Assembly: GCA_021414085.1 (NCBI GenBank)
Contig: JAIOPC010000007.1
Coordinates: 1-64,000 of the forward strand
Reading direction: 5' to 3'
Length of the DNA: 64,000 bases
Source: Actinomycetes bacterium
Lineage (GTDB): Bacteria > Actinomycetota > Acidimicrobiia > Acidimicrobiales > Ilumatobacteraceae
Shown piece after piece: positions 1 to 64,000 of this stretch (position 1 is its first letter; the number at the start of each line of letters is the position of its first letter). Below the pieces are notes generated by a model that searched no databases, was not told where the DNA came from, and saw only the letters and a list, made by a program, of their open reading frames with translations. The position numbers were made by a program, and so were the translations under genes.

Positions 1-291
1 CGAACCATCAGCCAACGCGGCACCCAGTTCGGGGATCGCAGCACACGTCCCGGCACGATCACGTAACCGTTCGGCAGCCATCAACGACGACTTCGACGCG
101 TCGGCCACGACGGCTTGCGGGAACAACCCGGCGTCGGTCTCAGCAAGCTCATCGAGACGACGGACCACTTCAACCTCGCGAGCGTCCAACAACCCGCGCA
201 CGACACCGATCGCCACCAACTCGGCCCGACACACCACAACATCGGTCAACGTTGTGGCCGAAATCAGGGGCCGCAAAGCCGTCACGTCCAT
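1..291 (-). CDS. DUF222/13E12-type HNH endonuclease family protein, N-terminal part (runs off the left edge)
   Basis: Reading the minus strand from an ATG at 289-291 gives 97 uninterrupted codons to the window edge. The translation (start MDVTALRPL, then LDELAETDAGLFPQAVV, then LMAAERLRDRAG and IPELGAALADG) has the helical DUF222 pattern found in the abundant actinobacterial DUF222-HNH proteins (REP13E12 relatives). The HNH nuclease domain expected at the C-terminus would lie outside the window, so nuclease activity cannot be confirmed. In this family the N-terminal domain is of unknown function. The gene points away from the cassette-like region that begins just upstream of it. Family assignment is by pattern recognition of the N-terminal region only. 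Confidence 0.7.
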   Translation of the reverse strand, partial: MDVTALRPLISATTLTDVVVCRAELVAIGVVRGLLDAREVEVVRRLDELAETDAGLFPQAVVADASKSSLMAAERLRDRAGTCAAIPELGAALADGS

Positions 292-305
292 AAGAACAAC
301 AGTAC

Positions 306-375
306 GCAAGGGGTCTCACATAGATATCCAAGAAGCCCATTCCGTTGACAAGGTCAGACCGGGATCAGGTTGCTG
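306..375 (+). other. attC-like site A
   Basis: The conserved right half reads GATCAGGTTGCTG. Candidate nested arms are GCAA (306-309) with TTGC (370-373) and GGTCT (312-316) with AGACC (356-360), with a 39-nt spacer between the inner arms. The arms are short enough to arise by chance, so support rests mainly on the shared right half. It could instead be an attI-like site if this is the start of the array. Confidence 0.4.
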
Positions 376-426
376 AAGTCGTTTCGCTATTTGGACGGTC
401 CGACGCTGTCATGCGATGGTTGGCGG

Positions 427-834
427 ATGTCGATTGAACGAAACAAAGCGCGGGCGCTGGAACTCATTGAGCGCGTACTGAACGGACACGACCTCGACGC
501 GCTCAACGAATTCACGACTAACCCTGCCGTGCTCGGTTCAGCCAAGGGTCTACTAAGCGGCTTTCCTGACCTGCGAGCAGAGGTCAAGTGGGTCGTCGCC
601 GAAGGCGACATGGTTGTCGTGTTCCACGATGTTCACGGGACGCATCGCGGCCCGTGGCTGTTCGTCGGTCAGCCAACCGGGCGGTCGGTTGCGACTGCGT
701 TCATGCTGGCCTTCCGGTTCGACGACGACGGGCAGATCATTGATCAGTGGCTCGGGTCGAACTTCGTCGAGATGTTGGCTCAAATTGGTTGGGGCTTCGC
801 TCCAGTCGGCGAGATCTCTGCACCACCTGGCTGA
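427..834 (+). CDS. SnoaL-like / ester-cyclase-type small protein
   Basis: This is a 135-residue cystatin-like-fold (NTF2 superfamily) protein of the SnoaL-like type. Visible signs are an N-terminal helix followed by NGHDLDALNEF, the FPDLRAEVKWVVAEGD core strand-helix, a VVVFHDVHGTHRGP strand and the tail DDGQIIDQWLGSN, which is the usual 'dDGkI.e.W...D' segment of this family. SnoaL relatives include polyketide cyclases, isomerases and many proteins of unknown role, so no substrate can be given. The ATG at 427 was chosen because it starts the conserved domain; an in-frame TTG at 370 lies on the recombination-site motif itself. It is the only gene in the first putative cassette (370-997) and has no obvious ribosome-binding site. 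Confidence 0.7.
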   Translation: MSIERNKARALELIERVLNGHDLDALNEFTTNPAVLGSAKGLLSGFPDLRAEVKWVVAEGDMVVVFHDVHGTHRGPWLFVGQPTGRSVATAFMLAFRFDDDGQIIDQWLGSNFVEMLAQIGWGFAPVGEISAPPG

Positions 835-1019
835 TCCACAGATCATCTTGTGGGGGCTGTGGAACGATGCAGCCCACTGTCGACCCACACGGCAGGGTCG
901 TACTAAGCGTGGACCAAGTTGTCGCTGCCGGTTGGCATCGAGTCGAGACACCATGACGGCCATTCGGCGATGAGAGCGGCGCTGCGTCACCACCAGGTTG
1001 GATATGCGAACATCTGTCG
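835..1019. other. Gene-free tail of cassette 1
   Basis: No convincing coding frame is seen here. The stretch holds site B at its right end. A long non-coding tail before the recombination site is common in integron cassettes. Confidence 0.4.
954..1002 (+). other. attC-like site B
   Basis: The right half reads CCACCAGGTTGGAT. TGACG (954-958) is the reverse complement of CGTCA (985-989), and six bases separate the latter from GGTTG, the same distance as at the sites near 2527, 3002 and 3549. No clear outer left arm complementary to GGTTG was found, so the fold is incomplete. Confidence 0.4.
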
Positions 1020-1493
1020 ATGGTCACCACCGAAACGCCTGGACGTCTCACCCTGATCGTCGGCTTGCCTGGCAGCGGTAAGACCACGCTGGCGAGAGAA
1101 CTTGCCGACTCAATGCCAGCGAGCCGCATGTGTCCCGACGACTGGATGGTGGCATCCGGCATCGATCTTTGGAACGAGCGAGCACGAAACCAGATCGAAG
1201 CCTGTCAACTCACGGTGGCGCTTGACTTGCTGCGCTCAGGCTGCCATGTCGTCATCGAGTGGGGCCTGTGGACTCGCGGTGAACGCGACGCGATTCGTCA
1301 TGCGGCGGCGGCGGTCGGGTCGTCAGTCGAGTTGCGTTACGTGACCGCGAGTGTCGACGAACTTTGGAGGCGAATCGAGCAGCGCGATCTTGAGGCGGTC
1401 CGGGGATCGCGCGCGATCCGACGTGAAGAGGTCGAAGAATGGGCGAGAATTTTCGAACCGCCAACTGACGCGGAGTTGGCGGAGTACGCCTAG
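1020..1493 (+). CDS. P-loop kinase-like AAA family ATP-binding protein
   Basis: This 157-residue protein begins almost directly with a Walker A loop, GLPGSGKT at residues 15-22, followed by a small-kinase-like core: a CPDDWM segment, HVVIEWGLW in the Walker B region, and an arginine-rich lid (RRIEQRDLEAVRGSR). The layout resembles the AAA_33 predicted kinases and zeta-toxin/chloramphenicol phosphotransferase-like small kinases. Substrate is unknown. The ATG at 1020 lies only 22 bases after the recombination point of site B. As a lone small kinase in a cassette array it may modify a small molecule or a drug, but that is inference from context. Confidence 0.75.
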   Translation: MVTTETPGRLTLIVGLPGSGKTTLARELADSMPASRMCPDDWMVASGIDLWNERARNQIEACQLTVALDLLRSGCHVVIEWGLWTRGERDAIRHAAAAVGSSVELRYVTASVDELWRRIEQRDLEAVRGSRAIRREEVEEWARIFEPPTDAELAEYA

Positions 1494-1563
1494 AGAGCAC
1501 GCGCCCCTTATGCGTGGTACGTGTGCGCGACACAAGTGCCGCTACCGACGTGTCGTATTGAGC

Positions 1564-1597
1564 CCAACAATGGGTCGTGAGAACGCATCAGGTTGGT
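1564..1597 (+). other. attC-like site C
   Basis: The right half reads GCATCAGGTTGGTGATGC, itself an inverted repeat (GCATCA with TGATGC). CCAAC at 1564-1568 complements GTTGG at 1592-1596. The 23-base interval is shorter than a usual attC site and no inner arm pair was found, so this may be a degenerate copy. Confidence 0.35.
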
Positions 1598-1643
1598 GAT
1601 GCGGGTGAGGTTGGAGAAATCTCCAGCCAGGTTCGTTCGCAGC

Positions 1644-2516
1644 ATGTGTCAGCCTGTCGGCGTGAGTTCTGACGAGGAGCGGTTGGACGGCGGCTGGCAG
1701 ACCGAGGTGACGCGTCGCGGAGGCATAGTCCTGCGGAAGCCGGGGCCACAGTCCTCGACGGTGATCGCGCTTCTCGCGCACCTCTCGGCCGAGGGCTTCG
1801 ACGCGGCGCCGCGGCCGGTGGGTAGCGGGTTCGACGCTGACGGCCGCGAGCAACTGTCGTTCATCGGCGGCGCAAGTCCTCACCCGTTGGCTTGGTCGAA
1901 CGAAGCGCTGTGGCTCATCGGGAAACAACTCGCGGGACTCCACCAAGCAACGAAGACGTTCAAGCCTCAACATCCACAGTGGCGGCCGTGGTTTGCTCGC
2001 TCCCTGCCCGGTTCGATGCCAGTCATCGGGCACGGTGACCTCGGCCCGTGGAACATCATCGCGAGGGACGGACTACCGGTCGCGTTCATCGATTGGGACA
2101 ACGCCGGGCCGGTGGACGCGGCATGGGAACTTGCGCAAGTTGTGTGGCTCAATGCCCAACTACATGACGACGACGTTGCTGCGCTCAACGAGCTTCCGGG
2201 ACCTACGGATCGGGCACGGCAGGCAGCACTCATCCTCGACGGGTACGGCCTATCTCGCGAAGACCGCGAGGGTTTCGTCGACAAAATGATCGAGTTCGCA
2301 GTCCGGTCTACTCGCGATGAGGCGGTCTTATCTCACGTCGGCCCCGACACGTCCAGTCCGTCACCGAACGGCTTCCCGCTTCTGTGGGCCGTTGTCTGGC
2401 GAGCGCGGGCAGCGGCGTGGATGCTCGACCACCGCAGCCTGCTCCAGTCAATGCTCGCCAGAGCTGACGCGCCGCCTTCACCGCAACCCCACACTCCGCG
2501 GGAGGGGCGCTCTTAG
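1644..2516 (+). CDS. Aminoglycoside phosphotransferase (APH)-like kinase
   Basis: A protein of 290 residues with the phosphotransferase (protein-kinase-like fold) signature: the Brenner motif HGDLGPWN at about residues 130-137 (catalytic Asp and metal-binding Asn) and IDWDNAGP at about 149-156, the metal-binding DxD/DWE-type site. The N-lobe has the strand GGIVLRKP with a candidate ATP-binding lysine. This family includes aminoglycoside kinases, homoserine kinases and many unassigned actinobacterial enzymes, so resistance is possible but not shown. Starts at ATG 1644 or GTG 1662 both precede the domain; an earlier frame start at 1593 overlaps the recombination site. The TAG stop (2514-2516) lies inside site D, so the gene ends within its own putative attC. 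Confidence 0.75.
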   Translation: MCQPVGVSSDEERLDGGWQTEVTRRGGIVLRKPGPQSSTVIALLAHLSAEGFDAAPRPVGSGFDADGREQLSFIGGASPHPLAWSNEALWLIGKQLAGLHQATKTFKPQHPQWRPWFARSLPGSMPVIGHGDLGPWNIIARDGLPVAFIDWDNAGPVDAAWELAQVVWLNAQLHDDDVAALNELPGPTDRARQAALILDGYGLSREDREGFVDKMIEFAVRSTRDEAVLSHVGPDTSSPSPNGFPLLWAVVWRARAAAWMLDHRSLLQSMLARADAPPSPQPHTPREGRS

Positions 2517-2532
2517 GAGTAGATCAGGTTGC
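2483..2532 (+). other. attC-like site D, best-folded copy
   Basis: The site has two nested perfectly complementary arm pairs: outer GCAACC (2483-2488) with GGTTGC (2527-2532) and inner ACTCC (2493-2497) with GGAGT (2516-2520). The arms are separated by CCAC on one side and AGATCA on the other, and the inner loop is 18 nt. This R''-spacer-L''-loop-L'-spacer-R' order with the conserved AAC/GTT triplets is the architecture of integron attC sites. The outer right box GTTGCAC departs from the usual GTTRRRY consensus. Confidence 0.6.
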
Positions 2533-2577
2533 ACGTCGTCATTCGCGGGGTTGAGGCGTGCTCGTACACTTCGGCAG

Positions 2578-2943
2578 ATGGACGCCCCGATGCCCGACGA
2601 TGGCAAGCGGCGCGCGCTTGAGGTCTTCTTAGGTGACCTTCGTGCTGATCCCGAGGTCGTCGCTGTGTTCCTGTTCGGCTCTCACGCGAGAGGCGACGAC
2701 CGACCCGACAGCGACATCGACCTGTTAGTGATTGCCGCCGACGCGTTTCGCCAGACCGTGACGCGGCTCGACGGCGTTGAGTTCGAAGTCTTCCGAAACA
2801 ACGCGGCGGACACCGTCGCCTTCTGGAGAGCGAATCGAGACGACTTCGAGAATTTCTGGCGCGACGCAAAGCCGCTGTTCGACCGTGACGGGACGGTCGC
2901 CCTCCTGAGCGCCGCTGCGGCCGCTATCCGGAACGGGCCGTGA
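2578..2943 (+). CDS. Minimal nucleotidyltransferase (MNT-type)
   Basis: The 121-residue product carries the DNA polymerase beta-like nucleotidyltransferase motif: GSHARGDDRPDSDIDLL, with GS at 34-35 and the metal-binding pair SDID at 45-48, followed by VEFEVFRNN where a third acidic residue is expected. Such minimal nucleotidyltransferases are usually the antitoxin-like partner of HEPN toxins, adding AMP to them; others modify drugs or tRNA. No HEPN gene follows here: the next gene is on the other strand and encodes a lipoprotein. A start at ATG 2578 fits the family length. It occupies cassette 4 (2529-3003) alone, 49 bases after the recombination point. Confidence 0.75.
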   Translation: MDAPMPDDGKRRALEVFLGDLRADPEVVAVFLFGSHARGDDRPDSDIDLLVIAADAFRQTVTRLDGVEFEVFRNNAADTVAFWRANRDDFENFWRDAKPLFDRDGTVALLSAAAAAIRNGP

Positions 2944-2989
2944 GGCGCTCCGCTCCTGAGGTCGGATGAACTGACGCGAGCGGGCTATT

Positions 2990-3009
2990 AAGAGTCGATC
3001 AGGTTGGTG
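2990..3009 (+). other. attC-like site E, right half only
   Basis: TTAAGAGT-CGATCA-GGTTGGTGG matches site D at TTAGGAGT-AGATCA-GGTTGC with the same 6-base spacer. A left partner is poor: AACTGA (2969-2974) could pair with TCAGGTT if one G is bulged, a pattern known from attC folds, but the inner arm has no clear complement. Confidence 0.4.
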
Positions 3010-3098
3010 GCGTTTGTTGGCACCAAGAGGTCGTTCGCTCCACGCTCGCTGGCCGGCTCCGCCTACGCCCCATGTCGGGCCTGACCGGTGCTATCGCG
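3010..3098. other. Short gene-free stretch at the start of cassette 5
   Basis: Nothing beyond site E and the end of the reverse-strand lipoprotein gene is recognised here. Confidence 0.3.
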
Positions 3099-3455
3099 TC
3101 AAGCGCGCCCTCTAGCGCAGTCGCCCTCGGCTACGGGGAACACTTGCTCGACAACAGGATCATCCAGAATTCGAGACGGCAGCCCTTCAATCCACGAAAG
3201 TGCATCAACTCCGTCCACCAAAAGCAGTTCGAGGTAATCAGGACTGAGATGCAACTCAAAACCTCGTGCGCCCGGAAGATACGAGTCGCCTACGACAAAC
3301 TGGGCTTGCAAAGCTCCGATGGCCTCCCAGTCTCCGTTCAGCACGAAACAAGCGGCATTAATCTTTGCCGAGCTCTCGTCCGACTCGCTGCAACCAACAG
3401 CCATCGCGACTGTTGTGGCAAGGGCAACACACCGGATCGTTGTCGCTATGCCCAT
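3099..3455 (-). CDS. Small putative lipoprotein in reverse orientation within a cassette
   Basis: A 118-residue product starting at the ATG at 3453-3455 has a signal peptide (MGIATTIRC, then VALATTVAMAVGC) with a lipobox AVGC and the lipidated cysteine at residue 22, followed by a polar SESDESSAK stretch. The rest is unfamiliar but has ordinary soluble-protein composition (SPDYLELLLVDGVDALSWI). A further upstream in-frame start would add 12 residues before the signal peptide and is less likely. It is transcribed against the putative cassette direction, which is a minority arrangement in cassette arrays and usually means the cassette carries its own promoter. Function unknown. Confidence 0.6.
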   Translation of the reverse strand: MGIATTIRCVALATTVAMAVGCSESDESSAKINAACFVLNGDWEAIGALQAQFVVGDSYLPGARGFELHLSPDYLELLLVDGVDALSWIEGLPSRILDDPVVEQVFPVAEGDCARGRA

Positions 3456-3671
3456 TCTGTGAGTCTGGCGCGGCCGCAGCAATAACCACAATGCACCCCG
3501 GCCGACGCCCGATGATTCACTCGCAGGGGAGCTACTAGGAGTTGAGCAGGTTGCTGGTCCTCGTCAGCGCGCTTCGTAGGTGCTGTGTTGCGCGCGACGC
3601 GGAGACCCCCATGCCTGCGCAATCTCTCTTGAGTTGATGAGCGGCGGCTGGAAAGTGCCGCCCTAGGTTGA
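3456..3671. other. Gene-free region between two reverse-strand cassette genes
   Basis: It contains site F and, at 3641-3661, a CGGCGGC/GCCGCC hairpin with an 8-base loop directly followed by CCTAGGTTGACTATGCG, which echoes the GGTTGGATATGCG of site B. The hairpin could also end transcription of the DUF4386 gene. No coding frame is supported. Confidence 0.35.
3477..3556 (+). other. attC-like site F
   Basis: The right half CTAGGAGT-TGAGCA-GGTTGCTGG repeats the site D pattern with the same spacing. A left outer arm CAGCAA-TA-ACC (3477-3487) complements GGTTGCTG except for two inserted bases. The inner arm GAGT (3539-3542) finds ACTC at 3519-3522, which is out of the normal position. Confidence 0.4.
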
Positions 3672-4397
3672 CTATGCGATGGCCCGCTGAGATTCGACGG
3701 TTGGGCTGTGCTTGAAGCCCTTCCACGCGGCGTAAATACCGAGCAACAATTCCCAAGCGGCTTCCGGCAGCGTCAGCAGGGCTTGCGGCGACGATCCGAC
3801 GTCGAAGGCGCCGAACAGGACCAGCACAAACGCGAGGATCAGCAGAGGACCACCGATGAGACCCACCATCGCTAGGCGGCGAGGCACGAGACCTGAGCGA
3901 TACATCAGGTAGCCGAGCATCAAGCCGTTGCCGAAGCCGACCACGAGTCCCGGCCCAAAGCGGAAGGCCCAGTCGTAGACCGAGACGAGCGTGTTGCCCT
4001 GTACCGCGAGTGCTGCGGCGTCGGCGGCACTGGCCCCACGCAAAGCGTCATTCACACTCAGCACCGAGACGATGCTGATCAGGCCGATCGCGATGAACAC
4101 GGTTTCCATGACGCGAGCGGTGACGTAGCCGAGCGAGAGGATTTGGCTTTGTCGTTTCACTAGCGGGTAGAGAACGACTGCCGTTGCGATGTTGGCCAGG
4201 ATGAGCGAGAACTCCAAGAGTGCGCCAATCTTCAGGCTCGTGTCGGAACCGGCCCCAGCAACGAAACGCATGTCGCTCCAGGAAGCGCCAACTCCATCCA
4301 CGAACAGGAGTCGAGCGGGAATACTCGTGACGAAAGTGGCAATGAAGAACCAGCCAAAGATCCGCCCAATTCTCTTAGTGTCCAATGCTGTATCCAA
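3672..4397 (-). CDS. DUF4386 family membrane protein
   Basis: A 241-residue integral membrane protein with about six hydrophobic segments. The stretch VYDWAFRFGPGLVVGFGNG and then LGYLMYRSGLVPRRLAMVG is the hallmark of DUF4386, a family of unknown function common in actinobacteria and Bacillota. The N-terminus (TKRIGRIFGWFFIATF) leads into the first membrane helix. It lies between the last recognised CAGGTTG site and the polysaccharide genes and points in the reverse direction, like the lipoprotein gene before it. Whether it belongs to a cassette depends on a right-hand site that I could not define firmly. Confidence 0.75.
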   Translation of the reverse strand: MDTALDTKRIGRIFGWFFIATFVTSIPARLLFVDGVGASWSDMRFVAGAGSDTSLKIGALLEFSLILANIATAVVLYPLVKRQSQILSLGYVTARVMETVFIAIGLISIVSVLSVNDALRGASAADAAALAVQGNTLVSVYDWAFRFGPGLVVGFGNGLMLGYLMYRSGLVPRRLAMVGLIGGPLLILAFVLVLFGAFDVGSSPQALLTLPEAAWELLLGIYAAWKGFKHSPTVESQRAIA

Positions 4398-4516
4398 GTC
4401 TTGTCCCCCGATTCAACAACGCCCCGTCGAGCGGGCCGTCTAGCGTTTAGTCGGCGGGACCACCATACTGACGAGACACGCACCCGCAGTGCATGCGAGG
4501 TAATTCAGCTTCGTGC

Positions 4517-5536
4517 CTAGTCGCCGCGGCGGGTGGCGGCGTAGAACAGTTCTTCGAAGTAGCGCTTGGCTTGCGCCGCCAACAGCCCTAGCGAGATCAG
4601 CTGTACTGCGACCACGAACGTGAAGCCAGCGATGATGAACGTTTGTGGTCGCAGCTTCCACGCCTCCGCGAAGCCGTTGGTGATGCGCGCGTCCCATCCA
4701 CCGCCGAGGTGTCCAGCTTCGCGCCATACGGTCCAAGCAAGCGACCCGCCCGACCAGAAAGAGATCAGCAGCAGGAACAGACCGGGAATCATGAAGAACA
4801 CAATCGGTCGGTACAGGAAGCTGGCGAACACAAGCAGCTTCGATGTGGTCGTGAACTTCAGCGACACCTTGCGGGTGGCGATGCGTTCGGCCTGATCGCT
4901 CCAATCAAGGTGCGCAGGCACTTCCGCCACACGCGCACGCATGATCTGCGCCTTATAGAGAATCTCGGTGTTGATTTCGGGCCCCATCGACTTCAGCGAC
5001 AGCCCGCGAATGAAGTCGCCGTCGTAGGCGCGCACCATGCTGGTCACCGTGTGCAGGTCGTATTGACTACCAGCCGACAGCAGGCGGTTGACCTGCTTGC
5101 TCATCTGCGCACGGTTCCACGGCACCGCCGTTGTTTTGCCGCCCTTCATGTACGGCGACGCGACCACCATGGCAACCTGCTCGCGCTCCATCGTCTCGAG
5201 CATCTGGCCGATGTGTTCGACGGAGTACGACAAATCGGAGTCGAACACAACAATGATGTCGCCCTTCGACTCGGCGAACCCATCGCGCAGCGCCTGACCG
5301 AGACGCATGTTCGCTGGCTGCTGCAGTAGTCGTACCTCGCGCCGCTTGCTCGCAAACGCGGTGACAATCGCGGCGGTCTCGTCGGTCGAGCCGTCGTCGA
5401 CCACCAGCAGTTCGAATCGGTAGCGATCGGGCAAGCGACCCATGTAGTCGTACATCGCGGTGAGCGATGCCATGATCTTCAGCGCCTCGTTGTAGGCGGG
5501 CACCAGCAGCGTGACCAGCTTTCGTTCAGCGGTCAT
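4517..5536 (-). CDS. Family 2 glycosyltransferase with C-terminal membrane segments
   Basis: The 339-residue enzyme has a GT-A fold: VPAYNEA at 13-19, the nucleotide-binding VVDDGSTD at 45-52 and the metal-binding DSD at 99-101. Two membrane segments follow at roughly 244-262 and 299-322, as in polyprenyl-phosphate-linked glycosyltransferases (dolichol-phosphate mannosyltransferase-like). It probably transfers a sugar to a lipid carrier at the cytoplasmic face. The ATG at 5534-5536 was chosen because it starts just before the conserved VTLLVPAYNE strand; its ATGA overlaps the stop of the upstream deacetylase gene, so the two are translationally coupled. Confidence 0.85.
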   Translation of the reverse strand: MTAERKLVTLLVPAYNEALKIMASLTAMYDYMGRLPDRYRFELLVVDDGSTDETAAIVTAFASKRREVRLLQQPANMRLGQALRDGFAESKGDIIVVFDSDLSYSVEHIGQMLETMEREQVAMVVASPYMKGGKTTAVPWNRAQMSKQVNRLLSAGSQYDLHTVTSMVRAYDGDFIRGLSLKSMGPEINTEILYKAQIMRARVAEVPAHLDWSDQAERIATRKVSLKFTTTSKLLVFASFLYRPIVFFMIPGLFLLLISFWSGGSLAWTVWREAGHLGGGWDARITNGFAEAWKLRPQTFIIAGFTFVVAVQLISLGLLAAQAKRYFEELFYAATRRGD

Positions 5537-6546
5537 CGCGATGCGCCTGCAGGGACAAGCGACGATGCCGGTGAATGAACCTGCCACAGCGATCGCGTGG
5601 GCAACGAGCCACTGGCCGCCAACGCACGCGCGTGATCGCGCAGAGGAACGACATCGAATCGTTCTGTGAACATCCGCAAGCAGCGCACCACCGTCTCGCG
5701 TTTGCGGGCACCCGTCAGGCTCATCCCGGGGAAGAACTGCAGCGAGTCGACATCGTCGGCGCCGAGGAAGTCCAGTGGGTGCAGCAGAATGCTCGGCTGC
5801 ACGCGCCGCAGCGAACACAAGCGCAGTGCACCAGCGAAGTAGCGATATGCCGCCGCCGGCGACGGACCGGCGAGATACAGCACGTATGACATATGAATCG
5901 GCACGCGAGTGAGCGGCATCGTGGTGACCGGAATCTCCACCAGCGACTGCGGACCCGCCACCCAGCGGTACGGCTTCAGCGACTGCAGCCCGTCGCGTGC
6001 GCTACCGAACAGGTGCGCACGCTCCGATCGTTGCTGCTCGGTCAGCTTCGCCGAACGGAAGTAGTAACGCCGGGCCAGCGGACCGATCACCGTCGGCAGC
6101 GTGCTGGCGTCGTACTCGTAGCCGCGGTCCATCAGCGCACGTAACACATCGGGACTAAGGCTGTAACCGGGACCGCGGAAGCCGACGGGTCGCTGGCCGG
6201 TGACAGCGTGCAGCGCTTCCTCGGTGCGAGCTAGCTCGGTGTGAATCTCATCCAACGAGTAGCGGTGCAGCCACGGCTGATGGCGAAAACTGTGATTGCC
6301 GATCTCGTGGCCCGCGGCTGCCAGAGCGGCCACGGCGCGATGGTTCTTCTCCAGCGCGGCATCCTGTCCCACCGTGAAGAACGTGATCTTCAGCTTCAGA
6401 TCGTCGAGCATCGGCAACACGACATCGGCAAGCGCATCAAGGTACGTCGGATACGTGTCCCAGCCTGGGTCGCCATGGGTCATCTGATACGCCCACAGGT
6501 TGTCGGCGTCCAGCGACAACGAGGCCATTGAGTTCGCCGAGCTCAC
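5533..6546 (-). CDS. Polysaccharide deacetylase (NodB homology)
   Basis: This 337-residue protein has the carbohydrate esterase 4 motifs: LSLDADNLW with the catalytic and metal-binding Asp pair (13, 15), GHEIGNHSFRH with the metal-binding histidines 85 and 89, and RGPGYS at 124-129. Unlike secreted relatives it has no signal peptide, so it likely acts on a cytoplasmic sugar or lipid-linked intermediate, or is a heterocycle/peptidoglycan-type amidase relative. The start at 6546 gives a short lead before motif 1; an internal Met at residue 7 is possible. It is co-transcribed with the glycosyltransferase that follows and lies 11 bp after the oxidoreductase gene. Confidence 0.8.
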   Translation of the reverse strand: MSSANSMASLSLDADNLWAYQMTHGDPGWDTYPTYLDALADVVLPMLDDLKLKITFFTVGQDAALEKNHRAVAALAAAGHEIGNHSFRHQPWLHRYSLDEIHTELARTEEALHAVTGQRPVGFRGPGYSLSPDVLRALMDRGYEYDASTLPTVIGPLARRYYFRSAKLTEQQRSERAHLFGSARDGLQSLKPYRWVAGPQSLVEIPVTTMPLTRVPIHMSYVLYLAGPSPAAAYRYFAGALRLCSLRRVQPSILLHPLDFLGADDVDSLQFFPGMSLTGARKRETVVRCLRMFTERFDVVPLRDHARALAASGSLPTRSLWQVHSPASSLVPAGASR

Positions 6547-6557
6547 GGATGTGAACG

Positions 6558-7889
6558 TTAGTCGGCCGACATCCCGGCAACTGTGAGCACTTCATCGACC
6601 AACGACAAGGTGTCGTTGACGTTCAGAGTCGAGAACGGCAAGTGTGCCGACCCTGCGAGAAACAGACCGGGCACCGATGTCGCGGTCGAAGGCGCGTCGT
6701 CGCTGTACGCGAGTGCGGGCACCGCGAATACCTGCGGCACCTTCGAAACGCGGGCAGCCACCACCTGCGCCGGGTCGAATGCTGGATACATCTGCTGCAG
6801 AAACGGCAGGAAGGTTGCGATCACCTCGGAGTCCTCTGCATCGAACAACGGATCCGAAGCCGGCGCATACTTCGGCAGGTACACGAGCGACTTGCCCCCG
6901 ACCTCAGCCGGATCGATGAATGCGGTCATCTCGACGACCGCAGTGAACGGTGTGGCGGGTTCGGTGATGTACGTCAGGTAGTACGGCGACAGCGGCTGCT
7001 CGAGCAGCAGCGACACACACACGATCCCCAGGTATTCCACGCGCTGCAAGCGCTCGCGCTCACCGACCACGAGATCAGGGCACAGTCGGGCAGCGAGCGA
7101 TGCGTTAGTAGTGAGGACCACTCGATCGAACGTGTCAGTGCCTCCCGCTGTCACCACGTCGAGGTGATCGCCACTGCGCTGAACCTTTTGCACCGCCGTG
7201 GAGAGCCGAACCTCGACACCTGCGGCCGCGAGCGTCTCGGCGAACGCCTTGAACACACGCGAGTAGCCGCCCGACACGTAGCCGAACATCTCCTTCTTCA
7301 AGCCAGTCCGTCGTGCCGCGTACAAGCGTTGGATCGTCGCCCAAATGAACGCAGCCGACACCTTCGGATACGCATCACCGAGTTTCGCGCGCAGCAGTGG
7401 CTTCCAGAACGTGTCGAAGGCGGAGTTGCCGCTCCACCGGCGCAGCCAACGCTCGACCGTCAGTTTTTCCATCCGACGACCGTTGCGAATCTTCGAGCCG
7501 ATCGCAATCGTCGCAGCCAATCGACCCTTATCGATCACCGACAGGCCCGGTAGCTTCAGAAACTCAAGAGCATTCGAGACTGAACGGAGCACATGGTCAG
7601 TGCCGTAGTAACCCGTCTTGGTCTCAACCCAGCGCAGTTCGTCGTCGGCGATGCCAGCGTCGCGGTACATCGCACGCGTGCGCGCATCTGACAGCAGGGT
7701 GACGTGGTAGTGCCGATCCCACGTGATGTCGCCAACCTGCCAGGGTGACGCGAGACCGCCGAGCACGTCGCCGGCTTCGTAAACAGTGACCCGGTGGCCG
7801 AGGCGCGCGAGGCGAAGCGCAAGCGTGAGTCCGAGTGCACCCGCACCGACCACGGCCCAGCGCTGCGACGAATCGATCGGCTCGGGCAT
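6558..7889 (-). CDS. FAD-dependent amine-oxidase-like oxidoreductase
   Basis: A 443-residue flavoprotein with the dinucleotide-binding loop GAGALG at 15-20 and the following YEAGDVLGGLASPWQ, typical of the protoporphyrinogen oxidase/UDP-galactopyranose mutase/amine oxidase superfamily. The C-terminal FLAGSAHLPFSTLNVNDTL matches the second FAD-contact motif of that group. Substrate is not evident; in polysaccharide loci such enzymes often resemble nucleotide-sugar mutases or dehydrogenases. It is the first gene of the three-gene reverse operon with the deacetylase and glycosyltransferase, and is divergent from the acetyltransferase gene 37 bp away, so the gap must hold both promoters. Confidence 0.75.
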   Translation of the reverse strand: MPEPIDSSQRWAVVGAGALGLTLALRLARLGHRVTVYEAGDVLGGLASPWQVGDITWDRHYHVTLLSDARTRAMYRDAGIADDELRWVETKTGYYGTDHVLRSVSNALEFLKLPGLSVIDKGRLAATIAIGSKIRNGRRMEKLTVERWLRRWSGNSAFDTFWKPLLRAKLGDAYPKVSAAFIWATIQRLYAARRTGLKKEMFGYVSGGYSRVFKAFAETLAAAGVEVRLSTAVQKVQRSGDHLDVVTAGGTDTFDRVVLTTNASLAARLCPDLVVGERERLQRVEYLGIVCVSLLLEQPLSPYYLTYITEPATPFTAVVEMTAFIDPAEVGGKSLVYLPKYAPASDPLFDAEDSEVIATFLPFLQQMYPAFDPAQVVAARVSKVPQVFAVPALAYSDDAPSTATSVPGLFLAGSAHLPFSTLNVNDTLSLVDEVLTVAGMSAD

Positions 7890-7926
7890 CCGACCAGCAT
7901 ACGGACGGCGTCATTAGGCTGGGCTG

Positions 7927-8499
7927 ATGCGGCCGCGTCCTGCGAACAAGGTCACGGCATGGTCCGCCGACCCCACGGCGATTGTGGAACCGGGGTCACA
8001 CATTGGCGAAGGCACCCGCATTTGGCATCACGCGCATGTGCGTGCCGGCGCGACGATTGGCGAGAACACGTCGCTCGGCAAGAACGTGTACGTGGATGCC
8101 GAGGTCACGATTGGGTCGCGCGTCAAGATTCAGAACAACGTCAGCGTCTATCACGGCGTCACGATCGCCGACGACGTCTTTCTTGGCCCGTCCTGCGTGT
8201 TCACCAACGACCGTTATCCGCGGGCCTCGGGCGCCGACTTCCAGGTCGTGCCCACCGTCGTGCAGCGCGGGGCATCGGTCGGAGCCAACGCGACGATTGT
8301 GTGTGGCGTCACACTCGGCGAGTGGTCGGCGATTGGTGCTGGGGCCGTCGTCACGCACGACGTCGCCGCTCACCAACTGGTAGTCGGCTCCCCCGCTCGC
8401 CCAGCCGGCTGGGTGTGCCAGTGCGGTCGCGTCGTCTCCCACGACGTAGCGCCACCGCCATCATTCGATTGTGGCCAATGCCAGGTGGCGCCCGCTTGA
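7927..8499 (+). CDS. Left-handed beta-helix N-acetyltransferase, WbpD/WlbB-like
   Basis: The 190-residue protein is built of hexapeptide repeats (AIVEPGSHIGEGTRIW, ATIGENTSLGKNVYV, VTIGSRVKIQNNVSV, VTIADDVFLGPS), followed by FTNDRYPRA, which is characteristic of the UDP-2-acetamido-3-amino-dideoxyglucuronate N-acetyltransferases. It would acetylate the 3-amino group using acetyl-CoA. The C-terminus carries four cysteines (164, 166, 182 and 185) in a zinc-ribbon-like tail. The next gene starts inside its last codons. With the aminotransferase and epimerase that follow it forms a forward operon matching steps of the WbpB-E-D-I pathway. Confidence 0.8.
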   Translation: MRPRPANKVTAWSADPTAIVEPGSHIGEGTRIWHHAHVRAGATIGENTSLGKNVYVDAEVTIGSRVKIQNNVSVYHGVTIADDVFLGPSCVFTNDRYPRASGADFQVVPTVVQRGASVGANATIVCGVTLGEWSAIGAGAVVTHDVAAHQLVVGSPARPAGWVCQCGRVVSHDVAPPPSFDCGQCQVAPA

Positions 8500-9602
8500 T
8501 CCCGATCTCAGTGGTGAAGAACAGCGCGGAAGCGGAAGAACTTGTGCTGCAGGTGCTGCGCTCGGGGGCGTTGACGCAGGGCGCGATGGTGCAACGCTTC
8601 GAGGCGCTGTGCTGCGAGATGACCGGCGCGCGTCACGCAATCGCGGTGAACAACGGCACCACCGCTTTGGTGGTCGCACTCGAAGCGCTACAGCTGAAGC
8701 CTGGCGACGAAGTCATCACTAGTGCCTTCACGTTCGTCGCCACACTGAACGCAATTCTCGAATCCGGCGCCACAGCACGTTTTGCCGACATCGACGCCGA
8801 CGACTTCAACCTCAATGTCGCCACCGCGGCCGACTTGGTCGGCGATCGCACACGCGTGTTGCTGCCGGTTCACCTCTTCGGACAGCCATGCGATCTCGCC
8901 GCGGTCACCAAGATCGCGCAGGCGCGCAACTTGGCGATCATCGAAGACGCTGCGCAAGCACACGGCGCGACGTACGGCGGCACGCGAGTCGGCACCACGA
9001 GTGGCCAAGCAACATTCAGCTTCTATGCCACAAAGAATCTGCAGAGTGGCGAGGGTGGTGTCGTCACCACCGACGACGACGCACTTGCCGACCGCCTACG
9101 ACTGTTGCGCAATCACGGGATGAAGGCGCGCTATCAATACGAGTTGCCCGGCCACAACTACCGCCTCACAGAACTCGCCGCAGCCGTAGCAATTCCGCAG
9201 TTTGCCCAGCTCGCAGGCATCACCTCCGCTCGCGCCGCCAACGCCGCCTATTTCTCGCAGCATCTCGCCGGTCTCGCGGGTGTGGTCACTCCAGTCACCC
9301 GCCCGGATCGAACACACGCATGGCATCAGTACACACTGCGCATCACGCCTGACTGCCTGACCACGCGCGACGAGGTCGTGCGCCGACTCAACGAAGCAGG
9401 CGTCGGCGCCGGCGTGTACTACCCGCGCGCCGTATACGACTACGACTGCTATCGCAACCACCCCCGCGTTGTCATCGGCGACGGTCACGCAATCGCCGCC
9501 AAGGTAGCGACGGAGGTCGTCAGCCTGCCCGTGCATCAGCACCTCACCGAGCCAGAGCGCGATCAGATTGTCGCTGCCGTTCACGCTGCGGTACTGGCGT
9601 GA
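8478..9602 (+). CDS. DegT/DnrJ/EryC1/StrS-type sugar aminotransferase, WbpE-like
   Basis: A 374-residue PLP enzyme. The catalytic lysine is K186 in FYATKNLQSGEGG, and the PLP-contact segment IIEDAAQAHGA is at about 154-163; NNGTTAL at 58-64 binds the cofactor phosphate. It would convert the 3-keto UDP-sugar made by a WbpB-type dehydrogenase to the 3-amino sugar, which the preceding acetyltransferase then acetylates. Starts at ATG 8478 (22-base overlap with the upstream gene) or TTG 8496 (4-base overlap) are both possible. A very long open frame continues upstream but is only a shadow of the acetyltransferase and oxidoreductase genes. Confidence 0.85.
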   Translation: MPGGARLIPISVVKNSAEAEELVLQVLRSGALTQGAMVQRFEALCCEMTGARHAIAVNNGTTALVVALEALQLKPGDEVITSAFTFVATLNAILESGATARFADIDADDFNLNVATAADLVGDRTRVLLPVHLFGQPCDLAAVTKIAQARNLAIIEDAAQAHGATYGGTRVGTTSGQATFSFYATKNLQSGEGGVVTTDDDALADRLRLLRNHGMKARYQYELPGHNYRLTELAAAVAIPQFAQLAGITSARAANAAYFSQHLAGLAGVVTPVTRPDRTHAWHQYTLRITPDCLTTRDEVVRRLNEAGVGAGVYYPRAVYDYDCYRNHPRVVIGDGHAIAAKVATEVVSLPVHQHLTEPERDQIVAAVHAAVLA

Positions 9603-10690
9603 AGAGCGAACGAGTCGCTGTCGTAGTCGGGACGCGGCCCGAGATCATCAAGCTGGCGCCCGTCATCCACAGTCTTGGTGGGCGCGCACTGGTGGTGCAC
9701 ACCGGGCAACACTTCGACGACAACATGAGCCGGTCGTTCCTCGATCAGTTGCGCCTGGGTCAGCCGGATCTGCACCTAGCCATCGGCGGCGAAACGCGCG
9801 GCGCGCAGATTGGCATGGCCACGCAGGCAATCGAGGCCTTCCTTCTCGACGCCCAACCGGCAGCGATCGTCGTGCAAGGCGACACCAACTCCGGTGTCGC
9901 CGGTGCGCTTGCCGCCAACAGTGCCCGCATACCACTCGTGCATGTCGAGGCCGGGATGCGTTCGTACGACCGAGCAATGCCCGAGGAACACAACCGAGTA
10001 CTCATCGACGTGCTCGCCGACATGTGCCTCGTGCCTCACGAAACGAACGCCGCAGCTCTCCGCCACGAAGGAATCGCCGAGTCACGCATTCGCGTGACGG
10101 GCAGCACCCTGCGCGACGCGATCGACATCATCATGCCGACGCCGACTGAACGGACCGAACTCATCGCAGCCCGCGGTGTCGAGACGAATCGTTTCGTACT
10201 CGCCACGATTCACCGCGCCGAAAACGCTGATAGCGACGCCAACCTCGGCGCCATCTTGCGCGAACTGGCGGCCATTCCGCTACCGGTGGTGTTGCCGCTG
10301 CACCCGCGGACGCGTGGACGCGCACTCGAGTTCGGACTGGACGACGAGCTCGCGGCCCTGCAGGTGTGCGAGCCGATCGGTTATCGCGAGTTCATCAGTC
10401 TGGCCAGCGAAGCCGCGTTGCTGGTCAGCGACTCGGGCGGTGTGCAGGAAGAGGCGTGCATCGTGAAGCGACCGGTCGTGATCGTGCGCAACTCGACGGA
10501 ACGTCCCGAGATTCTGGGCACGTTTGCACATCTCGTGGCGGCCGGTTCGGCGATCGGCGACAAGGTCCGCGAGCTACTCGAGCGCCTTCCGGCGGTACAC
10601 GAGCAACTCGCGGCCTTGCCCTACCCATACGGCGACCACGCCGCCGAGAAAGTCGTTCAGGCGATTGACGAGCTGAGTGCCCGGGCCTAG
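9599..10690 (+). CDS. UDP-N-acetylglucosamine 2-epimerase family enzyme, WecB/WbpI-like
   Basis: The 363-residue protein shows the non-hydrolysing UDP-GlcNAc 2-epimerase pattern: GTRPEIIKLAPVI near the N-terminus, HTGQHFDDNMS, VQGDTNSG, HVEAGMRSYDRAMPEE and DSGGVQEEA. It inverts C2 of a UDP-HexNAc or, in this context, of the diacetamido-glucuronate nucleotide sugar to the manno form (WbpI role). The GTG start overlaps the aminotransferase stop as GTGA, so the three genes are coupled. The choice between WecB and WbpI activity cannot be settled from sequence alone; gene neighbours favour WbpI. Confidence 0.85.
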   Translation: MKSERVAVVVGTRPEIIKLAPVIHSLGGRALVVHTGQHFDDNMSRSFLDQLRLGQPDLHLAIGGETRGAQIGMATQAIEAFLLDAQPAAIVVQGDTNSGVAGALAANSARIPLVHVEAGMRSYDRAMPEEHNRVLIDVLADMCLVPHETNAAALRHEGIAESRIRVTGSTLRDAIDIIMPTPTERTELIAARGVETNRFVLATIHRAENADSDANLGAILRELAAIPLPVVLPLHPRTRGRALEFGLDDELAALQVCEPIGYREFISLASEAALLVSDSGGVQEEACIVKRPVVIVRNSTERPEILGTFAHLVAAGSAIGDKVRELLERLPAVHEQLAALPYPYGDHAAEKVVQAIDELSARA

Positions 10691-10720
10691 TCCGACTCGT
10701 TACCGTCGCTATCGGCAATG

Positions 10721-10750
10721 GTGTCGACAACTTGGAAGTTGTTGTCGAGC
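10721..10750. terminator. Candidate hairpin between convergent genes
   Basis: TCGACAACTT (10724-10733) can pair with AAGTTGTTGTCGA (10736-10748) with a three-base bulge or wobble. It sits in the 114-bp gap where the epimerase and dehydrogenase genes converge. There is no T-run, so an intrinsic terminator is only a suggestion. Confidence 0.3.
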
Positions 10751-10804
10751 TGCCTTCGCCGGTTGAGGCGAGAGCCGAACGGTCGCCCGCCCAGAAGGAC
10801 CGAA

Positions 10805-11779
10805 CTACCTGCTCAGCGCCGCTGTTTCGATTTGCTCGGCGAACACGTGGGCCGGTCGCAGCTGACGACGCTCTTCCGCCGGATCGGCAACGCCATCGAT
10901 CAGGTCGAGGAAGTGTGCGAGTTGCAATGCCAACGGCTCCCCATGGTGGCGCACGAACGGCAACTCGACTTCCGTCGACGACCGGTAGCCCACGCCACCC
11001 GCCGAGTGCAGCATCTCCTGGCTGACGTTGCGGTACACCGTGACGTCCTGGCGCAGTAGGTCGACTTCGACCAGTTTCGTTGCGGTGTAAATCGTGAGCG
11101 TACGAACCTTGCGCTGACCCATTCGGTTGGCCGACAACGTCGCGATGCCCTGCGGTTGTCCAGTCGACGGGAACGAGAGCGTGCAGTCGGCAATCTCGTT
11201 CCACTGCGAAGTGGGCGGACGCACACAGGCCGAGCCGACGACCACGCCTTCAACTGCGCCGAACAACTGCTGAGCAACATCAAGGTCGTGCAACATCAGA
11301 TCGTTCACAACACTCGAAGTAATGCGAGTAGCTGACGGCGAGTGGCGAATCGCGAGGAGGTGCGTCGCCGGTCCATCGAGAATCTGCAACGCCGTGCGGA
11401 ACGCCGCGTTGAAACGCTCGACGAAGCCGCACATCACCGGAATCTCGCGCGTCTCGGCAATTGCGAGCAGTTGGTCGAGTTCCGCCAGTGTCGGTGCGAA
11501 TGGCTTTTCGACCAGCATCGGAACACCAGCCTCAAGCAGCGGCAACACACACTCCATGCGAGCGGCAGTGCTGCCCGCAATGATCACGCCGTCGCAGTCA
11601 ATCGCGTCGGCGAGATTGGTCGACGGCACACTGTCGAAGGTGGCCGCTACCCGCTTGGCGACTTCGGCATCGCAGTCGATGACGACCGCCAACTCAGTGA
11701 GCGGCGATTCGGCGATGATGCGTGCGTGGCTCGAACCCATCTGCCCGGCACCAACGAGGGCTAACCGACGGCGGCTCAT
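10805..11779 (-). CDS. Gfo/Idh/MocA-family sugar dehydrogenase, WbpB/WlbA-like
   Basis: A 324-residue NAD(P)-dependent oxidoreductase with the Rossmann loop GAGQMG at 10-15 and the family's EKP signature at 91-93 (LVEKPFAPTLAELDQL). HDLDVAQQLFG in the middle contains the conserved His-Asp of the catalytic domain. It would oxidise C3 of a UDP-HexNAc uronic acid, supplying the substrate of the aminotransferase encoded on the opposite strand. The ATG at 11777-11779 overlaps the stop of the upstream sugar transferase gene (ATGA). A longer frame upstream is overlap with that gene. Exact substrate is inferred from neighbours. Confidence 0.8.
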   Translation of the reverse strand: MSRRRLALVGAGQMGSSHARIIAESPLTELAVVIDCDAEVAKRVAATFDSVPSTNLADAIDCDGVIIAGSTAARMECVLPLLEAGVPMLVEKPFAPTLAELDQLLAIAETREIPVMCGFVERFNAAFRTALQILDGPATHLLAIRHSPSATRITSSVVNDLMLHDLDVAQQLFGAVEGVVVGSACVRPPTSQWNEIADCTLSFPSTGQPQGIATLSANRMGQRKVRTLTIYTATKLVEVDLLRQDVTVYRNVSQEMLHSAGGVGYRSSTEVELPFVRHHGEPLALQLAHFLDLIDGVADPAEERRQLRPAHVFAEQIETAALSR

Positions 11780-13320
11780 GCTGCGCTCTCCGCCAACGCC
11801 ACCCGCTTTGGTTCCACTGCCAACGCGCCCGGCTGGACCTCGGCGCGCACTTGCTTCTCGGGCCGGCGGCGAAACGCCCCAAAGAAGCGAACGGCGAGGT
11901 GCTCGATTGTGCCGAGCAAGATCATGAGATCGAGAGTGACCGACCAGTTCTCGACATAGAACAGGTCGAGACGGCGGTAGGTCTCGAACGACGGGTTGTC
12001 GCGTGCTTCGGTCTGCCACAGCCCGGTGATGCCCGGCCGCACCTGCTCGCGCTCGCGGAGTTCCGGAGCGAAGGTCGCTACCTCCGACGGCAACGCCGGG
12101 CGGGGGCCAACCAAGCTCATCTCGCCGCGCAGCACGTTGACCAACTGCGGCAGCTCGTCGAGGCTCGTCTCGCGCAACAAGCGACCCACGCGTGTGACGC
12201 GCGGGTCGTGCTCCATCTTGAACAGCGGACCGTTGCGCTCGTTGTTGGCCTTGAGGGCAGCGAGACGCGCCTCAGCATCGACCGACATCGTGCGAAACTT
12301 CAACACGTCGAACGTTGCCCCACCGCGGCCAACCCGCTGCTGGCGAAACACGATCGGGCCCTTGTCGCCGAGGTGGATCGCGAGTGCGATGATGCCCAAC
12401 AGCGGCGCCGCTGCGACTAGCAGAACGGCGGCTGCCACGACATCGAAGCCGCGCTTCAGTGCCAACTGAATTCGCGAGAGCGGCGGCGCCTCGACATAGA
12501 GCAGAGGTTCGTGCGAAAGCGACAGGCGGCGCAGACGGCGGGCGTCGATGCCGGAGACGCCCGTTGCCAAGTGCACGTGCAGATCCAATCGCTGAAGATT
12601 TCGGATGAGTTCGTGCAGGCGAGTCGGTCCGAGGGCCGTTGGCGAAACCACGACTCCGGAAACACGGTGGGTGGCGACCAACTCCTCGGCACGATCGACC
12701 TCCCCCAGCCACAAAGCACCCATGTTGTGACGCACCGCTTCGCCGCGGTTACCTACGATTCCGACCACAGCCATGCCCAGATCGGCGTGCGTGGCAAAGA
12801 GTTCAATGAGTCGTGCCGCCTCGTCGTCGGCACCAATGACGATGACCTGGCGCTGGTGCAAGCCCTTGGCTCGCTTGGTCGCAACCCACCCGCGAAACAC
12901 AGAGCGCAGGACAACGAAGAACAGCCAAGCCAGAAGGGCGCCGCCGATGATGTATCGAATTCGGAACCCGATCTTGGTGATGCGATCGAAGATGATCAGC
13001 CCAGCAATTGCGATACCGATGGCACGGGTGCTGCGGGTGAGTTCGACAATTCGAACGGCACTGACCCGAGCGAGAAACAAGCCCTGCGAGCGCACCGCGA
13101 GCAGGCCGATCGCGACCGCTGCCGCCACCACTGCCACGGATCGTGGCCAGCCATGAGTGGTCGGGAAATCAGCGAAGTTGAGAATCAGCACATACCCGAG
13201 CGCGAACGCGAACGCGTCGCCGGTGATCAATATCACTTTGAGCTTGCTGCTTTTCAAGTGATCGCCCACTGTCTTCTCCCACCGCGAGACCGTTGATCCG
13301 CGAGAGCGAACGTAACTCAT
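11776..13320 (-). CDS. Polyprenyl-phosphate sugar-1-phosphate transferase (initiating glycosyltransferase)
   Basis: The 514-residue protein has about four N-terminal membrane helices, a cytoplasmic Rossmann-like CoA-binding-type domain (VIVIGADDEAARLIELF) and a C-terminal bacterial sugar transferase domain: KRGFDVVAAAVLL membrane hairpin, GGATFDVLKFRTM and SLDELPQLVNVLRGEMSLVGPRP. This is the WbaP/exopolysaccharide polyprenyl glycosylphosphotransferase architecture; it loads the first sugar on undecaprenyl phosphate. The ATG at 13318-13320 is preceded by GGAGAG at a good distance, which decides it over an earlier in-frame start at 13392. It is the first gene of a two-gene unit with the dehydrogenase. 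Confidence 0.9.
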   Translation of the reverse strand: MSYVRSRGSTVSRWEKTVGDHLKSSKLKVILITGDAFAFALGYVLILNFADFPTTHGWPRSVAVVAAAVAIGLLAVRSQGLFLARVSAVRIVELTRSTRAIGIAIAGLIIFDRITKIGFRIRYIIGGALLAWLFFVVLRSVFRGWVATKRAKGLHQRQVIVIGADDEAARLIELFATHADLGMAVVGIVGNRGEAVRHNMGALWLGEVDRAEELVATHRVSGVVVSPTALGPTRLHELIRNLQRLDLHVHLATGVSGIDARRLRRLSLSHEPLLYVEAPPLSRIQLALKRGFDVVAAAVLLVAAAPLLGIIALAIHLGDKGPIVFRQQRVGRGGATFDVLKFRTMSVDAEARLAALKANNERNGPLFKMEHDPRVTRVGRLLRETSLDELPQLVNVLRGEMSLVGPRPALPSEVATFAPELREREQVRPGITGLWQTEARDNPSFETYRRLDLFYVENWSVTLDLMILLGTIEHLAVRFFGAFRRRPEKQVRAEVQPGALAVEPKRVALAESAA

Positions 13321-13406
13321 GAACTTCTCTCCCTGTCGGCCTGGCAAGCAGATTTGACGAACTCTTGACGCAACCGAACCACGATCAAACAATCAATCGG
13401 AGCTAG

Positions 13407-13883
13407 TCATTCCCCGAGATCGAAAAGACCTTCCGGCGGATCTATCAGGAGTTGGCCATCGCTGGAAGCGGTGATGAACACCGTGGGAACGAGCGAGCCG
13501 TCCTCCAGTTCCAGCAGGTCGTGAGCCGGATTGGCGACAACCGCCACGCAGCGTCCATAGGAGCGGCCGTCCGAACCGACGACCTCGGCTCCGATGAGTT
13601 GGTGGACATACAGACCATCGGCGTCATCCGCGAGCGGCTCGGCGAACAGTGCCGTGCTGACCAGAAGTTCCGCAGCGTTGCGATCGGCGCACCCCTCAAA
13701 CTGCACCAACCATCGAGAGCCAGCAGGTCGGGCGCTCACAACGGTCAGCCACCGCTCGCCAGCTCGTAGTCGAGCACCAACCGCTAACCGTTCGTGGCGA
13801 TCCGTCAGCAGATCGACGTAGACCTGGCCGCGCACTCCGTGCGCGCGGCCGATGCGACCTACTTCAAGTAACTGATTGGTCAA
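13407..13883 (-). CDS. rimM: Ribosome maturation factor RimM
   Basis: The 158-residue product matches RimM: N-terminal domain LLEVGRIGRAHGVRGQVYVD, and the C-terminal PRC-barrel part with LYVHQLIGAEVV and PAHDLLELEDG, ending in IDPPEGLFDL. RimM binds S19 and helps mature the 30S head. It follows rpsP and the KH-protein gene in the usual actinobacterial order ffh-rpsP-khpA-rimM; trmD and rplS, which often come next, are absent because the polysaccharide locus begins here. It is near the lower size limit for the family. Confidence 0.93.
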   Translation of the reverse strand: MTNQLLEVGRIGRAHGVRGQVYVDLLTDRHERLAVGARLRAGERWLTVVSARPAGSRWLVQFEGCADRNAAELLVSTALFAEPLADDADGLYVHQLIGAEVVGSDGRSYGRCVAVVANPAHDLLELEDGSLVPTVFITASSDGQLLIDPPEGLFDLGE

Positions 13884-13905
13884 GGTCGTTAATCAGCAGG
13901 GTTGA

Positions 13906-14175
13906 TTAGTCGGCGAAGTCGACGTCGACTTCGACGTCGTCGCGGGTGGCAGCGGCACGCACGAGGGTGCGAATGCTCTGCGCAGTGCGACCGCGACGGC
14001 CGATCACGCGGCCAAGGTCGCCAGGGCCAACGCGAACTTCCAGCCGAATGCGGCCACGACTTTCCTTGGCATCGACTTTGACGGCCTCGGGGTCGTCGAC
14101 AATCGAGCGCACGACGTGCGTCAGCACTGCCGTTGCCGTTGGGGCGGGGATCTGGTTCGGGTCGAGGTCGGTCAT
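13906..14175 (-). CDS. khpA: KH-domain RNA-binding protein KhpA
   Basis: A small 89-residue protein that is essentially one type II KH domain, with the RNA-contacting loop VIGRRG at 57-62 followed by AQSIRTLVRAAA. KhpA works with KhpB/EloR as an RNA chaperone and influences cell elongation in Gram-positive bacteria. It lies 6 bp after rpsP and 22 bp before rimM, the usual setting. Confidence 0.93.
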   Translation of the reverse strand: MTDLDPNQIPAPTATAVLTHVVRSIVDDPEAVKVDAKESRGRIRLEVRVGPGDLGRVIGRRGRTAQSIRTLVRAAATRDDVEVDVDFAD

Positions 14176-14181
14176 GGGGAG

Positions 14182-14454
14182 TTACTTGGCCGCGCGAGCG
14201 GTGCCGAACTCGGCCCAAGCACCCGAAATCTCGAGCAACTTCTTCACGCGCTCGGTCGGCTGTGCGCCGTCGAGCAGCCACTTCACGGCCTTGCTGTTAT
14301 CGACCTTCAACACCGAAGGCTCACCACGCGGGTTGTAAGTGCCCAAGATCTGGATGAAACGACCGTCGCGCGGCGAACGGCTGTCGGCCGCGACAATGCG
14401 GTAATGCGGCTGCTTGGTTTTGCCGACTCGGGTGAGGCGCAGCTTCACTGCCAT
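14182..14454 (-). CDS. rpsP: 30S ribosomal protein S16
   Basis: Ninety residues beginning [21 protein letters not shown] with [15 protein letters not shown], the S16 signature, and [16 protein letters not shown]. It belongs to the small subunit 5' domain. The gene is 61 bp after ffh and is followed closely by khpA and rimM in one transcript. Confidence 0.97.
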
Positions 14455-14515
14455 GGATTTAGTGCTCCCTACAAAAGAACGTCACGCAACACGGTTTGCG
14501 AACTGGATAAGGCTA

Positions 14516-15940
14516 TCAATTGAACTGCGGGAAGCCACCGGGCATCCCTTGCCCTGGCATTCCCGGCATTCCCGGCATGCCGGGCAAACCCTGGCCCGGA
14601 AGCCCTTGCATGCCAGCCAATCCGGCGAGTCCGCGTTTGCCCTTCTTGCCACCACGGCTGGCGCCACCCATGCGCTTCATCATCTTCTGCATCTCTTGGA
14701 ACTGCTTCACTAGTCGGTTCACCTCGCCGACCGACGTGCCGCTGCCATTGGCGATACGCGCACGGCGACTGCCGTTGAGCAGTTCTGGTTTGCGCCGTTC
14801 GAGAGCCGTCATGCTGCGGATGATCGCTTCCACCGGCTTCAGCGCGTCGTCGCCGATCTCGGCGCCCTTCATCTCCTTGGGCATTCCCGGCATCATGCCG
14901 AGCACATTGCTCAGCGGACCCATCTTCTTCAGCGCCTGCATCTGATCAAGGAAGTCGTCGAGCGTGAACTCGCCGTCGAGCATCCTTTCGGCGGCCTTCT
15001 GCGCCTGGTCCTGATCGAATGCCTGCTCGGCACTCTCGATCAGGCTCAACACGTCGCCCATGCCCAGAATGCGCCCGGCCATGCGATCCGGGTGAAACTG
15101 CTCGAACTCGTTCAACTTCTCGCCGGTGCTGGCGAACGCGATCGGACGCCCGATGACTTCCTTGACGCTCAGAGCGGCACCACCGCGAGCATCGCCATCG
15201 AGCTTGGAGAGGATGACACCGTCGATTGCCAAGGTGGAGTGGAACGCTTCGGCGACGCCGACCGCGTCTTGACCTGTCATCGCGTCGATGACGAGGAAGG
15301 TGTAGTTCGGCTCGACCACTTTCGAGATTTGTCGAACTTGTTCCATCATCTCGGCGTCGATCGAGAGACGGCCGGCGGTGTCGACAATGAGCACGTCGCG
15401 GCCAAGTCGCCGTGCTTCCGCGAGGCCGCGCTTGGCGGTCTTCACCGGATCGCCGGGTTCACTGAACACCGGCACATCGATCTGACGACCGAGGGTGCGC
15501 AACTGCTCGACAGCCGCCGGCCGCTGTAGGTCGGCGCCGACGAGCAGCGGCTGGCGTCCTTGGCTCTTGAACCAGCGCGCCAACTTCGCCGCGCTTGTCG
15601 TCTTACCCGAGCCCTGCAAACCCGCCATCAACACGACCGTTGGCGGCCGACTGGCGTAGCTGATCTTCAGCGTCTCGCCACCGAGCATGGCAGTCAGCTC
15701 TTGGTTGACGATCTTGATGACTTGCTGGCCGGGATCGAGCGCCTCGCTGAGGCGAGCACCAATCGCCTGCTCGCGAATCCGTGCGATCACGTTGCGCACG
15801 ACACCGACGTTGACGTCGGCTTCGAGCAACGCAGTTCGGATCTCGACGAGCATCTCGTCGACATCGGCCTCGGTTAGACGGCCGCGGCCACGCAGCTTCT
15901 TGACGATGCCTTCAAGGCGCGAAGAAAGTGAGTCAAACAC
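14516..15940 (-). CDS. ffh: Signal recognition particle protein Ffh
   Basis: The 474-residue SRP54 GTPase has an N domain, the G domain with GLQGSGKTT at 107-115, DTAGR and the SRP-specific insertion, then a methionine-rich M domain that binds 4.5S RNA and signal peptides (RMLDGEFTLDDFLDQMQALKKMGPLSNVLGM). The C-terminus ends in a run of Gly-Leu/Met-Pro-Gly repeats, common at the end of actinobacterial Ffh. It pairs with FtsY encoded upstream, on the other side of the LCP gene. Its start lies 18 bp after the LCP stop. Confidence 0.97.
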   Translation of the reverse strand: MFDSLSSRLEGIVKKLRGRGRLTEADVDEMLVEIRTALLEADVNVGVVRNVIARIREQAIGARLSEALDPGQQVIKIVNQELTAMLGGETLKISYASRPPTVVLMAGLQGSGKTTSAAKLARWFKSQGRQPLLVGADLQRPAAVEQLRTLGRQIDVPVFSEPGDPVKTAKRGLAEARRLGRDVLIVDTAGRLSIDAEMMEQVRQISKVVEPNYTFLVIDAMTGQDAVGVAEAFHSTLAIDGVILSKLDGDARGGAALSVKEVIGRPIAFASTGEKLNEFEQFHPDRMAGRILGMGDVLSLIESAEQAFDQDQAQKAAERMLDGEFTLDDFLDQMQALKKMGPLSNVLGMMPGMPKEMKGAEIGDDALKPVEAIIRSMTALERRKPELLNGSRRARIANGSGTSVGEVNRLVKQFQEMQKMMKRMGGASRGGKKGKRGLAGLAGMQGLPGQGLPGMPGMPGMPGQGMPGGFPQFN

Positions 15941-15958
15941 GCGGCATCTCCAAAACGA

Positions 15959-17464
15959 CTAGGGCGTTCCGCACTGATCGGAAGTGGACTTCGAGTCCTT
16001 GTTCTCGTTACCAGCGAGCACGTCGGCGACCAGTGCACGCACCTCGACCGGATCCCACTGCGAAGCAGGGATTGTGGGTGGCGCCAGGTGCAGGGTGCGC
16101 ACTTCCTCAAATCCGCCGGCGGCGACATAGCGGTCGACCAACTGCGCCATCTCGCCCAGTCGATTGCGCGGAATATCCGTGCGAACGGCGTCACCAAACG
16201 CGGATACCAAGTCGGTCAACCCAGTGGCTAGCGCAGTTGGGGTGGCCGCAGCGGCGATCGCGCCGAGCATGCAACGCTGACGACCCATGCGGCCGTAGTC
16301 GCTATCGGAATATCGCGTGCGCGAGTACGACAACGCTTCGGTGCCATCGAAGTGATGTTGGCCAGCCTCGAAGTACTTCGGAACCGGGTGCAGCTGTGTA
16401 GTGGGGCTGCGCGCAGTGTGAATGCGCTCGGGCAGGTAGATGTCGACACCACCCAGCGCATCGACGACGCGGACGAAGCCGAGCATGTCGACGAGCACGT
16501 AGTAGTGGATCGGGATGCCGAGGAACTGCGCGATCCCCTGCTTGACAGCTTGCGAAGCCACCTCGTTGGGATCGCCACCGCCGAAGTCGTCGGGGTGCGC
16601 GGCAACGGTCGGGTACACCGCGTTGGCCAGTCCCTTGAAGCCCTTGGGATACGTGTCGTTGAGAATCGTGCCAGGAGGAAAGGGCAAGCCCCACAGGTTG
16701 CGCGGAATCGAGATCATCGCGGTGTCGCCCGTGACCGGGTCGATCGAGATGACGACCATGGTGTCGGTGCGCAAGCTGTAACGACCCGGGCCAGCGTCGC
16801 CGCCCATCAGCAAGACGTTGACGCGCTCGGTCTCAGCGAAGGGCGCGACGGTGGTGGTCGTAGCTTCGGTCGTTGGTGTGGCGCGCGGGACAGTCGTGGA
16901 ACCACCCGTGTCGGTTCCCGTTGCAGTAGTCGTGGTCGTCAACTCTGTTGGCCGAGCTGTTTCGGCGTCTTCCGAGCCGAACACCTTCTCGACCGCGCGA
17001 TCGGTTTCGATGATGTAGTCGGCGCCGACCACCAGCGGACCGACTCCGCCGATGATCACCACGGTGGCCGTCAGCAGAGCAGCGATCTTGACCGGCTTGC
17101 CCTGCGTGGGTCGCGCTTGCCAACCCGAGTCGATGGCGGCCCACAAGCGCGTCGACGCAAGTATCAGCAACACGACCCCGAGACCGACGAAGACGATGCG
17201 GCTCTCGATGATGTCGACGAGATCGCTACGGCTGCTGCCGGGCGGAACTATTGCGATGAGCGCAACGAACGCGACCACGTTCAGCACGGTTGCGGCGATC
17301 ACCCGGCGGCGGAACGGCGCCCGAATAGCGAGGTGGCCCGTGCCGGGAATGACGACCGAGCACAACGTTGCAGCAAGGCACGGCAGGTAACCGCGGCGGA
17401 CTACCTTTTGGGGCTTGGGCTCCACGGGCGCGCCCGTCTCGGCGATCGAATCCTCTGAACTCAC
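15959..17464 (-). CDS. LytR-CpsA-Psr (LCP) family glycopolymer transferase
   Basis: A 501-residue membrane protein. Residues about 25-155 hold around four hydrophobic segments, then a Thr/Ser-rich linker (about 170-210), then the extracellular LCP domain: VNVLLMGGDAGPGRYSLRTDTMVVISIDP, ISIPRN, the VVDALGGVDIYLP strand and YSRTRYSDSDYGRMGRQ with the arginines that bind the pyrophosphate. LCP enzymes move lipid-linked glycopolymers onto peptidoglycan, which suits the nearby polysaccharide genes, although this copy lies in the ftsY-ffh interval. Most LCP proteins have a single anchor helix, so the multi-helix N-terminus is less usual. Confidence 0.88.
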   Translation of the reverse strand: MSSEDSIAETGAPVEPKPQKVVRRGYLPCLAATLCSVVIPGTGHLAIRAPFRRRVIAATVLNVVAFVALIAIVPPGSSRSDLVDIIESRIVFVGLGVVLLILASTRLWAAIDSGWQARPTQGKPVKIAALLTATVVIIGGVGPLVVGADYIIETDRAVEKVFGSEDAETARPTELTTTTTATGTDTGGSTTVPRATPTTEATTTTVAPFAETERVNVLLMGGDAGPGRYSLRTDTMVVISIDPVTGDTAMISIPRNLWGLPFPPGTILNDTYPKGFKGLANAVYPTVAAHPDDFGGGDPNEVASQAVKQGIAQFLGIPIHYYVLVDMLGFVRVVDALGGVDIYLPERIHTARSPTTQLHPVPKYFEAGQHHFDGTEALSYSRTRYSDSDYGRMGRQRCMLGAIAAAATPTALATGLTDLVSAFGDAVRTDIPRNRLGEMAQLVDRYVAAGGFEEVRTLHLAPPTIPASQWDPVEVRALVADVLAGNENKDSKSTSDQCGTP

Positions 17465-17516
17465 TGGTACATCATTGGCGATCTAACCGTGCAATTCCAA
17501 TCACCTGCGACAACAT

Positions 17517-18572
17517 TCAGGAGATTTGAACCAGGGCGTCGACAAATTCGGCCGGATCGAACGGCACCAGATCGCCGATTGTCTCACCGACACCAACCAG
17601 TTTGACGGGCAGGCCGAGTTCGGTCTCGATCGCAAACACGATGCCACCCTTGGCCGACCCATCCAGCTTCGTCAGCACGACGCCGGTGACTCCGGTGCCA
17701 TCCGTCATGGTCGCGGCGCCGAACTCGCGCGCCTGCGCAAGACCGTTCTGCCCGGTCGTGGCATCGATCACGAGCAAAACCTCGGTGACGCGGCCCTTGC
17801 CCTTGGCCGCGACCCGACGCACCTTGCGCAGTTCCTCCATCAGATTGCTCTTGGTGTGCAAGCGGCCAGCAGTGTCGGCGAGCACCAGATCAATCCGGCG
17901 CGCGCTCGCACGCTCGATCGCATCGAAGATGACGGCGCTGGGGTCTCCCCCATCGCTGCCGCGCACAATCTCAGAGCCGCTGCGTTCCGCCCAGGTCGCC
18001 AATTGCTCGGCAGCGGCGGCTCGGAACGTGTCGCCGGCGGCAAGCAACACGGTGCGACCCTCGGCGCGTTGCTGGGCTGCCACCTTGCCGATTGTTGTTG
18101 TCTTGCCGACTCCGTTGACGCCCACAAAGAGCCACACGTTGGGACTGTCGGCGTCGCCGGCGACGAGATGCAGCGAGCGGTCGGCACCAGCAAGTCGAGC
18201 GGTCATCTCCGACTGCAGCGCGGTGACCAACTGCATCGGATCGACGATCTCTTTCGCCTTCACCCCGGCACGCAATCCAGCGAGGAGTTCGTCGGCCACG
18301 CGCACTCCGACATCCGCGAGCAGCAAAGCCTCTTCCAGTTCTACCCATGTCTCGGACGTGATTCCGGTGCGGGTGCTGATGCGCACCAACGCGCCGGTGA
18401 ACGCGCTGCGCGCTTTCGACATGCGGCTGCGCAACGCGGGCGATGAGCCGCTGTCCGACGGGGCGACAGGCGACGTCGCCGACGATGGCTTCGCGCTCCG
18501 ACGATTCCAGAGGACGACGCCGCAACCGAAGACCAGCACGACAACAGCAAGAACGATGTAGATCAAGTTCAA
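17517..18572 (-). CDS. ftsY: Signal recognition particle receptor FtsY
   Basis: The 351-residue GTPase has a single N-terminal membrane helix (residues 3-22, IYIVLAVVVLVFGCGVVLW), a linker, the N domain and the G domain with GVNGVGKTT at 151-159, DTAGR and TKLDGSAKGG. The direct membrane anchor replaces the acidic A domain of E. coli FtsY, as in other actinobacteria. It receives SRP-ribosome complexes. Its TTG start overlaps the stop of the ABC permease gene upstream (TTGA), so a transporter gene is translationally coupled to an essential secretion gene. Confidence 0.95.
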   Translation of the reverse strand: MNLIYIVLAVVVLVFGCGVVLWNRRSAKPSSATSPVAPSDSGSSPALRSRMSKARSAFTGALVRISTRTGITSETWVELEEALLLADVGVRVADELLAGLRAGVKAKEIVDPMQLVTALQSEMTARLAGADRSLHLVAGDADSPNVWLFVGVNGVGKTTTIGKVAAQQRAEGRTVLLAAGDTFRAAAAEQLATWAERSGSEIVRGSDGGDPSAVIFDAIERASARRIDLVLADTAGRLHTKSNLMEELRKVRRVAAKGKGRVTEVLLVIDATTGQNGLAQAREFGAATMTDGTGVTGVVLTKLDGSAKGGIVFAIETELGLPVKLVGVGETIGDLVPFDPAEFVDALVQIS

Positions 18573-19387
18573 TCAGTCCCACTGTCGCTGAGGCGTTGCG
18601 CGAGATACGCGAGCGGAATGCTGACCACCATCACAAACGTAGCCATCACGTTGACCAATGGGACGTTTTGCGGGCGACTGAAGTTCGCCAGGATCCATTG
18701 CGGCAGCGTCTCGAAGCCAGAACCGGCCGTAAAGGTCGTGACAACGATCTCGTCGAAGCTCAGCGCGAACGCGAGGATTCCGCCAGCCAACAACGCCGAC
18801 CGCATCAACGGGAACGTGATGTAGCGAAACGTTTGCGTGCCGTGCGCACCGAGATCGGCCGACGCCTCAAGCAGGTTGGGCGACGAGCGGCGCAAGCGAG
18901 CAATCACGTTGTTGTAGGCAACGACAACGCAGAACGTTGCGTGGGCAATGACCAACGAGTGGAATCCGAAGCCGACTCGAAATGAGAACAATCCCAAGTC
19001 GAAGGTGCGCGAGAACGTGTTCTGCAGCGCGATGCCGGTCACGATGCCGGGCAGGGCAATCGGCAACACCATCAGAAACGAAACGGCGTTCTTGCCGAAG
19101 AACTGGAATCGCGCCATCGCCATCGCTGCCAGCGTTCCAAGAATCAGCGCGAGCACCATCGCAACGAAGGCGACCTTGCAGGAATTGATGAGTGCATCCT
19201 TCGGCCCATCGGACTCCCACGCCTTGCGCCACCAATCGAGCGTGTAGCCGTTGAAGCCGGGCCACGACACAGACTTTGCCGGGTTGAACGACAGGCGCAG
19301 CACAACAGCAAGGGGCAAGTACAGAAACACCAGCGTCAACAGCGTGAAGCCGCCGAGTGCAAGGCGAGCAGGTAGCGAAAGTTTCAT
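18569..19387 (-). CDS. potC: Spermidine/putrescine-type ABC transporter permease, PotC-like
   Basis: A 272-residue inner membrane permease with six predicted helices. The cytoplasmic coupling motif EASADLGAHGTQTFRYITFPLM matches the EAA loop (EAAxxxGAxxxxxFxxIxLP). SFDEIVVTTFTAGSGFETLPQWI near the C-terminus is typical of PotC/PotI. It would form the channel with the PotB-like permease upstream, whose stop overlaps its ATG (ATGA at 19384-19387). Substrate is assigned by family only; related systems carry polyamines, Fe(III) or 2-aminoethylphosphonate. Confidence 0.88.
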   Translation of the reverse strand: MKLSLPARLALGGFTLLTLVFLYLPLAVVLRLSFNPAKSVSWPGFNGYTLDWWRKAWESDGPKDALINSCKVAFVAMVLALILGTLAAMAMARFQFFGKNAVSFLMVLPIALPGIVTGIALQNTFSRTFDLGLFSFRVGFGFHSLVIAHATFCVVVAYNNVIARLRRSSPNLLEASADLGAHGTQTFRYITFPLMRSALLAGGILAFALSFDEIVVTTFTAGSGFETLPQWILANFSRPQNVPLVNVMATFVMVVSIPLAYLAQRLSDSGTD

Positions 19388-20286
19388 AGGTTGTCGAAAG
19401 CGCCGGCGCGCTTCATGGCCACGAGGTACAGGATGATGATGACGAGCGGCCACAACGTGTACGCAGCTGCCAGCGGCTGATTCGGCGCGCCGAGTGTTGC
19501 GTTGATGATCGTGCCGAACATGAACCGCTCTTGGCCGTTGTTGACGATCTGCGGGACGATGTAATCCCCAAGCGTGAGCGAGAAGGTGAAGATGCTGCCC
19601 GCCGCGACGGATGGCAACAGCATCGGGAGAATGACCGACCGAAATGTTCGAAACGGTTTGGCGCCAAGGTCGCTGGCCGCATCGAGCAACGACGGCGGCA
19701 ATCGATCAAGCCCCGCGTAGATCGGCAGGACCATGAACGGCAGCCACAAGTAGACGAGCGCGACGACGATCGCGGTACGCCCGAAACCCGGCGACCAGCC
19801 GAACACGGACTCGAGAAAGCCGCCCTCGCCCTGCCCGGCCGCCGCGAACCGTCCACCGGCAGGCGAGACCATCGCGCGCCAGGCGTAACCCTTCACGAGA
19901 TAGCCAGCCCACAGCGGCATCAGCATCGCGACAATCAGCCCACGGCGAATCCACCGCGGCGCCACCTTGGCAACGAAGAACGCAACCGGCAGCGCGATCA
20001 CAAAGCAGATCGCCGTCACCAACATGGCGACCGCAGCGGTGCGGAAGAAAACCCAGACGGCGGGCCACACATCCGGGTCCCAGAACTTGAACGCAGCGAC
20101 AAGGTTGTCGGTTGTCAGGTCGTGCGTTGGTTTTTGTGTCTTCGGATCAAGGCGATAGAGCGCGCTCACAACGAGCAGCAACAACGACCCGACATACACA
20201 AACATCATCCAGCCCAGCGGTGCGCCGAGCAATGAACCGGCGCCGAGACGACGCCGGCCGTGAAACACGCGGTTGATAGCGCGCAC
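19384..20286 (-). CDS. potB: Spermidine/putrescine-type ABC transporter permease, PotB-like
   Basis: A permease of about 300 residues with a basic N-terminus (HGRRRLGAG) before the first helix and the EAA-loop DAASDLGAKPFRTFRSVILPMLLPS, followed by LTLGDYIVPQIVNNG, typical of PotB. The open frame continues further upstream to 20400, but that part overlaps the substrate-binding gene and lacks family similarity. GTG at 20284-20286 or GTG at 20266-20268 are the plausible starts; the first sits right at the foot of a 13-bp hairpin, so initiation may depend on that structure. Confidence 0.85.
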   Translation of the reverse strand: MRAINRVFHGRRRLGAGSLLGAPLGWMMFVYVGSLLLLVVSALYRLDPKTQKPTHDLTTDNLVAAFKFWDPDVWPAVWVFFRTAAVAMLVTAICFVIALPVAFFVAKVAPRWIRRGLIVAMLMPLWAGYLVKGYAWRAMVSPAGGRFAAAGQGEGGFLESVFGWSPGFGRTAIVVALVYLWLPFMVLPIYAGLDRLPPSLLDAASDLGAKPFRTFRSVILPMLLPSVAAGSIFTFSLTLGDYIVPQIVNNGQERFMFGTIINATLGAPNQPLAAAYTLWPLVIIILYLVAMKRAGAFDNL

Positions 20287-20318
20287 CGGGTGGGAGGGCC
20301 CGGAAGCCCTCCCACCCG
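20287..20318 (-). terminator. Strong intercistronic hairpin between potD and potB
   Basis: CGGGTGGGAGGGC (20287-20299) and GCCCTCCCACCCG (20306-20318) form a perfect 13-bp stem with a 6-base loop, 30 bases after the potD stop and just before the potB start. No T-run follows. Such hairpins after a binding-protein gene are known to protect the upstream mRNA or attenuate read-through, giving more binding protein than permease. Confidence 0.7.
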
Positions 20319-20348
20319 TCGCGGAAATCTGTGTGGTGCCGGGTTCGG

Positions 20349-21626
20349 CTATGCCCGCAGAGCGGTCCAAGCGTTCACCCATTCGGTGTAGCCGACACAC
20401 GTCACGTCGTTACGGCCATCGAGGCACTGCTCGGTTGCCGTCGTCCAGTACCAAACATCCGACCAGTAGTCGTCTTCCTCGGCGTGGAATGTGGCGCAGT
20501 GATCGGCCATGTCGGCGAGCGTGCACGCGAGGGCGTTGCTCGGAGCCTCGCCGAACCACACCGCCACCTGGGCGTTAGCCCACGGCGATGCAATCCAGTC
20601 CATCCACAACTTCATGCAGTTGGGGTTGGCGGCGTTGGAAGCGAGCATCCAGGTGTCGCTCCATCCGGTGGCACCCTCAACAGGCTTCACCGCATCGATG
20701 AGCGCACCGTTGCCCTGCGCGAGGTTGACGATGACCTGCCAGGTTGTTCCGGCGAGTACGGAGCCATCCTCGAGCGAGGCTTGCTGATCGGTGTACAGCG
20801 CCCAGTACTGACTGGTGAGCGCAGCTTGCTGCTCGAGCAACGCGACCGCGGCGTCGAACTGTGTCTGATCGAGGGCGTACGGGTTCGTGATACCGAGCTC
20901 CGGATTGTGCGCCATCAGGTACAGCGCCGCATCGGCGATGTAGATCGGGCTGTCGTACACGCTGACAGCACCATCGGCTGGGCCACCGGCTTCGAACATC
21001 GCGCTCCAAGAGTCCGGAGCACTGTCGGCGAAGGCCTCGGTGTTGTACACCAACAGGTTGGCACCGCGACCGTGAGGAATGCCGAACGGCACGCCGTCGA
21101 CCGAGTTCCACGGCTGCAGCTTCAGCTGCTCGAAGATGTTCTCGTAGCTGCTGTACTCAGCAACATCGATCTCGGCGACTTCGCCACCGCTGATCAGGCG
21201 CTGCGTTGCGTCACCCGACGCCGAAACGCCGTCGTACTCGCCGCTCTGCATCAGCTGCACCATCTCGTCGCTGGAGTTACCCAGCTTCGTGTTGACAGCG
21301 CAACCCGTCATTTCGGTGAATGGTGTGACCCAGTCGTATGCCGGATCTGTTGAGCCATCCTCGATGTACCCAGCCCAGGCAACGATGTTGACCTGGCCCT
21401 CTGCTCCGGCCAAAAGGTCGGCGTTCGGGGTCCACATGTAGTCGACTTCGCCCGGTGTGGTATCCGGAGCACTTGTGTCGGCTGTCGTGTCGCCAGTGGT
21501 TTCATCGGGCGCTTCTGCGACCGTTGTTGGCGCAGCAGTGGAATCGCTCTTCTCGTCGTCGCCACAAGATGCGGCAAAGATCGAGAGCGACGCCAGCAGC
21601 GCCATTGCTACTTGTGCCTTCCTCAT
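20349..21626 (-). CDS. potD: Polyamine-type ABC transporter substrate-binding lipoprotein, PotD-like
   Basis: A 425-residue lipoprotein. The ATG at 21624-21626 starts a signal peptide ending in the lipobox AASC, then an acidic Thr-rich linker. The mature part reads VNIVAWAGYIEDGSTDPAYDWVTPFTEMTGC and later VPFGIPHGRGANLLVYNTEAF, the pattern of PotD/PotF extracellular solute-binding proteins. It would capture the substrate and hand it to the PotB/PotC pair. Several cysteines (for example in NPNCMKL, NALACTL, DHCATF, EQCLDG and VTCVGY) suggest disulfides. Its start shares a base with the potA stop (TAATG). Confidence 0.88.
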   Translation of the reverse strand: MRKAQVAMALLASLSIFAASCGDDEKSDSTAAPTTVAEAPDETTGDTTADTSAPDTTPGEVDYMWTPNADLLAGAEGQVNIVAWAGYIEDGSTDPAYDWVTPFTEMTGCAVNTKLGNSSDEMVQLMQSGEYDGVSASGDATQRLISGGEVAEIDVAEYSSYENIFEQLKLQPWNSVDGVPFGIPHGRGANLLVYNTEAFADSAPDSWSAMFEAGGPADGAVSVYDSPIYIADAALYLMAHNPELGITNPYALDQTQFDAAVALLEQQAALTSQYWALYTDQQASLEDGSVLAGTTWQVIVNLAQGNGALIDAVKPVEGATGWSDTWMLASNAANPNCMKLWMDWIASPWANAQVAVWFGEAPSNALACTLADMADHCATFHAEEDDYWSDVWYWTTATEQCLDGRNDVTCVGYTEWVNAWTALRA

Positions 21627-22699
21627 TATTGGTTTCCCCCTATTTGGTTTGGATCTTCTGAATCTGGTTCTGACTCGGCGACTGTGGAGGCCGCTGCTCG
21701 CGACCACGCCAGGCGGACCGAACCACCGATGGCGACGCCGACGAGCCCGTCGCTCGGCACGTTGGCGAGAAGGTGTGAGCCGTCGGCGAGGTCGACGCGC
21801 ACCCGGCTGTCGGCGCCCAGGTACTGCACGTCGCTAACGATGCCGGCCACCGAGATCTCGCCAGTTGCCGGTTTGTCGACGATTCGAATTCGTTCCGGAC
21901 GAAGACTGTGCGCCTTGGCCGCTCCGAGCAGTTCAGCAGAGAGCTCGGCCGATAGCACGTTGCTGGTACCGACGAAGCCGGCAACGAACCCCGTGGTCGG
22001 ATGGTCGTAGATCTCACGCGGTGTTCCGACCTGCTCGATTCGGCCGTGATTGAAGACGGCAACGCGATTGCTCATGCTGAGCGCTTCGCCCTGATCGTGC
22101 GTGACGAAGACAAACGTGATGCCGACGTCGCGTTGGATGGCCTTCAACTCGACCTGCATTTCCTCGCGCAACTTGAGATCGAGCGCACCGAGCGGCTCGT
22201 CGAGCAACAACACCTTGGGCCGGTTCACCAGCGCTCGCGCAAGAGCGACCCGTTGCCGTTGCCCGCCGCTGAGCTGGCTCGGCTTGCGGCGGCCGTACTC
22301 CGCAAGCCGCACGTTCTCGAGCGCCTCGATCGCGCGTTGGCGTCGCTGCGCCTTGCTGACGCGCTTGACCTTCAGCCCGTACTCGACGTTCTGCAGCACG
22401 GTCATATGTGGAAACAGCGCGTAGTCCTGAAAGACCGTGTTGACATCGCGGTCGTAGGGGGCGCTGTGCGTGACGTCGCGACCGGCTAACAAGACGGCGC
22501 CGGAGGTGGGCGTCTCGAAGCCGGCAATCATCCGCAACACCGTCGTCTTGCCGCTGCCGGACGGACCGAGCAGGGAGAAGAACTCGCCCGCTTCAATGCT
22601 GAGGTCGACCGATTCGACAGCAACTACTTCGTGCTCGCCGCTGCCAAAAGCCTTGTGCAGGCCGACGAGCTGGATGGCGGGAGTAGGGGTGGTCGACAT
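21626..22699 (-). CDS. potA: Polyamine-type ABC transporter ATP-binding protein, PotA-like
   Basis: The 357-residue ATPase has Walker A GPSGSGKT at 45-52, the signature LSGGQRQR at 143-150, Walker B LLLDEPLGALD at about 164-174 and the H-loop VTHDQ. The C-terminal third is a TOBE domain as in PotA/FbpC importers. It energises the PotB/PotC channel. The order potA-potD-potB-potC is unusual among polyamine systems, where potD is commonly last. It begins 36 bp after the smc stop, within the same transcription direction. Confidence 0.9.
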   Translation of the reverse strand: MSTTPTPAIQLVGLHKAFGSGEHEVVAVESVDLSIEAGEFFSLLGPSGSGKTTVLRMIAGFETPTSGAVLLAGRDVTHSAPYDRDVNTVFQDYALFPHMTVLQNVEYGLKVKRVSKAQRRQRAIEALENVRLAEYGRRKPSQLSGGQRQRVALARALVNRPKVLLLDEPLGALDLKLREEMQVELKAIQRDVGITFVFVTHDQGEALSMSNRVAVFNHGRIEQVGTPREIYDHPTTGFVAGFVGTSNVLSAELSAELLGAAKAHSLRPERIRIVDKPATGEISVAGIVSDVQYLGADSRVRVDLADGSHLLANVPSDGLVGVAIGGSVRLAWSRAAASTVAESEPDSEDPNQIGGNQ

Positions 22700-22735
22700 A
22701 GAGGTGAAGTCCGCGAGGTTAGTCGCGGCGGCGAC

Positions 22736-25700
22736 TCAGGCTGAGCTGCTCACCCGTTCGACGACGACCTTGGACGAACCACCTGGCTGCATGCTGATAC
22801 CCAGCAAACTGTCGCCAGCTTCCATCGTGCGCTTCTGGTGGCTGACGATGAGCAGCTGCGCTTCCTGGCGGAACTCGTTGATCAGTCCAAGGAATCGGTG
22901 CAGGTTCACATCGTCGAGCGCGGCCTCGACTTCGTCCATCACATAGAAGGGCGATGGCCGACTGCGGAACACTGCAAACAAGAACGCGAGGGCCGTGAGG
23001 CTGCGCTCGCCACCGGAAAGCAGCGAGAGCTTCTTTACGTTCTTGCCACCCGGCTTCGCCTCGACCTCGACGCCCGTGTTCAGCAGATCGTCGGGGTTGG
23101 TCAGCATCAACTTGCCCGCGCCGCCTGGGAACAACGTGGCGAACAACGCCGTGAAGTGGGTGCTGACATCGGCGAAGGCTGCCGAGAACACCGTTTGAAT
23201 CTCGAGATCAACCGCCTTCACGACGCGCATCAGGTCGCGGCGGGTCGCGCGCACGTCTTCGAGTTGCGCTTCCAGGAATTGATGGCGTTCCTGCAGTCCG
23301 TTGAACTCTTCCAGCGCCAGCGGGTTGATTGGACCCATCAGGCGCAGTTCGCGCTCAAGATCGCGAACCCGAGCTGAGGGGTTAGTGCCCTCCGGCAGCT
23401 CTGGCATCGGTGCCGCTTCGGCGACTTCCGGCTCGAGGTCGTGTTCGCGGCGCAGCGATTCCAGCGCGCTCTCCAGACGGACCTTGATCTCAGCGTCTTC
23501 AACCTCAAGTCGACGACTGCGTTCGCGCGTCGCTTCCAATTCGGTTTCTGCTTGTGCCCGGCGGCGGCGCAAACCTTCCAATCGTTCTGACGCCGCACGC
23601 ACCTCGTCGCTCTGCCGACGCCGAATCTCGAGCAACTCGTTGTGGCGAACTTCGATCACGCGTCGGTGGCCATCGACGAGGCCGGCCAGCCTCTCGACTG
23701 CTTGCATGCTGCGCTCGACCGCGACTCGACGTTGCGCGGCTTCTGCGCGCGCTGCAGCGTCGGCGGTCAGTCGCCGCTCGGTCTCGCCGAGGCGCCGCTG
23801 CAAGAAACCCTGCCGTTCGTGAAGGCTGGCGCTGCGTACTTCGAGGTCTTGGCGCTTGCCGACGAGCAATGCCCCTTGCGCTTCCAACTGCGCCCGCGCC
23901 TCGCCACGCGCCTTTGCCGCTTGCGCCTCTGCCGCCTCATCGGCTTCCAGCGCCGGCACCAGTTCTTCAAGCTCGGCGATGCGGGCGCGCTCGCGGTCGG
24001 TGCGCTCGTCGGCGTCGCCGAGGCCACGCTCGACGGTGTCGATCTCGGCTTGCACTTCGCGACTCTCGGCTTGCGCCCTCGCCAATGCTTCGCTGTTCGC
24101 GGAAAAGCCCGCATCGTGTGAATCAAGACGACGCGTGAGATCCGTCTCCTGTTGGCGAGCCGAATCCAGTTCGAATTTGGCAGTCGCCAACTCCGTGTCG
24201 CGGTGAGCGAGTTCGGCGTCGGCCTGTGCCGAACGCTCAGTCGCTTCTTTGAGCGCGGCGGCGGTGGCACCGCTGCCACCGGCACCGATGCGCCAGCCGC
24301 TCGGGCCGAAACGGTCGCCGCCCGCTGTAACTACGACGGCGTTGGGGTTGCCGATGACAAGGTCGAGCGCGTCTTGCCAACGATCCACTCTGACGGCGCC
24401 ACCCAACACGGCATCGAGCAACTCGGGAACTCCCGAGTGCCGACTGTGCACGTGCGGGCGAACTGCGTCGCCCCCGTCGTCGGCGTTGGTCGAAGTGGCA
24501 TTCTTCGTGCGCGGGCCGACAGCGAGGACCGCACCGTGAACATTGTTGGCCTGCAACGACTGCAGCGCGCGACGGCCTGCATCCGGAGTCGCGACAACAA
24601 CCGCCTCAAGTGCTTCGCCAAGGGCTGCCTCAACACTGGCCTCCCAGCCCGCGTCGATCTCGACCAAATCGAGCAGCGTGCCCAACACACCGTCGACGCT
24701 CGCCAAGTGTTCGGCACCCGCACGAGCGCGGGCGCCCTCAAGCGCTAGATGCAGTGCCTCAGCGCGCGCCTTCCACCGGGAGGCTTCGTGCGCCGCATCT
24801 TGACGACCCGCGACTGCCGACTCGTGTGCGGCGTCGGCCGACAAGCGACGCGCCTCGGCGGCAGCGACATCCTCAACGAGCGCTGTCTCGGTTTCCTGGG
24901 CAGCATCGCATTCGATGCGCAGCCGCTCGGATTCTGTTTCGAGCCGCTGAGCGCGCTGCTGCAGCGTCTCCAGACGTGTGCGCTGGCGACGCAGCTCGAC
25001 TTCGGCGCGCTCAAGACTGGAACGCATCGAGCGCAACTCGCCGCGAACTTCGGCGGCGGCACTCGCGGCGGAGGTGCTGGACACGACGCCATCGATCGAC
25101 GCAATCGTTTCGCGACGTTGATTGTCGAACGCTTCCTCTTCCTCAATACGCAAGGCTTCCTCGGCACCCAGACCGCCAAGCTCCGCCTCAACCGAGGTCA
25201 ACTCGTCGCGCAGTTCTTGCGCATCAGCCTCCAGGTTGGCGACGACGCCGGAGTCCATCAACTGGCCGCGATCGCGCTCCATCGAACGCCGCCGCTCGAC
25301 AAGCACTGCTGCAATGCCGCGTGCGCGTTCACGAAGTTGCTCGACGCGCACCATCTCGTCGCTGAGGTCGGCGTCGCCGCGCGCGGTCAGCTCGGCTTCG
25401 GCGGCCATCACGCCGGTGTCGAGCGATGCGAGTTCGGCACGCAGTGCCGAGTCCTGTGCCTGACGACTGACCGTCTCGCTCGCGAGCGCTGTCAGTCGCG
25501 CGCGCTGGGCGGCAATGTCGCGGCCTGCAACGAAGATCTTCAACGCGTTCAACTCGGCAACTAGGTCGCCGTAGCGGCGCGCGGCGTCAGCCTGGCGCTC
25601 GAGCGGACGCAACTGCCGACGAACTTCGCGCAACAGGTCTTGCACGCGCAGCAGGCTGGCCTCGGTGGAATCGAGACGACGCTCGGCTTTCTCTTTGCGC

Positions 25701-26215
25701 TTGCGGTACTTGAGAACCCCAGCCGCTTCTTCGAGGATCGCGCGCCGCTCTTCCGGGCGCGAGTTCAGCACTGCATCGATCTGGCCTTGGCTGACGATCA
25801 CGTGCTGTTGCCGGCCGACACCAGCGTCGCTGAGCAGCTCTTGCACATCGAGCAAGCGACAGGCGACGCCGTTGATTGCGTACTCGCTGTCGCCGGTGCG
25901 GAACAGTGTGCGCGAGACGGTGACTTCGCTGAACTCGATCGGCAGCAAGCCCGACGAGTTGTCGAGCGTGAGCGACACCTCGGCGCGGCCGAGCGCGGGC
26001 CGACTGGCAGTGCCAGAGAAGATGACATCGTCCATCTTCTGGCTACGCATGGCAGTCGGCGCCTGGGCGCCAAGCACCCACGCGACCGCGTCGACGACGT
26101 TTGATTTACCGGAACCATTCGGGCCGACCACCACCGTGACCCCCGGTTCGAGGTTCAGCGTGGTGGAGTCGGCGAACGACTTGAATCCTTTGAGGGTGAG
26201 GGATTTCAAGAACAC
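22736..26215 (-). CDS. smc: Chromosome segregation ATPase SMC
   Basis: With the GTG start at 26213-26215 the protein has 1159 residues and begins VFLKSLTLKGFKSFAD, the exact start of the SMC head. Walker A GPNGSGKSN is at 31-39. Two long coiled coils flank a hinge domain around the middle (GALAVG-like segment VHGAVLAVGPRT), and the C-terminal head has LSGGERSLTALAFLFA and VMDEVEAALDD. SMC with ScpAB organises the chromosome. An earlier TTG start at 26269 would add a non-conserved extension into mutM. A short gene order mutM-smc is conserved; ftsY is displaced by the transporter. Confidence 0.96.
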   Translation of the reverse strand: MFLKSLTLKGFKSFADSTTLNLEPGVTVVVGPNGSGKSNVVDAVAWVLGAQAPTAMRSQKMDDVIFSGTASRPALGRAEVSLTLDNSSGLLPIEFSEVTVSRTLFRTGDSEYAINGVACRLLDVQELLSDAGVGRQQHVIVSQGQIDAVLNSRPEERRAILEEAAGVLKYRKRKEKAERRLDSTEASLLRVQDLLREVRRQLRPLERQADAARRYGDLVAELNALKIFVAGRDIAAQRARLTALASETVSRQAQDSALRAELASLDTGVMAAEAELTARGDADLSDEMVRVEQLRERARGIAAVLVERRRSMERDRGQLMDSGVVANLEADAQELRDELTSVEAELGGLGAEEALRIEEEEAFDNQRRETIASIDGVVSSTSAASAAAEVRGELRSMRSSLERAEVELRRQRTRLETLQQRAQRLETESERLRIECDAAQETETALVEDVAAAEARRLSADAAHESAVAGRQDAAHEASRWKARAEALHLALEGARARAGAEHLASVDGVLGTLLDLVEIDAGWEASVEAALGEALEAVVVATPDAGRRALQSLQANNVHGAVLAVGPRTKNATSTNADDGGDAVRPHVHSRHSGVPELLDAVLGGAVRVDRWQDALDLVIGNPNAVVVTAGGDRFGPSGWRIGAGGSGATAAALKEATERSAQADAELAHRDTELATAKFELDSARQQETDLTRRLDSHDAGFSANSEALARAQAESREVQAEIDTVERGLGDADERTDRERARIAELEELVPALEADEAAEAQAAKARGEARAQLEAQGALLVGKRQDLEVRSASLHERQGFLQRRLGETERRLTADAAARAEAAQRRVAVERSMQAVERLAGLVDGHRRVIEVRHNELLEIRRRQSDEVRAASERLEGLRRRRAQAETELEATRERSRRLEVEDAEIKVRLESALESLRREHDLEPEVAEAAPMPELPEGTNPSARVRDLERELRLMGPINPLALEEFNGLQERHQFLEAQLEDVRATRRDLMRVVKAVDLEIQTVFSAAFADVSTHFTALFATLFPGGAGKLMLTNPDDLLNTGVEVEAKPGGKNVKKLSLLSGGERSLTALAFLFAVFRSRPSPFYVMDEVEAALDDVNLHRFLGLINEFRQEAQLLIVSHQKRTMEAGDSLLGISMQPGGSSKVVVERVSSSA

Positions 26216-26256
26216 AGCGGGGGCGACGCTAGTGGAACAACCCGCAGTCTCTCGCT

Positions 26257-27099
26257 TTAGTGCTGACAACGGGGGCAGAAATGGGTACCGCGACCGGCGA
26301 CCGCAACCCGCACTATGTCGGCTTTTGCGCAGGTCAGACAGCGTTGACCAGCCCGGTCGTAGACCCGGTGGTGCAGTTGAAACCAGCCGCCTTCACCATC
26401 GACGCCGACGTACTGCGTATCGGCCAGCGTGCTGCCGCCGGCCTCGATTGCCTCGCCGAGCACACGCATGATGGCGGCGTGCAGCTTGGTGATTTCGCGC
26501 GGCTTGACCGCATCCGAAGGGCGATCCCAGCGCACGCCCGCCAGGTGCAAGCTCTCATCGCAGTAGATGTTGCCGATGCCTGCAATCACGTGCTGATCGA
26601 GCAGCAGCGCTTTGATTTGGCGCGAGCGTCGACGAAGGATGTCGGCGAACTGTTGACGGCTCAGCCCGTCGGCGATCGGGTCGACGCCCATTTTCGCGAC
26701 CTCGGGAAGTTCGACGGCGACATTCGTGGGATCGAACACCACGACTTCCCCGAACGTACGAGGGTCGACGAACCACAGTTCTTGGGCCGGCTTACCCGCC
26801 AAGTGCATCACGACATGAGTGTGCGGCGGTCGCTCGGCGCCCGCCGGCGAAATGAGTATGCGACCGCTCATGCGCAGGTGCATCATCAGCTCGTCTCCGG
26901 AATCGAGTGGGCACAGCAGGTACTTGCCGCGGCGATTCACAGCCGTGATCGTGGCGCCGGTCAGCCCGTCGATCACGCTGCGCGCCGATGTACGTCGCAC
27001 CGTTCGTTCGCGGCCAACCTCAACCTTGGTGATTCGCCGGCCAACCACCTGCGCGGTGAGACCACGGCGCACCGTTTCGACTTCGGGCAGCTCGGGCAC
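26257..27099 (-). CDS. mutM: Formamidopyrimidine-DNA glycosylase (Fpg/MutM)
   Basis: The GTG at 27097-27099 gives a 280-residue enzyme starting V-PELPEVETVRRGL, so the mature N-terminal proline is the catalytic nucleophile. The H2TH region contains GIGNIYCDESLHLAGV, and the zinc finger has C254, C257, C275 and C278 (CLTC ... CPRC). It removes oxidised purines such as 8-oxoguanine. It starts 3 bases after the rnc stop, in the standard rnc-mutM-smc order. Confidence 0.96.
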   Translation of the reverse strand: MPELPEVETVRRGLTAQVVGRRITKVEVGRERTVRRTSARSVIDGLTGATITAVNRRGKYLLCPLDSGDELMMHLRMSGRILISPAGAERPPHTHVVMHLAGKPAQELWFVDPRTFGEVVVFDPTNVAVELPEVAKMGVDPIADGLSRQQFADILRRRSRQIKALLLDQHVIAGIGNIYCDESLHLAGVRWDRPSDAVKPREITKLHAAIMRVLGEAIEAGGSTLADTQYVGVDGEGGWFQLHHRVYDRAGQRCLTCAKADIVRVAVAGRGTHFCPRCQH

Positions 27100-27101
27100 G
27101 A

Positions 27102-27827
27102 CTACCCCGCGCTTGATTCGGATGCCGGCTGCGACAGCGCGTGCCACGCCTGTTCCGCGGCCGCCTGTTCAGCCAACTTCTTCGATCGACCTTCGCCGAC
27201 TCCTGCGGCCTTGCCCGACACAATCACGGTCGCCGTGAAGTTCTTCTGATGATCAGGGCCGGTCTCGCTGATTACGTACACCGGGGCCGTCTCGAACAAT
27301 CGAGCTGTGAGTTCCTGCAAAACGGTCTTGTAGTCGAGTCGATCGAGTCGGTCGGCGGCCGCCTTCATGCGTGGGCCGAGTAGTCGCTCGATCAAGGTAC
27401 GCGCGGCCTCGTTGCCACCATCGAGGTACACGGCGCCGAACACTGCCTCGAGCGCATCGCTGAGAATCGACGGTTTCGTGCGACCGCCCGCTGCGGCCTC
27501 TCCACGACCAAGCAACAAGCACGGCCCGAGCTCGATCTCTTGCGCTACCTGCGCGAGTGTCGTCGCATTGACAACGCTCTTGCGCAGATCGGTCAGTTTC
27601 CCCTCGGCAAGTTCCGTGTAATCGCGATAGGCCATGGCCGCCACCGCCCAGCCGAGCACTGCGTCGCCAAGAAACTCGAGGCGTTCGTTGCTCGGCCGTT
27701 CATGCGGCTCGCCGCCAACTTCTGCGCACCAACTGCGGTGTGCGAGCGCACGGCGCAGCAACGCGGGATCGGCGAAGTGATGATCGAGGCGGTGCTGAAG
27801 GTCAGTGAGCGCGGTGTCGGTTAACAG
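27102..27827 (-). CDS. rnc: Ribonuclease III
   Basis: The endonuclease domain has RPSNERLEFLGDAVLG with the metal-binding acidic residues and SDALEAVFGAVYLDGG, and the C-terminus is a dsRNA-binding domain (DYKTVLQELTARLF ... GEGRSKKLAEQAAA). The first ATG/GTG/TTG codon in frame is TTG 27761, which would cut off the conserved first helix. The frame continues upstream with the family-like LTDLQHRLDHHFADPALL, and the only plausible initiator there is CTG at 27825-27827, six bases after the acpP stop. I therefore give the longer form of 241 residues. RNase III processes rRNA and structured mRNAs. Confidence 0.93.
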   Translation of the reverse strand: MLTDTALTDLQHRLDHHFADPALLRRALAHRSWCAEVGGEPHERPSNERLEFLGDAVLGWAVAAMAYRDYTELAEGKLTDLRKSVVNATTLAQVAQEIELGPCLLLGRGEAAAGGRTKPSILSDALEAVFGAVYLDGGNEAARTLIERLLGPRMKAAADRLDRLDYKTVLQELTARLFETAPVYVISETGPDHQKNFTATVIVSGKAAGVGEGRSKKLAEQAAAEQAWHALSQPASESSAG

Positions 27828-27832
27828 GTAGC

Positions 27833-28117
27833 TCAGCCGCCCTGGACACGGCCGTACACGTAATCGACGGCATCGCGAACGGTCTTCAGATCGACGAGGT
27901 CTTCGTCTTCGATGCGGAAGCCGACGGAACGCTCGCTGAGATCTTCCTCAAGCCCTTCGACAAGCTCGATCAGCGCCAGCGAATCGGCGTCGAGATCGTC
28001 GACGAACGACTGGCCCTCACTAATTGTTGCCGGATCGATCTCCAGAATGTCGGCCAGGTTGGCGCGGACAATCTCGAAGACTGCGGTGCGGTCGAGAGGG
28101 GCGTCAGTTGAACTCAT
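27833..28117 (-). CDS. acpP: Acyl carrier protein
   Basis: A 94-residue acidic protein with the phosphopantetheine attachment motif DADSLALIEL, Ser46 being the modified residue, and the usual start VFEIVRANLADILEIDPATI. It carries acyl chains in fatty acid synthesis. It lies between plsX and rnc, a frequent bacterial arrangement (plsX-acpP-rnc). The C-terminal VGFRIEDEDLVDLKTVRDAVDYV is family-typical. Confidence 0.95.
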   Translation of the reverse strand: MSSTDAPLDRTAVFEIVRANLADILEIDPATISEGQSFVDDLDADSLALIELVEGLEEDLSERSVGFRIEDEDLVDLKTVRDAVDYVYGRVQGG

Positions 28118-28159
28118 GCGTTCAGGTTAGCGACCGCCCGCACTCGTTGCGGGGGTCTG

Positions 28160-29140
28160 CTAACCAGCGAACGCAGCTGTGATTTCGGCGACCAAGCCGC
28201 CCTGCACCATTTCCTCGGCGAGCTTGATCGCGTTCAGCATCGCTGTCTCGCCAGACGAACCGTGGCTGATGATGCAAATGCCATCGACGCCTAACAGCAC
28301 CGCTCCCCCATGCGTGTCGGGGTTGACCTCGGTGAGCAACGGCAGCATCGCGGGAAGCAGCGCATCGGCGGCCGGTTTGTATTCGGGCGAACTACCGAAC
28401 GCGGTGAACAGCGCGTGGAACAGGACCTTCAGTCCACCTTCAAGCGTCTTCAGCGCAACGTTGCCGGTGAAACCGTCGGTGACGATCACGTCGGCCGTTT
28501 TGCGCATCAGGTCGCGACCCTCGACGTTGCCGACGAAGTCGATGCCACTCGCACTGCTCAACAGTTCGTACGCCTCTTTGCGCAGCGTGTCGCCCTTGCC
28601 CGGCTCCTCGCCGATGGACAGCAGCCCGACTGTCGGCGCGGCGATCCCGAAACGATGACGCGCATAGATGGCGCCCATCTGCGCGAACTGAACGAGCCAC
28701 TCGGCTTGCACCTCGGCGTTGGCACCAGCGTCGAGCAAGATGTTCGGCCGATCGCCAGGAACAGGAATCGGCGTTGCGATCGCCGGACGGGTGACGCCGC
28801 TAATGCGACCCATGCGAAACAGGGCGGACGCCATCGTTGCGCCGGTGTTGCCGGCGGAGACCATCGCGCTTGCCTTGCCGTCGCGCACAGCTTCGGCGGC
28901 GCGTACGAGGGTCGAATCCTTCTTGCGCCGCACACCTTGCGCGGGGTCGTCGTCCATCTCGATGACTTCCGACGCGTGGATCAGTGGCAGGTCGCGGCAG
29001 TCCGCAAGCCCCTCTGGGCCAACGAGGACAACGGGAATTCCGAGCGCTGCAGCAGCGTGGGCACCGGCAAGGATGTCGCCAGGGGCGCGGTCGCCGCCCA
29101 TTGCATCGACTGCCACCGGCAACATGGTGGTGGACGACAT
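28160..29140 (-). CDS. plsX: Phosphate acyltransferase PlsX
   Basis: The 326-residue enzyme has VAVDAMGGDRAPGDILAGA at the N-terminus, VSAGNTGATMASALFRMGRI, and VTDGFTGNVALKTLEG, all PlsX hallmarks. It makes acyl-phosphate from acyl-ACP for phospholipid synthesis, which fits acpP directly downstream. The ATG at 29138-29140 starts the conserved part; a longer frame upstream overlaps rpmF. It follows rpmF by 10 bp, the classic rpmF-plsX pair. Confidence 0.95.
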   Translation of the reverse strand: MSSTTMLPVAVDAMGGDRAPGDILAGAHAAAALGIPVVLVGPEGLADCRDLPLIHASEVIEMDDDPAQGVRRKKDSTLVRAAEAVRDGKASAMVSAGNTGATMASALFRMGRISGVTRPAIATPIPVPGDRPNILLDAGANAEVQAEWLVQFAQMGAIYARHRFGIAAPTVGLLSIGEEPGKGDTLRKEAYELLSSASGIDFVGNVEGRDLMRKTADVIVTDGFTGNVALKTLEGGLKVLFHALFTAFGSSPEYKPAADALLPAMLPLLTEVNPDTHGGAVLLGVDGICIISHGSSGETAMLNAIKLAEEMVQGGLVAEITAAFAG

Positions 29141-29150
29141 GAGGGCTGGC

Positions 29151-29330
29151 TCAGCCAACTTCGACGGCGACGCGGTCCTTGTACCAACCGCAGCTCGGGC
29201 ACACGGTGTGGGGAACCTTGGCCGCCGAGCAACGCGGGCAGATGCTGCGTGCCGGGATTGCCAGTCGCCACGCGCCAGCACGGTGGCTGCGCGTCTTGGA
29301 CTTCGACTTCTTCTTCTTAGGAACGGCCAT
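29151..29330 (-). CDS. rpmF: 50S ribosomal protein L32
   Basis: Reading the minus strand from ATG 29328-29330 gives 59 residues: MAVPKKKKSKSKTRSHRAG, then zinc-ribbon cysteines C31, C34, C44 and C47 (CPRC and CPSC), ending YKDRVAVEVG. This is the zinc-binding form of L32. It is preceded by the DUF177 gene as in most bacteria (DUF177/yceD-rpmF), though here a 190-bp gap lies between them. Confidence 0.95.
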   Translation of the reverse strand: MAVPKKKKSKSKTRSHRAGAWRLAIPARSICPRCSAAKVPHTVCPSCGWYKDRVAVEVG

Positions 29331-29520
29331 GATGACTCCGAGACTCGGGACGCTTCCCGACCGATGGGCCGAAAAGGTGCTCTGACGAGGTTAGCGGCCG
29401 ATCAAGGGTGCTTGAAACCTGCCCCTACCCAACTCGACAGCCCGTGACACCCGCTGGCGCCCATGGGTGCTGCTACGAAGTGGCCCCAGAAACCTCACCG
29501 ACACTCCAACCGGGCAACGG
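29331..29520. other. Gap between DUF177 gene and rpmF
   Basis: About 190 bp without a supported gene. In many bacteria these two genes are almost adjacent, so the gap may hold a separate rpmF promoter. I see no clear terminator or RNA gene. Confidence 0.3.
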
Positions 29521-30039
29521 TCAGTCGGGTGACTCGACCGAGCCCTTCAACGCGTCTAGCGCTGACCACCTTGGGTCTACTGGTGGCGGCTCGCACGCAC
29601 ACGTCTCCTTGTTGCGGTCGACTCCGCATGTTGGGCACAGCCCGGCACAGTCGGGGCGGCAAAGCGGTGTCAACGGAGCGTCGAGCAACACCAACTCGCG
29701 GACGAGCGGGCGCAGATCGAGTTGCTCGCCGACGATCTCGAACGCGTCCGTCGCGGTCACGATCTTCTGATACAGCTCGTGCACGTCGCTTTCAGCCACG
29801 CCTGAAGTATCGACTAGACACCGGCGGCATACGCCGATCCACGGTGTGCGCAGAACTCCATCGACGACGATGCCGTCGCTGAGCGAATCGAGCCGCAGGT
29901 GCACTCCAACTTCGGCACCATCGCTGAAACGCGTTGCGTCCACGACGTCGAGATCGATGAGCGGTACCGACAACTCGATCGCGCGATCGGTGCCTGGACG
30001 CCGCAACAGTTCGGCAGCGTTGACTAACAGCGGATTCAT
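29521..30039 (-). CDS. DUF177 (YceD-like) protein
   Basis: A 172-residue protein with a central conserved pair of cysteines (GVCRRCLVD) and a C-terminal cluster (CRPDCAGLCPTCGVDRNKETCAC), the DUF177 pattern in which CxxC motifs may bind metal. Related plant and bacterial proteins act in 23S rRNA or 50S assembly, and the gene is normally just before rpmF. The start codon is 6 bp after the coiled-coil protein gene stop, so they share a transcript. Confidence 0.9.
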   Translation of the reverse strand: MNPLLVNAAELLRRPGTDRAIELSVPLIDLDVVDATRFSDGAEVGVHLRLDSLSDGIVVDGVLRTPWIGVCRRCLVDTSGVAESDVHELYQKIVTATDAFEIVGEQLDLRPLVRELVLLDAPLTPLCRPDCAGLCPTCGVDRNKETCACEPPPVDPRWSALDALKGSVESPD

Positions 30040-30045
30040 CAGCCG

Positions 30046-30651
30046 CTACCGGTCTTGGTCGAAGAAGGCCTTGGTGGGGTCGTCGTCGTCGACCTCTTCG
30101 ACATCGCGATGCTCGCCAATCGCCAGCCGCGAACGGCCTGCCTGCACGGTCTTGGTGAGCTTGTCGAGCAGAATCTCGAAGCTGCCGAGGCGCTGGTCGA
30201 GAAAGTCCTCAGTCTCATGGCGCAGCCGCCGGGCATCGCTCTCCGACGCCTCGCTGATTCCACGTGCGCGTTGCTCGGCGGCGCGCACCACCTCGGTGCG
30301 CTGCACCATACGCTCGGCCTGCACGCGAGCAGACTCGAGCAACTCGTCGGCCTCGCGACGGGTCTTGGCGACGAACTCTTGGCGTTCTTTGATCATCCAG
30401 CGCGCTTGGCGCATCTCGTCTGGCAAACGGGCGAGAGCTTCCTCGAGCAATTCGATGATCTCGTCGCGATCGATACGTGGCGACGACGACAGCGGCATCG
30501 TCGGCGCGGTGGCAATCACATCGACGGCTCGGCGCAGCAGCGCCTCGGCATCGCCTACGTAGCCATTCGTGCCGCGAACATACGCGTCGGAGTCCGCGGC
30601 CTCAGGCTCGTCGTCGTATTCCTCGTCGTCGTATCCGTCGTCGTAGCTCAT
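30046..30651 (-). CDS. DivIVA-like coiled-coil protein (Rv2927c-type)
   Basis: A 201-residue acidic protein: the first 40 residues are rich in Asp, Glu and Tyr, then a hydrophobic strip (VGDAEALLRRAVDVIATA) and a long charged coiled coil (about residues 60-170, for example RREADELLESARVQAERMVQRTEV). It resembles the DivIVA/ATP-synthase-b-like coiled-coil proteins found between coaD and DUF177 in mycobacteria. Cytoplasmic, probably a scaffold at the membrane; exact job unknown. It is 10 bp after coaD in the same direction. Confidence 0.75.
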   Translation of the reverse strand: MSYDDGYDDEEYDDEPEAADSDAYVRGTNGYVGDAEALLRRAVDVIATAPTMPLSSSPRIDRDEIIELLEEALARLPDEMRQARWMIKERQEFVAKTRREADELLESARVQAERMVQRTEVVRAAEQRARGISEASESDARRLRHETEDFLDQRLGSFEILLDKLTKTVQAGRSRLAIGEHRDVEEVDDDDPTKAFFDQDR

Positions 30652-30661
30652 GGATCAGTCT

Positions 30662-31147
30662 TCACTTACTCTTGGGGAACAACTTGGCCAGTCCGCTGGC
30701 AACGGGCGCCGGCACCAGCGACGTGACATCCCCACCGTACTGTGCGATCTCGCGGATGAAACGACTACTAATCGACACCAGCGCCGGCTTGCACGGCAGG
30801 TAGACCGTCCGCACCCCACTGACGGCGTGGTTGGTGTGCGCCATCTGTTGTTCGACCTCGAAGTCGCCGCCAGTACGCAAGCCCTTCACAATGAAGGCCG
30901 CCTTCACCTGCTTAACGGCATCGACGGCCAAGCCCTCGAAGCCGACCACCTTGACCGAGGGCAGGTACGAGATGCTGGCGACGATCATGTCGATGCGCTC
31001 TTCGAGGCTGAACATGCCGCTCGGCTTGGACGGGTTGTGCATCACGCCAACGATGACCTTGCCGAACAAGGCCACCGACTGCTCGATCACATCGATATGC
31101 CCAAGGTGCAGCGGATCGAAGCTGCCAGGGTAGAGAACCGTCGCCAT
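30662..31147 (-). CDS. coaD: Phosphopantetheine adenylyltransferase
   Basis: The 161-residue enzyme has the nucleotidyl transferase motif TVLYPGSFDPLHLGHID with H14 and H17, and SISSRFIREIA at the C-terminal side. It makes dephospho-CoA from phosphopantetheine, the fourth step of CoA synthesis. The ATG at 31145-31147 fits the family start; the neighbouring rsmD stop is 8 bp away, giving the common rsmD-coaD pair. Confidence 0.96.
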   Translation of the reverse strand: MATVLYPGSFDPLHLGHIDVIEQSVALFGKVIVGVMHNPSKPSGMFSLEERIDMIVASISYLPSVKVVGFEGLAVDAVKQVKAAFIVKGLRTGGDFEVEQQMAHTNHAVSGVRTVYLPCKPALVSISSRFIREIAQYGGDVTSLVPAPVASGLAKLFPKSK

Positions 31148-31155
31148 CGCGGCCT

Positions 31156-31674
31156 TCACGCTAGCCGTTGCAAGGTAGTGACCCAGGTGCGCCCGTATCG
31201 CCGACTACGCAGCTGCTCCCAACCCTCCGGAGCATCGATTGGGTCGTCCGCTTCTGCGACGACCAGTCCGACATCAACGATCGCAAGCAGGGCTGGCCAC
31301 GCATCGAACGCGTAAGGCGGGTCGATGAAGGCGATGTCGACATTGCGCATCGCCGGCACCCACGCCATGACATCAGAGGAAGTGACCTTGCAGCGGTCGT
31401 CGAGGCCAAGGGACGAAATGTTCTGTCGCAACGCCGCCAGCGCGGCGCGGTCGCGTTCAACGAACACGCACCGATCCGCTCCCCGGGAGATCGCCTCAAT
31501 ACCGAGAGCGCCGGAACCCGCATACAGATCGGCGACGACTGCGCCATCCAGCACACCCATGCTGGTGAGGGAGTTGAACAGCGCCTGGCGCACCTTGTCG
31601 GTCGTCGGTCGCGTGGTGGTGCCCTCCGGTGCCACCAGCTTGCGTCCTGCGAACTCACCCGCAATCACTCGCAT
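31156..31674 (-). CDS. rsmD: 16S rRNA (guanine966-N2)-methyltransferase RsmD
   Basis: The 172-residue methyltransferase begins MRVIAGEFAGRKL, has the SAM-binding motif VADLYAGSGALGIEA at about 47-61 and the catalytic DPPY at 118-121. It methylates G966 of 16S rRNA. The ATG at 31672-31674 was preferred because the upstream extension has no family similarity and overlaps a divergent small gene. It leads an operon that continues with coaD. Confidence 0.94.
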   Translation of the reverse strand: MRVIAGEFAGRKLVAPEGTTTRPTTDKVRQALFNSLTSMGVLDGAVVADLYAGSGALGIEAISRGADRCVFVERDRAALAALRQNISSLGLDDRCKVTSSDVMAWVPAMRNVDIAFIDPPYAFDAWPALLAIVDVGLVVAEADDPIDAPEGWEQLRSRRYGRTWVTTLQRLA

Positions 31675-31692
31675 TGCGGGCAGACTACGGCC

Positions 31693-31875
31693 GTGCTGAC
31701 GCCGGAGCCCAACATTGTGTGTGTTGACTGCGGCGGGCGTTGCCACCTATTGACCATCGAGGGACCCTGGTACCCGGGCGACATCGTCGCTTACCGCTGC
31801 GAAGACTGCCGCGATCGCTGGGACTTGGTGCTTCCCGACGACGAGCCCGACGAGCCCGAAGCCGAGTTCTCCTAG
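31693..31875 (+). CDS. Small zinc-ribbon protein
   Basis: A 60-residue frame from GTG 31693 has two CxxC pairs (CVDCGGRCHLL and CEDCRDRWDLVL) 20-odd residues apart with an aromatic-rich middle (GPWYPGDIVAYR), followed by an acidic tail (PDDEPDEPEAEF). The spacing fits a zinc ribbon. It is divergent from rsmD with 18 bp between starts and converges on the DUF3105 gene, whose stop it overlaps by 4 bases. Role unknown. The cysteine pattern and protein-like composition support it despite the short length. Confidence 0.55.
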   Translation: MLTPEPNIVCVDCGGRCHLLTIEGPWYPGDIVAYRCEDCRDRWDLVLPDDEPDEPEAEFS

Positions 31876-32426
31876 CTCGTCTCGGTTGTTCCCTGAGCAC
31901 AGGGCGTGTTCGTCTCTGGCGTTTGCGGGCCGTCGTCGAAGTAGGTGACGAACTCCGCGAGCCGGGGATCAGTCACCGACTCGATCAGCAGTTGCTTGCC
32001 CCAAGCGCTGGCAACGATCGGAGACGGCAGCCCAGTGAATGGACTTACCAGCACCTCGTTGCCGTTCTCAGCAAACTGCGCGAGCACCGCAACGTCGGGT
32101 GCTGCCAAGACGGGATCGAACGTGATCCACACGGCGCCGTGTTCCATCGAGTGCACGCCGCGCTCCTTGGGGAACTCGACGTCGTAGAACTGGCAGGTCT
32201 GCCACACGGGGTTGTGCGCGCCCCCGACAGGCGGCGTTTGCGGGTAATCAACCGGCGTGTCCACGTGGCTGCGGTCGAGATCGGTGTAGGTCACGGTGCC
32301 TTCGGGTTCACCCACAGCAAGCGTGGTTCCCGTCGAGCCGGTTGTGGTGTCGGATGACTTCGTGTCGTCGGAACATCCCGATACGACGAGCAGCGAGACG
32401 GCGAAAGCAATGGGAAGACGGCGCAT
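31872..32426 (-). CDS. DUF3105 family lipoprotein
   Basis: A 184-residue protein with a signal peptide and lipobox VSGC (Cys18), a Thr/Ser-rich linker, then the DUF3105 core: HVDTPVDYPQTPPVGGAH, PVWQTCQFYD and HSMEHGAVWITFDP. Conserved histidines and the Met-Glu-His segment may bind metal, but the family has no known function. It is exported and membrane-attached. It follows recG in the same direction with a 9-bp gap. Confidence 0.88.
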   Translation of the reverse strand: MRRLPIAFAVSLLVVSGCSDDTKSSDTTTGSTGTTLAVGEPEGTVTYTDLDRSHVDTPVDYPQTPPVGGAHNPVWQTCQFYDVEFPKERGVHSMEHGAVWITFDPVLAAPDVAVLAQFAENGNEVLVSPFTGLPSPIVASAWGKQLLIESVTDPRLAEFVTYFDDGPQTPETNTPCAQGTTETS

Positions 32427-32435
32427 TCCGGCAGG

Positions 32436-34598
32436 TTAGTTCTTGAACAGAAAAGCTTCATCGTCGGCGGTGAACAACAACCGCAGCTCGTCGAGCAGGA
32501 TCGGGTTCGCATCCAGCAGCGGATCAGCGTCGACGATCCCGAAGGCAGTCTCACGCGCTTGCACAACCAGCTCGCGGTCGCGTCGCAACGACGCCAACCG
32601 CAGATCGCTGCGTCCCTTCTGGGCGGTGTTCATCAAGGTGCCTTCGCCGCGCAATTCGAGGTCGACCTCGGCCAACTCGAACCCGTCGGTGGTGGCAACA
32701 AGCGCGTCGATCCGCGGATTGCCAGCTGCCTGACCAGCCACTGGCTGCGCTGCTTGCTGCGTTAGCAGCCAGCACTGCGAGGCGTGTTCGCCGCGACCGA
32801 CGCGCCCGCGAAGCTGGTGCAACTGCGCAATGCCGAAACGGTCGGCATCGAGCACCACCATCACGGTCGCATTCGGCACATCCACGCCCACCTCAATCAC
32901 CGTTGTCGCAACCAACACGTCGATCTCACCCCGGCGGAACCGATCCATCGTCGCTTCCTTCTCCGCGGACGGCATACGGCCGTGCAACAGCGCGAGCCGC
33001 AAACCCTTCAACTCGTCGTGCGACAAACGGTCGTAGGTCTCCTGCGCGCTCGCGACCTCGAGCTTCTCGCTCTCTTCGATCAACGGGCACACGACGTAGG
33101 CCTGACGGCCCGCTGCGACTTCCTCGCGCACTGTTGCCCATGCCGCCTGTTCCATCAGCGGCCCCTCGGCTGAGTGCGTCTTGATCGGCGTGCGGCCAGG
33201 CGGCATCTCGTCGAGCACACTCACGTCGAGATCGCCGTACACCGTCATTGCCGCCGTGCGTGGAATCGGCGTCGCGGTCATCACCAACACGTCGGGCACG
33301 AAGTCGCCGTCGCCCTTGGCGCGCAAGGCGGCCCGTTGCTCGACACCGAAGCGATGCTGCTCATCGACGACAACCACACCGAGGCTGTGGAACTCGACAC
33401 CCTCTTGGATCAGCGCGTGAGTTCCGATCGCGATGTCGACGGTTCCATCAGCAAGGCCCGCCAGCACCTCGCGCCGTTCGCTGCCGGTGACCCGATTGGT
33501 CAGCAGATTCACGCGCAACGGGCGGTCGCCGAACAAGCTGCGCGGATCTGGGACAGTCACGCCATCAAGCAAGCGCCGCACGCTGGTCGCATGTTGCTCG
33601 GCCAACACCTCCGTCGGCGCCATCAGCGCGCCCTGATGGCCGCCTTGCACAGCAGTCAGCATCGCGCTGACCGCAACGAGTGTCTTGCCGGAACCAACGT
33701 CGCCTTGCAGCAGCCGATGCATCGGGTGCGGCCCAGCCAGGTCGGCCTCGATCTCACCGATCACACGGGTCTGTGCGCCGGTCAACTCATACGGCAACGC
33801 ATCGCGCAACCGTGCAGTCAGCTCGCCGTTGACAGTGTGGCGAATGCCGCGTGACTCGCGCTCCAGCGCCCGCTTGCGCATGACCAGCACGGTCTGCACG
33901 CGCAACAACTCGTCGAACGCCAGGCGTCGACGAGCCTCGTTCTTCTCGGCCATCGTCTCTGGCAGGTGAATGCTCTTCAGCGCCTGATGGCGATCGGTGA
34001 GCCCGAGGCGTCGCAGCACCGACTGCTCGACAGGATCAGCCACTCCGCGCACATCGCATCGCTTCAGCGCGTCCTCAACCCAGCCGGCGATCTCCCACGT
34101 GTTCAGCGCCGCCTTCTCGCTCTGCGGGTAGATCGGCACGATCCGCCCGGTGCGGTCGCCAATCAGATCAACGATCGGGTTCGTCATCTGTAGGCCACCG
34201 CGGTAGACGTCGGGCTTTCCAAACAACGCAACTTGCAAACCCTCTTGTAGTTGCCGCTCGCGCCACGGCTGATTGAAGAACACGACATGCACGCGGCCAC
34301 TGCCATCGCCAACCAGCGCCTCGACGATCGTGCGTCGGTTGCGCCCGACGCGTTTAGTGGCGCTACGCACCGTGACGAGAACTAACGACTCGACGCCGGC
34401 CTGCAGGTCGCTGACACGACATTCGTTCGTGCGATCAACCCACCGCCGCGGGTACGTCGTCAGCAGGTCGAGCACTGACGCGATACCGACCTCGCGCAGC
34501 GATGCCAGCTTCTTCTCGCCAACACCCTTCAACCGATCGACCCCGATCGCGGACAACTCGCGCAACGTGAGTGGTGTCAAAGGTGTGAGCGCACTCAT
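32436..34598 (-). CDS. recG: ATP-dependent DNA helicase RecG
   Basis: The 720-residue protein has an N-terminal OB-type wedge domain (ECRVSDLQAGVESLVLVTVRSA), Walker A GDVGSGKT at 299-306, a DEQH box (VVVVDEQHRFGVEQR, around residue 400) and the C-terminal helicase motifs including QLHQLRGRVGRGEH. RecG reverses stalled forks and processes Holliday junctions. Its ATG overlaps the stop of the DAK2-domain gene by 4 bases. Length is usual for actinobacteria. Confidence 0.96.
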   Translation of the reverse strand: MSALTPLTPLTLRELSAIGVDRLKGVGEKKLASLREVGIASVLDLLTTYPRRWVDRTNECRVSDLQAGVESLVLVTVRSATKRVGRNRRTIVEALVGDGSGRVHVVFFNQPWRERQLQEGLQVALFGKPDVYRGGLQMTNPIVDLIGDRTGRIVPIYPQSEKAALNTWEIAGWVEDALKRCDVRGVADPVEQSVLRRLGLTDRHQALKSIHLPETMAEKNEARRRLAFDELLRVQTVLVMRKRALERESRGIRHTVNGELTARLRDALPYELTGAQTRVIGEIEADLAGPHPMHRLLQGDVGSGKTLVAVSAMLTAVQGGHQGALMAPTEVLAEQHATSVRRLLDGVTVPDPRSLFGDRPLRVNLLTNRVTGSERREVLAGLADGTVDIAIGTHALIQEGVEFHSLGVVVVDEQHRFGVEQRAALRAKGDGDFVPDVLVMTATPIPRTAAMTVYGDLDVSVLDEMPPGRTPIKTHSAEGPLMEQAAWATVREEVAAGRQAYVVCPLIEESEKLEVASAQETYDRLSHDELKGLRLALLHGRMPSAEKEATMDRFRRGEIDVLVATTVIEVGVDVPNATVMVVLDADRFGIAQLHQLRGRVGRGEHASQCWLLTQQAAQPVAGQAAGNPRIDALVATTDGFELAEVDLELRGEGTLMNTAQKGRSDLRLASLRRDRELVVQARETAFGIVDADPLLDANPILLDELRLLFTADDEAFLFKN

Positions 34599-36286
34599 TC
34601 CACGCCGAAGAGATACGGATACAGCGGTTGCCCGCCGCGGTGTACTTCGACCTGCACGTCGGGATGATTTTCGTCGAGCCAGGCCTGCACCACATCGGTG
34701 TGACCGGCCGTTGCATCCAGTCCCTCCACGATGGTGACAATCTCGCAGCCGGGCTCCACCAGTCGCTCGAGCAACGCGACCGTCGCACCGTCGAGCGTGC
34801 CGGCGACGGCGACGATGCCCTCGCCGCGCGCAATTCCGATCCAGTCGCCCTGGTCGATCGGGCCGACGTCGCTCTTCGTCGCGCGTACCGCCTGGGTGAC
34901 CTCGCCGGTCACAACGGATGCCGAGGCCTGCCCCATCGCCTTCGCGTTGACTGCCGCGTCGGCTTCCGGGTCGTACACCACAAGCGCAGCCAAGCCCTCT
35001 GGCATCGTCTTGGTTGGCACGACAACGATCGTCTTCGACGACAACTCGTTGAGCTGTTCGGCGACGGGGATGATGTTCTTGTTGTTGGGCAGCACAATCA
35101 CCTGCTGCGCGTTGACCGCTTCGACCGCAGAGAGCAGCTCGGCAGTCGAAGGATTGAGCGTCTGCCCGCCGGAGACGACGCCCTGTACCCCGAGTTGCCC
35201 GAACAACTCCGACAGTCCATCGCCGCTCGACACCGCGACGATCGCGCAGTTCACCGGCGGCAGCCCGCCACCAGCACGCGCCGAGTGGTCGTGTCCGTGA
35301 TCAGCCAGCGTCGCTTCGCGGCGGGCGTGAGCCACTTCGCCAAGCTCGGCAACTTCCGCGAAAAGATCGGTGACGCGAATCTTCTTCGGTCGACCACCAA
35401 GGTCGAGCGCCACTTCAATCGCGGCGCCGACATCGTTGGTGTGCACATGGCAGTTCCAAATGCCCTCGCCGCCGACGACCACGATGCTGTCGCCGATTTC
35501 GCCCCAACCTTCCTTGAACGGTTGGATCTGCGCGTCATCGAGATCCATGAAGTACATCACCTCGTACTGCAACTCGCTGACGTCGACCCCGCCCTCCGAA
35601 TGCCGGTGCGCTGCCGCTTCCAACTGCTGCTCGGTCGGCCCTTCGAACTCCTCCGGCTCGGGCATCGGGACGCCGTCGACCACGTTGAGCGCCGCGTCGA
35701 GCAGCAGCATGAACCCGGCGCCACCTGCATCGACCACGCCGGCGTCCTTCAGCACCGCCAACATTTCCGGCGTGCGGTCGAGCGCCGACTTGCCCGCCTG
35801 GCGAGCTGCGCGCAGCACACCAGCGAGCGTGGCGCCCTCCTCGGCAGCGACGTGAGCCGCATCGGCCGCTTCTCGAACGACGGTGAGGATGGTGCCCTCA
35901 ATGGGCTTCAGCACCGACAGGTAGGCCGCGGCCGACGCCGCCTTCAACGCCTCGGCCACCTTGAGGGCCGTTCCCTCGCTGGCGGTCTTCAACGTGCCGA
36001 CCAGGCCGCGCAGAATCTGGCTGAGGATGACGCCGCTGTTGCCGCGGGCGCCCATCAGGCTGCCGTGGCTGATGGCGTTGCAGGTCGGCTCGAGCCCACG
36101 CTCGGCACCATCGAGCTCGGCGACCACCGCATCGAGCGTGCGAGCCATATTGGTGCCCGTATCGCCGTCGGGGACCGGGTACACATTCAGTCGGTTGATG
36201 CCAGGCGCGTGCGCTTTCATGGCATCTCGGAAGGCGATGACCGTGTTGCGCAGCGCGTCGGGGCTGAATCGTTCCAGGGTCGCCAC
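34595..36286 (-). CDS. DAK2/DegV-partner kinase, FakA/YloV-like
   Basis: A 563-residue protein with an N-terminal dihydroxyacetone-kinase DhaL domain: [17 protein letters not shown] with the Mg-ATP-binding aspartates at 40-42, [16 protein letters not shown], and [15 protein letters not shown]. The C-terminal half is the FakA-type domain ([16 protein letters not shown]). FakA phosphorylates fatty acids held by FakB (DegV) proteins in Bacillota; in actinobacteria the role is inferred. The order rpmB (divergent) - DAK2 - recG is widely conserved in Gram-positive bacteria and supports the assignment. Confidence 0.9.
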
Positions 36287-36305
36287 GCCGCAACACTACC
36301 GACGC

Positions 36306-36314
36306 TGGTATCAT
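36306..36314 (+). promoter_or_regulatory. Candidate extended -10 promoter for rpmB
   Basis: TGGTATCAT contains TG one base before TATCAT (36309-36314). A start point near 36321 would place both hairpins of the leader in the rpmB 5' UTR of about 96 nt. No good -35 box is visible. Confidence 0.35.
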
Positions 36315-36325
36315 CCCTGCGCTCG

Positions 36326-36410
36326 TTTCAATCGGTCCGCCCGCGGTTTTGTGCGGGGGTCTTCAATCCGCCGCCCGCACTTTGTGCGGGGGTCTTCAAT
36401 ACGGAAGAAG
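36326..36410 (+). repeat. Duplicated hairpin leader ahead of rpmB
   Basis: Two copies of CCGCCCGC-(GGT/ACT)TT-GTGCGGGGGTCTTCAAT lie at 36337-36367 and 36371-36400, with a third TTTCAAT box at 36326-36332. Copy 2 folds as a perfect CCCGCAC/GTGCGGG stem with a TTT loop; copy 1 keeps the lower five pairs. The second TTCAAT is followed directly by the rpmB ribosome-binding site GGAAGAAG (36403-36410). Confidence 0.65.
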
Positions 36411-36416
36411 TACGTC

Positions 36417-36608
36417 ATGGCAGCTGTATGTGAAGTGTGTGGCAAAGGCCCTTCGTGGGGCATGAATGTGTCGCACTCGCACCGGCGCACCAAGCGTCGC
36501 TGGAACCCGAATATTCAGCGCGTCCGTGCGCTGGTCAAGGGTGCCCCTAAGCGGCTGTATGTCTGCACCGGGTGCATCAAGAGCGGCAAAGTCGCCAAGG
36601 CCGGCTGA
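36417..36608 (+). CDS. rpmB: 50S ribosomal protein L28
   Basis: Sixty-three residues, [22 protein letters not shown] and [12 protein letters not shown], with four zinc-ligand cysteines C5, C8, C50 and C53. This is the zinc-containing form of L28. GGAAGAAG sits 6 bases before the ATG. It is divergent from the DAK2 gene and has an unusual leader of two similar hairpins. Confidence 0.95.
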
Positions 36609-36619
36609 GGTCTACCGCC

Positions 36620-36841
36620 GTGCAAGGCGTGATTAAGAGCTACGACCCAACCTCCGGCGACGGCACGCTGTTGCGCGACACCGATCTGGCCGAACTCGAC
36701 TTGGCCAGCGATGCGCTGGAAGGCTCGATCTTCCGCATGTTGCGCCAGGGCCAGCGAGTTGTTTTCGATCTCGATGCCGATGGCCGGGCAACTCGCCTGC
36801 GCTTGGGCAGCGAAGTCGACATGGAAACCCCCGGTCACTAG
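36620..36841 (+). CDS. Cold-shock-domain-like small protein
   Basis: A 73-residue product from GTG 36620 with a cold-shock/OB pattern: VQGVIKSYDPTSGDGTLL, then DALEGSIFRMLRQGQRVVFDLD and ATRLRLGSEVDM. Strand spacing fits a CSD, but the RNA-binding RNP1 (KGFGF) and RNP2 (FVHF) aromatic motifs are absent, so nucleic acid binding is doubtful or altered. It is 11 bp after rpmB and probably co-transcribed. An upstream start would overlap rpmB. Confidence 0.7.
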   Translation: MQGVIKSYDPTSGDGTLLRDTDLAELDLASDALEGSIFRMLRQGQRVVFDLDADGRATRLRLGSEVDMETPGH

Positions 36842-36889
36842 TCAGCGGGTTTTCACGTCCGGCTAGGGGTTTGTAATACTGGCCGCGAC

Positions 36890-38677
36890 ATGAGCGGAAC
36901 CACTGAAAATGCGCGACTGAAGCAATGGGTCACCGACTGGGCTGCAATCTTCCAGCCAGACGACATCTACTGGTGCGACGGCTCCGCCGAGGAGTACGAC
37001 CGACTGTGCCACGCACTCGTTGAGAGCGGCACGTTCACCCGCCTCGATCAGGCCAAGCGCCCGAACAGCTATTGGGCACACTCCGACCCGGGCGACGTCG
37101 CCCGCGTAGAGGATCGCACCTTCATCTGTTCGGCCGAGCCCGAGGATGCTGGCCCCAACAACAACTGGCGCGATCCAGTCCTGATGCGCGCCGAGTTGAT
37201 CTCGCTGTGCACGGGCTCGATGAAGGGTCGCACGATGTACGTCGTCCCGTTCAGCATGGGCCCCATCGGCTCGCCGATCGCACATATCGGAGTGCAGCTC
37301 ACCGACAGCGCGTACGTGGCGACCAACATGCGCATCATGACCCGCATGGGCCAAGGCGCACTCGATGTGCTGGGCGACGGCGAATGGGTGCCCTGCTTGC
37401 ACTCGGTCGGCGCGCCACTGAAGCCCGGTGAAACCGATGTGCCGTGGCCGTGCAACCCCGACAACAAGTACATCGCCCACTTCCCCGAGACGCGCGAGAT
37501 CATCAGCTTCGGTTCCGGCTACGGCGGCAATGCCTTGCTCGGCAAGAAGTGCTTTGCGTTGCGGATCGCGTCGGTGATGGCTCGCGACGACGGCTGGTTG
37601 GCCGAGCACATGCTGATCTTGAAGCTCATCAACCCGCAGGGCGAGTCGAAGTACATCGCGGCGGCCTTCCCAAGCGCGTGCGGCAAAACGAACTTGGCGA
37701 TGCTCGTACCCACGATTCCGGGCTGGAAGGCCGAAACGGTTGGCGACGACATCTGTTGGATGAAGTTTGGCGCCGATGGTCGGCTCTATGCGATCAACCC
37801 CGAGGCCGGCTTCTTCGGCGTCGCGCCGGGCACCGGTTTCGATACCAACGCCAACGCGATGCACACGCTGTCAGCAAACAGCATCTTCACTAACACAGCG
37901 CTGACTAGCGATGGCGATGTGTGGTGGGAAGGCATGTCCGACAGCAAGCCCGGGCGAGCCACCGACTGGCGCGGCAACCCCTGGACTCCGGAGACCGAAA
38001 CGCCTGCAGCGCATCCGAACGCTCGCTTCACCGCTCCCGCGTCGCAATGCCCATCGATTGCACCCGAGTGGGAATCGCCTGAGGGTGTACCGATCAGCGC
38101 CATCTTGTTCGGCGGGCGCCGGCGCACCACTGTGCCGCTGGTGACGCAAGCGTTCGACTGGCAGCACGGTGTCTTCCTCGGCTCGATCATGGCCAGCGAA
38201 ACAACCGCTGCCCAGCAAGGCGCCGTCGGCAAGCTGCGCTTCGACCCGATGGCCATGCTGCCGTTCTGCGGCTACAACATGGCCGACTACTTCGGTCACT
38301 GGCTGAAGGTCGGAGCCGCGACGAAGCCCGAGAACCTGCCACAGATTTTCTTCGTCAACTGGTTCCGTCGGGACGAGGACGGCCGCTTCTTGTGGCCGGG
38401 CTACGGCGAGAACAGCCGCGTTCTGAAGTGGGTGTTCGAGCGAGTGAGTGGTGGCAGCGAAGCCGTGCGCACACCGATCGGCTATCTGCCTCCCGTCGAT
38501 GCTCTCGATGTGAGCGGACTCGACGTGAATGCCGACGATCTGAAGGTGCTGCTGTCGGTCGACTCGGCGGGCTGGAGCGCAGCGATCCCCGAGATCGAAG
38601 CGCACTACGCCCAGTTCGGCGACAGCCTGCCCACCGAACTCACCGCGCAGCTGCACGACCTCATCGCCGCGCTGTAA
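36890..38677 (+). CDS. pckG: Phosphoenolpyruvate carboxykinase (GTP)
   Basis: The 595-residue enzyme carries the GTP-type PEPCK P-loop FPSACGKTN at 260-268 (the reactive cysteine is C264), the early substrate-binding [16 protein letters not shown] and the later [12 protein letters not shown]. It interconverts oxaloacetate and PEP in gluconeogenesis or anaplerosis. GTP use is a family property of this form. The ATG lies 48 bp after the previous gene, so it may have its own promoter. Length matches the family (about 600). Confidence 0.97.
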
Positions 38678-38689
38678 CGCAGCGCAGGG

Positions 38690-39073
38690 TCAGGCAGCGG
38701 CCACGAGCATTGCTCGGATGCCAAGGCCCATCACGAACAGACTGCCGAAGCCGTACAGCACGTACAGACGATGCTTCAGCTGGAACCGATAGCTGTAGAT
38801 GATGGCGATCGCGATGATGGCAACGAAGCCGTAGAACGCGTGGAACTCAGGTAGCGGGACTTTCTCGCGGCCAACCAGCAACGCGCCAAGGATGACTTGC
38901 ACGAAGACGGTGAGCTCGGCGAAGCCGATGAACCACCACAGCGCCCTCGTGCGCAACGAGTGCACACGATGCGCGGCGAGCGCCCAGCAACCGGCCAGGC
39001 CGTTGCCGATAATGACTACCCATGCCCAACCTTCATGCAGAGCGCGCGTGGTCGTCAGGCTGCTTGCGAACAT
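38690..39073 (-). CDS. Small four-helix membrane protein
   Basis: A 127-residue protein with four predicted transmembrane helices (EGWAWVVIIGNGLAGCWALAAH; ALWWFIGFAELTVFVQVILGALL; FHAFYGFVAIIAIAIIYSY; YGFGSLFVMGLGIRAMLV). It contains two histidines near helix ends, which is reminiscent of small haem or quinone membrane proteins, but no family is recognised. The ATG at 39071-39073 was chosen because the upstream extension is polar and overlaps the next gene region. It converges with pckG at a 12-bp gap. Confidence 0.65.
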   Translation of the reverse strand: MFASSLTTTRALHEGWAWVVIIGNGLAGCWALAAHRVHSLRTRALWWFIGFAELTVFVQVILGALLVGREKVPLPEFHAFYGFVAIIAIAIIYSYRFQLKHRLYVLYGFGSLFVMGLGIRAMLVAAA

Positions 39074-39083
39074 GCTCGGCAAT

Positions 39084-39785
39084 CTACCCGCCGCACGCAA
39101 AACCGCCCGCGAAGCTCGTAATGGTGTCGCCCCCACCGGTGCCGGTCAGGGACCCACTCAAAGCGTCGACGATGCGAAACAACGCCCCGCCGAGTTCTTC
39201 GTCGGTGGTGACGAGAGCGCTTGGGTAAATCGCCAACAGTTCGTCAACCGTGTCGCCCACCGCGACACCGCCGTCGATACTGAGACCAAACGGGTCAATG
39301 AACGCTCCTCCGGCGGGACCGTAGGTGTATCCCGCAAAGTGACGGAGGCCGGTTGCATACGGCGAGTCGTCGGTGAGAAACAGCGACAGGTCACCCCACG
39401 TCACGTAGCGGTACTCGGTGCCGCTACAAACGATTCCGCCCGTACCGATCCACCCCGTGTCGTGCGTTGGCGAGCCGAGAATCGATTGCACATAGCCGAT
39501 CACACCAGTCGCTTCGGCGCCGAAGGATTCCTCGCCAAGACCATCGGCGGAGAGATCAAGACCCGCAACAACTGGAATAGTGGACGACGTGCTGGTAGTC
39601 GACTCGGCGACCGTCGTTGAAGTTGAAGTCGTGTCGGGCGGTTGCGTGCTCGTAGTCGGCGCCGCCGCCGACGTAGTTGTGACTGCGGAGGTTGTGCTGT
39701 TGCCGCCGCTAATGCGGCTGTCGCTGCACGACACCAGCGCTGCACCCAGAAACAACGGGACCAGGAAGACACGACGAACTTTCAT
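39084..39785 (-). CDS. Putative exported lipoprotein with Thr/Ser linker
   Basis: A 233-residue protein with a signal peptide and lipobox LVSC, then about 55 residues rich in Thr and Ser, and a globular part (DLSADGLGEESFGAEATGVIGYVQSILGSP) that recalls the repeated 'G-x-x-FG...V..LG.P' pattern seen in actinobacterial secreted proteins of unknown function. A pair of cysteines (CSGTEYRYV and the terminal FACGG) could form a disulfide. Function unknown. Starting at 39785 avoids an eight-residue extension before the signal peptide. Confidence 0.7.
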   Translation of the reverse strand: MKVRRVFLVPLFLGAALVSCSDSRISGGNSTTSAVTTTSAAAPTTSTQPPDTTSTSTTVAESTTSTSSTIPVVAGLDLSADGLGEESFGAEATGVIGYVQSILGSPTHDTGWIGTGGIVCSGTEYRYVTWGDLSLFLTDDSPYATGLRHFAGYTYGPAGGAFIDPFGLSIDGGVAVGDTVDELLAIYPSALVTTDEELGGALFRIVDALSGSLTGTGGGDTITSFAGGFACGG

Positions 39786-39813
39786 TCGCGCAGTCTGCCA
39801 GCGCAACACCCGT

Positions 39814-40374
39814 TCAGCGGATCAAGGTGTCGGCTTCTTCACCAGTTTCAACTAACTGAAACAATCCGCGATCAAAGGTAACGATCGTCACCGAACAGTT
39901 ATCAAGGCTGCGCAACAACAGCCGATCGTCCCCCAGGATCGCCCCGATTGCTGCGTTGATCGCAACGAAATGACTTGTCACCACGGCGTCGCGACCACTG
40001 ATCGCGATGTTGGTGAGCGCTTCCATCACGCCGTCGCGGAACGCGACGTACCGCTCGCCGAGCTGCGTCCAGGTCCCCGCCATCGCCACGCGCAACCACT
40101 CGGTCCGGTCAGCCATCGGCACACCTTCCGGCGACGGAATCTCGGCCACACCGGGCTCGATCCGCGCAACGACGTTCCACTCGGCAGCCAACGCCGCCGC
40201 AGTCTGCTGGCAGCGCAACAACGGGCTGCTCACCACATCCATCGGGCCAAGGGGCACAAGGCGCGCCGCCATCATGGCGGCCTGCTCGCGACCCCGTGCA
40301 TCCAGCCCAGGGTCCGGATCGGTGTTCCAGCCAGCCGCGGCGCGCCCGTGACGCACCAGATACAGCCGGGTCAT
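39814..40374 (-). CDS. Histidine phosphatase family protein
   Basis: A 186-residue protein with the phosphoglycerate-mutase-like RHG motif at 8-10 (LYLVRHGRAA) providing the phosphorylated histidine, the LLRCQQTAAAL arginine segment and a second histidine in VVTSHFVAINAAI. Substrates in this branch range from phosphosugars to phosphoproteins and cannot be told apart. The ATG overlaps the LmbE gene stop (ATGA), so these two are coupled. Confidence 0.88.
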   Translation of the reverse strand: MTRLYLVRHGRAAAGWNTDPDPGLDARGREQAAMMAARLVPLGPMDVVSSPLLRCQQTAAALAAEWNVVARIEPGVAEIPSPEGVPMADRTEWLRVAMAGTWTQLGERYVAFRDGVMEALTNIAISGRDAVVTSHFVAINAAIGAILGDDRLLLRSLDNCSVTIVTFDRGLFQLVETGEEADTLIR

Positions 40375-41174
40375 TCGAAGAGCCAGCCCTCGCGCAACGG
40401 GTGATCGGTTCCTTTTTGCATGAACCATTCCGTGCTGAACGCCATCGTGAAGGCTTCGTCGGGCATCGTCATAAAGAACCCCGCATCGGTGACCTGACTC
40501 TTGTGGCACGAAATCGACGCCCGCTTCTTTGCGATGTACGCGCCGACGTCGACCGCGTGGGTCAGTTCGCTTTCCGGTGTTCCAAACGGATTGCCGTCGT
40601 CGGCCGGGCCATCGGGATCCCAGTCCTCGCCGTCGGGCCCGGTTGCCTCACCCATCTCGCGCGCGATCGCGAAGAAGCGCTTCATCGCGTCGCGGTTCAT
40701 CGTCGTCTCAAAGACGCGCGGGGTGCCAGCCAGCTCGGCGGCGCGGTGGCCCACGGAGTGCACCTTGATGTGGTCGGGGTGCCCGTAGTTGCCGTGCCAG
40801 TCGTACACAGTCAGTACGTCGGCGTCTTCCTCACGCAAGATCGCGGCCAGTCGTTCCCCGGCTTCATCGACAGGTGCTTGCCAGAACGACTCGAGGTCTT
40901 CGTTCTGCTTCCAACCGGTCATCCCACTGTCTTTGTAGCCAAGCCACACCAAACGATGAACGCCGAGTGCGGCGGCGGATGCCTCCGACTCGGAACGACG
41001 ACGATCAAGCAGCGTCTCGCCATCTGCCAAGTCCGCGGGCACTTCCCCGTACTCGCCGTTGGTGGCCACCACGAGGACGACACGATGGCCTTCGGCAACC
41101 GCCCGCGCCATGCTGCCCCCAGTGGTCATGCTCTCGTCGTCAGGATGCGCGTGGAAACAAACGAGCGTGCCCAT
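40371..41174 (-). CDS. LmbE-family zinc amidase, mycothiol conjugate amidase/MshB-like
   Basis: A 267-residue protein with the zinc site HAHPDDES (H10, D12 and D13 region), ATNGEYG and HGNYGHPDHIKVH supplying the third ligand. LmbE members include MshB (GlcNAc-Ins deacetylase) and Mca (mycothiol S-conjugate amidase). Presence of one here is consistent with a mycothiol-producing actinobacterium, but which of the two it is cannot be decided. The ATG at 41172-41174 starts the conserved strand; the longer upstream frame overlaps the CoA transferase gene. Confidence 0.85.
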   Translation of the reverse strand: MGTLVCFHAHPDDESMTTGGSMARAVAEGHRVVLVVATNGEYGEVPADLADGETLLDRRRSESEASAAALGVHRLVWLGYKDSGMTGWKQNEDLESFWQAPVDEAGERLAAILREEDADVLTVYDWHGNYGHPDHIKVHSVGHRAAELAGTPRVFETTMNRDAMKRFFAIAREMGEATGPDGEDWDPDGPADDGNPFGTPESELTHAVDVGAYIAKKRASISCHKSQVTDAGFFMTMPDEAFTMAFSTEWFMQKGTDHPLREGWLFE

Positions 41175-41187
41175 CAGGTGGTTCCTT

Positions 41188-42369
41188 TCACTTGCTCGGC
41201 GTGTCGGTCGCGGCGACTGCACCCGACGCAATGAGTTCGGCAATGCGTTCCGGCGCGAAACCAAAGCTGGCGAGGACGTCGCAGCTGTGCTGGCCGGGGT
41301 GCGCGGACGGCGAGTCGACGTGGGCCACCGTGCGCGAGAAACGCGGCGCCGGGCCTGGTTGCTGTATGCCGCCAACATCGATGAACGTGCCGCGGGCAAC
41401 GTTGTGCGGGTGTGCCGCTGCTTCGGTCATCGTGAGCACCGGAGCGAAGCAGACGTCGGTGTATTCCATCTCCGCGCACCATTCGTCGCGAGTTCGGGTA
41501 CGGATCACTTCCGCCAAACGTTCCTTCAATCTGGGCCACTGCTCTTTGTTCATTTGCTGTGCGAACTCGGGGTCGGCGTCGAGACCGGTGCGACGCAGCA
41601 ACTCGGCGTAGAACTGCGGCTCGATCGAACCCAACGACACATACCCGCCATCGGAACACTCGTAGACGTCGTAGAAGTGAGCGCCGGTGTCGAGCAGATT
41701 GGTGCCGCGTTGCGTCTCGTCGAAGAATCCGACCTTTCTGAACGACCAGAACATGCTCATCAACGCCGCAACACCATCAACCATCGCGGCGTCGACTACT
41801 TGGCCCTGACCACTGCGCTGCGTCTCGAGCAGCCCGCAGACCATTCCGAATGCCAGGAACATCCCGCCACCGCCAAAGTCGCCGACCATGTTGAGCGGCG
41901 GCACCGGTGCCTCGCCCGCGCGGCCGAAGTGCGCCAGCGCGCCAGCGAGAGCGATGTAGTTGATGTCGTGACCGGCAGCGTTCGCGTAGGGGCCTTCCTG
42001 CCCCCAACCGGTCATACGACCGAACACGAGACGCGGGTTGCGGGCCAGGCACACATCTGGGCCGACGCCAAGCCGTTCCATCACACCCGGGCGAAAGCCT
42101 TCGATGAGACCGTCGGCCTTCGCGACGAGCTCGAGCAATGTCGCAACTCCGTCGGCGTGCTTCAGATCGAGCGCGATGTTGCGACGTCCGCGCTGCAGCA
42201 CATCCCAGTTGGGAGTGTTCGGTACTTCACCCTTGACGGACTGCGCCCGGTCGACGCGGATCACCTCCGCGCCCATGTCGGCCAACATCATTCCGGCGAA
42301 CGGCGCCGGTCCGATACCTGCAAGTTCGATGATGCGAAAGCCGCTCAGCGGTCCCGAGCCGGATGTCAT
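41188..42369 (-). CDS. CaiB/BaiF family CoA transferase or alpha-methylacyl-CoA racemase
   Basis: The 393-residue protein begins GPLSGFRIIELAGIGPAPFAGMMLADMGAEVIRVD, the CaiB/BaiF start, and has AAGHDINYIALAGAL with H134 and D135. In alpha-methylacyl-CoA racemases the equivalent His and Asp are catalytic, so racemase activity on 2-methylacyl-CoA is the best guess; formyl- or succinyl-CoA transferases are the alternative. Its ATG overlaps the stop of the alpha/beta hydrolase gene by 4 bases. Confidence 0.88.
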   Translation of the reverse strand: MTSGSGPLSGFRIIELAGIGPAPFAGMMLADMGAEVIRVDRAQSVKGEVPNTPNWDVLQRGRRNIALDLKHADGVATLLELVAKADGLIEGFRPGVMERLGVGPDVCLARNPRLVFGRMTGWGQEGPYANAAGHDINYIALAGALAHFGRAGEAPVPPLNMVGDFGGGGMFLAFGMVCGLLETQRSGQGQVVDAAMVDGVAALMSMFWSFRKVGFFDETQRGTNLLDTGAHFYDVYECSDGGYVSLGSIEPQFYAELLRRTGLDADPEFAQQMNKEQWPRLKERLAEVIRTRTRDEWCAEMEYTDVCFAPVLTMTEAAAHPHNVARGTFIDVGGIQQPGPAPRFSRTVAHVDSPSAHPGQHSCDVLASFGFAPERIAELIASGAVAATDTPSK

Positions 42370-43277
42370 CGGCTTGCGAGTGCCGAGGCGTCCACCGGCG
42401 TGGCGATTGCGGTGTGAGTAACGATCGCGTTGACAAGCATCGGCCACAACGGCTCGGGCATGTCGTGGCCCATGTCGGCGAGGTAGAGCATGTGGGCGCC
42501 AGGAATCAACTCGGCAGTGAGAAACCCGCCGCCAGGAGTTATCAGCGTGTCGTCGCGACCGTGAATCACCAGCGTGGGCACGCGCACGTTCTTTAACGCT
42601 TCGGTGCGCCGACCACTGCCATAGATCGCCGCGACCTGACGCGGACCGCCCTCCGGATAGAACGAGCGATCAAACTCGCGACCCGCAAGGTCGCGCAAGC
42701 GCTCAAGATCGCCGTACTTCTTCGACTGCCACACCATCCAGCGCGAAGCAGACTCGATGTATTCCTCGCGGGTGTTGGGCGGCGGGGTGAAGATCGCTAT
42801 CGCCGCTTCTGGTGTGGGCTGACCGGCCTCTGTATCGCCAGGCTGGCTCATCATCGACGTGAGCGTCAGAACGCGTTCAGGATTCTCGACCGCCAAGACC
42901 TGTGCGATCATTCCACCCAACGACGCGCCAACGACGTGCGCTTTTTCGATGCCAAGGTGATCAAGCAAGCCGATTGCATCAGCAGCCATGTCGGAGAGCG
43001 TGTAGGGCAACGGCGGCGGAGGTTGATCGGCGAATGCGGCGGTCATCGCGCCGGCAAGATCCGGCACTTGACCATCGAGCTTGGTGGACAGCCCGCAGTC
43101 GCGGTTGTCGAAGCGGATAACGAAGCGGCCAGCGTCGGCGAGCTGCTGGCACAGCCGTTCGTCCCATGCGGTCATCTGAGCGGTCAAACCCATGATGAGC
43201 AGCAACGCCGGATCGGCGGGCGAGCCGAAGGTGTCGTATTCCAGTTCCATTCCGGTTGCAACAAGCGCGCGAGGCAT
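42366..43277 (-). CDS. Alpha/beta hydrolase
   Basis: A 303-residue hydrolase with the nucleophile elbow GASLGG (Ser119), an oxyanion-hole region LLIMGLTAQMTAW, acid VIHGRDDTLITPGGG and histidine DMGHDMPEP. FDNRDCGLSTKLDG after strand 4 is typical of the esterase/epoxide-hydrolase-like actinobacterial group. Substrate unknown. It leads a unit with the CoA transferase and is divergent from the LLM flavoprotein with 22 bp between. Confidence 0.88.
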   Translation of the reverse strand: MPRALVATGMELEYDTFGSPADPALLLIMGLTAQMTAWDERLCQQLADAGRFVIRFDNRDCGLSTKLDGQVPDLAGAMTAAFADQPPPPLPYTLSDMAADAIGLLDHLGIEKAHVVGASLGGMIAQVLAVENPERVLTLTSMMSQPGDTEAGQPTPEAAIAIFTPPPNTREEYIESASRWMVWQSKKYGDLERLRDLAGREFDRSFYPEGGPRQVAAIYGSGRRTEALKNVRVPTLVIHGRDDTLITPGGGFLTAELIPGAHMLYLADMGHDMPEPLWPMLVNAIVTHTAIATPVDASALASR

Positions 43278-43299
43278 CCACGCAGACTACCTTCAGCTG

Positions 43300-44199
43300 G
43301 TGACACTTTTTGGGGCGCACGTTGGGTTGCAGCACACGACCGCCGACGAATTGCGCGGAGTTTGGCGTCGTATTGAAGACCTGGGCTTCGGCTGGATCAG
43401 CGTGTGGGATCACTTCTACGGTGCCACCGGCAAGCCCGACGATGCCGCCTGCCTGGAAGCTGTCGCGATGCACGCCGCTCTCGCATGCAGCACGACGAAG
43501 GTGCGTTGCGGTTCGCTCGTCTACTCCATCGGGTATCGCCACCCTGCCGTCCTCGCGAAGGCCATCACCGCAATTGATCAACTCAGTGGCGGGCGCGCGG
43601 AAATGGGCATCGGTTCTGGCTGGGCGCAGGTGGAGTACAACGCCTACGGAATCGCCTTTCCGTCGGCAAAGGTCCGCCTCGACCAGCTGGAGGAAGGAAT
43701 CCAGTGCTTGCGTGGATTGCTGCACGAAGATGTCAGCGACTTCGACGGCGACTACTTCACGCTCATCAACGCTCGTAACGAGCCGCGCCCAATTCAAACG
43801 CACCTACCAATTTGGGTCGGTGGTGGCGGCGAAAAGCGCACCCTCAAAATCGCCGCTCGCTACGCGGACGGGTGGAATGTGCCGTTCATCTCGCCCGACC
43901 AATTCGCACACAAGAACGCAGTGCTCAACGAACACTGCGCCAATGTCGGCCGCGACCCAAAGGCGATCAAGCGGGCGATCAACGTCGGTCTCGCATTCTC
44001 CGAAGAGAGCCTTCAGCAGCAGTTCGGCAAGATCAGCGACTTCGTGCGGCCCGGCGTGCTCACTGGCAGCGACGACAAGATCATCGAAGCCATTGGCCTC
44101 TACGTGGAGGCTGGCGCCGATCAAGTGAACATCGCGTTGCGCGCGCCGTTCGACCTCGATGCGCTTCAGCGACTCAGCGAGTTGTTGCACCTGGCGTGA
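43300..44199 (+). CDS. LLM-class flavin-dependent oxidoreductase (F420-type)
   Basis: A 299-residue TIM-barrel protein with the luciferase-like motifs FGAHVGLQHTTADEL, GFGWISVWDHFYGATG, HPAVLAKAITAIDQLSGGRAEMGIGSGW and WVGGGGEKRTLKIAARYADGWN. Members in actinobacteria commonly use coenzyme F420 rather than FMN; the preference is not readable here. The GTG at 43300 was preferred since it begins the first strand; the frame extends upstream over the divergent hydrolase gene. Confidence 0.88.
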   Translation: MTLFGAHVGLQHTTADELRGVWRRIEDLGFGWISVWDHFYGATGKPDDAACLEAVAMHAALACSTTKVRCGSLVYSIGYRHPAVLAKAITAIDQLSGGRAEMGIGSGWAQVEYNAYGIAFPSAKVRLDQLEEGIQCLRGLLHEDVSDFDGDYFTLINARNEPRPIQTHLPIWVGGGGEKRTLKIAARYADGWNVPFISPDQFAHKNAVLNEHCANVGRDPKAIKRAINVGLAFSEESLQQQFGKISDFVRPGVLTGSDDKIIEAIGLYVEAGADQVNIALRAPFDLDALQRLSELLHLA

Positions 44200-44203
44200 G
44201 CAA

Positions 44204-45220
44204 ATGAACCGACGCGTCGTGGCTCCGGGTCGCGTCAACCTGATCGGCGATCACACCGACTACACCGGCGGTTTGGTACTGCCGATGGCCATCGATCGCT
44301 ACACCGAGATCCTCGGACGCGTCGGCGGCACTCGCGTGCGATTGACATCGAGTGATGAAGACGAGCCTGTCGACCTGCCGCTGACCCTCGATCGCCCTCA
44401 AGACGCGACCCCTGCCTGGGCGAAGTATGCGGCGGGCGTCATCGCCGAGATGTCGCCACGCGGGGGCTTCCAGGGCACGGTCGCAACGAGTATCCCGATC
44501 GGTGCTGGCCTTTCCAGCAGTGCGGCGTTGGAGGTCGCTGTTGCGATGGCCTTGGGCTTCGTCGGCTCGCCGCTCGAACTCGCACAACTGTGCCAACGCG
44601 CCGAGAACCGAGCGACCGGCTTGCCGAGCGGCATCATGGATCAACTGGCGATCGCCGCTGGCGTCGCCGAACACGCGTTGCTGATCGACTGCACCACCTT
44701 GTCCGTCGCCCCGATTGCGTTACCCGCTGGGGTCGAGATCGTTGTGCAGTTCATCGCGCATCGCAAACTGGTTGGCAGCCCCTACGCCGACCGCGTCGCC
44801 GAGTGCGCTGCCGCCGAGCGGGTCATCGGGCCCCTCCGCCGGGCAACAACCGCGCAAGCGCGGGCGATCGACGATCCGGTGGTACGGGCTCGCGCGCTGC
44901 ACGTGATCGGCGAGAACGAGCGGGTCGTGCAGTTCGTCGCAGCACTCGCCGCCGGCAGTGTGAGTGATGCCGGCGCCCTGATGGTTGCCAGCCACAACAG
45001 CTTGCGCGACATGTACCAAACCTCGACAGCCGCGATGGATGCGGCCGTGGAGGCGTTGGTGCGGCTGCCCGGGGTCCACGGCGCGCGTATGACCGGTGGA
45101 GGTTTCGGCGGATGCGTGGTCGCTCTGGCCGAGCCTGGTGCAGTGACCGACGGTTGGGTGGTTCGGGCCGTTGACGGTGCGAGCGCATTCGATGGTGAAC
45201 CCGCGAGAGAGGAAGAATGA
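44204..45220 (+). CDS. galK: Galactokinase
   Basis: The 338-residue GHMP kinase starts with the galactokinase signature PGRVNLIGDHTDYTGGLVLPMAID (residues about 8-31), followed by the ATP loop PIGAGLSSSAA at 98-108 and the third motif MTGGGFGGCVVAL near the C-terminus. It phosphorylates galactose at C1. No galT or galE is adjacent, so the rest of the Leloir pathway is elsewhere. It follows the LLM gene by 4 bp. Confidence 0.93.
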   Translation: MNRRVVAPGRVNLIGDHTDYTGGLVLPMAIDRYTEILGRVGGTRVRLTSSDEDEPVDLPLTLDRPQDATPAWAKYAAGVIAEMSPRGGFQGTVATSIPIGAGLSSSAALEVAVAMALGFVGSPLELAQLCQRAENRATGLPSGIMDQLAIAAGVAEHALLIDCTTLSVAPIALPAGVEIVVQFIAHRKLVGSPYADRVAECAAAERVIGPLRRATTAQARAIDDPVVRARALHVIGENERVVQFVAALAAGSVSDAGALMVASHNSLRDMYQTSTAAMDAAVEALVRLPGVHGARMTGGGFGGCVVALAEPGAVTDGWVVRAVDGASAFDGEPAREEE

Positions 45221-45224
45221 AGCC

Positions 45225-46094
45225 GTGACAGTTGAGCAGCTATGTGATGGCCTGCACTTTGCCGAAGGCCCGCGTTGGCACGACGGCAAGTTGTGGTTCA
45301 GCGATTTCTACGACCACGCGGTGAAAACTGTCGACACCCTGGGAAACGTGGCGACCATGCTGGAACTACCCGGGCAGCCGAGCGGGCTTGGCTGGCTCCC
45401 CGATGGAAACCTGCTCGTCGTGTCGATGCTCGATCGCCAGTTGCTGCGTCTCGACGACGACCAGCTAGTAGTGCACGCGGATCTCTCTTCTATCGCCGAG
45501 TTCCACTGCAACGACATGGTGGTCGACTCGGCCGGACGGGCTTACGTGGGCAACTTTGGGTTCGACCTCGACGCTGCCCTCCGGTCAAGCGACTTCGTCG
45601 GAGCACTGAAGGCGTACAAGGGAGCGACCTTGGCACGCGTCGACGCCGACGGCAGCGTGCACATTGCGGCGACAGCCCTGCGTTTCCCGAACGGGACTGT
45701 CATCACTCCCGACGGCAACACGATGATCATTGCTGAAACACTCGGCGCCCGGCTGACTGCCTTCGACGTGAGCTACGACGGGACGCTGCACAATCAGCGG
45801 GTGTGGGCTGCACTTCCCAGGGTTTCGCCTGATGGCATCTGCCTGGACGCGGAGGGCGCTGTGTGGGTGGCCGATGCGGTGTCGCCGCGCTGCATCCGCG
45901 TCGCTGCCGGAGGAACGGTTCTTGCCGAAATTCCCACCGAACGAAACTGCTATGCATGCATGTTGGGCGGCGACGACGGCAAGACCTTGTTCATGTTGAT
46001 CGCTGACGACTCACACTCCGCCGCAGCGAGCAACAATCGTGCGGGCGCAATTCTGACGACCCGCGTTTCGGTCGGGCACGCCGGCTCGCCGTAG
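45225..46094 (+). CDS. SMP-30/gluconolactonase-like protein
   Basis: A 289-residue six-bladed beta-propeller protein with LHFAEGPRWHDGKLWFSDFYDHAV (first metal ligand Glu), LPGQPSGLGWLPDGNLLVVSM, FHCNDMVVDSAGRAYVGNFG (Asn ligand) and PDGICLDAEGAVWVADAVS (Asp ligand), the SMP-30 calcium/zinc site. Substrates are sugar lactones in characterised members. It starts at GTG 45225, 4 bp after galK, so a sugar role for the pair is plausible. Confidence 0.88.
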   Translation: MTVEQLCDGLHFAEGPRWHDGKLWFSDFYDHAVKTVDTLGNVATMLELPGQPSGLGWLPDGNLLVVSMLDRQLLRLDDDQLVVHADLSSIAEFHCNDMVVDSAGRAYVGNFGFDLDAALRSSDFVGALKAYKGATLARVDADGSVHIAATALRFPNGTVITPDGNTMIIAETLGARLTAFDVSYDGTLHNQRVWAALPRVSPDGICLDAEGAVWVADAVSPRCIRVAAGGTVLAEIPTERNCYACMLGGDDGKTLFMLIADDSHSAAASNNRAGAILTTRVSVGHAGSP

Positions 46095-46111
46095 CCGCCC
46101 GGGCGGGCAGC

Positions 46112-46729
46112 TCAGTCGAGCAGCTTGCGCTTCTGCGAATCGAACTCGGCTTGCGTAAGCGTGCCGCGCTGCAGCATGCCCTCCAAACGCTCGAGCTGCT
46201 CGGCAGTGTCGCCACCGCGCGATGAGCCACGTTCCGGACCACGGCCGCGAGTGACCTCGACCTGAGCGTGCAGCAAGTTCTGCACCTTCTCGGGATTGCG
46301 AATGTCGGTGAAGCGCTGCTGCCCGTCCTCGCCGCCAGACTCGATCAGCAGGTCGCCGGCGCCAAGGATGCGCTCGAAGATGCTCTGATTGAAGTTGACG
46401 TTGTTGACGCGGTCGAGCGGAATCTCGATGCCGCTCTTGGCGATCACACCCTGGCGGAAAATCAGCCGCTGCGACGTCATCACGAAATTGGTGGTGATCC
46501 ATTTCAGGTAGCGCCCGACTACCCACAATGCAGTCAGGATGAGCAGCCCGATCAGCGCCAGCTTGAGAACATCGCCCGTCTTCCCGTCGGGACCCTTCAT
46601 GGCCTGCACGATCGCTAGAACGATCACCACAACCAGCGCGCCCACCGGCTCGGCGAAATACCACCAGTGCGGGTGCATGTCGAGGGCAATGGTCTCGTTG
46701 GCGTTGAGGTTCTTCTTCGGGTACGGCAT
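46112..46729 (-). CDS. Bacterial PH-domain membrane protein with C-terminal SHOCT motif
   Basis: The 205-residue protein has two membrane helices (about residues 28-80), a bacterial pleckstrin-homology domain (FVMTSQRLIFRQGVIAKSGIEIPLDRVNNVNFNQSIFER, then GAGDLLIESGG and FTDIRNPEKVQNLL) and a C-terminal SHOCT motif (LERLEGMLQRGTLTQAEFDSQKRKLL). bPH2 proteins of the YdbS type are of unknown role; SHOCT motifs are short oligomerisation elements. ATG 46727-46729 was taken; a longer frame upstream overlaps the helicase start region. Confidence 0.85.
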   Translation of the reverse strand: MPYPKKNLNANETIALDMHPHWWYFAEPVGALVVVIVLAIVQAMKGPDGKTGDVLKLALIGLLILTALWVVGRYLKWITTNFVMTSQRLIFRQGVIAKSGIEIPLDRVNNVNFNQSIFERILGAGDLLIESGGEDGQQRFTDIRNPEKVQNLLHAQVEVTRGRGPERGSSRGGDTAEQLERLEGMLQRGTLTQAEFDSQKRKLLD

Positions 46730-46804
46730 GCACGCCACTGTAGTGCGGCGACACCTGGCCCGACCACAAGACCACTGCGACACCCACCCTCTATCGTGTG
46801 CTCG

Positions 46805-48649
46805 ATGAGCGTTGATCCAGTGCTGTTCGGCCTCGACGCCGAACAGCGCGCGGCGGTCGTCAGCGAGGCGGCCCCGCTCGCCATCGTTGCCGCGGCAGGG
46901 TCCGGCAAGACCACCGTGCTGACCCGCCGCATTGCCTTCCGGGTGGCCAACGGCACTGCGCAAGCGCGACACGTGCTGGCGCTCACCTTCACGCGCGACG
47001 CCGCAGCCGAGCTGAAGCGTCGCCTACGTCGGCTCGACATTCGCGAACCGATCGAGGCTGCCACCTTCCACGGCATGGCGCTGCGGCTGTTGCGCGATCG
47101 GGCGCTGGCGGCCCATCAGGCTCCGCCGCAGGTCGCCAACGATCGCATACGCCTGGCGCGCGAAGTTGTCACTGAGTTGAAGTTGAAAGCCGAGCCGTAC
47201 CTGGCGCTCGCCGACCTCGACTGGGCGCGAGCACGAATGGTGTCCACCGAGCGCTACGAGGCAGCGAGTCGACTGGCTCGTCGTCGCAGCGGGCTGCCGG
47301 GCGCGCAGTACGGGGCATTCGTCGACGCGTACGAGCGACTGAAGCGTCGACGCGGCGTGATCGACTTCGACGACCTACTGACCCAGACACTTAACGCGTT
47401 GCGCACCGATCCGGCGTGGGCCGAGGGCGTGCGCTGGCGCTACCGCCACCTCTTCGTCGACGAGGCGCAAGATCTCAACCCATTGCAGCACGCGGTGCTC
47501 GAAGGCATTCGCGGCGGGCGACCCGACATCTGCCTAGTCGGCGATCCGCGACAGGCCATCTACGGCTGGAACGGCGCCGACCCCAGCACGCTGGCCGAGG
47601 TCGAGCTGCACTACCCGCGCGTCACCGTGCTTGCGCTCACTTCGAACTATCGCTGCTCACCGCAGGTCTTGCGCGCAGGGGCCGCCGCTTTAGAGGCCAG
47701 CGGGCAACACGACTCGTCACACAGCGAGCTACCCAGCGGCCCGGCGGTGCGCGTGCAGAGCCACGAGGACGAGCGCGCCGAGGCAGAAGCAGTTGCACGC
47801 CACGTGCGTGGCCTGATGCATCAGCGTCGCGGGCGCGAGCTGGCGGTGTTGGCCCGAACCAACGAGCAACTCACGGTGCTGCAAGCCGCATTCGACGAGC
47901 ACGGCATCGAGACCGAACGCAGTGTCGGCAAGTCACCCTTGGAGACCGTGCTGCGCACCGCGTACCGCTGCTCGACGCGCGAGTTGTTGGCGACCTGGGT
48001 CGAGGCAGGTCTCGTCGACACCGACGAAGTCACTCGCCGCGTGGCGACCGAGGCCGACCGCTTTCTGTCGTCGGGCGAGGCCGGAACGTTCCGCGCGTGG
48101 GTCGAGGCACGCACCGCCTTCGACGATCTCGAGCCAACTCACGATGGCGACGCTGTGGCACTCATCACATTCCACGCAGCCAAAGGCCGCGAGTGGCACG
48201 GTGTTGTCATCACCGGCGCCGAAGAAGGGCTCGTGCCACACGGTTCCGCGGTCTCGGCGCTGCAGTTGGCCGAGGAGGCTCGCCTGTTCTATGTAGCGAT
48301 CACGCGCGCCGCTCACGATCTGCTGATCACCCACTGCGTCACGCGCCAACGCAAGTCAACAACGCCCAGTCGCTGGCTGCAGGCGGTCGTCGAAACCGGC
48401 ACGATCGACGAACCCGTTGCACCGCCACCGCGCGAGCGGCGCGCCGCCGACCCACTCGAGCCCTTCCGGGCATGGCGCGCCGCGATCGCACGCGTCGGTG
48501 GCCAAAGCGAGCTCGCTGTTTGCAGCGATCGGGTGCTGCGGCGGCTGGCGGAGACACCGCCCGCCGACACCAGAGAATTGGCCGCACGCCTCGGCATATC
48601 CGAAACTGCTGCTGCCGCGCTGCGGCCCCTCCCGCAACTTGCTGGCTAG
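46805..48649 (+). CDS. uvrD2: UvrD/Rep-family DNA helicase with HRDC domain, UvrD2-like
   Basis: The 614-residue superfamily 1A helicase has motif Q (LDAEQRAAV), Walker A AAGSGKTT at 31-37, LFVDEAQDLNPLQ, GDPRQAIYGWNGAD and the late motifs LITFHAAKGREWHGVVI and EEARLFYVAITRA. The last 70 residues form an HRDC domain (PLEPFRAWRAAIAR ... ELAARLGISETAAAAL), the feature separating mycobacterial UvrD2 from UvrD1. It unwinds DNA 3' to 5' in repair. The stop overlaps the stop of xth on the other strand. Confidence 0.92.
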   Translation: MSVDPVLFGLDAEQRAAVVSEAAPLAIVAAAGSGKTTVLTRRIAFRVANGTAQARHVLALTFTRDAAAELKRRLRRLDIREPIEAATFHGMALRLLRDRALAAHQAPPQVANDRIRLAREVVTELKLKAEPYLALADLDWARARMVSTERYEAASRLARRRSGLPGAQYGAFVDAYERLKRRRGVIDFDDLLTQTLNALRTDPAWAEGVRWRYRHLFVDEAQDLNPLQHAVLEGIRGGRPDICLVGDPRQAIYGWNGADPSTLAEVELHYPRVTVLALTSNYRCSPQVLRAGAAALEASGQHDSSHSELPSGPAVRVQSHEDERAEAEAVARHVRGLMHQRRGRELAVLARTNEQLTVLQAAFDEHGIETERSVGKSPLETVLRTAYRCSTRELLATWVEAGLVDTDEVTRRVATEADRFLSSGEAGTFRAWVEARTAFDDLEPTHDGDAVALITFHAAKGREWHGVVITGAEEGLVPHGSAVSALQLAEEARLFYVAITRAAHDLLITHCVTRQRKSTTPSRWLQAVVETGTIDEPVAPPPRERRAADPLEPFRAWRAAIARVGGQSELAVCSDRVLRRLAETPPADTRELAARLGISETAAAALRPLPQLAG

Positions 48650-49416
48650 GCGAGGTCGACGATTACTGGTGCGTGATCGCTGGGCAACTGCCCTTTGCGT
48701 GCGTTGCGATCGATGACGGCGAACTCGCAGCGGCTCGCGACAGGCGAAGTGCCAAGCACGAGATCGATGCGTAGCCCGCGACCCTGGTGGAAGTCGCCCG
48801 CGCGATAGTCCCACCAGCTGTAGAGCTTGGCGTCAGCGTGGTGCTGACGGAAGAGGTCGGTCATGCCCCAATCACACAACCCTTGTAGCTCGGCGCGTTC
48901 GGCCGGACTGACGTGTGTGGCGCCAACGAACTTGCCGGGGTCGTACACATCCAGATCCGTTGGCGCAATATTGAAATCGCCAGTGACCACTACCTGGTCG
49001 GTCGGTTTGCTGAGCGCCGCCACATGGCTGCGCAATTGCGCGAGCCAGCGCAACTTGTACTGGTAGTGGTCGTCGTCGAGCGAGCGGCCATTAGGCACGT
49101 ACACGCAGGTCACTCGTACTCCACCGCACAGGGCGGTGATGATGCGCGCATCGGGGTCGGGGTCGCCGCCACCGGCAAAGTTGGTCACCACCTCGGAGAG
49201 GCCAACACGCGACAGGATGGCAACACCGTTCCATTGCCCCTGGCCGTAGTGCGCCGACTCGTAACCAAGCGCCGCGAACGTCTGCGCCGGGAACGCATCG
49301 TCGGACAGTTTCGTTTCCTGCACGCACAGCACATCGGGCTGCACATCAGCAAGCCACTCCTCCACACGAGGCAAGCGGACCTTCAATGAGTTGACGTTCC
49401 AGGTGGCAAGACGCAC
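48646..49416 (-). CDS. xth: Exodeoxyribonuclease III / AP endonuclease
   Basis: A protein of 256 residues from the GTG at 49414-49416, beginning VRLATWNVNSLKVRL, with the metal ligand Glu34 in CVQETKLSDD, GDFNIAPTDLDVYDP, and SDHAPVIVDL at the end containing the catalytic His. This is the Xth branch of the exonuclease-endonuclease-phosphatase fold, acting at abasic sites. A TTG at 49434 would add six residues and directly abut the upstream stop. It converges on uvrD2 with a 4-base overlap. Confidence 0.93.
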   Translation of the reverse strand: MRLATWNVNSLKVRLPRVEEWLADVQPDVLCVQETKLSDDAFPAQTFAALGYESAHYGQGQWNGVAILSRVGLSEVVTNFAGGGDPDPDARIITALCGGVRVTCVYVPNGRSLDDDHYQYKLRWLAQLRSHVAALSKPTDQVVVTGDFNIAPTDLDVYDPGKFVGATHVSPAERAELQGLCDWGMTDLFRQHHADAKLYSWWDYRAGDFHQGRGLRIDLVLGTSPVASRCEFAVIDRNARKGQLPSDHAPVIVDLA

Positions 49417-49434
49417 GGCGTGGACCGTAGCCAA

Positions 49435-50649
49435 TCACTCGGGCGTACGGCGACGGCGCAAGCCCAGTTTCGCCAACGTGCCAGCCGGCTTCTTTGGTGC
49501 GGCCTTCTTTGCTGCCACTGCCTTGGCGGGCGCTGCCGCGACGGCAGGCGCGGCAGTGATCGCCTTCGCTTCTGCGACGGGGACCGCCTTCTTGGGTGCC
49601 CGGGCAGGCTTCTTCGCCGCGGCCTTGGCTGCCTTCTTCACGGGAGCCTCCTTCTTCACGGGAGCCTCCTTCGTTCGTTTTGCCGACTTTGCCGACTTTG
49701 CCGTCTTTGCTGGCTTCGCCTTCACCTCTTCGGCAACGACAACGGCCGCGGATCCGAGGCCGGGTATCGCAAGATCGACGCTGCGCTTGGCCGGGCGGAA
49801 GCTGTCGACGACCAGCGTCACTGACTCGCCGACTTTCATGAACTCGCGCGCACTACGCGGTGGCGGATCGGCCATCAGCCGCAGAGGCACGTAGCCGACG
49901 ACCGTATCGATACGCACGTACGCACCGTGCGACGAGTAATGGTCGACGATCGCATTCACGCTGGTACCAACTGGATGACGCTCGACGAATGTCAGGAACG
50001 AAAGCAAATCGTTGACGGTGGACTTCGCGACTACTTCTCCCGCGTCTGTCTTAGGCGCGGCCTTCGCGGCCTTGGCGCGCGTCTTAGCTGGCGCTGGGCC
50101 AGGGGGCGGGCCCTTTGGAACCGGCATCGGTTGACTTGCTTCGGGACTGCCGACACGCACGGTCGCTGGCGAAGTTGCTTTGCCGCCAGCTGCCTTGCGC
50201 TTGCCTTCCGCGACGCTCTTGCGACTGAGGGGACCGCGCACCGGCAGACGGTTAACGAAGACCCACCCGATGTGCGGCACCGGCTTGCCGCCGACGAGGC
50301 GACCCTCATCGAACAACCACGGGTACTGACCGTGGAACTCCTGATAGCTGTCGTTAGAGATGATGGTCGCATGCACCTTGTCGGCGATGCTGAGCACGAA
50401 GGCGTCACCACGACCGATAGCTCCGGCGGGCGGGGCGACCAACTCGTTGTTGCTGACACCCTCGTCGAATTCGGCGACTTCCTTCGGATCAATGCGGTGA
50501 CCGAACGTTGCATCAACGACAACCGTGATCAACGCGTCGGGATGCTCGGCGATGTACGCCAGCACGGCATCGTTCAGTTGCGCGAGGCTCGGGTGTGTAC
50601 GGCCTTCCGTCGCAAGATTCGACCCGTCGACGACGACATGTTGTGACAT
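49435..50649 (-). CDS. NYN (Zc3h12a-like) ribonuclease domain fused to an S1-like domain and a basic tail
   Basis: A 404-residue protein of three parts. Residues 1-150 look like an NYN/PIN-type nuclease of the Zc3h12a kind: VVVDGSNLATEG with the catalytic Asp8, VVVDATFGHRID, and IISNDSYQEFHGQYPW. About residues 210-295 resemble an S1/OB nucleic-acid-binding domain (VNAIVDHYSSHGAYVRIDTVVGYVPL). The last 85 residues are a Lys/Ala/Pro-rich tail like histone H1. Together this suggests a nucleic-acid-bound RNase. It is upstream of xth in the same direction and divergent from the HAD gene. Confidence 0.75.
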   Translation of the reverse strand: MSQHVVVDGSNLATEGRTHPSLAQLNDAVLAYIAEHPDALITVVVDATFGHRIDPKEVAEFDEGVSNNELVAPPAGAIGRGDAFVLSIADKVHATIISNDSYQEFHGQYPWLFDEGRLVGGKPVPHIGWVFVNRLPVRGPLSRKSVAEGKRKAAGGKATSPATVRVGSPEASQPMPVPKGPPPGPAPAKTRAKAAKAAPKTDAGEVVAKSTVNDLLSFLTFVERHPVGTSVNAIVDHYSSHGAYVRIDTVVGYVPLRLMADPPPRSAREFMKVGESVTLVVDSFRPAKRSVDLAIPGLGSAAVVVAEEVKAKPAKTAKSAKSAKRTKEAPVKKEAPVKKAAKAAAKKPARAPKKAVPVAEAKAITAAPAVAAAPAKAVAAKKAAPKKPAGTLAKLGLRRRRTPE

Positions 50650-50674
50650 AGCCCGGTCAGCCTACGATGCGCCG

Positions 50675-51310
50675 ATGAAGAAAGCCGTCCTATGGGATTT
50701 CGGAGGAGTCATCCTCTCCAGTCCCTTCGAGGCCTTTAACCGATACGAAGCCGACCACGGGTTGCCGCCCGACTTCGTCCGATCTGTCAATGCAATGAAT
50801 CCTCACGACAATGCATGGGCCAAGTTGGAGCGCGGCGAGATCAGTGCCGCCGAGTTCGACCAGCAGTTCGCCGACGAAGCGGCGGCGCTCGGCCACCGAG
50901 TTCCGGGCGGCGACATCCTTGCTCTGCTCTCGGGCGAGATCCGGCCCGAGATGGTTGCGTTGCTCGACCGCGTCAAAGCTGCCGGTTACAAAGTGGCGTG
51001 CCTCACCAACAACGTGGTCGGTTCCGAATCTGCCGCCGGTCGCACTCCGCAGCGCGCTGCGGCGCTGGCTGAGGTGATGGCGCGTTTCGACGACATCGTG
51101 GAGAGCAGCAAGGTCGGCGTGCGCAAACCCGAGAAGCGCTTCTACGAGATCGCCTGCGAACGACTCGGAGTCACACCCGACGAGTGCATCTTCCTCGACG
51201 ACCTGGGCATCAACCTCAAGCCGGCATCACAAATGGGAATGACCACCGTCAAGGTCATCTCGGCGCAGCAAGCGATCATCGATCTCACCGCCCTTCTGTG
51301 GCCAACTTGA
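50675..51310 (+). CDS. HAD-superfamily hydrolase
   Basis: A 211-residue HAD protein with motif I LWDFGGVI, a small helical cap, motif II LTNN, motif III lysine in SSKVGVRKPEKRFYE and motif IV IFLDDLGINLKPA. The GGV after the nucleophile Asp resembles the N-terminal phosphatase-like domain of epoxide hydrolases and related haloacid enzymes. Substrate is not clear. ATG 50675 begins the domain. Its stop overlaps the TTG start of the next gene (TTGA). Confidence 0.9.
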   Translation: MKKAVLWDFGGVILSSPFEAFNRYEADHGLPPDFVRSVNAMNPHDNAWAKLERGEISAAEFDQQFADEAAALGHRVPGGDILALLSGEIRPEMVALLDRVKAAGYKVACLTNNVVGSESAAGRTPQRAAALAEVMARFDDIVESSKVGVRKPEKRFYEIACERLGVTPDECIFLDDLGINLKPASQMGMTTVKVISAQQAIIDLTALLWPT

Positions 51311-52200
51311 AGATTGGCTACCTCGCTGTAGTCGTCTTACTGACCGCGGCGTGCGCGGGAGGCTCGAACACCGAACCAGCCACAACCGCAGCGTCGACCG
51401 CTGTTGTTGCAATTTCCAGTACATCAACGACAGCGCCAGCGGCAAGTTCAACTACCACAACGCTTGCGCCCGCAGCGTCCCCCATTGTTGGTCACGACGG
51501 CTGCGTCGTCACCACTCCTCCAGCCGAATTAGAACTCGATCCGTTCTATTCCAAGTACTGCGATGCTGCGGGAATTCCAATCATCTCGTCGTCAGCGGTT
51601 CCCGACGAAGCCCTTGGTCGCGCCTGGAACATCATCACCAACCTGCTCGCACCGCTGCCCGATGTGCAACGGGCGCTCGCTGATGCCGGGCAGTACTTCG
51701 CTGTGATGGCCCAGTCGGAAGTCACTACCGACATCCCCGAGTATCGGTACCTAGCCGACGACCCCGTTACGAACTGGGACGAGCGCGCTCGCGGGCTTGG
51801 CGGCTATCCGTTTTCAAGCGGTGCCGAAGAGAACCTGATGTGTTACCCCGACGACCCGTACCTCGGCGAAAGCATCGCCTTGCACGAGTTCGCGCACACG
51901 ATCGACGACGGCATGGACTTCGTCGACACGTCGTTCGACGGACAACTCGCCGATGCCTACGCCGCAGCGATGAGCGCCGGACTGTGGGCCAACACCTATG
52001 CCGCCAACAACGCAAAGGAATACTGGGCGGAAGGGGTGCAGAGCTACTTCGACACCAACATCGAGAGGTCGCCCTCGGACGGCATACACAATGAGGTCAA
52101 TACACGTTCCGAACTGGCGGACTACGACCCGCACCTGTTCGCGCTGATCGACAGCATGTTTGGCGGCTTCGAGTGGTCGCCGACCTGCGACAACCTGTAA
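51307..52200 (+). CDS. Putative secreted zinc-metalloprotease lipoprotein (HExxH)
   Basis: A 297-residue lipoprotein: signal peptide MKIGYLAVVVLLTAAC with the lipidated Cys16, a Thr/Ala/Ser-rich linker, then a globular domain with HEFAH at 193-197 (SIALHEFAHTIDDGMDF) and, 45 residues on, Glu242 in AKEYWAEGVQSYFD. The HExxH plus a downstream Glu within a helix is the gluzincin zinc site, so peptidase activity on the cell surface is likely. No named family was recognised. Cysteines in DGCVVTT, KYCDAAG, LMCYPDD and PTCDNL may pair. Start TTG 51307 or GTG 51298. Confidence 0.7.
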   Translation: MKIGYLAVVVLLTAACAGGSNTEPATTAASTAVVAISSTSTTAPAASSTTTTLAPAASPIVGHDGCVVTTPPAELELDPFYSKYCDAAGIPIISSSAVPDEALGRAWNIITNLLAPLPDVQRALADAGQYFAVMAQSEVTTDIPEYRYLADDPVTNWDERARGLGGYPFSSGAEENLMCYPDDPYLGESIALHEFAHTIDDGMDFVDTSFDGQLADAYAAAMSAGLWANTYAANNAKEYWAEGVQSYFDTNIERSPSDGIHNEVNTRSELADYDPHLFALIDSMFGGFEWSPTCDNL

Positions 52201-52206
52201 CCGCAG

Positions 52207-55200
52207 TTACATGTCGCGGAAGGTGTCGTCCATCATCTCGGCTAGCTCATGATCGTGAATCGCCTTGGTACCAGTTGCAGGACTGCCACTACCGATGCGA
52301 CTGACCAAGCGCAGCGCAGAGCCGGTTTCGCGCACGCGATGGAACCGCGCCTCAACGAAATGCCACGGCCCCATGTTGTCGGGTTCCTCTTGCAGCCACA
52401 CCACCTCGGCTGCGTTCGGATAGCGATCGAGCGTCGCGCTCATTTGCTCGGCAGGGAATGGATACAACTGCTCGACTCGCACAATCGCTGCCGCAGCACC
52501 ACGCTTGTCGCGCGCCGCCATTGCGTCCCACACAACCTTGCCGCTGCAGAACACAACGCGTCGAACCGCCGTCGGATCAGCGACAAAAGGATCGTCGAGC
52601 ACCTCTTCGAATGAACCGGCAGTCAGATCTTCGATCTTGGAGCGGCTCTCCTTCATTCGTAGGGGCGCTTTGGGCGTGAAGAGAACCAACGGTTTGCGAA
52701 CGTCGCGCAGCACCTGGCGGCGCAGCAAGTGGAAGTACTGCGCGGCAGTTGTTGCGTTGCACACCTGAATGTTGTCGTCGGCGCAGAGCGTAAGGAAACG
52801 TTCGATGCGGGCCGAACTGTGCTCGGGGCCCTGGCCCTCAAAGCCGTGCGGCAGCAGCAACATCAGCCCGTTGGCCTGACCCCACTTGTCTTCCGCGGCG
52901 ACGATGTATTGATCGATGATGATCTGCGCGCCGTTGACGAAGTCGCCGAACTGGGCTTCCCACATCACGAGCGCGTCCTTGTTCTGATACGCGTAGCCGT
53001 ACTCGAACCCGAGTGCGGCGTATTCGCTGAGCAAGCTGTCGTACACCCAGAACCTGGCCTGCTTGCCCGGGAGGGTGTCGAGAGGTACCCACGGCTCTTC
53101 GTTCTCGTAATCGATGAGCGCGTCGTGGCGCTGACTGAACGTGCCGCGGCGGGTGTCCTCACCAGCCAAGCGAACGGGGATCCCCTCCAGCACCAGCGAA
53201 CCGATTGCCAGCGCCTCAGCCGTCGACCACTCCAGTTCTCCGGCGTCGCGGTACATAGCTGCGCGCGTTTCGAACTGACGCACCAACTTCGGGTGTGGCG
53301 TGAAGCCCTCGGGATATGCGGTCAGGTGATCGAAGATCGTGTCGAGGGTCGCCCGCGCAACGCCGGTCTCGATGTGCGGACGCACGCCCATTGGTTTGGG
53401 TGGCTTCGCAACCGAGACTTCGCCTGGAGCCTGTGAACGCGTCTCGTCGAGCGACACCTGCAACTTGCTGTTGAAATCGGCGAGCGCACTCTCGGCTTCG
53501 TCGACTGACAGCTCCCCTCGCTTGACCAGCGATTCGACGTACAACTTACGAACACTGCGCCGTTCGGCAATCGCCTTGTACATCAGTGGTTGCGTATAGC
53601 TCGGGTCGTCGCCCTCGTTGTGGCCATGACGGCGATAACACACCAGATCGATGACGACGTCCTTGTGGAAGCGCTGGCGATACTCGAATGCCAACTCGGC
53701 GACACGCACGCACGCCTCGGGATCGTCGCCGTTGACGTGGAAGATCGGTGCCTGAACCGTCTTGGCAACATCGCTGCAATACAGCGAGCTGCGCGAATGT
53801 TGCGGACTAGTTGTGAAACCGATCTGGTTGTTGATGATCAGGTGGATCGTGCCGCCCACGCGGTAGCCAGCGATATCGCTCATCGCCAGGCACTCAGCAA
53901 CCACGCCTTGGCCGGCGAACGCGGCGTCGCCATGGATCAACAACGCCAGGGACGGGAACGAACCAGGCGGATCGATGCTGTCTTGTATCGCGCGCACGAT
54001 GCCGAGCACGATCGGGTCGACTGTTTCGAGGTGGCTTGGGTTCGCCGCCAGTTCGAGGCGAATGGACTCGCCATTGGGCCCCGAGTACTTGCCAGTCGCA
54101 CCGAGGTGATACTTCACGTCGCCCGAACCCTGCACAGAGCCCGGGTCGACGTGGCCTTCGAACTCTTTGAAGATCTGGTCGTAGTTCTTGCCCATGATGT
54201 TGGCGAGCACACTGAGGCGACCGCGGTGCGCCATACCAATGACTGTTGAGTCAAGGCCACCGGCAGCGGCCATTGTGAGGATCTGGTCGAGAACGGGAAT
54301 CGCGCTCTCGGCACCTTCTAGTCCGAAGCGCTTGGTGCCGACGTACTTGGTCGCGAGAAACTTCTCGAATGCTTCAGCAGCATTCAAGCGCTCGACCACG
54401 CGGTGCTTGCGCTCCTTGGACAGCGACCATTCAGCGCCTTCGAGCTTGCTCTGAATCCAGCGCTGCTCGGCGAAGTCTTGAATGTGCATGTACTCCACGC
54501 CGATCGTTCGGCAGTATGCGTCGCGCAGCACATGCAGCAACTCCCCCAGCGTCAGCTTGTCGGTGCCGCCGACTCCACCGGTGAGGAACTCGCGATCAAG
54601 ATCCCAGATCGTTAAGCCGTAGGTCGCGGGATCGAGTTCGTGCGGCATCTCGGGTGACTTCCAGCGCAGCGGATCGAGATCGGCGATCAGATGACCGCGC
54701 ACGCGGTGCACGCGAATCAGTGTCGCGACCTGCATCTGCTTGTGCATCATCGCTTCTTCGCTGTTCAGCGGGTTCTGATCGACGCGCCACTGCACTGCTT
54801 CGTACGGCACGCCCAAACTGCGGAAGACGTCGTCGTAGAAACCGTGTTCGCCGAGCAGCAATTCGTGCACTCGCTTCAGGAACAACCCGCTCTCCGCGCC
54901 CTGGATGATGCGGTGGTCGTAAGTGCTCGTGACCGTAACGACCTTGCTGACACCGAGCGAGCTGAGCGTGCGCTGATCGGCACCCTGGTACTCGGCCGGA
55001 TAGTCGATGCTGCCGACACCGACGATGACGCCTTGGCCCGGCATCAGCCGCGGCACGCTTTGCACGGTGCCGATCGTGCCGGGGTTGGTGAGCGAGATCG
55101 TTGCGCCTTGGAAGTCGCTGACGGCCAACTTGTTGGTCTTAACCTTGCGAATCAGTTCTTCGTAGGCGGCAAGGAAGCCAGCGAAGTCCAGCGTCTCCGC

Positions 55201-55809
55201 GTCGCGCAAGACGGGCACGATCAGCGTGCGCGTGCCATCGCCCTTGTCGACGTCGACCGCGAGACCCATGTTGATGTGCGGATTGCGCAGCAAGCGCGGC
55301 TTGCCGTCGGCACCGGCCACGAACGTGTTGTTCATGTTGGGCGCGGCGTCCGCGATCGCACGCACGACGGCGAAGCCGATCAGGTGCGTGAAGCTGACTT
55401 TGCCCTGCCCGCTACGAACGCGATAGCCGTTGATCACCGAGCGGTTGACTTCCAACAACTTCGCGGGAACATTGCGAAAACCTGTGGCGGTCGGAACGGT
55501 GAGACTGCGCTCCATATTGCTGGCGATCGCTGCGCCGGCGCCACGAATCGGCTCACCAACTGCTTCTTCAGCCGTGACCGCGCCGTTTGTCGTGGTCGTG
55601 GCCGCGGTGGAGGTCGTGGCCGTGGTCGGCACTGCTGCCGCCGGAGTCGTCGCCGCTGATGGCGCCATCGTGGATGGCTTGTAGTCGGCGAGGTACTCGC
55701 GCCATGTCGGACTGACCGAATCGGGGTCGGTCACGAACTGTGCGTACATCTCGTCGACGAGCCACGTGTTGGCGCCGATGGCGGTGGGGGGTTGCTCGGC
55801 GGTCGTCAT
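52207..55809 (-). CDS. kgd: Multifunctional 2-oxoglutarate decarboxylase/dehydrogenase Kgd (SucA with E2 domain)
   Basis: A protein of 1200 residues from ATG 55807-55809, starting MTTAEQPP, then NTWLVDEMYAQFVTDPDSV, an Ala/Thr-rich linker, an E2-type acyltransferase domain (about 100-340, with TSTYDHRIIQGAESGLFLKR), then the E1 thiamine-diphosphate dehydrogenase domain (IGMAHRGRLSVLANI; GDAAFAGQGVVAECLAMSDI; INNQIGFTTSP). This E2-E1 fusion is a hallmark of actinobacteria; it feeds the TCA cycle. A GTG 57 bases upstream is less likely. It converges with the metalloprotease gene with a 6-bp gap. Confidence 0.96.
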   Translation of the reverse strand: MTTAEQPPTAIGANTWLVDEMYAQFVTDPDSVSPTWREYLADYKPSTMAPSAATTPAAAVPTTATTSTAATTTTNGAVTAEEAVGEPIRGAGAAIASNMERSLTVPTATGFRNVPAKLLEVNRSVINGYRVRSGQGKVSFTHLIGFAVVRAIADAAPNMNNTFVAGADGKPRLLRNPHINMGLAVDVDKGDGTRTLIVPVLRDAETLDFAGFLAAYEELIRKVKTNKLAVSDFQGATISLTNPGTIGTVQSVPRLMPGQGVIVGVGSIDYPAEYQGADQRTLSSLGVSKVVTVTSTYDHRIIQGAESGLFLKRVHELLLGEHGFYDDVFRSLGVPYEAVQWRVDQNPLNSEEAMMHKQMQVATLIRVHRVRGHLIADLDPLRWKSPEMPHELDPATYGLTIWDLDREFLTGGVGGTDKLTLGELLHVLRDAYCRTIGVEYMHIQDFAEQRWIQSKLEGAEWSLSKERKHRVVERLNAAEAFEKFLATKYVGTKRFGLEGAESAIPVLDQILTMAAAGGLDSTVIGMAHRGRLSVLANIMGKNYDQIFKEFEGHVDPGSVQGSGDVKYHLGATGKYSGPNGESIRLELAANPSHLETVDPIVLGIVRAIQDSIDPPGSFPSLALLIHGDAAFAGQGVVAECLAMSDIAGYRVGGTIHLIINNQIGFTTSPQHSRSSLYCSDVAKTVQAPIFHVNGDDPEACVRVAELAFEYRQRFHKDVVIDLVCYRRHGHNEGDDPSYTQPLMYKAIAERRSVRKLYVESLVKRGELSVDEAESALADFNSKLQVSLDETRSQAPGEVSVAKPPKPMGVRPHIETGVARATLDTIFDHLTAYPEGFTPHPKLVRQFETRAAMYRDAGELEWSTAEALAIGSLVLEGIPVRLAGEDTRRGTFSQRHDALIDYENEEPWVPLDTLPGKQARFWVYDSLLSEYAALGFEYGYAYQNKDALVMWEAQFGDFVNGAQIIIDQYIVAAEDKWGQANGLMLLLPHGFEGQGPEHSSARIERFLTLCADDNIQVCNATTAAQYFHLLRRQVLRDVRKPLVLFTPKAPLRMKESRSKIEDLTAGSFEEVLDDPFVADPTAVRRVVFCSGKVVWDAMAARDKRGAAAAIVRVEQLYPFPAEQMSATLDRYPNAAEVVWLQEEPDNMGPWHFVEARFHRVRETGSALRLVSRIGSGSPATGTKAIHDHELAEMMDDTFRDM

Positions 55810-55848
55810 CGTCGCGATGGTACTTGTGGGTCGGTCAATCGACTCCTG

Positions 55849-55886
55849 TTGCTTTTCCGAAGTCACGGCTTATACAATGCCGCGCA
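55849..55886 (+). promoter_or_regulatory. Candidate promoter with leaderless start for the cupredoxin gene
   Basis: TTGCTT (55849-55854) and TACAAT (55873-55878) have an 18-bp gap. Transcription would begin at about 55885, right at the ATG at 55886, and no Shine-Dalgarno sequence precedes it, so a leaderless mRNA is suggested. Confidence 0.4.
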
Positions 55887-56266
55887 TGAACCGACTCATC
55901 ACACCGTTCGTTGCTGCTGGCCTTCTCGCGCTGGGCGCCTGTGGCGGAGGTGGCAGTAGCTCATCGAACACCGTGCCCGCCGACGCCGACGTCGTCGTGC
56001 GCGCGGTTGACGGCATCGCGTGGGACCAAGACGAGTACACCGCCACCGCCGTCGATGGCAAGGTCAAGATCTACGCGGTCAACGACTCGGGTCTCGCACA
56101 CAACATGTACGCGCTGGAAGGCGACACCGTCGTCGGTGACTTCATCGATCTGCCCCGCCGTGGTAGCGACGGTGCGTTGGTCTACGAACTGGCCCCCGGC
56201 GAATACCGCATCGTCTGCAAGATCGCCGGCCACAACAACATGGACTCGAAGCTGGTCGTTAAGTAA
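55886..56266 (+). CDS. Cupredoxin-domain (plastocyanin-like) lipoprotein
   Basis: A 126-residue lipoprotein: signal peptide with lipobox LGAC (Cys19), a short Gly/Ser linker, then a cupredoxin fold with a probable type I copper site of His72 (AHNMYAL), Cys111, His116 and Met119 (VCKIAGHNNM). It would carry electrons or copper at the outer face of the membrane. The ATG at 55886 places it directly downstream of a promoter-like TACAAT; an ATG at 55877 is also in frame but falls on that box. It converges with a PuuD-like membrane protein. Confidence 0.85.
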   Translation: MNRLITPFVAAGLLALGACGGGGSSSSNTVPADADVVVRAVDGIAWDQDEYTATAVDGKVKIYAVNDSGLAHNMYALEGDTVVGDFIDLPRRGSDGALVYELAPGEYRIVCKIAGHNNMDSKLVVK

Positions 56267-56293
56267 CCGGTCCTTAAGTAACGGCTGTTACTT
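56259..56293. terminator. Tandem repeat and hairpin between convergent genes
   Basis: TTAAGTAACCGGTCC is followed by a second TTAAGTAACGG, and AAGTAAC (56276-56282) pairs with GTTACTT (56287-56293) across a GGCT loop. The element covers the stops of both the cupredoxin gene and the PuuD-like gene, so it may act as a bidirectional terminator, although T-runs are short. Confidence 0.45.
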
Positions 56294-57079
56294 GAAGAAG
56301 ACCTCGGTCAGCACGAGGAACGCAGCCCACAATCCGAAGGCGGCGATCAGTGTGTTGCGAACGCCGGGGCCGTCGTACAGCTTGTTGAGGCCTTTGTTCG
56401 GCGCTGTCTTCCACGGCAGCAGACCAAGTGCGTTGACTTCGAGCACGACGATCAGAACGAGCGCAATGATCCAGTAGGTCATCATGTCGCTGCTCTCGAG
56501 CACGTTGCCCGACAGCGTGCTGTGCGACTTGAACACCATGAAGAACAACATGGTGATCGAGAAGATCGTGTTCTGCCGACTGGCCATCAGTGCCTTGCGG
56601 CCGGCCGCTGCGGCAGCGGGGTTGGCTTCGCCGCCGGCGAGCACGTTGGCCGCGTTGGCGAGCACGACTTTCTGATTGCGCCAGATGACGCCCCACACGT
56701 TGCACAGCATGATGGTGCCCAGCAACATGCCGGTGCTGATACCGATGTTGCCGGCGAACTTGCCCCAACTCGTTTCGCCAATGCTGTCGAAGTAACCCTC
56801 GGTGATGCCCGTGATCATGATGCCGGTCAAGAACGTCGCGACGGCCGCCCAGCGGAACCACCACAAGGCCTTGCGCGTCACCTTGTCGAGCGCGATGAGG
56901 CGTGCCTTGCCGCCGATCTCTTTGTGCGGCTCGTTCTCGAATGCGGCAAAAGCCCCAACCTGCACGAAGTTGAAGTAGTACAGCAGGCCGATCCAGGTGA
57001 TGCCGGCGAGGATGTGCAACCACCGGAATCCGAACTGGCCGAGACTGAACCGGCTAAAGAAACCATCAACTGCGAGCAT
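56288..57079 (-). CDS. Urate-oxidase N-terminal-domain (PuuD-like) membrane protein
   Basis: A 263-residue protein with about seven to eight membrane helices and the motif RWLHILAGITWIGLLYYFNFVQ, the signature of the DUF989/PuuD N-terminal membrane domain. PuuD in alpha-proteobacteria is a urate oxidase with a C-terminal cytochrome c; that domain is missing here, so the enzyme would need a separate electron carrier or has another role. Histidines in WLHILAG and KSHSTLSG could bind haem. The adjacent cupredoxin gene is suggestive but converges rather than sharing an operon. Confidence 0.8.
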   Translation of the reverse strand: MLAVDGFFSRFSLGQFGFRWLHILAGITWIGLLYYFNFVQVGAFAAFENEPHKEIGGKARLIALDKVTRKALWWFRWAAVATFLTGIMITGITEGYFDSIGETSWGKFAGNIGISTGMLLGTIMLCNVWGVIWRNQKVVLANAANVLAGGEANPAAAAAGRKALMASRQNTIFSITMLFFMVFKSHSTLSGNVLESSDMMTYWIIALVLIVVLEVNALGLLPWKTAPNKGLNKLYDGPGVRNTLIAAFGLWAAFLVLTEVFFK

Positions 57080-57186
57080 TCTGAAACCCTCCGATTGTGA
57101 ACGACTGTAGAACTGCGACTGAGGGCGAATGTAGCACCGCCACCGCCGCGCCCCTGTGACTACTCGCCACTAGCCTGCCATCCGCC

Positions 57187-58863
57187 ATGGCTCACGAATT
57201 CATTTACACCTGCCACAAACTCGCCCGCCACTACCCGCCCGATCGCACGGTGCTCGAGAACATCTCGCTGTCGTTCTATCCCGGCGCGAAGATCGGCGTG
57301 CTCGGTGCCAACGGCGCCGGCAAGAGCAGCCTGCTGCGCATCATGGCTGGCCTCGACGATGGTTACACCGGCGATGCGCGCCTGACTCCCGGCTTCAGCG
57401 TCGGTTACCTCGCGCAAGAGCCGCAGCTCGACCCCGCCAAAGACGTGAAGGGCAACGTGATGGAAGGCGTCGCGGCCGTGCAGGGCCTGATCGACAGCTA
57501 CAACGACGTCATGGCCATGTGGGCCGACCCCGATGCGGACTACGAGAAGGTTGGCGCGAAGCAGGCCGAGCTGGAGGACAAAATTGCCGCCGCCGACGCG
57601 TGGAGCCTGGAACGCAACGTCGAGATCGCGATGGACGCGCTGCGCTGCCCGCCCGATGATGCCGATGTTACGAAGCTGTCGGGCGGCGAGCGACGACGAG
57701 TGGCGCTCTGCCGACTGCTGCTCAGCCGACCTGATCTGCTGCTGCTCGACGAGCCGACGAACCACCTCGATGCCGAGAGCGTCGACTGGCTCGAGCGCTT
57801 CTTGCAGGAGTACCACGGCACAGTCGTCGCCATTACTCACGACCGCTACTTCCTCGACAACGTCGCGAAATGGATTCTGGAACTCGATCGTGGCCGCGGC
57901 ATGCCGTTCTCGGGCAACTACTCCAGCTGGCTCGAGCAGAAACAAGAGCGCTTGGCGCGCGAGGAGAAGGCCAGCGATGCACGCAAGCGCACGCTGGAAC
58001 GCGAGCTCGAGTGGGTGCGCATGTCCCCCAAGGCGCGCCAGGCGAAGGGCAAGGCGCGTCTGACGGCATACGACAAGTTGCAGCAAGATGCCGAGGCAGC
58101 CGAGCGCGGCCCCGACCGTTTGGAGATCACGATCCCCGTCGGCAAGCGCTTGGGCGACACGGTGATCGAGGTCGAGCACCTGCGCAAGGCATTCGGCGAG
58201 CGGCTGCTGATCGAGGATCTGTCGTTCTCGCTCCCCCGCGCTGGAATCGTTGGCATCATCGGGCCAAACGGCGCTGGCAAGACCACGTTGTTCAAGATGC
58301 TCACTGGCGCAGCCGAACCTGACAGCGGCTCGATCACAGTCGGCGACACCGTTGAGCTCGCGTATGTCGACCAGGACCGCGACTCGCTCGACCCGAAGGC
58401 AAGTGTGTTCGAGGAGATCACCGGCGGGGTCGAGCATATGAAGGTCGGCAACCGCGAAATCCACGGCCGCGCTTATTGCGCGAGCTTCAACTTCAAGGGC
58501 AGCGATCAACAGAAACTGGTTGGCGATCTCTCCGGTGGCGAACGCAACCGAGTGCACCTCGCCAAGGTGTTGAAGTCGGGCGGCAACGTGTTGCTCCTCG
58601 ACGAGCCAACCAACGATCTCGATGTCGATACGTTGCGCGCGCTCGAGACGGCGCTCGACAACTTCCCTGGTTGCGCAGTCGTGATTAGTCACGACCGTTG
58701 GTTCCTCGACCGCATCGCCACTCATGTGTTGGCATTCGAGGGTGATAGCCAAGTGCGCTGGTTCGAGGGCAACTTCAGCGAGTACGAGGCGTGGCGGCGC
58801 AAGGAGCTGGGCACGTCGGCCGAGCAGCCGCATCGCATCAAGTACAAGCCACTCGCGCGCTGA
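57187..58863 (+). CDS. ettA: Energy-dependent translational throttle protein EttA (ABC-F)
   Basis: The 558-residue soluble ABC-F protein has two nucleotide-binding domains: Walker [10 protein letters not shown] at 40-48 and GPNGAGKTT near 355, signatures [15 protein letters not shown] and [15 protein letters not shown], and Walker [20 protein letters not shown]. The arm and toothpick linker regions match EttA length. EttA binds the ribosomal E site and slows initiation when ATP is low. It is followed 3 bp later by a small membrane protein gene. Confidence 0.95.
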
Positions 58864-58866
58864 CCG

Positions 58867-59172
58867 ATGGCGCGGCGCTGGATCCCCCGCGTGTGCACCG
58901 CGGTCTTCGTCGCGGGCGTCGCCGGCATCATCGTCGCAACGATCAACGGCAACAACGCTGGCGTCATTCTGTCGATCGGTTTGGTGATCGTTCTCGCTGC
59001 TGTTGCACTGCTGACGGCGACCGCCGTCGACGCGACGCGACGTATCGAGGCATTCGACGACGCCGCAGCAGAAAAGCTGGAGCGCTTGGTGATGGAACTG
59101 GTGGCCGACGGTGCCGACGAATCGGCGGTGCGCGCCTTAGTGCGCGAGACGCGTCGACTCGGCCAGCAGTGA
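58867..59172 (+). CDS. Small two-helix membrane protein
   Basis: A 101-residue protein with two adjacent hydrophobic segments (VCTAVFVAGVAGIIVATI and AGVILSIGLVIVLAAVALLTATA) and a charged, helical C-terminal half (RRIEAFDDAAAEKLERLVMELVADGADESAVRALVRETRRL). It sits between ettA and the phosphatase gene and overlaps the latter by 4 bases, so a single transcript is likely. No family was recognised. Confidence 0.75.
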   Translation: MARRWIPRVCTAVFVAGVAGIIVATINGNNAGVILSIGLVIVLAAVALLTATAVDATRRIEAFDDAAAEKLERLVMELVADGADESAVRALVRETRRLGQQ

Positions 59173-59921
59173 GCGCCGAAGGCGACGCGCAACTGGCGAC
59201 ACGCTTGGCCGTCGAGGCCGGGCAACTGCTCGTGACAGTTCGCGCCGAACTCACGGCCGCAGGTGCCGCTTCGTGGCAGCTGATGGATTCCGGCGACCTG
59301 GCGAGCCATCGCTTTCTGGTCGACGAGTTGGCGCGCTGCCGTCCCGACGACGCTGTGCTCTCGGAGGAAGGGTTGGAGGATCCGCGACGCTTCACCGCCG
59401 ATCGCGTATGGATCGTCGACCCCCTCGACGGCACCAACGAATACGGCGAGCGCGGGCGAACCGATTGGGCGGTGCACGTAGCACTGTGGTCAGGCGACCG
59501 GTTCATCGCCGGTGCGGTCAGCCTGCCGGCGCTCAACCTTGTATTCGCCACCGATCCACCACCGACGTTGGTGCCACAACAACGCGAACGACCTCGCTTG
59601 ATCACCAGCCGCAACCGCAACCCATACTCCGCCGTGATCGTGGCCAATGCGCTCGGCGCCGACGCCGTGCGGCTCGGCTCGGCTGGCGCCAAAGCAATGG
59701 CCGTCGTGCTTGGCGAGGCGGACATCTACGTGCACGACGGCGGCATGTATCAGTGGGACAGCGCCGCACCGGCAGCAGTCGCATTGGCCGCGGGGCTGCA
59801 CGTCAGCCGCATCGACGGCTCGCCGATGGTGTTCAACGAGCGCGACGCGTGGCTTCCCGACCTACTGATCTGCCGCCGCGAACTCGCCGACGCTGTTCTA
59901 CGCGCACTGTGGGGGGAATAG
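59169..59921 (+). CDS. Inositol monophosphatase-family phosphatase, CysQ-like
   Basis: A 250-residue enzyme with the metal-binding Glu66 and Glu67 (LSEEG), the DPLDGTNEY motif at 84-92 and WDSAAPAAVALAAGL near 200, all of the Li-sensitive phosphatase family. CysQ cleaves 3'-phosphoadenosine 5'-phosphate in sulfur metabolism; an inositol or fructose-bisphosphate role is possible. The GTG at 59169 overlaps the previous stop (GTGA), and the longer upstream frame is only overlap with earlier genes. Confidence 0.85.
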   Translation: MSAEGDAQLATRLAVEAGQLLVTVRAELTAAGAASWQLMDSGDLASHRFLVDELARCRPDDAVLSEEGLEDPRRFTADRVWIVDPLDGTNEYGERGRTDWAVHVALWSGDRFIAGAVSLPALNLVFATDPPPTLVPQQRERPRLITSRNRNPYSAVIVANALGADAVRLGSAGAKAMAVVLGEADIYVHDGGMYQWDSAAPAAVALAAGLHVSRIDGSPMVFNERDAWLPDLLICRRELADAVLRALWGE

Positions 59922-59942
59922 CTCACACCTACACTGTCCGGC

Positions 59943-61181
59943 GTGCAACCCTCCCCTCCGGTCACTCCTCCTACGCGCCTCCCCGGCCTCGCCGTCGCCG
60001 CGCTGAGCTCCATCGGCGCCGGGGCGGTGCACGCCGCTGCAACCGGCGTACACGCCGAGCATCCCGAACTTGCCCGTCTGTTCGTTGTGCTCGCAGCCGC
60101 CCAACTCGGCGCCGGATTGTGGGCACTGCTCCGACCGTCACGCAATGGCGCATGGGCCGTTGGCTTCGTCAACGTCATCGCGGTCGCGGGCTGGCTGGTC
60201 ACGCGGATTACGGGTGTGTCGTGGATCGAAGGCCTTGAGGTGCGCGAGGCGGCACAGTTCGCCGATAGCGCGTGCGCCTTGCTCGGCGCGGTTGCGGCCG
60301 GAGCGGCCTTCGCTGGCACGTTGGTCGGTTGGCGGCCGTCTCTGACAGGACGCATTTCGCTTCCTTCGATTGCCGTTGCGGCTCTTGCAGTACCGGCAAT
60401 GTGGATGGGCGGCACGCACGTTCACTCGCACTCCGCGGGTGCAAGCTCTAGCGATGGCCATTCGCACGACGCCGTCGTCACAAACACCACGCCCAGCACC
60501 ATCGCCGACAGCACATCCGATACCGCAAGCGCCGCGCCCGACGACACCGTCGCCAGCGACGCGGCCCTCTGGCCGCGTCCCTGGGATCCGGCTGTCGGGA
60601 TCGATCTCAGCGGCGTTCCGGGCGTCTCCGCCGAGCAACAAGACCGAGCGCAGGCATTGATCGACGAAACCTTGCAAGTGCTGCCGCGCTGGGCCGACAC
60701 CGCCGATGCAGTCGCCGAGGGCTACATCAGCATCGGCGACGCAGGTACCGGCAGCGAGCACTACATCAAGGGCTCACTCATCAACGACGGTGTCATGCTC
60801 GACCCGACGCAGCCCGAATCGCTCGTCTACAACGTCGTGGGCGACCAGCGCGTGCTTGCCGGCGTCATGTTCATCGCCAGCCCGCGCCCCACCGACGACC
60901 CATCGCTCACCGACTGGGCTGGGCCGCTGATGACGTGGCACAACCACGGCAACCTTTGCTGGGATCTGGAGAACGGCAAGCTCAATGTGGTCGGGGTGCT
61001 CAACGAGACAACGGGGACGTGTGTGCGTGGGTTCAACGCCGGCGGCGAAGTTCCAATGGTGCACGTGTGGATCGTCGCCCACCAATGTGGGCCGTTCGCA
61101 GCACTGGAAGGTCAGGGTGCTGGCCAGGCAGCGGTGCCCGACGATCAGCGCGTCGACATGTGCCAGAACCACACGCACTGA
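59943..61181 (+). CDS. Uncharacterised membrane protein with histidine-bearing extracytoplasmic domain
   Basis: A 412-residue protein with an N-terminal block of four hydrophobic helices (within about residues 13-160), a His/Ser/Thr-rich linker ([18 protein letters not shown]) and a C-terminal domain (about 215-412) with [54 protein letters not shown] and MCQNHTH. Several histidines and three cysteines in conserved-looking blocks suggest metal binding outside the membrane. I do not recognise a named family. The GTG at 59943 is used. It sits between the CysQ-like gene and nucS. Confidence 0.75.
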
Positions 61182-61206
61182 TAGCCGCCGTCTAGCCTCG
61201 CTCGCC

Positions 61207-61866
61207 GTGCGTCTTGTCGTTGCCCGCTGCACTGTCGACTACCGCGGTCGGCTTGATGCCCATCTGCCGGAGGCCGTGCGCTTGATCATGGTGAAGGCCG
61301 ACGGCTGCGTCGCCATCCACGCCGACGGCGGCGCGTACAAGCCGCTGAACTGGATGAACGCGCCCAATACCCTCGTCGACAACGGTGATCATTGGGTGGT
61401 GACGAACCCCAAGGGCGAAGCGTTGACGATCACGCTCTTAGAAGTGTTCAGCGAAACCAACCACGAGTTTGGCGACGACCCTGGGCTACAGAAGGACGGC
61501 GTCGAGGCACACCTACAGGTGTTGCTCGCGGCCTCACCGCATGCAATCGAAGACGGGCTTACGTTGGTGCGCCGCGAGTACCCGACGGCAATTGGTCCGA
61601 TCGACTTGGTCTGTCGCGATGCGTCTGGCCAAGTGGTGGCCATTGAGGTGAAGCGGCGCGGCGAGATCGACGGCGTCGAGCAGCTGGCGCGCTACATCGA
61701 ACGGTTGCACCTCGATTCGTCGCTCGGCGTCGTGCGCGGCGTGTTCGTCGCGCAAAGCGTGAAACCGCAGGCCAAGGTATTGGCCGAAGCGCGAGGCTTC
61801 CGTGTCGTCGAAGTCAACTACGACGAACTGCGTGGCATGCGGCCCGACGACCTCACGCTTTTCTAG
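61207..61866 (+). CDS. nucS: Mismatch-specific endonuclease NucS/EndoMS
   Basis: The 219-residue protein starts at GTG 61207 ([16 protein letters not shown]), has an N-terminal beta domain, and a restriction-enzyme-like nuclease domain with GPIDLVCRD (Asp133) and AIEVKRRGE (Glu147, Lys149). The last residues DDLTLF form a probable sliding-clamp binding motif. NucS takes the place of MutS/MutL in many actinobacteria and archaea, cutting both strands at mismatches. No mutS or mutL is present in this window. Confidence 0.93.
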
Positions 61867-61890
61867 AACGACGTCTGCTTAGCTGGTCCC

Positions 61891-62901
61891 GTGCGCACGA
61901 TCGAAGGCTTTGCTCAGCACTATGCATGGGGTGATCCACATGCGATTCCCGAGATTCTCGGCCGAGCCGCGGATGGGCAGCCGTGGGCCGAGTGGTGGTT
62001 GGGCACCCATCCAGCCGGCGCTTCCACCCTCTCCGACGGCTCACCACTGGCCGGTGCGAGCGGTCCACTGCCGTACCTGCTGAAGTTGCTCGCAGCCGCG
62101 CAAGCGCTGTCATTGCAGACGCACCCTGACGCCCAACAGGCTGCGGAAGGATTCGCGCGTGGCGCCTACACCGATCCGAACGCGAAGCCAGAAATGCTGT
62201 GCGCCCTCTCGCCATTTGACGCACTGTGCGGGTTTCGCCCGATTCCCGCAACCGTCGCACTGCTGCGCGACCTCGGGCTCGACGAGCTAGCAACGACCCT
62301 GCACGGCCAAGGCTTGCGGTCAACTGTCACGGCGCTGTACCGGGGTGAAATCGATCACCGGGCGGCCAGCGAGCTTTGTCGCGGTCAACACACGCCTGAG
62401 GCGCAGTTGGTGACTCGGCTCGCGCAGCGCTACCCCGACGACCCCAGCGTTGCCGTCACGTTGCTGCTCAATCGAGTGCAGCTGCAACCTGGTGAGGCAC
62501 TGTTCCTCGGGCCAGGCAACTTGCACGCGTATCTCAGTGGTGTCGGCGTGGAAGTAATGGGCGCCAGCGACAACGTGATTCGCGGTGGCCTCACGACCAA
62601 GGCTGTCGACGTCGACGAGTTGCTCAGCATCTTGCGCTTTGAAGAACTCGCCGATCCGGTTTTGGCGCCGGTCTTGAGCCAACCGGGCCAGTGGCGCTAC
62701 CCGACACCCGATGCGCCGTTCGAACTGTGGCGCTTCGATATCGCCGACACAATGACGCACACGGCAACTGGACGCGAGCTGCTGCTGTGCACCGACGGCG
62801 ACAGCGGTGCGCTGCATCGTGGCGCAGCGGCCTATCTGGCCCCGGGCGACACGATCACGCTCACCGGCCGCAGCACTGTCTTCTGCGTGACCGACAGCTA
62901 G
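61891..62901 (+). CDS. manA: Mannose-6-phosphate isomerase, class I
   Basis: A 336-residue zinc enzyme with YAWGDPHAIPEILG, LQTHPDAQQAAEGF (metal-binding Gln and His), YTDPNAKPEMLCALSPFDALCGFRP (Glu ligand) and FLGPGNLHAYLSGVGVEVMGASDNVIRGGLTTK with the last His. It links fructose 6-phosphate and mannose 6-phosphate and would supply mannose units for glycans. It starts at GTG 61891, 24 bp after nucS. Confidence 0.95.
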   Translation: MRTIEGFAQHYAWGDPHAIPEILGRAADGQPWAEWWLGTHPAGASTLSDGSPLAGASGPLPYLLKLLAAAQALSLQTHPDAQQAAEGFARGAYTDPNAKPEMLCALSPFDALCGFRPIPATVALLRDLGLDELATTLHGQGLRSTVTALYRGEIDHRAASELCRGQHTPEAQLVTRLAQRYPDDPSVAVTLLLNRVQLQPGEALFLGPGNLHAYLSGVGVEVMGASDNVIRGGLTTKAVDVDELLSILRFEELADPVLAPVLSQPGQWRYPTPDAPFELWRFDIADTMTHTATGRELLLCTDGDSGALHRGAAAYLAPGDTITLTGRSTVFCVTDS

Positions 62902-63659
62902 AGCCGAACCACCACATCGAGCGCCAGATCGAGTAACCGATCGCGAACGCTCTCCCGCTTGTCCCAGTGGCGATGGTCCCACTCGGCCGCACTCACGTCG
63001 TCGCCGGCATACAAGAGTTGGCCGTAGACGACTCCGCGGAAGGCGGCACACGCGAACATCGCCGCGGCTTCCATCTCGACCGATAGGCAACCCTGCTCGC
63101 GACGACGTGCGACTTTGCCAGCGGTCTCGCGGAAGATTGCGTCGGTTGTCCACGTCAGGCCACGATCGTGGGGCACACCCGCCTCGGTGAGTACATCGTC
63201 GATAGCCGCCAATGCACGCGGGTGCGGCTTCACGATCGCGTCGTGCGGGGCGTAGTGATAGCTGGTGCCCTCGTCGCGAATTGCACCGGTCGGAACGATG
63301 ACGTGCCCGACGTCGAACCCGGGCTTCACGATGCCCGCTCCGCCACACCCGATGATGTGCGTTGCGCCGAGGGCGATGGTGACCTCCAGCGACGACACGG
63401 CCGCCGGCGCACCGACGCCGGGGCTAACCAGCGCGACCGGCGTTCCCCGATGCTCAATGACGCACACCGGATGATCGCCGTGCTCGAACGCAATCATGTG
63501 CACTGGAGTCGACCCGGCAGTGCGATCGCTCACGACGCTTCCGAACCAACACATCACCGCATGTCGCGGAAAGCCGAGAATGGCGCGATTAATCGACGGA
63601 TTGATCACCGCATCCGGCGACGGATCAAACTCAAACAGCGGCGACGGGTGCTCGGTCAC
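62898..63659 (-). CDS. Nucleoside phosphorylase (uridine phosphorylase-like)
   Basis: A 253-residue protein of the NP-I family: VALVSPGVGAPAAVSSLEVTIALGATHIIGCGGAGI, the phosphate- and base-binding core, and CLSVEMEAAAMFACAAFRGV, where the MEA triplet binds ribose. It cleaves a nucleoside with phosphate; uridine phosphorylase is the nearest guess, with purine nucleosides as alternative. It overlaps the manA stop by 4 bases on the opposite strand and follows ispG by 12 bp. Confidence 0.88.
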   Translation of the reverse strand: MTEHPSPLFEFDPSPDAVINPSINRAILGFPRHAVMCWFGSVVSDRTAGSTPVHMIAFEHGDHPVCVIEHRGTPVALVSPGVGAPAAVSSLEVTIALGATHIIGCGGAGIVKPGFDVGHVIVPTGAIRDEGTSYHYAPHDAIVKPHPRALAAIDDVLTEAGVPHDRGLTWTTDAIFRETAGKVARRREQGCLSVEMEAAAMFACAAFRGVVYGQLLYAGDDVSAAEWDHRHWDKRESVRDRLLDLALDVVVRL

Positions 63660-63671
63660 GGAACGAGGGAG

Positions 63672-64000
63672 TCAGTCGGCGCTGACCGTGCGGCGGATCT
63701 CGACGATCTTCTCTTGCGCGTGGTTCGCGTCGTCGCCTTGGTCGCCCATCAACTTCTTGCGATCCTTCGCAGCCTCGCGTTCCGCCAGCGCGGTGTCGAC
63801 ACGGGCGATCGCGGCATCCGTGCCGTGCTCGTGGATGTACTCGGCCCACTCGACTAACGCTTCGACCATTTCACTCTCAGGAACGACCGCGACATTGCGG
63901 CCCTTCACAAACAAGTGACCGCGCTTGTTGCCAGCAGCAATGCCGATGTCGGCCTCGCGCGCTTCGCCGGGGCCGTTGACCACGCAACCCATCACTGCCA
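63672..64000 (-). CDS. ispG: 4-hydroxy-3-methylbut-2-enyl diphosphate synthase IspG, C-terminal part (runs off the right edge)
   Basis: The partial product has [36 protein letters not shown], the C-terminal iron-sulfur region of IspG with one of its [4Fe-4S] cysteines (GCVVNGPGE). IspG makes HMBPP in the MEP isoprenoid pathway. The tail after the conserved part (about 60 residues, ending IRRTVSAD) is longer than in E. coli. The N-terminal barrel lies beyond the window edge. Confidence 0.93.

Follow-up and report, generated by a model that had tools for sequence, protein, structure and literature searches.

Arrays of mostly one-ORF units at an asymmetric ~42-bp direct repeat in two related Actinomycetota genomes: probable gene cassettes at sites without attC pairing above chance

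In Acinetobacter, pdif sites are dif-like with XerC and XerD arms, dif consisting of a 6-bp centre that is flanked by inverted arms of ~11 bp each, and elements of the IS110, IS91 and IS605 type have asymmetric ends and a sequence-specific target and are devoid of terminal inverted repeats. The attC sites of integrons, as described in a passage of PMC3053210, have a GTTRRRY core at the cassette boundary as well as an RYYYAAC inverse core with a palindrome, adding up to 57-141 bp in total. Here we describe arrays of short units in the window, i.e. the whole 64-kb stretch of DNA that was analysed, elsewhere in the genome holding it (G000, with C numbers for contigs and C7 as the contig of the window) and in a sister species (G001; record JACQZX010000112.1, an Actinomycetota MAG from groundwater). 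At no fewer than seven loci in G000, and at two in G001, a direct repeat of ~42 bp separates units that mostly consist of one ORF. Across the aligned sites this repeat has the consensus RGGGTSSTAYTARGAGTKGAYSAGG/TTGSTGRTGYTGGTTG, is asymmetric and in the same orientation, and contains a near-invariant AGGTTG and a GTTGSYG-like box; within each multi-site group all sites point the same way. The earlier note on this DNA had taken the site at 2483-2532 for attC-like, and the sites do look like the recombination sites of a gene-cassette array. We consider it probable, at roughly 60%, that the loci are site-specifically inserted gene-cassette arrays, at which a trans-acting tyrosine recombinase would use an asymmetric and probably double-stranded site. 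Among the CC-licensed PMC articles listed, as far as their titles and the beginnings of their abstracts tell, none describes these arrays.

The array of the window lies on the + strand and opens at its left end with an attI/attB-like leader site, GACCGGGATCAGGTTGCTGAA (357-377), an imperfect inverted repeat of ACC and GGT around 7 bp, which with 0-3 mismatches also opens the loci C1a, C1c and C17a of G000 and C59 of G001. The cassette boundaries given here assume a crossover at GG/TT, as we infer. Cassette 1 (370-918) carries a SnoaL-family gene (427-834, +; PF07366, 57.5 bits) and is bounded on the right by a site of the 'GGTCGTA' subtype (893-935; 29.8 bits with a matrix built without the window sites), and cassette 2 (919-1592) carries a gene for a kinase of the AAA_33/Zeta-toxin type (1020-1493, +; PF13671, 71.5 bits), followed by a degenerate site (1567-1609; 15.7 bits, E 0.04 in the profile search). 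Cassette 3 (1593-2528) holds an APH-family phosphotransferase gene (1593-2516, +; PF01636, 47 bits), the stop codon of which falls within the following site (2503-2545; 29.4 bits). This is the site of the original observation, and it comprises the right half of a palindrome and conserved flanks. Cassette 4 (2529-3003) contains a nucleotidyltransferase gene (2578-2943, +; PF01909, 40.9 bits) and its site (2978-3020; 35.0 bits), and cassette 5 (3004-3550) an ORF on the - strand (3099-3491) without a Pfam match, as well as the last recognisable cassette site of the array (3525-3567; 41.9 bits). To the right of it lies a DUF4386 gene (3672-4397, -; PF14329, 128.7 bits), which is possibly a further unit that has lost its right site. 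No Rfam match at gathering scores and no tRNA were found in the window. The site at 1545-1592 looks interrupted, reading GTGTCGTATTGAG, ~16 extra nt and then GAGAACGCATCAGG, and the site at C1:2081 has an unusual GAACGCATCAGG in common with it. Contigs C7 and C1 open inside the same duplicated gene (positions 1-316 of each, with no difference in the first 141 bases and 92.4% identity across the 316), each copy lying ~66 bp from an array leader; it was probably this repeat that interrupted the assembly. The duplicated gene, which we take to be of the DUF222/13E12 type, has no match in Pfam or among plasmids.

A half-site GGAGT-6-GGTTG had been noted before as kept at two further positions, and this holds in part: it is intact on the + strand at 3538-3553, and is present at 2991-3006 with one change (AGAGT). 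The pattern RGAGT-N6-GGTTG has three matches in 64 kb where 0.14 are expected, and three were reached in none of 100 shuffles; therefore, the repetition of the half-site is not due to chance. A matrix built from 17 sites outside the window recovered the window sites at 893, 2503, 2978 and 3525 with 29-42 bits, the next best match in the window being the degenerate copy at ~1567 (6.0 bits) and the best of 20 simulated windows reaching 9.4; this matrix is the independent test, as the search models R1 and R2 match their own training sites by construction. The profile search of the whole of G000 gave 18 site matches at E 0.001, 17 of which are training sites of the search model: four in the window (C7), four at C1a (C1:0.9-2.6 kb), two at C1b (C1:85-87 kb), three at C1c (C1:195.8-196.9 kb), three at C17a (C17:95.3-96.0 kb) and one each at C17b (C17:260.8 kb) and C17c (C17:118.8 kb). 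A degenerate pair of leader and site at C17d (C17:320.9 kb), recognised by eye, and the loci C59 and C174 of G001 complete the ten loci considered here.

Nine of the ten loci open with a second kind of site, the leader, with the consensus GGTCNRACCGGKATCA/GGTTGCTG and the core RACCGGKATCAGG/TTGCTG. Leaders can be clearly recognised at C7, C1a, C1c, C17a, C17d and C59 of G001, where they have 0-3 mismatches and in one case an additional base, and they are degenerate, as judged by eye, at C17b, C17c and C174 of G001; none was found at C1b. The leader is an imperfect inverted repeat with boxes AACC/GGTT around 7 bp: at spacer 7, the best of eight spacers tried, the dyad has 3.44 of 7 matches in leaders (n=9) versus 0.68 in inner sites (n=22), and at spacer 6 the inverted arms have 1.50 of 7 matches in inner sites and 1.89 in leaders. 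By eye, 7/9 leaders follow an ORF directed towards the leader and are not more than ~80 bp from the ORF's stop codon; in the remaining two, at contig starts, the duplicated gene has its start codon ~66 bp behind the leader. Away from any array, one leader-like match with three mismatches was detected (L032:2604). An integrase was recognised beside none of the leaders in the stretches read, so that the arrangement of attI beside an integrase is not found here.

The units between the sites are 127-1,841 nt long and usually hold one ORF, with a G+C content of 0.56-0.65 against 0.62-0.67 in the flanks. Relative to the site, 11 of 21 site-bounded ORFs picked are on the + and 10 on the - strand. Pfam searches with 19 proteins assigned nine site-bounded ones above the cut-off and left eight without a match above it, the remaining two being the recombinase of C10 and the DUF4386 protein, which is encoded to the right of the last site in the window. 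The matched cassette genes encode SnoaL, AAA_33/Zeta-toxin kinase, APH, nucleotidyltransferase, DUF6602 and DUF4145 proteins on the + strand, and SMI1/KNR4, DUF6869 and glyoxalase proteins on the - strand. These gene types are typical of integron cassettes, which the contents of the units resemble. A protein comparison of 23 array ORFs gave no pair at E 0.01, and the DNA comparison yielded no more than 40 nt matching between a pair of APH-type genes and 50 nt matching between a pair of cassette ends. Therefore, no coding cassette is common to the arrays, which is why single cassettes can only be presumed to move; strain pairs differing by one cassette were not seen. The only recurring units are gene-less and ~130 nt long, three in G001 and one in G000. 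Those of G001 share a hairpin (GGGGCTGAATCGTTCC ... GGATTCAGCCCC; L077:4346-4082, L078:4530-4650), which is a dispersed repeat as well and is matched in seven genomes of this genus. The right array ends are ill-defined, and a ~50-nt sequence right of the C17 site at 260.8 kb (L031:7865-7948) has many copies in G001 and several in G000.

At orthologous places in related genomes the inserts are absent. C59 of G001 is an array of six units (~4.2 kb) between two genes, and these flanks are ~4.37 kb apart in G001; G000 has ~109 bp at this place, and G013 and G006 have ~30 bp each. In the orthologous gap of G000, GGCTTTGAGGGTTGCGC occupies the position of the G001 leader AGCCGGGTTGAGGTTGC and resembles the leader core. 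At C174 of G001, the flanking genes, presumably atpC and SDR, are separated by 1,103 bp including a mini-unit, and by 18-49 bp in 9/15 other genomes; in the remaining six the right-hand gene has no clear copy there. Gaps at the tldD locus are shorter in several genomes, with no clean target emerging from the comparison. The names of the flanking genes (carbonic anhydrase, atpC, tldD, SDR, DprA and WhiB) are our assumptions from the translations alone. Within the family, 6/221 genomes have a match at E 0.001 (18 in G000, seven in G001, two in G029 and one each in G013, G027 and G580), and strong arrays are present in two of the 221, which is a very narrow distribution. Weak R1 matches in G002, G019, G032 and G051 looked like chance when read. 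The strict exact pattern was found in genome_contigs (84,980 species, G000 possibly excluded) in the G001 record and in one unrelated Bacteroidetes contig, and it was absent from the viral contigs; neither phage relatives of 3.4 kb of the window nor plasmid relatives of 1.8 kb of C1 were detected. At G029:C5 (L143:15460-20000), three tandem paralogous stretches with 67-71% DNA identity to the reference copy lie beside two diverged site copies; this may be a related array that uses a site variant of its own.

According to the explanation that we propose, a cassette would be a short unit, usually with one ORF on either strand, together with its ~42-bp asymmetric site in the form GGGGTGCTATTRGGAGTTGATCAGG/TTGCTGGTGYTGGTTG. 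A recombinase acting in trans would join this site to the leader target RACCGGKATCAGG/TTGC within the common core ATCAGG/TTGC, the leader target having inverted boxes AACC-7-GGTT and being located mostly directly behind a chromosomal gene; alternatively, a site already inside an array may serve as target. The left end of an array would then be a leader joint, the units would meet at cassette joints, and a joint of cassette-left and target-right would close the array. The enzyme would presumably be a tyrosine recombinase, either Xer-like in trans or since lost, and the crossover point as well as a circular intermediate and a double-stranded substrate are likewise presumed. The observations behind this explanation are the repeats, the arrays, the two kinds of site and the lack of the inserts at orthologous places, together with attC pairing that does not exceed chance and no integron integrase above the cut-off.

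A cognate integrase reading a divergent box had been suspected, and none was found: G000 has three matches to the tyrosine-recombinase family, with no site near any of them and none passing the cut-off of the integron-integrase family. In none of the 397 genomes of the order does a protein exceed the 265-bit cut-off of TIGR02249; in G000 the own best match has 71.3 bits and the whole XerD-like protein 108 bits. The best TIGR02249 matches among the 397 are two adjacent gene pieces with stops at G351:C61:5116-5818 (145 and 119 bits). XerD of G000 is above its NCBIfam cut-off, the XerC-like protein has XerC as best family and is below the cut-off, and the third recombinase (C10:121623) is below all family cut-offs; with a completeness of 97.3%, the genome may miss a gene through an assembly gap. 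Of the tyrosine recombinases found, only the XerC-like and the XerD-like protein are common to the two array-rich genomes, with 72% and 76% identity to their G001 counterparts, respectively. C10:121623 was rejected as cassette enzyme, as it has no site match in its 16-kb stretch, in which the 15-nt core by itself is matched three times with two mismatches each, and no ortholog among three further G001 recombinases (best 26.5% identity). Thirteen other members of the genus have 1-15 tyrosine recombinases each, 12 of them being without a site and G013 having one. In the stretches read, no recombinase is linked to any array, and no recombinase-linked copy of the site was found, one of the two outcomes that the earlier note had named as speaking against its interpretation. 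Inspection by eye revealed no transposase within or next to these arrays. A dif-like or promoter-like 23-mer, GCCCATAATCNNCGTTATGTCAG, is present in all four genus genomes searched (L137:1501-1523, L135, L136, L138), lying in G000 near an ORF that is WhiB-like by eye. Dif was rejected as source of the cassette site, to which this conserved candidate has no resemblance.

The window had originally drawn attention by a nested palindrome, which is exact: GCAACC (2483-2488), 4 nt, ACTCC (2493-2497), an 18-nt loop, GGAGT (2516-2520), 6 nt and GGTTGC (2527-2532). Consistent with the remark that its box is not GTTRRRY, this core occurs in 0/28 aligned sites. The interpretation as an attC hairpin was not supported. 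The left arm (2483-2497) is coding sequence of the APH-family ORF and probably a chance complement. The bottom strand of 2483-2532 with flanks folds with z = 0.02 (105/200 shuffles as good), the 50 nt alone with z = -1.56 (15/200). A similar fold had been expected at the other sites; four other window sites (z = 0.40, 0.24, -0.04 and 0.55) are no better than shuffles, and in one of them, 1530-1600, GTTGG does pair with an upstream CCAAC. Over 30 related sites (19 from G000, seven from G001, two from G029 and one each from G027 and G013), R''/L'' partners are not above chance: the nested upstream pairing amounts to 8.97 versus 8.98 in shuffles, with p < 0.1 in 2/30, namely the window site 2483-2532 (0.05) and the G027 site (0.04), and the upstream duplex has z -0.01, with p < 0.1 in 4/30, the window site among them. 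A simpler pairing test with 22 sites had the same outcome, no partner being above shuffles. As a positive control, a real attC in random flank scored 14 versus 9.09 with 0/300 shuffles as good, its sequence being confirmed by its presence at aadB-annotated cassettes in plasmids. CAAC is found upstream of 16/31 sites (13.3 expected) and its reverse complement GTTG of 17 (12.2 expected); CAACC is found at 8/31 (4.2 expected; 5.5% of shuffles have as many) and its reverse complement GGTTG at seven (3.4 expected). Since the reverse complements are in similar or larger excess, the excess of CAAC and CAACC is not strand-specific. A motif search in 28 upstream regions (two near-duplicate mini-units dropped), with eight restarts for the real set and two per control and thus a bias in favour of the real set, gave nothing above shuffles and no conserved left half. 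By eye, a CACAAGTNCCACAACCGAC-like stretch lies upstream of a few sites, of which BLAST backs one pair (84% over 50 nt). The conserved right half spans ~26 nt left of the presumed crossover and has no conserved pairing partner, and the fold inside the 44-column site alignment has no pairs. With a coding left arm, and with folds and 30-site pairing at shuffle level, the attC hairpin at 2483-2532 was rejected; it looks like a chance property of one member of the site set. Altogether, the unit of gene and site bounded by repeats of the site is present as in integrons, and an RYYYAAC inverse core with palindrome did not emerge in four tests covering 22, 30, 28 and 31 sites. The organisation is like that of integrase-less integron arrays, yet the sites are not filed as attC, because features that define attC were looked for here and did not appear.

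The same observations bear on a decayed true integron (CALIN), in which the sites would derive from attC captured by a since-lost IntI, with R''/L'' eroded or too variable. The L'-6-R' spacing, GTT at the presumed crossover, the attI-like inverted boxes of the leader, the integron-like gene contents, the somewhat over-represented upstream CAACC and the broken integron-integrase-like gene elsewhere in the order (G351:C61) fit with it, as does a passage of PMC9024848, in which IntegronFinder 2.0 reports a few CALIN in Actinobacteria. However, the right half is conserved without a partner, pairing over 30 sites equals that of shuffles, the CAAC/CAACC excess is not strand-specific, no upstream motif exceeds shuffles and GTTRRRY is lacking in all 28 sites, which makes this origin unlikely in our view.

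Xer-dependent modules such as those at the pdif sites of Acinetobacter likewise have the size of a gene and lie between recombination sites, according to PMC7399989 and PMC6449649, and XerC-like and XerD-like proteins are what the two array-rich genomes have in common. The cassette sites, however, have no inverted arms at spacer 6 and are unlike the candidate dif-like sequence of four genus genomes, and 12 of the 13 other genus members hold tyrosine recombinases without a site, so that we regard such modules as quite improbable. The explanations overlap, as Xer could be the recombinase of the cassette-array reading. Slightly further down we place non-autonomous transposable units with IS110/IS1111-, IS91- or IS200/IS605-like ends, which would carry passenger genes and stand in tandem at a short target: inspection by eye of the arrays read and of their borders revealed no transposase, whereas target and element ends sharing only ATCAGG/TTGC, the ~130-nt mini-units with internal hairpins and several single insertions would suit such an origin. 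The reading as site-specifically inserted gene-cassette arrays thus remains the one we prefer. More tentatively, and with considerable doubt, these arrays may represent integron-independent gene capture in Actinomycetota, by which a trans recombinase would insert single-gene circles via an asymmetric double-stranded ~42-bp site into inverted-repeat leaders behind host genes; if this is true, the outcome of integrons would be reached without single-stranded hairpin sites. A second cassette system, if it exists, would mean either that gene capture by arrays arose at least twice in evolution or that the hairpin step can be dispensed with. Tools that seek attC hairpins would probably miss arrays of this kind.

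Compared with known systems, the arrays share with IS110/IS91/IS605-type elements asymmetric ends, a sequence-specific target and the lack of terminal inverted repeats, but they are tandem arrays of different single genes, and no transposase with matching ends was seen. Like the XerCD-dependent pdif modules of Acinetobacter, they have gene-sized modules at short sites and a recombinase that would act in trans, with none in the module; unlike pdif, the cassette sites are asymmetric, in the same orientation and chromosomal, and do not show two arms around a 6-bp centre. From integrons they differ by the absence of an attC palindrome above chance, of GTTRRRY cores and of an IntI above the cut-off, and also by several leaders per genome and genes about equally on both strands. 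With integron arrays and CALIN they have in common the mostly one-ORF units, sites of like orientation with a leader distinct from them, GTT where the crossover is presumed and the occurrence of clusters without an integrase.
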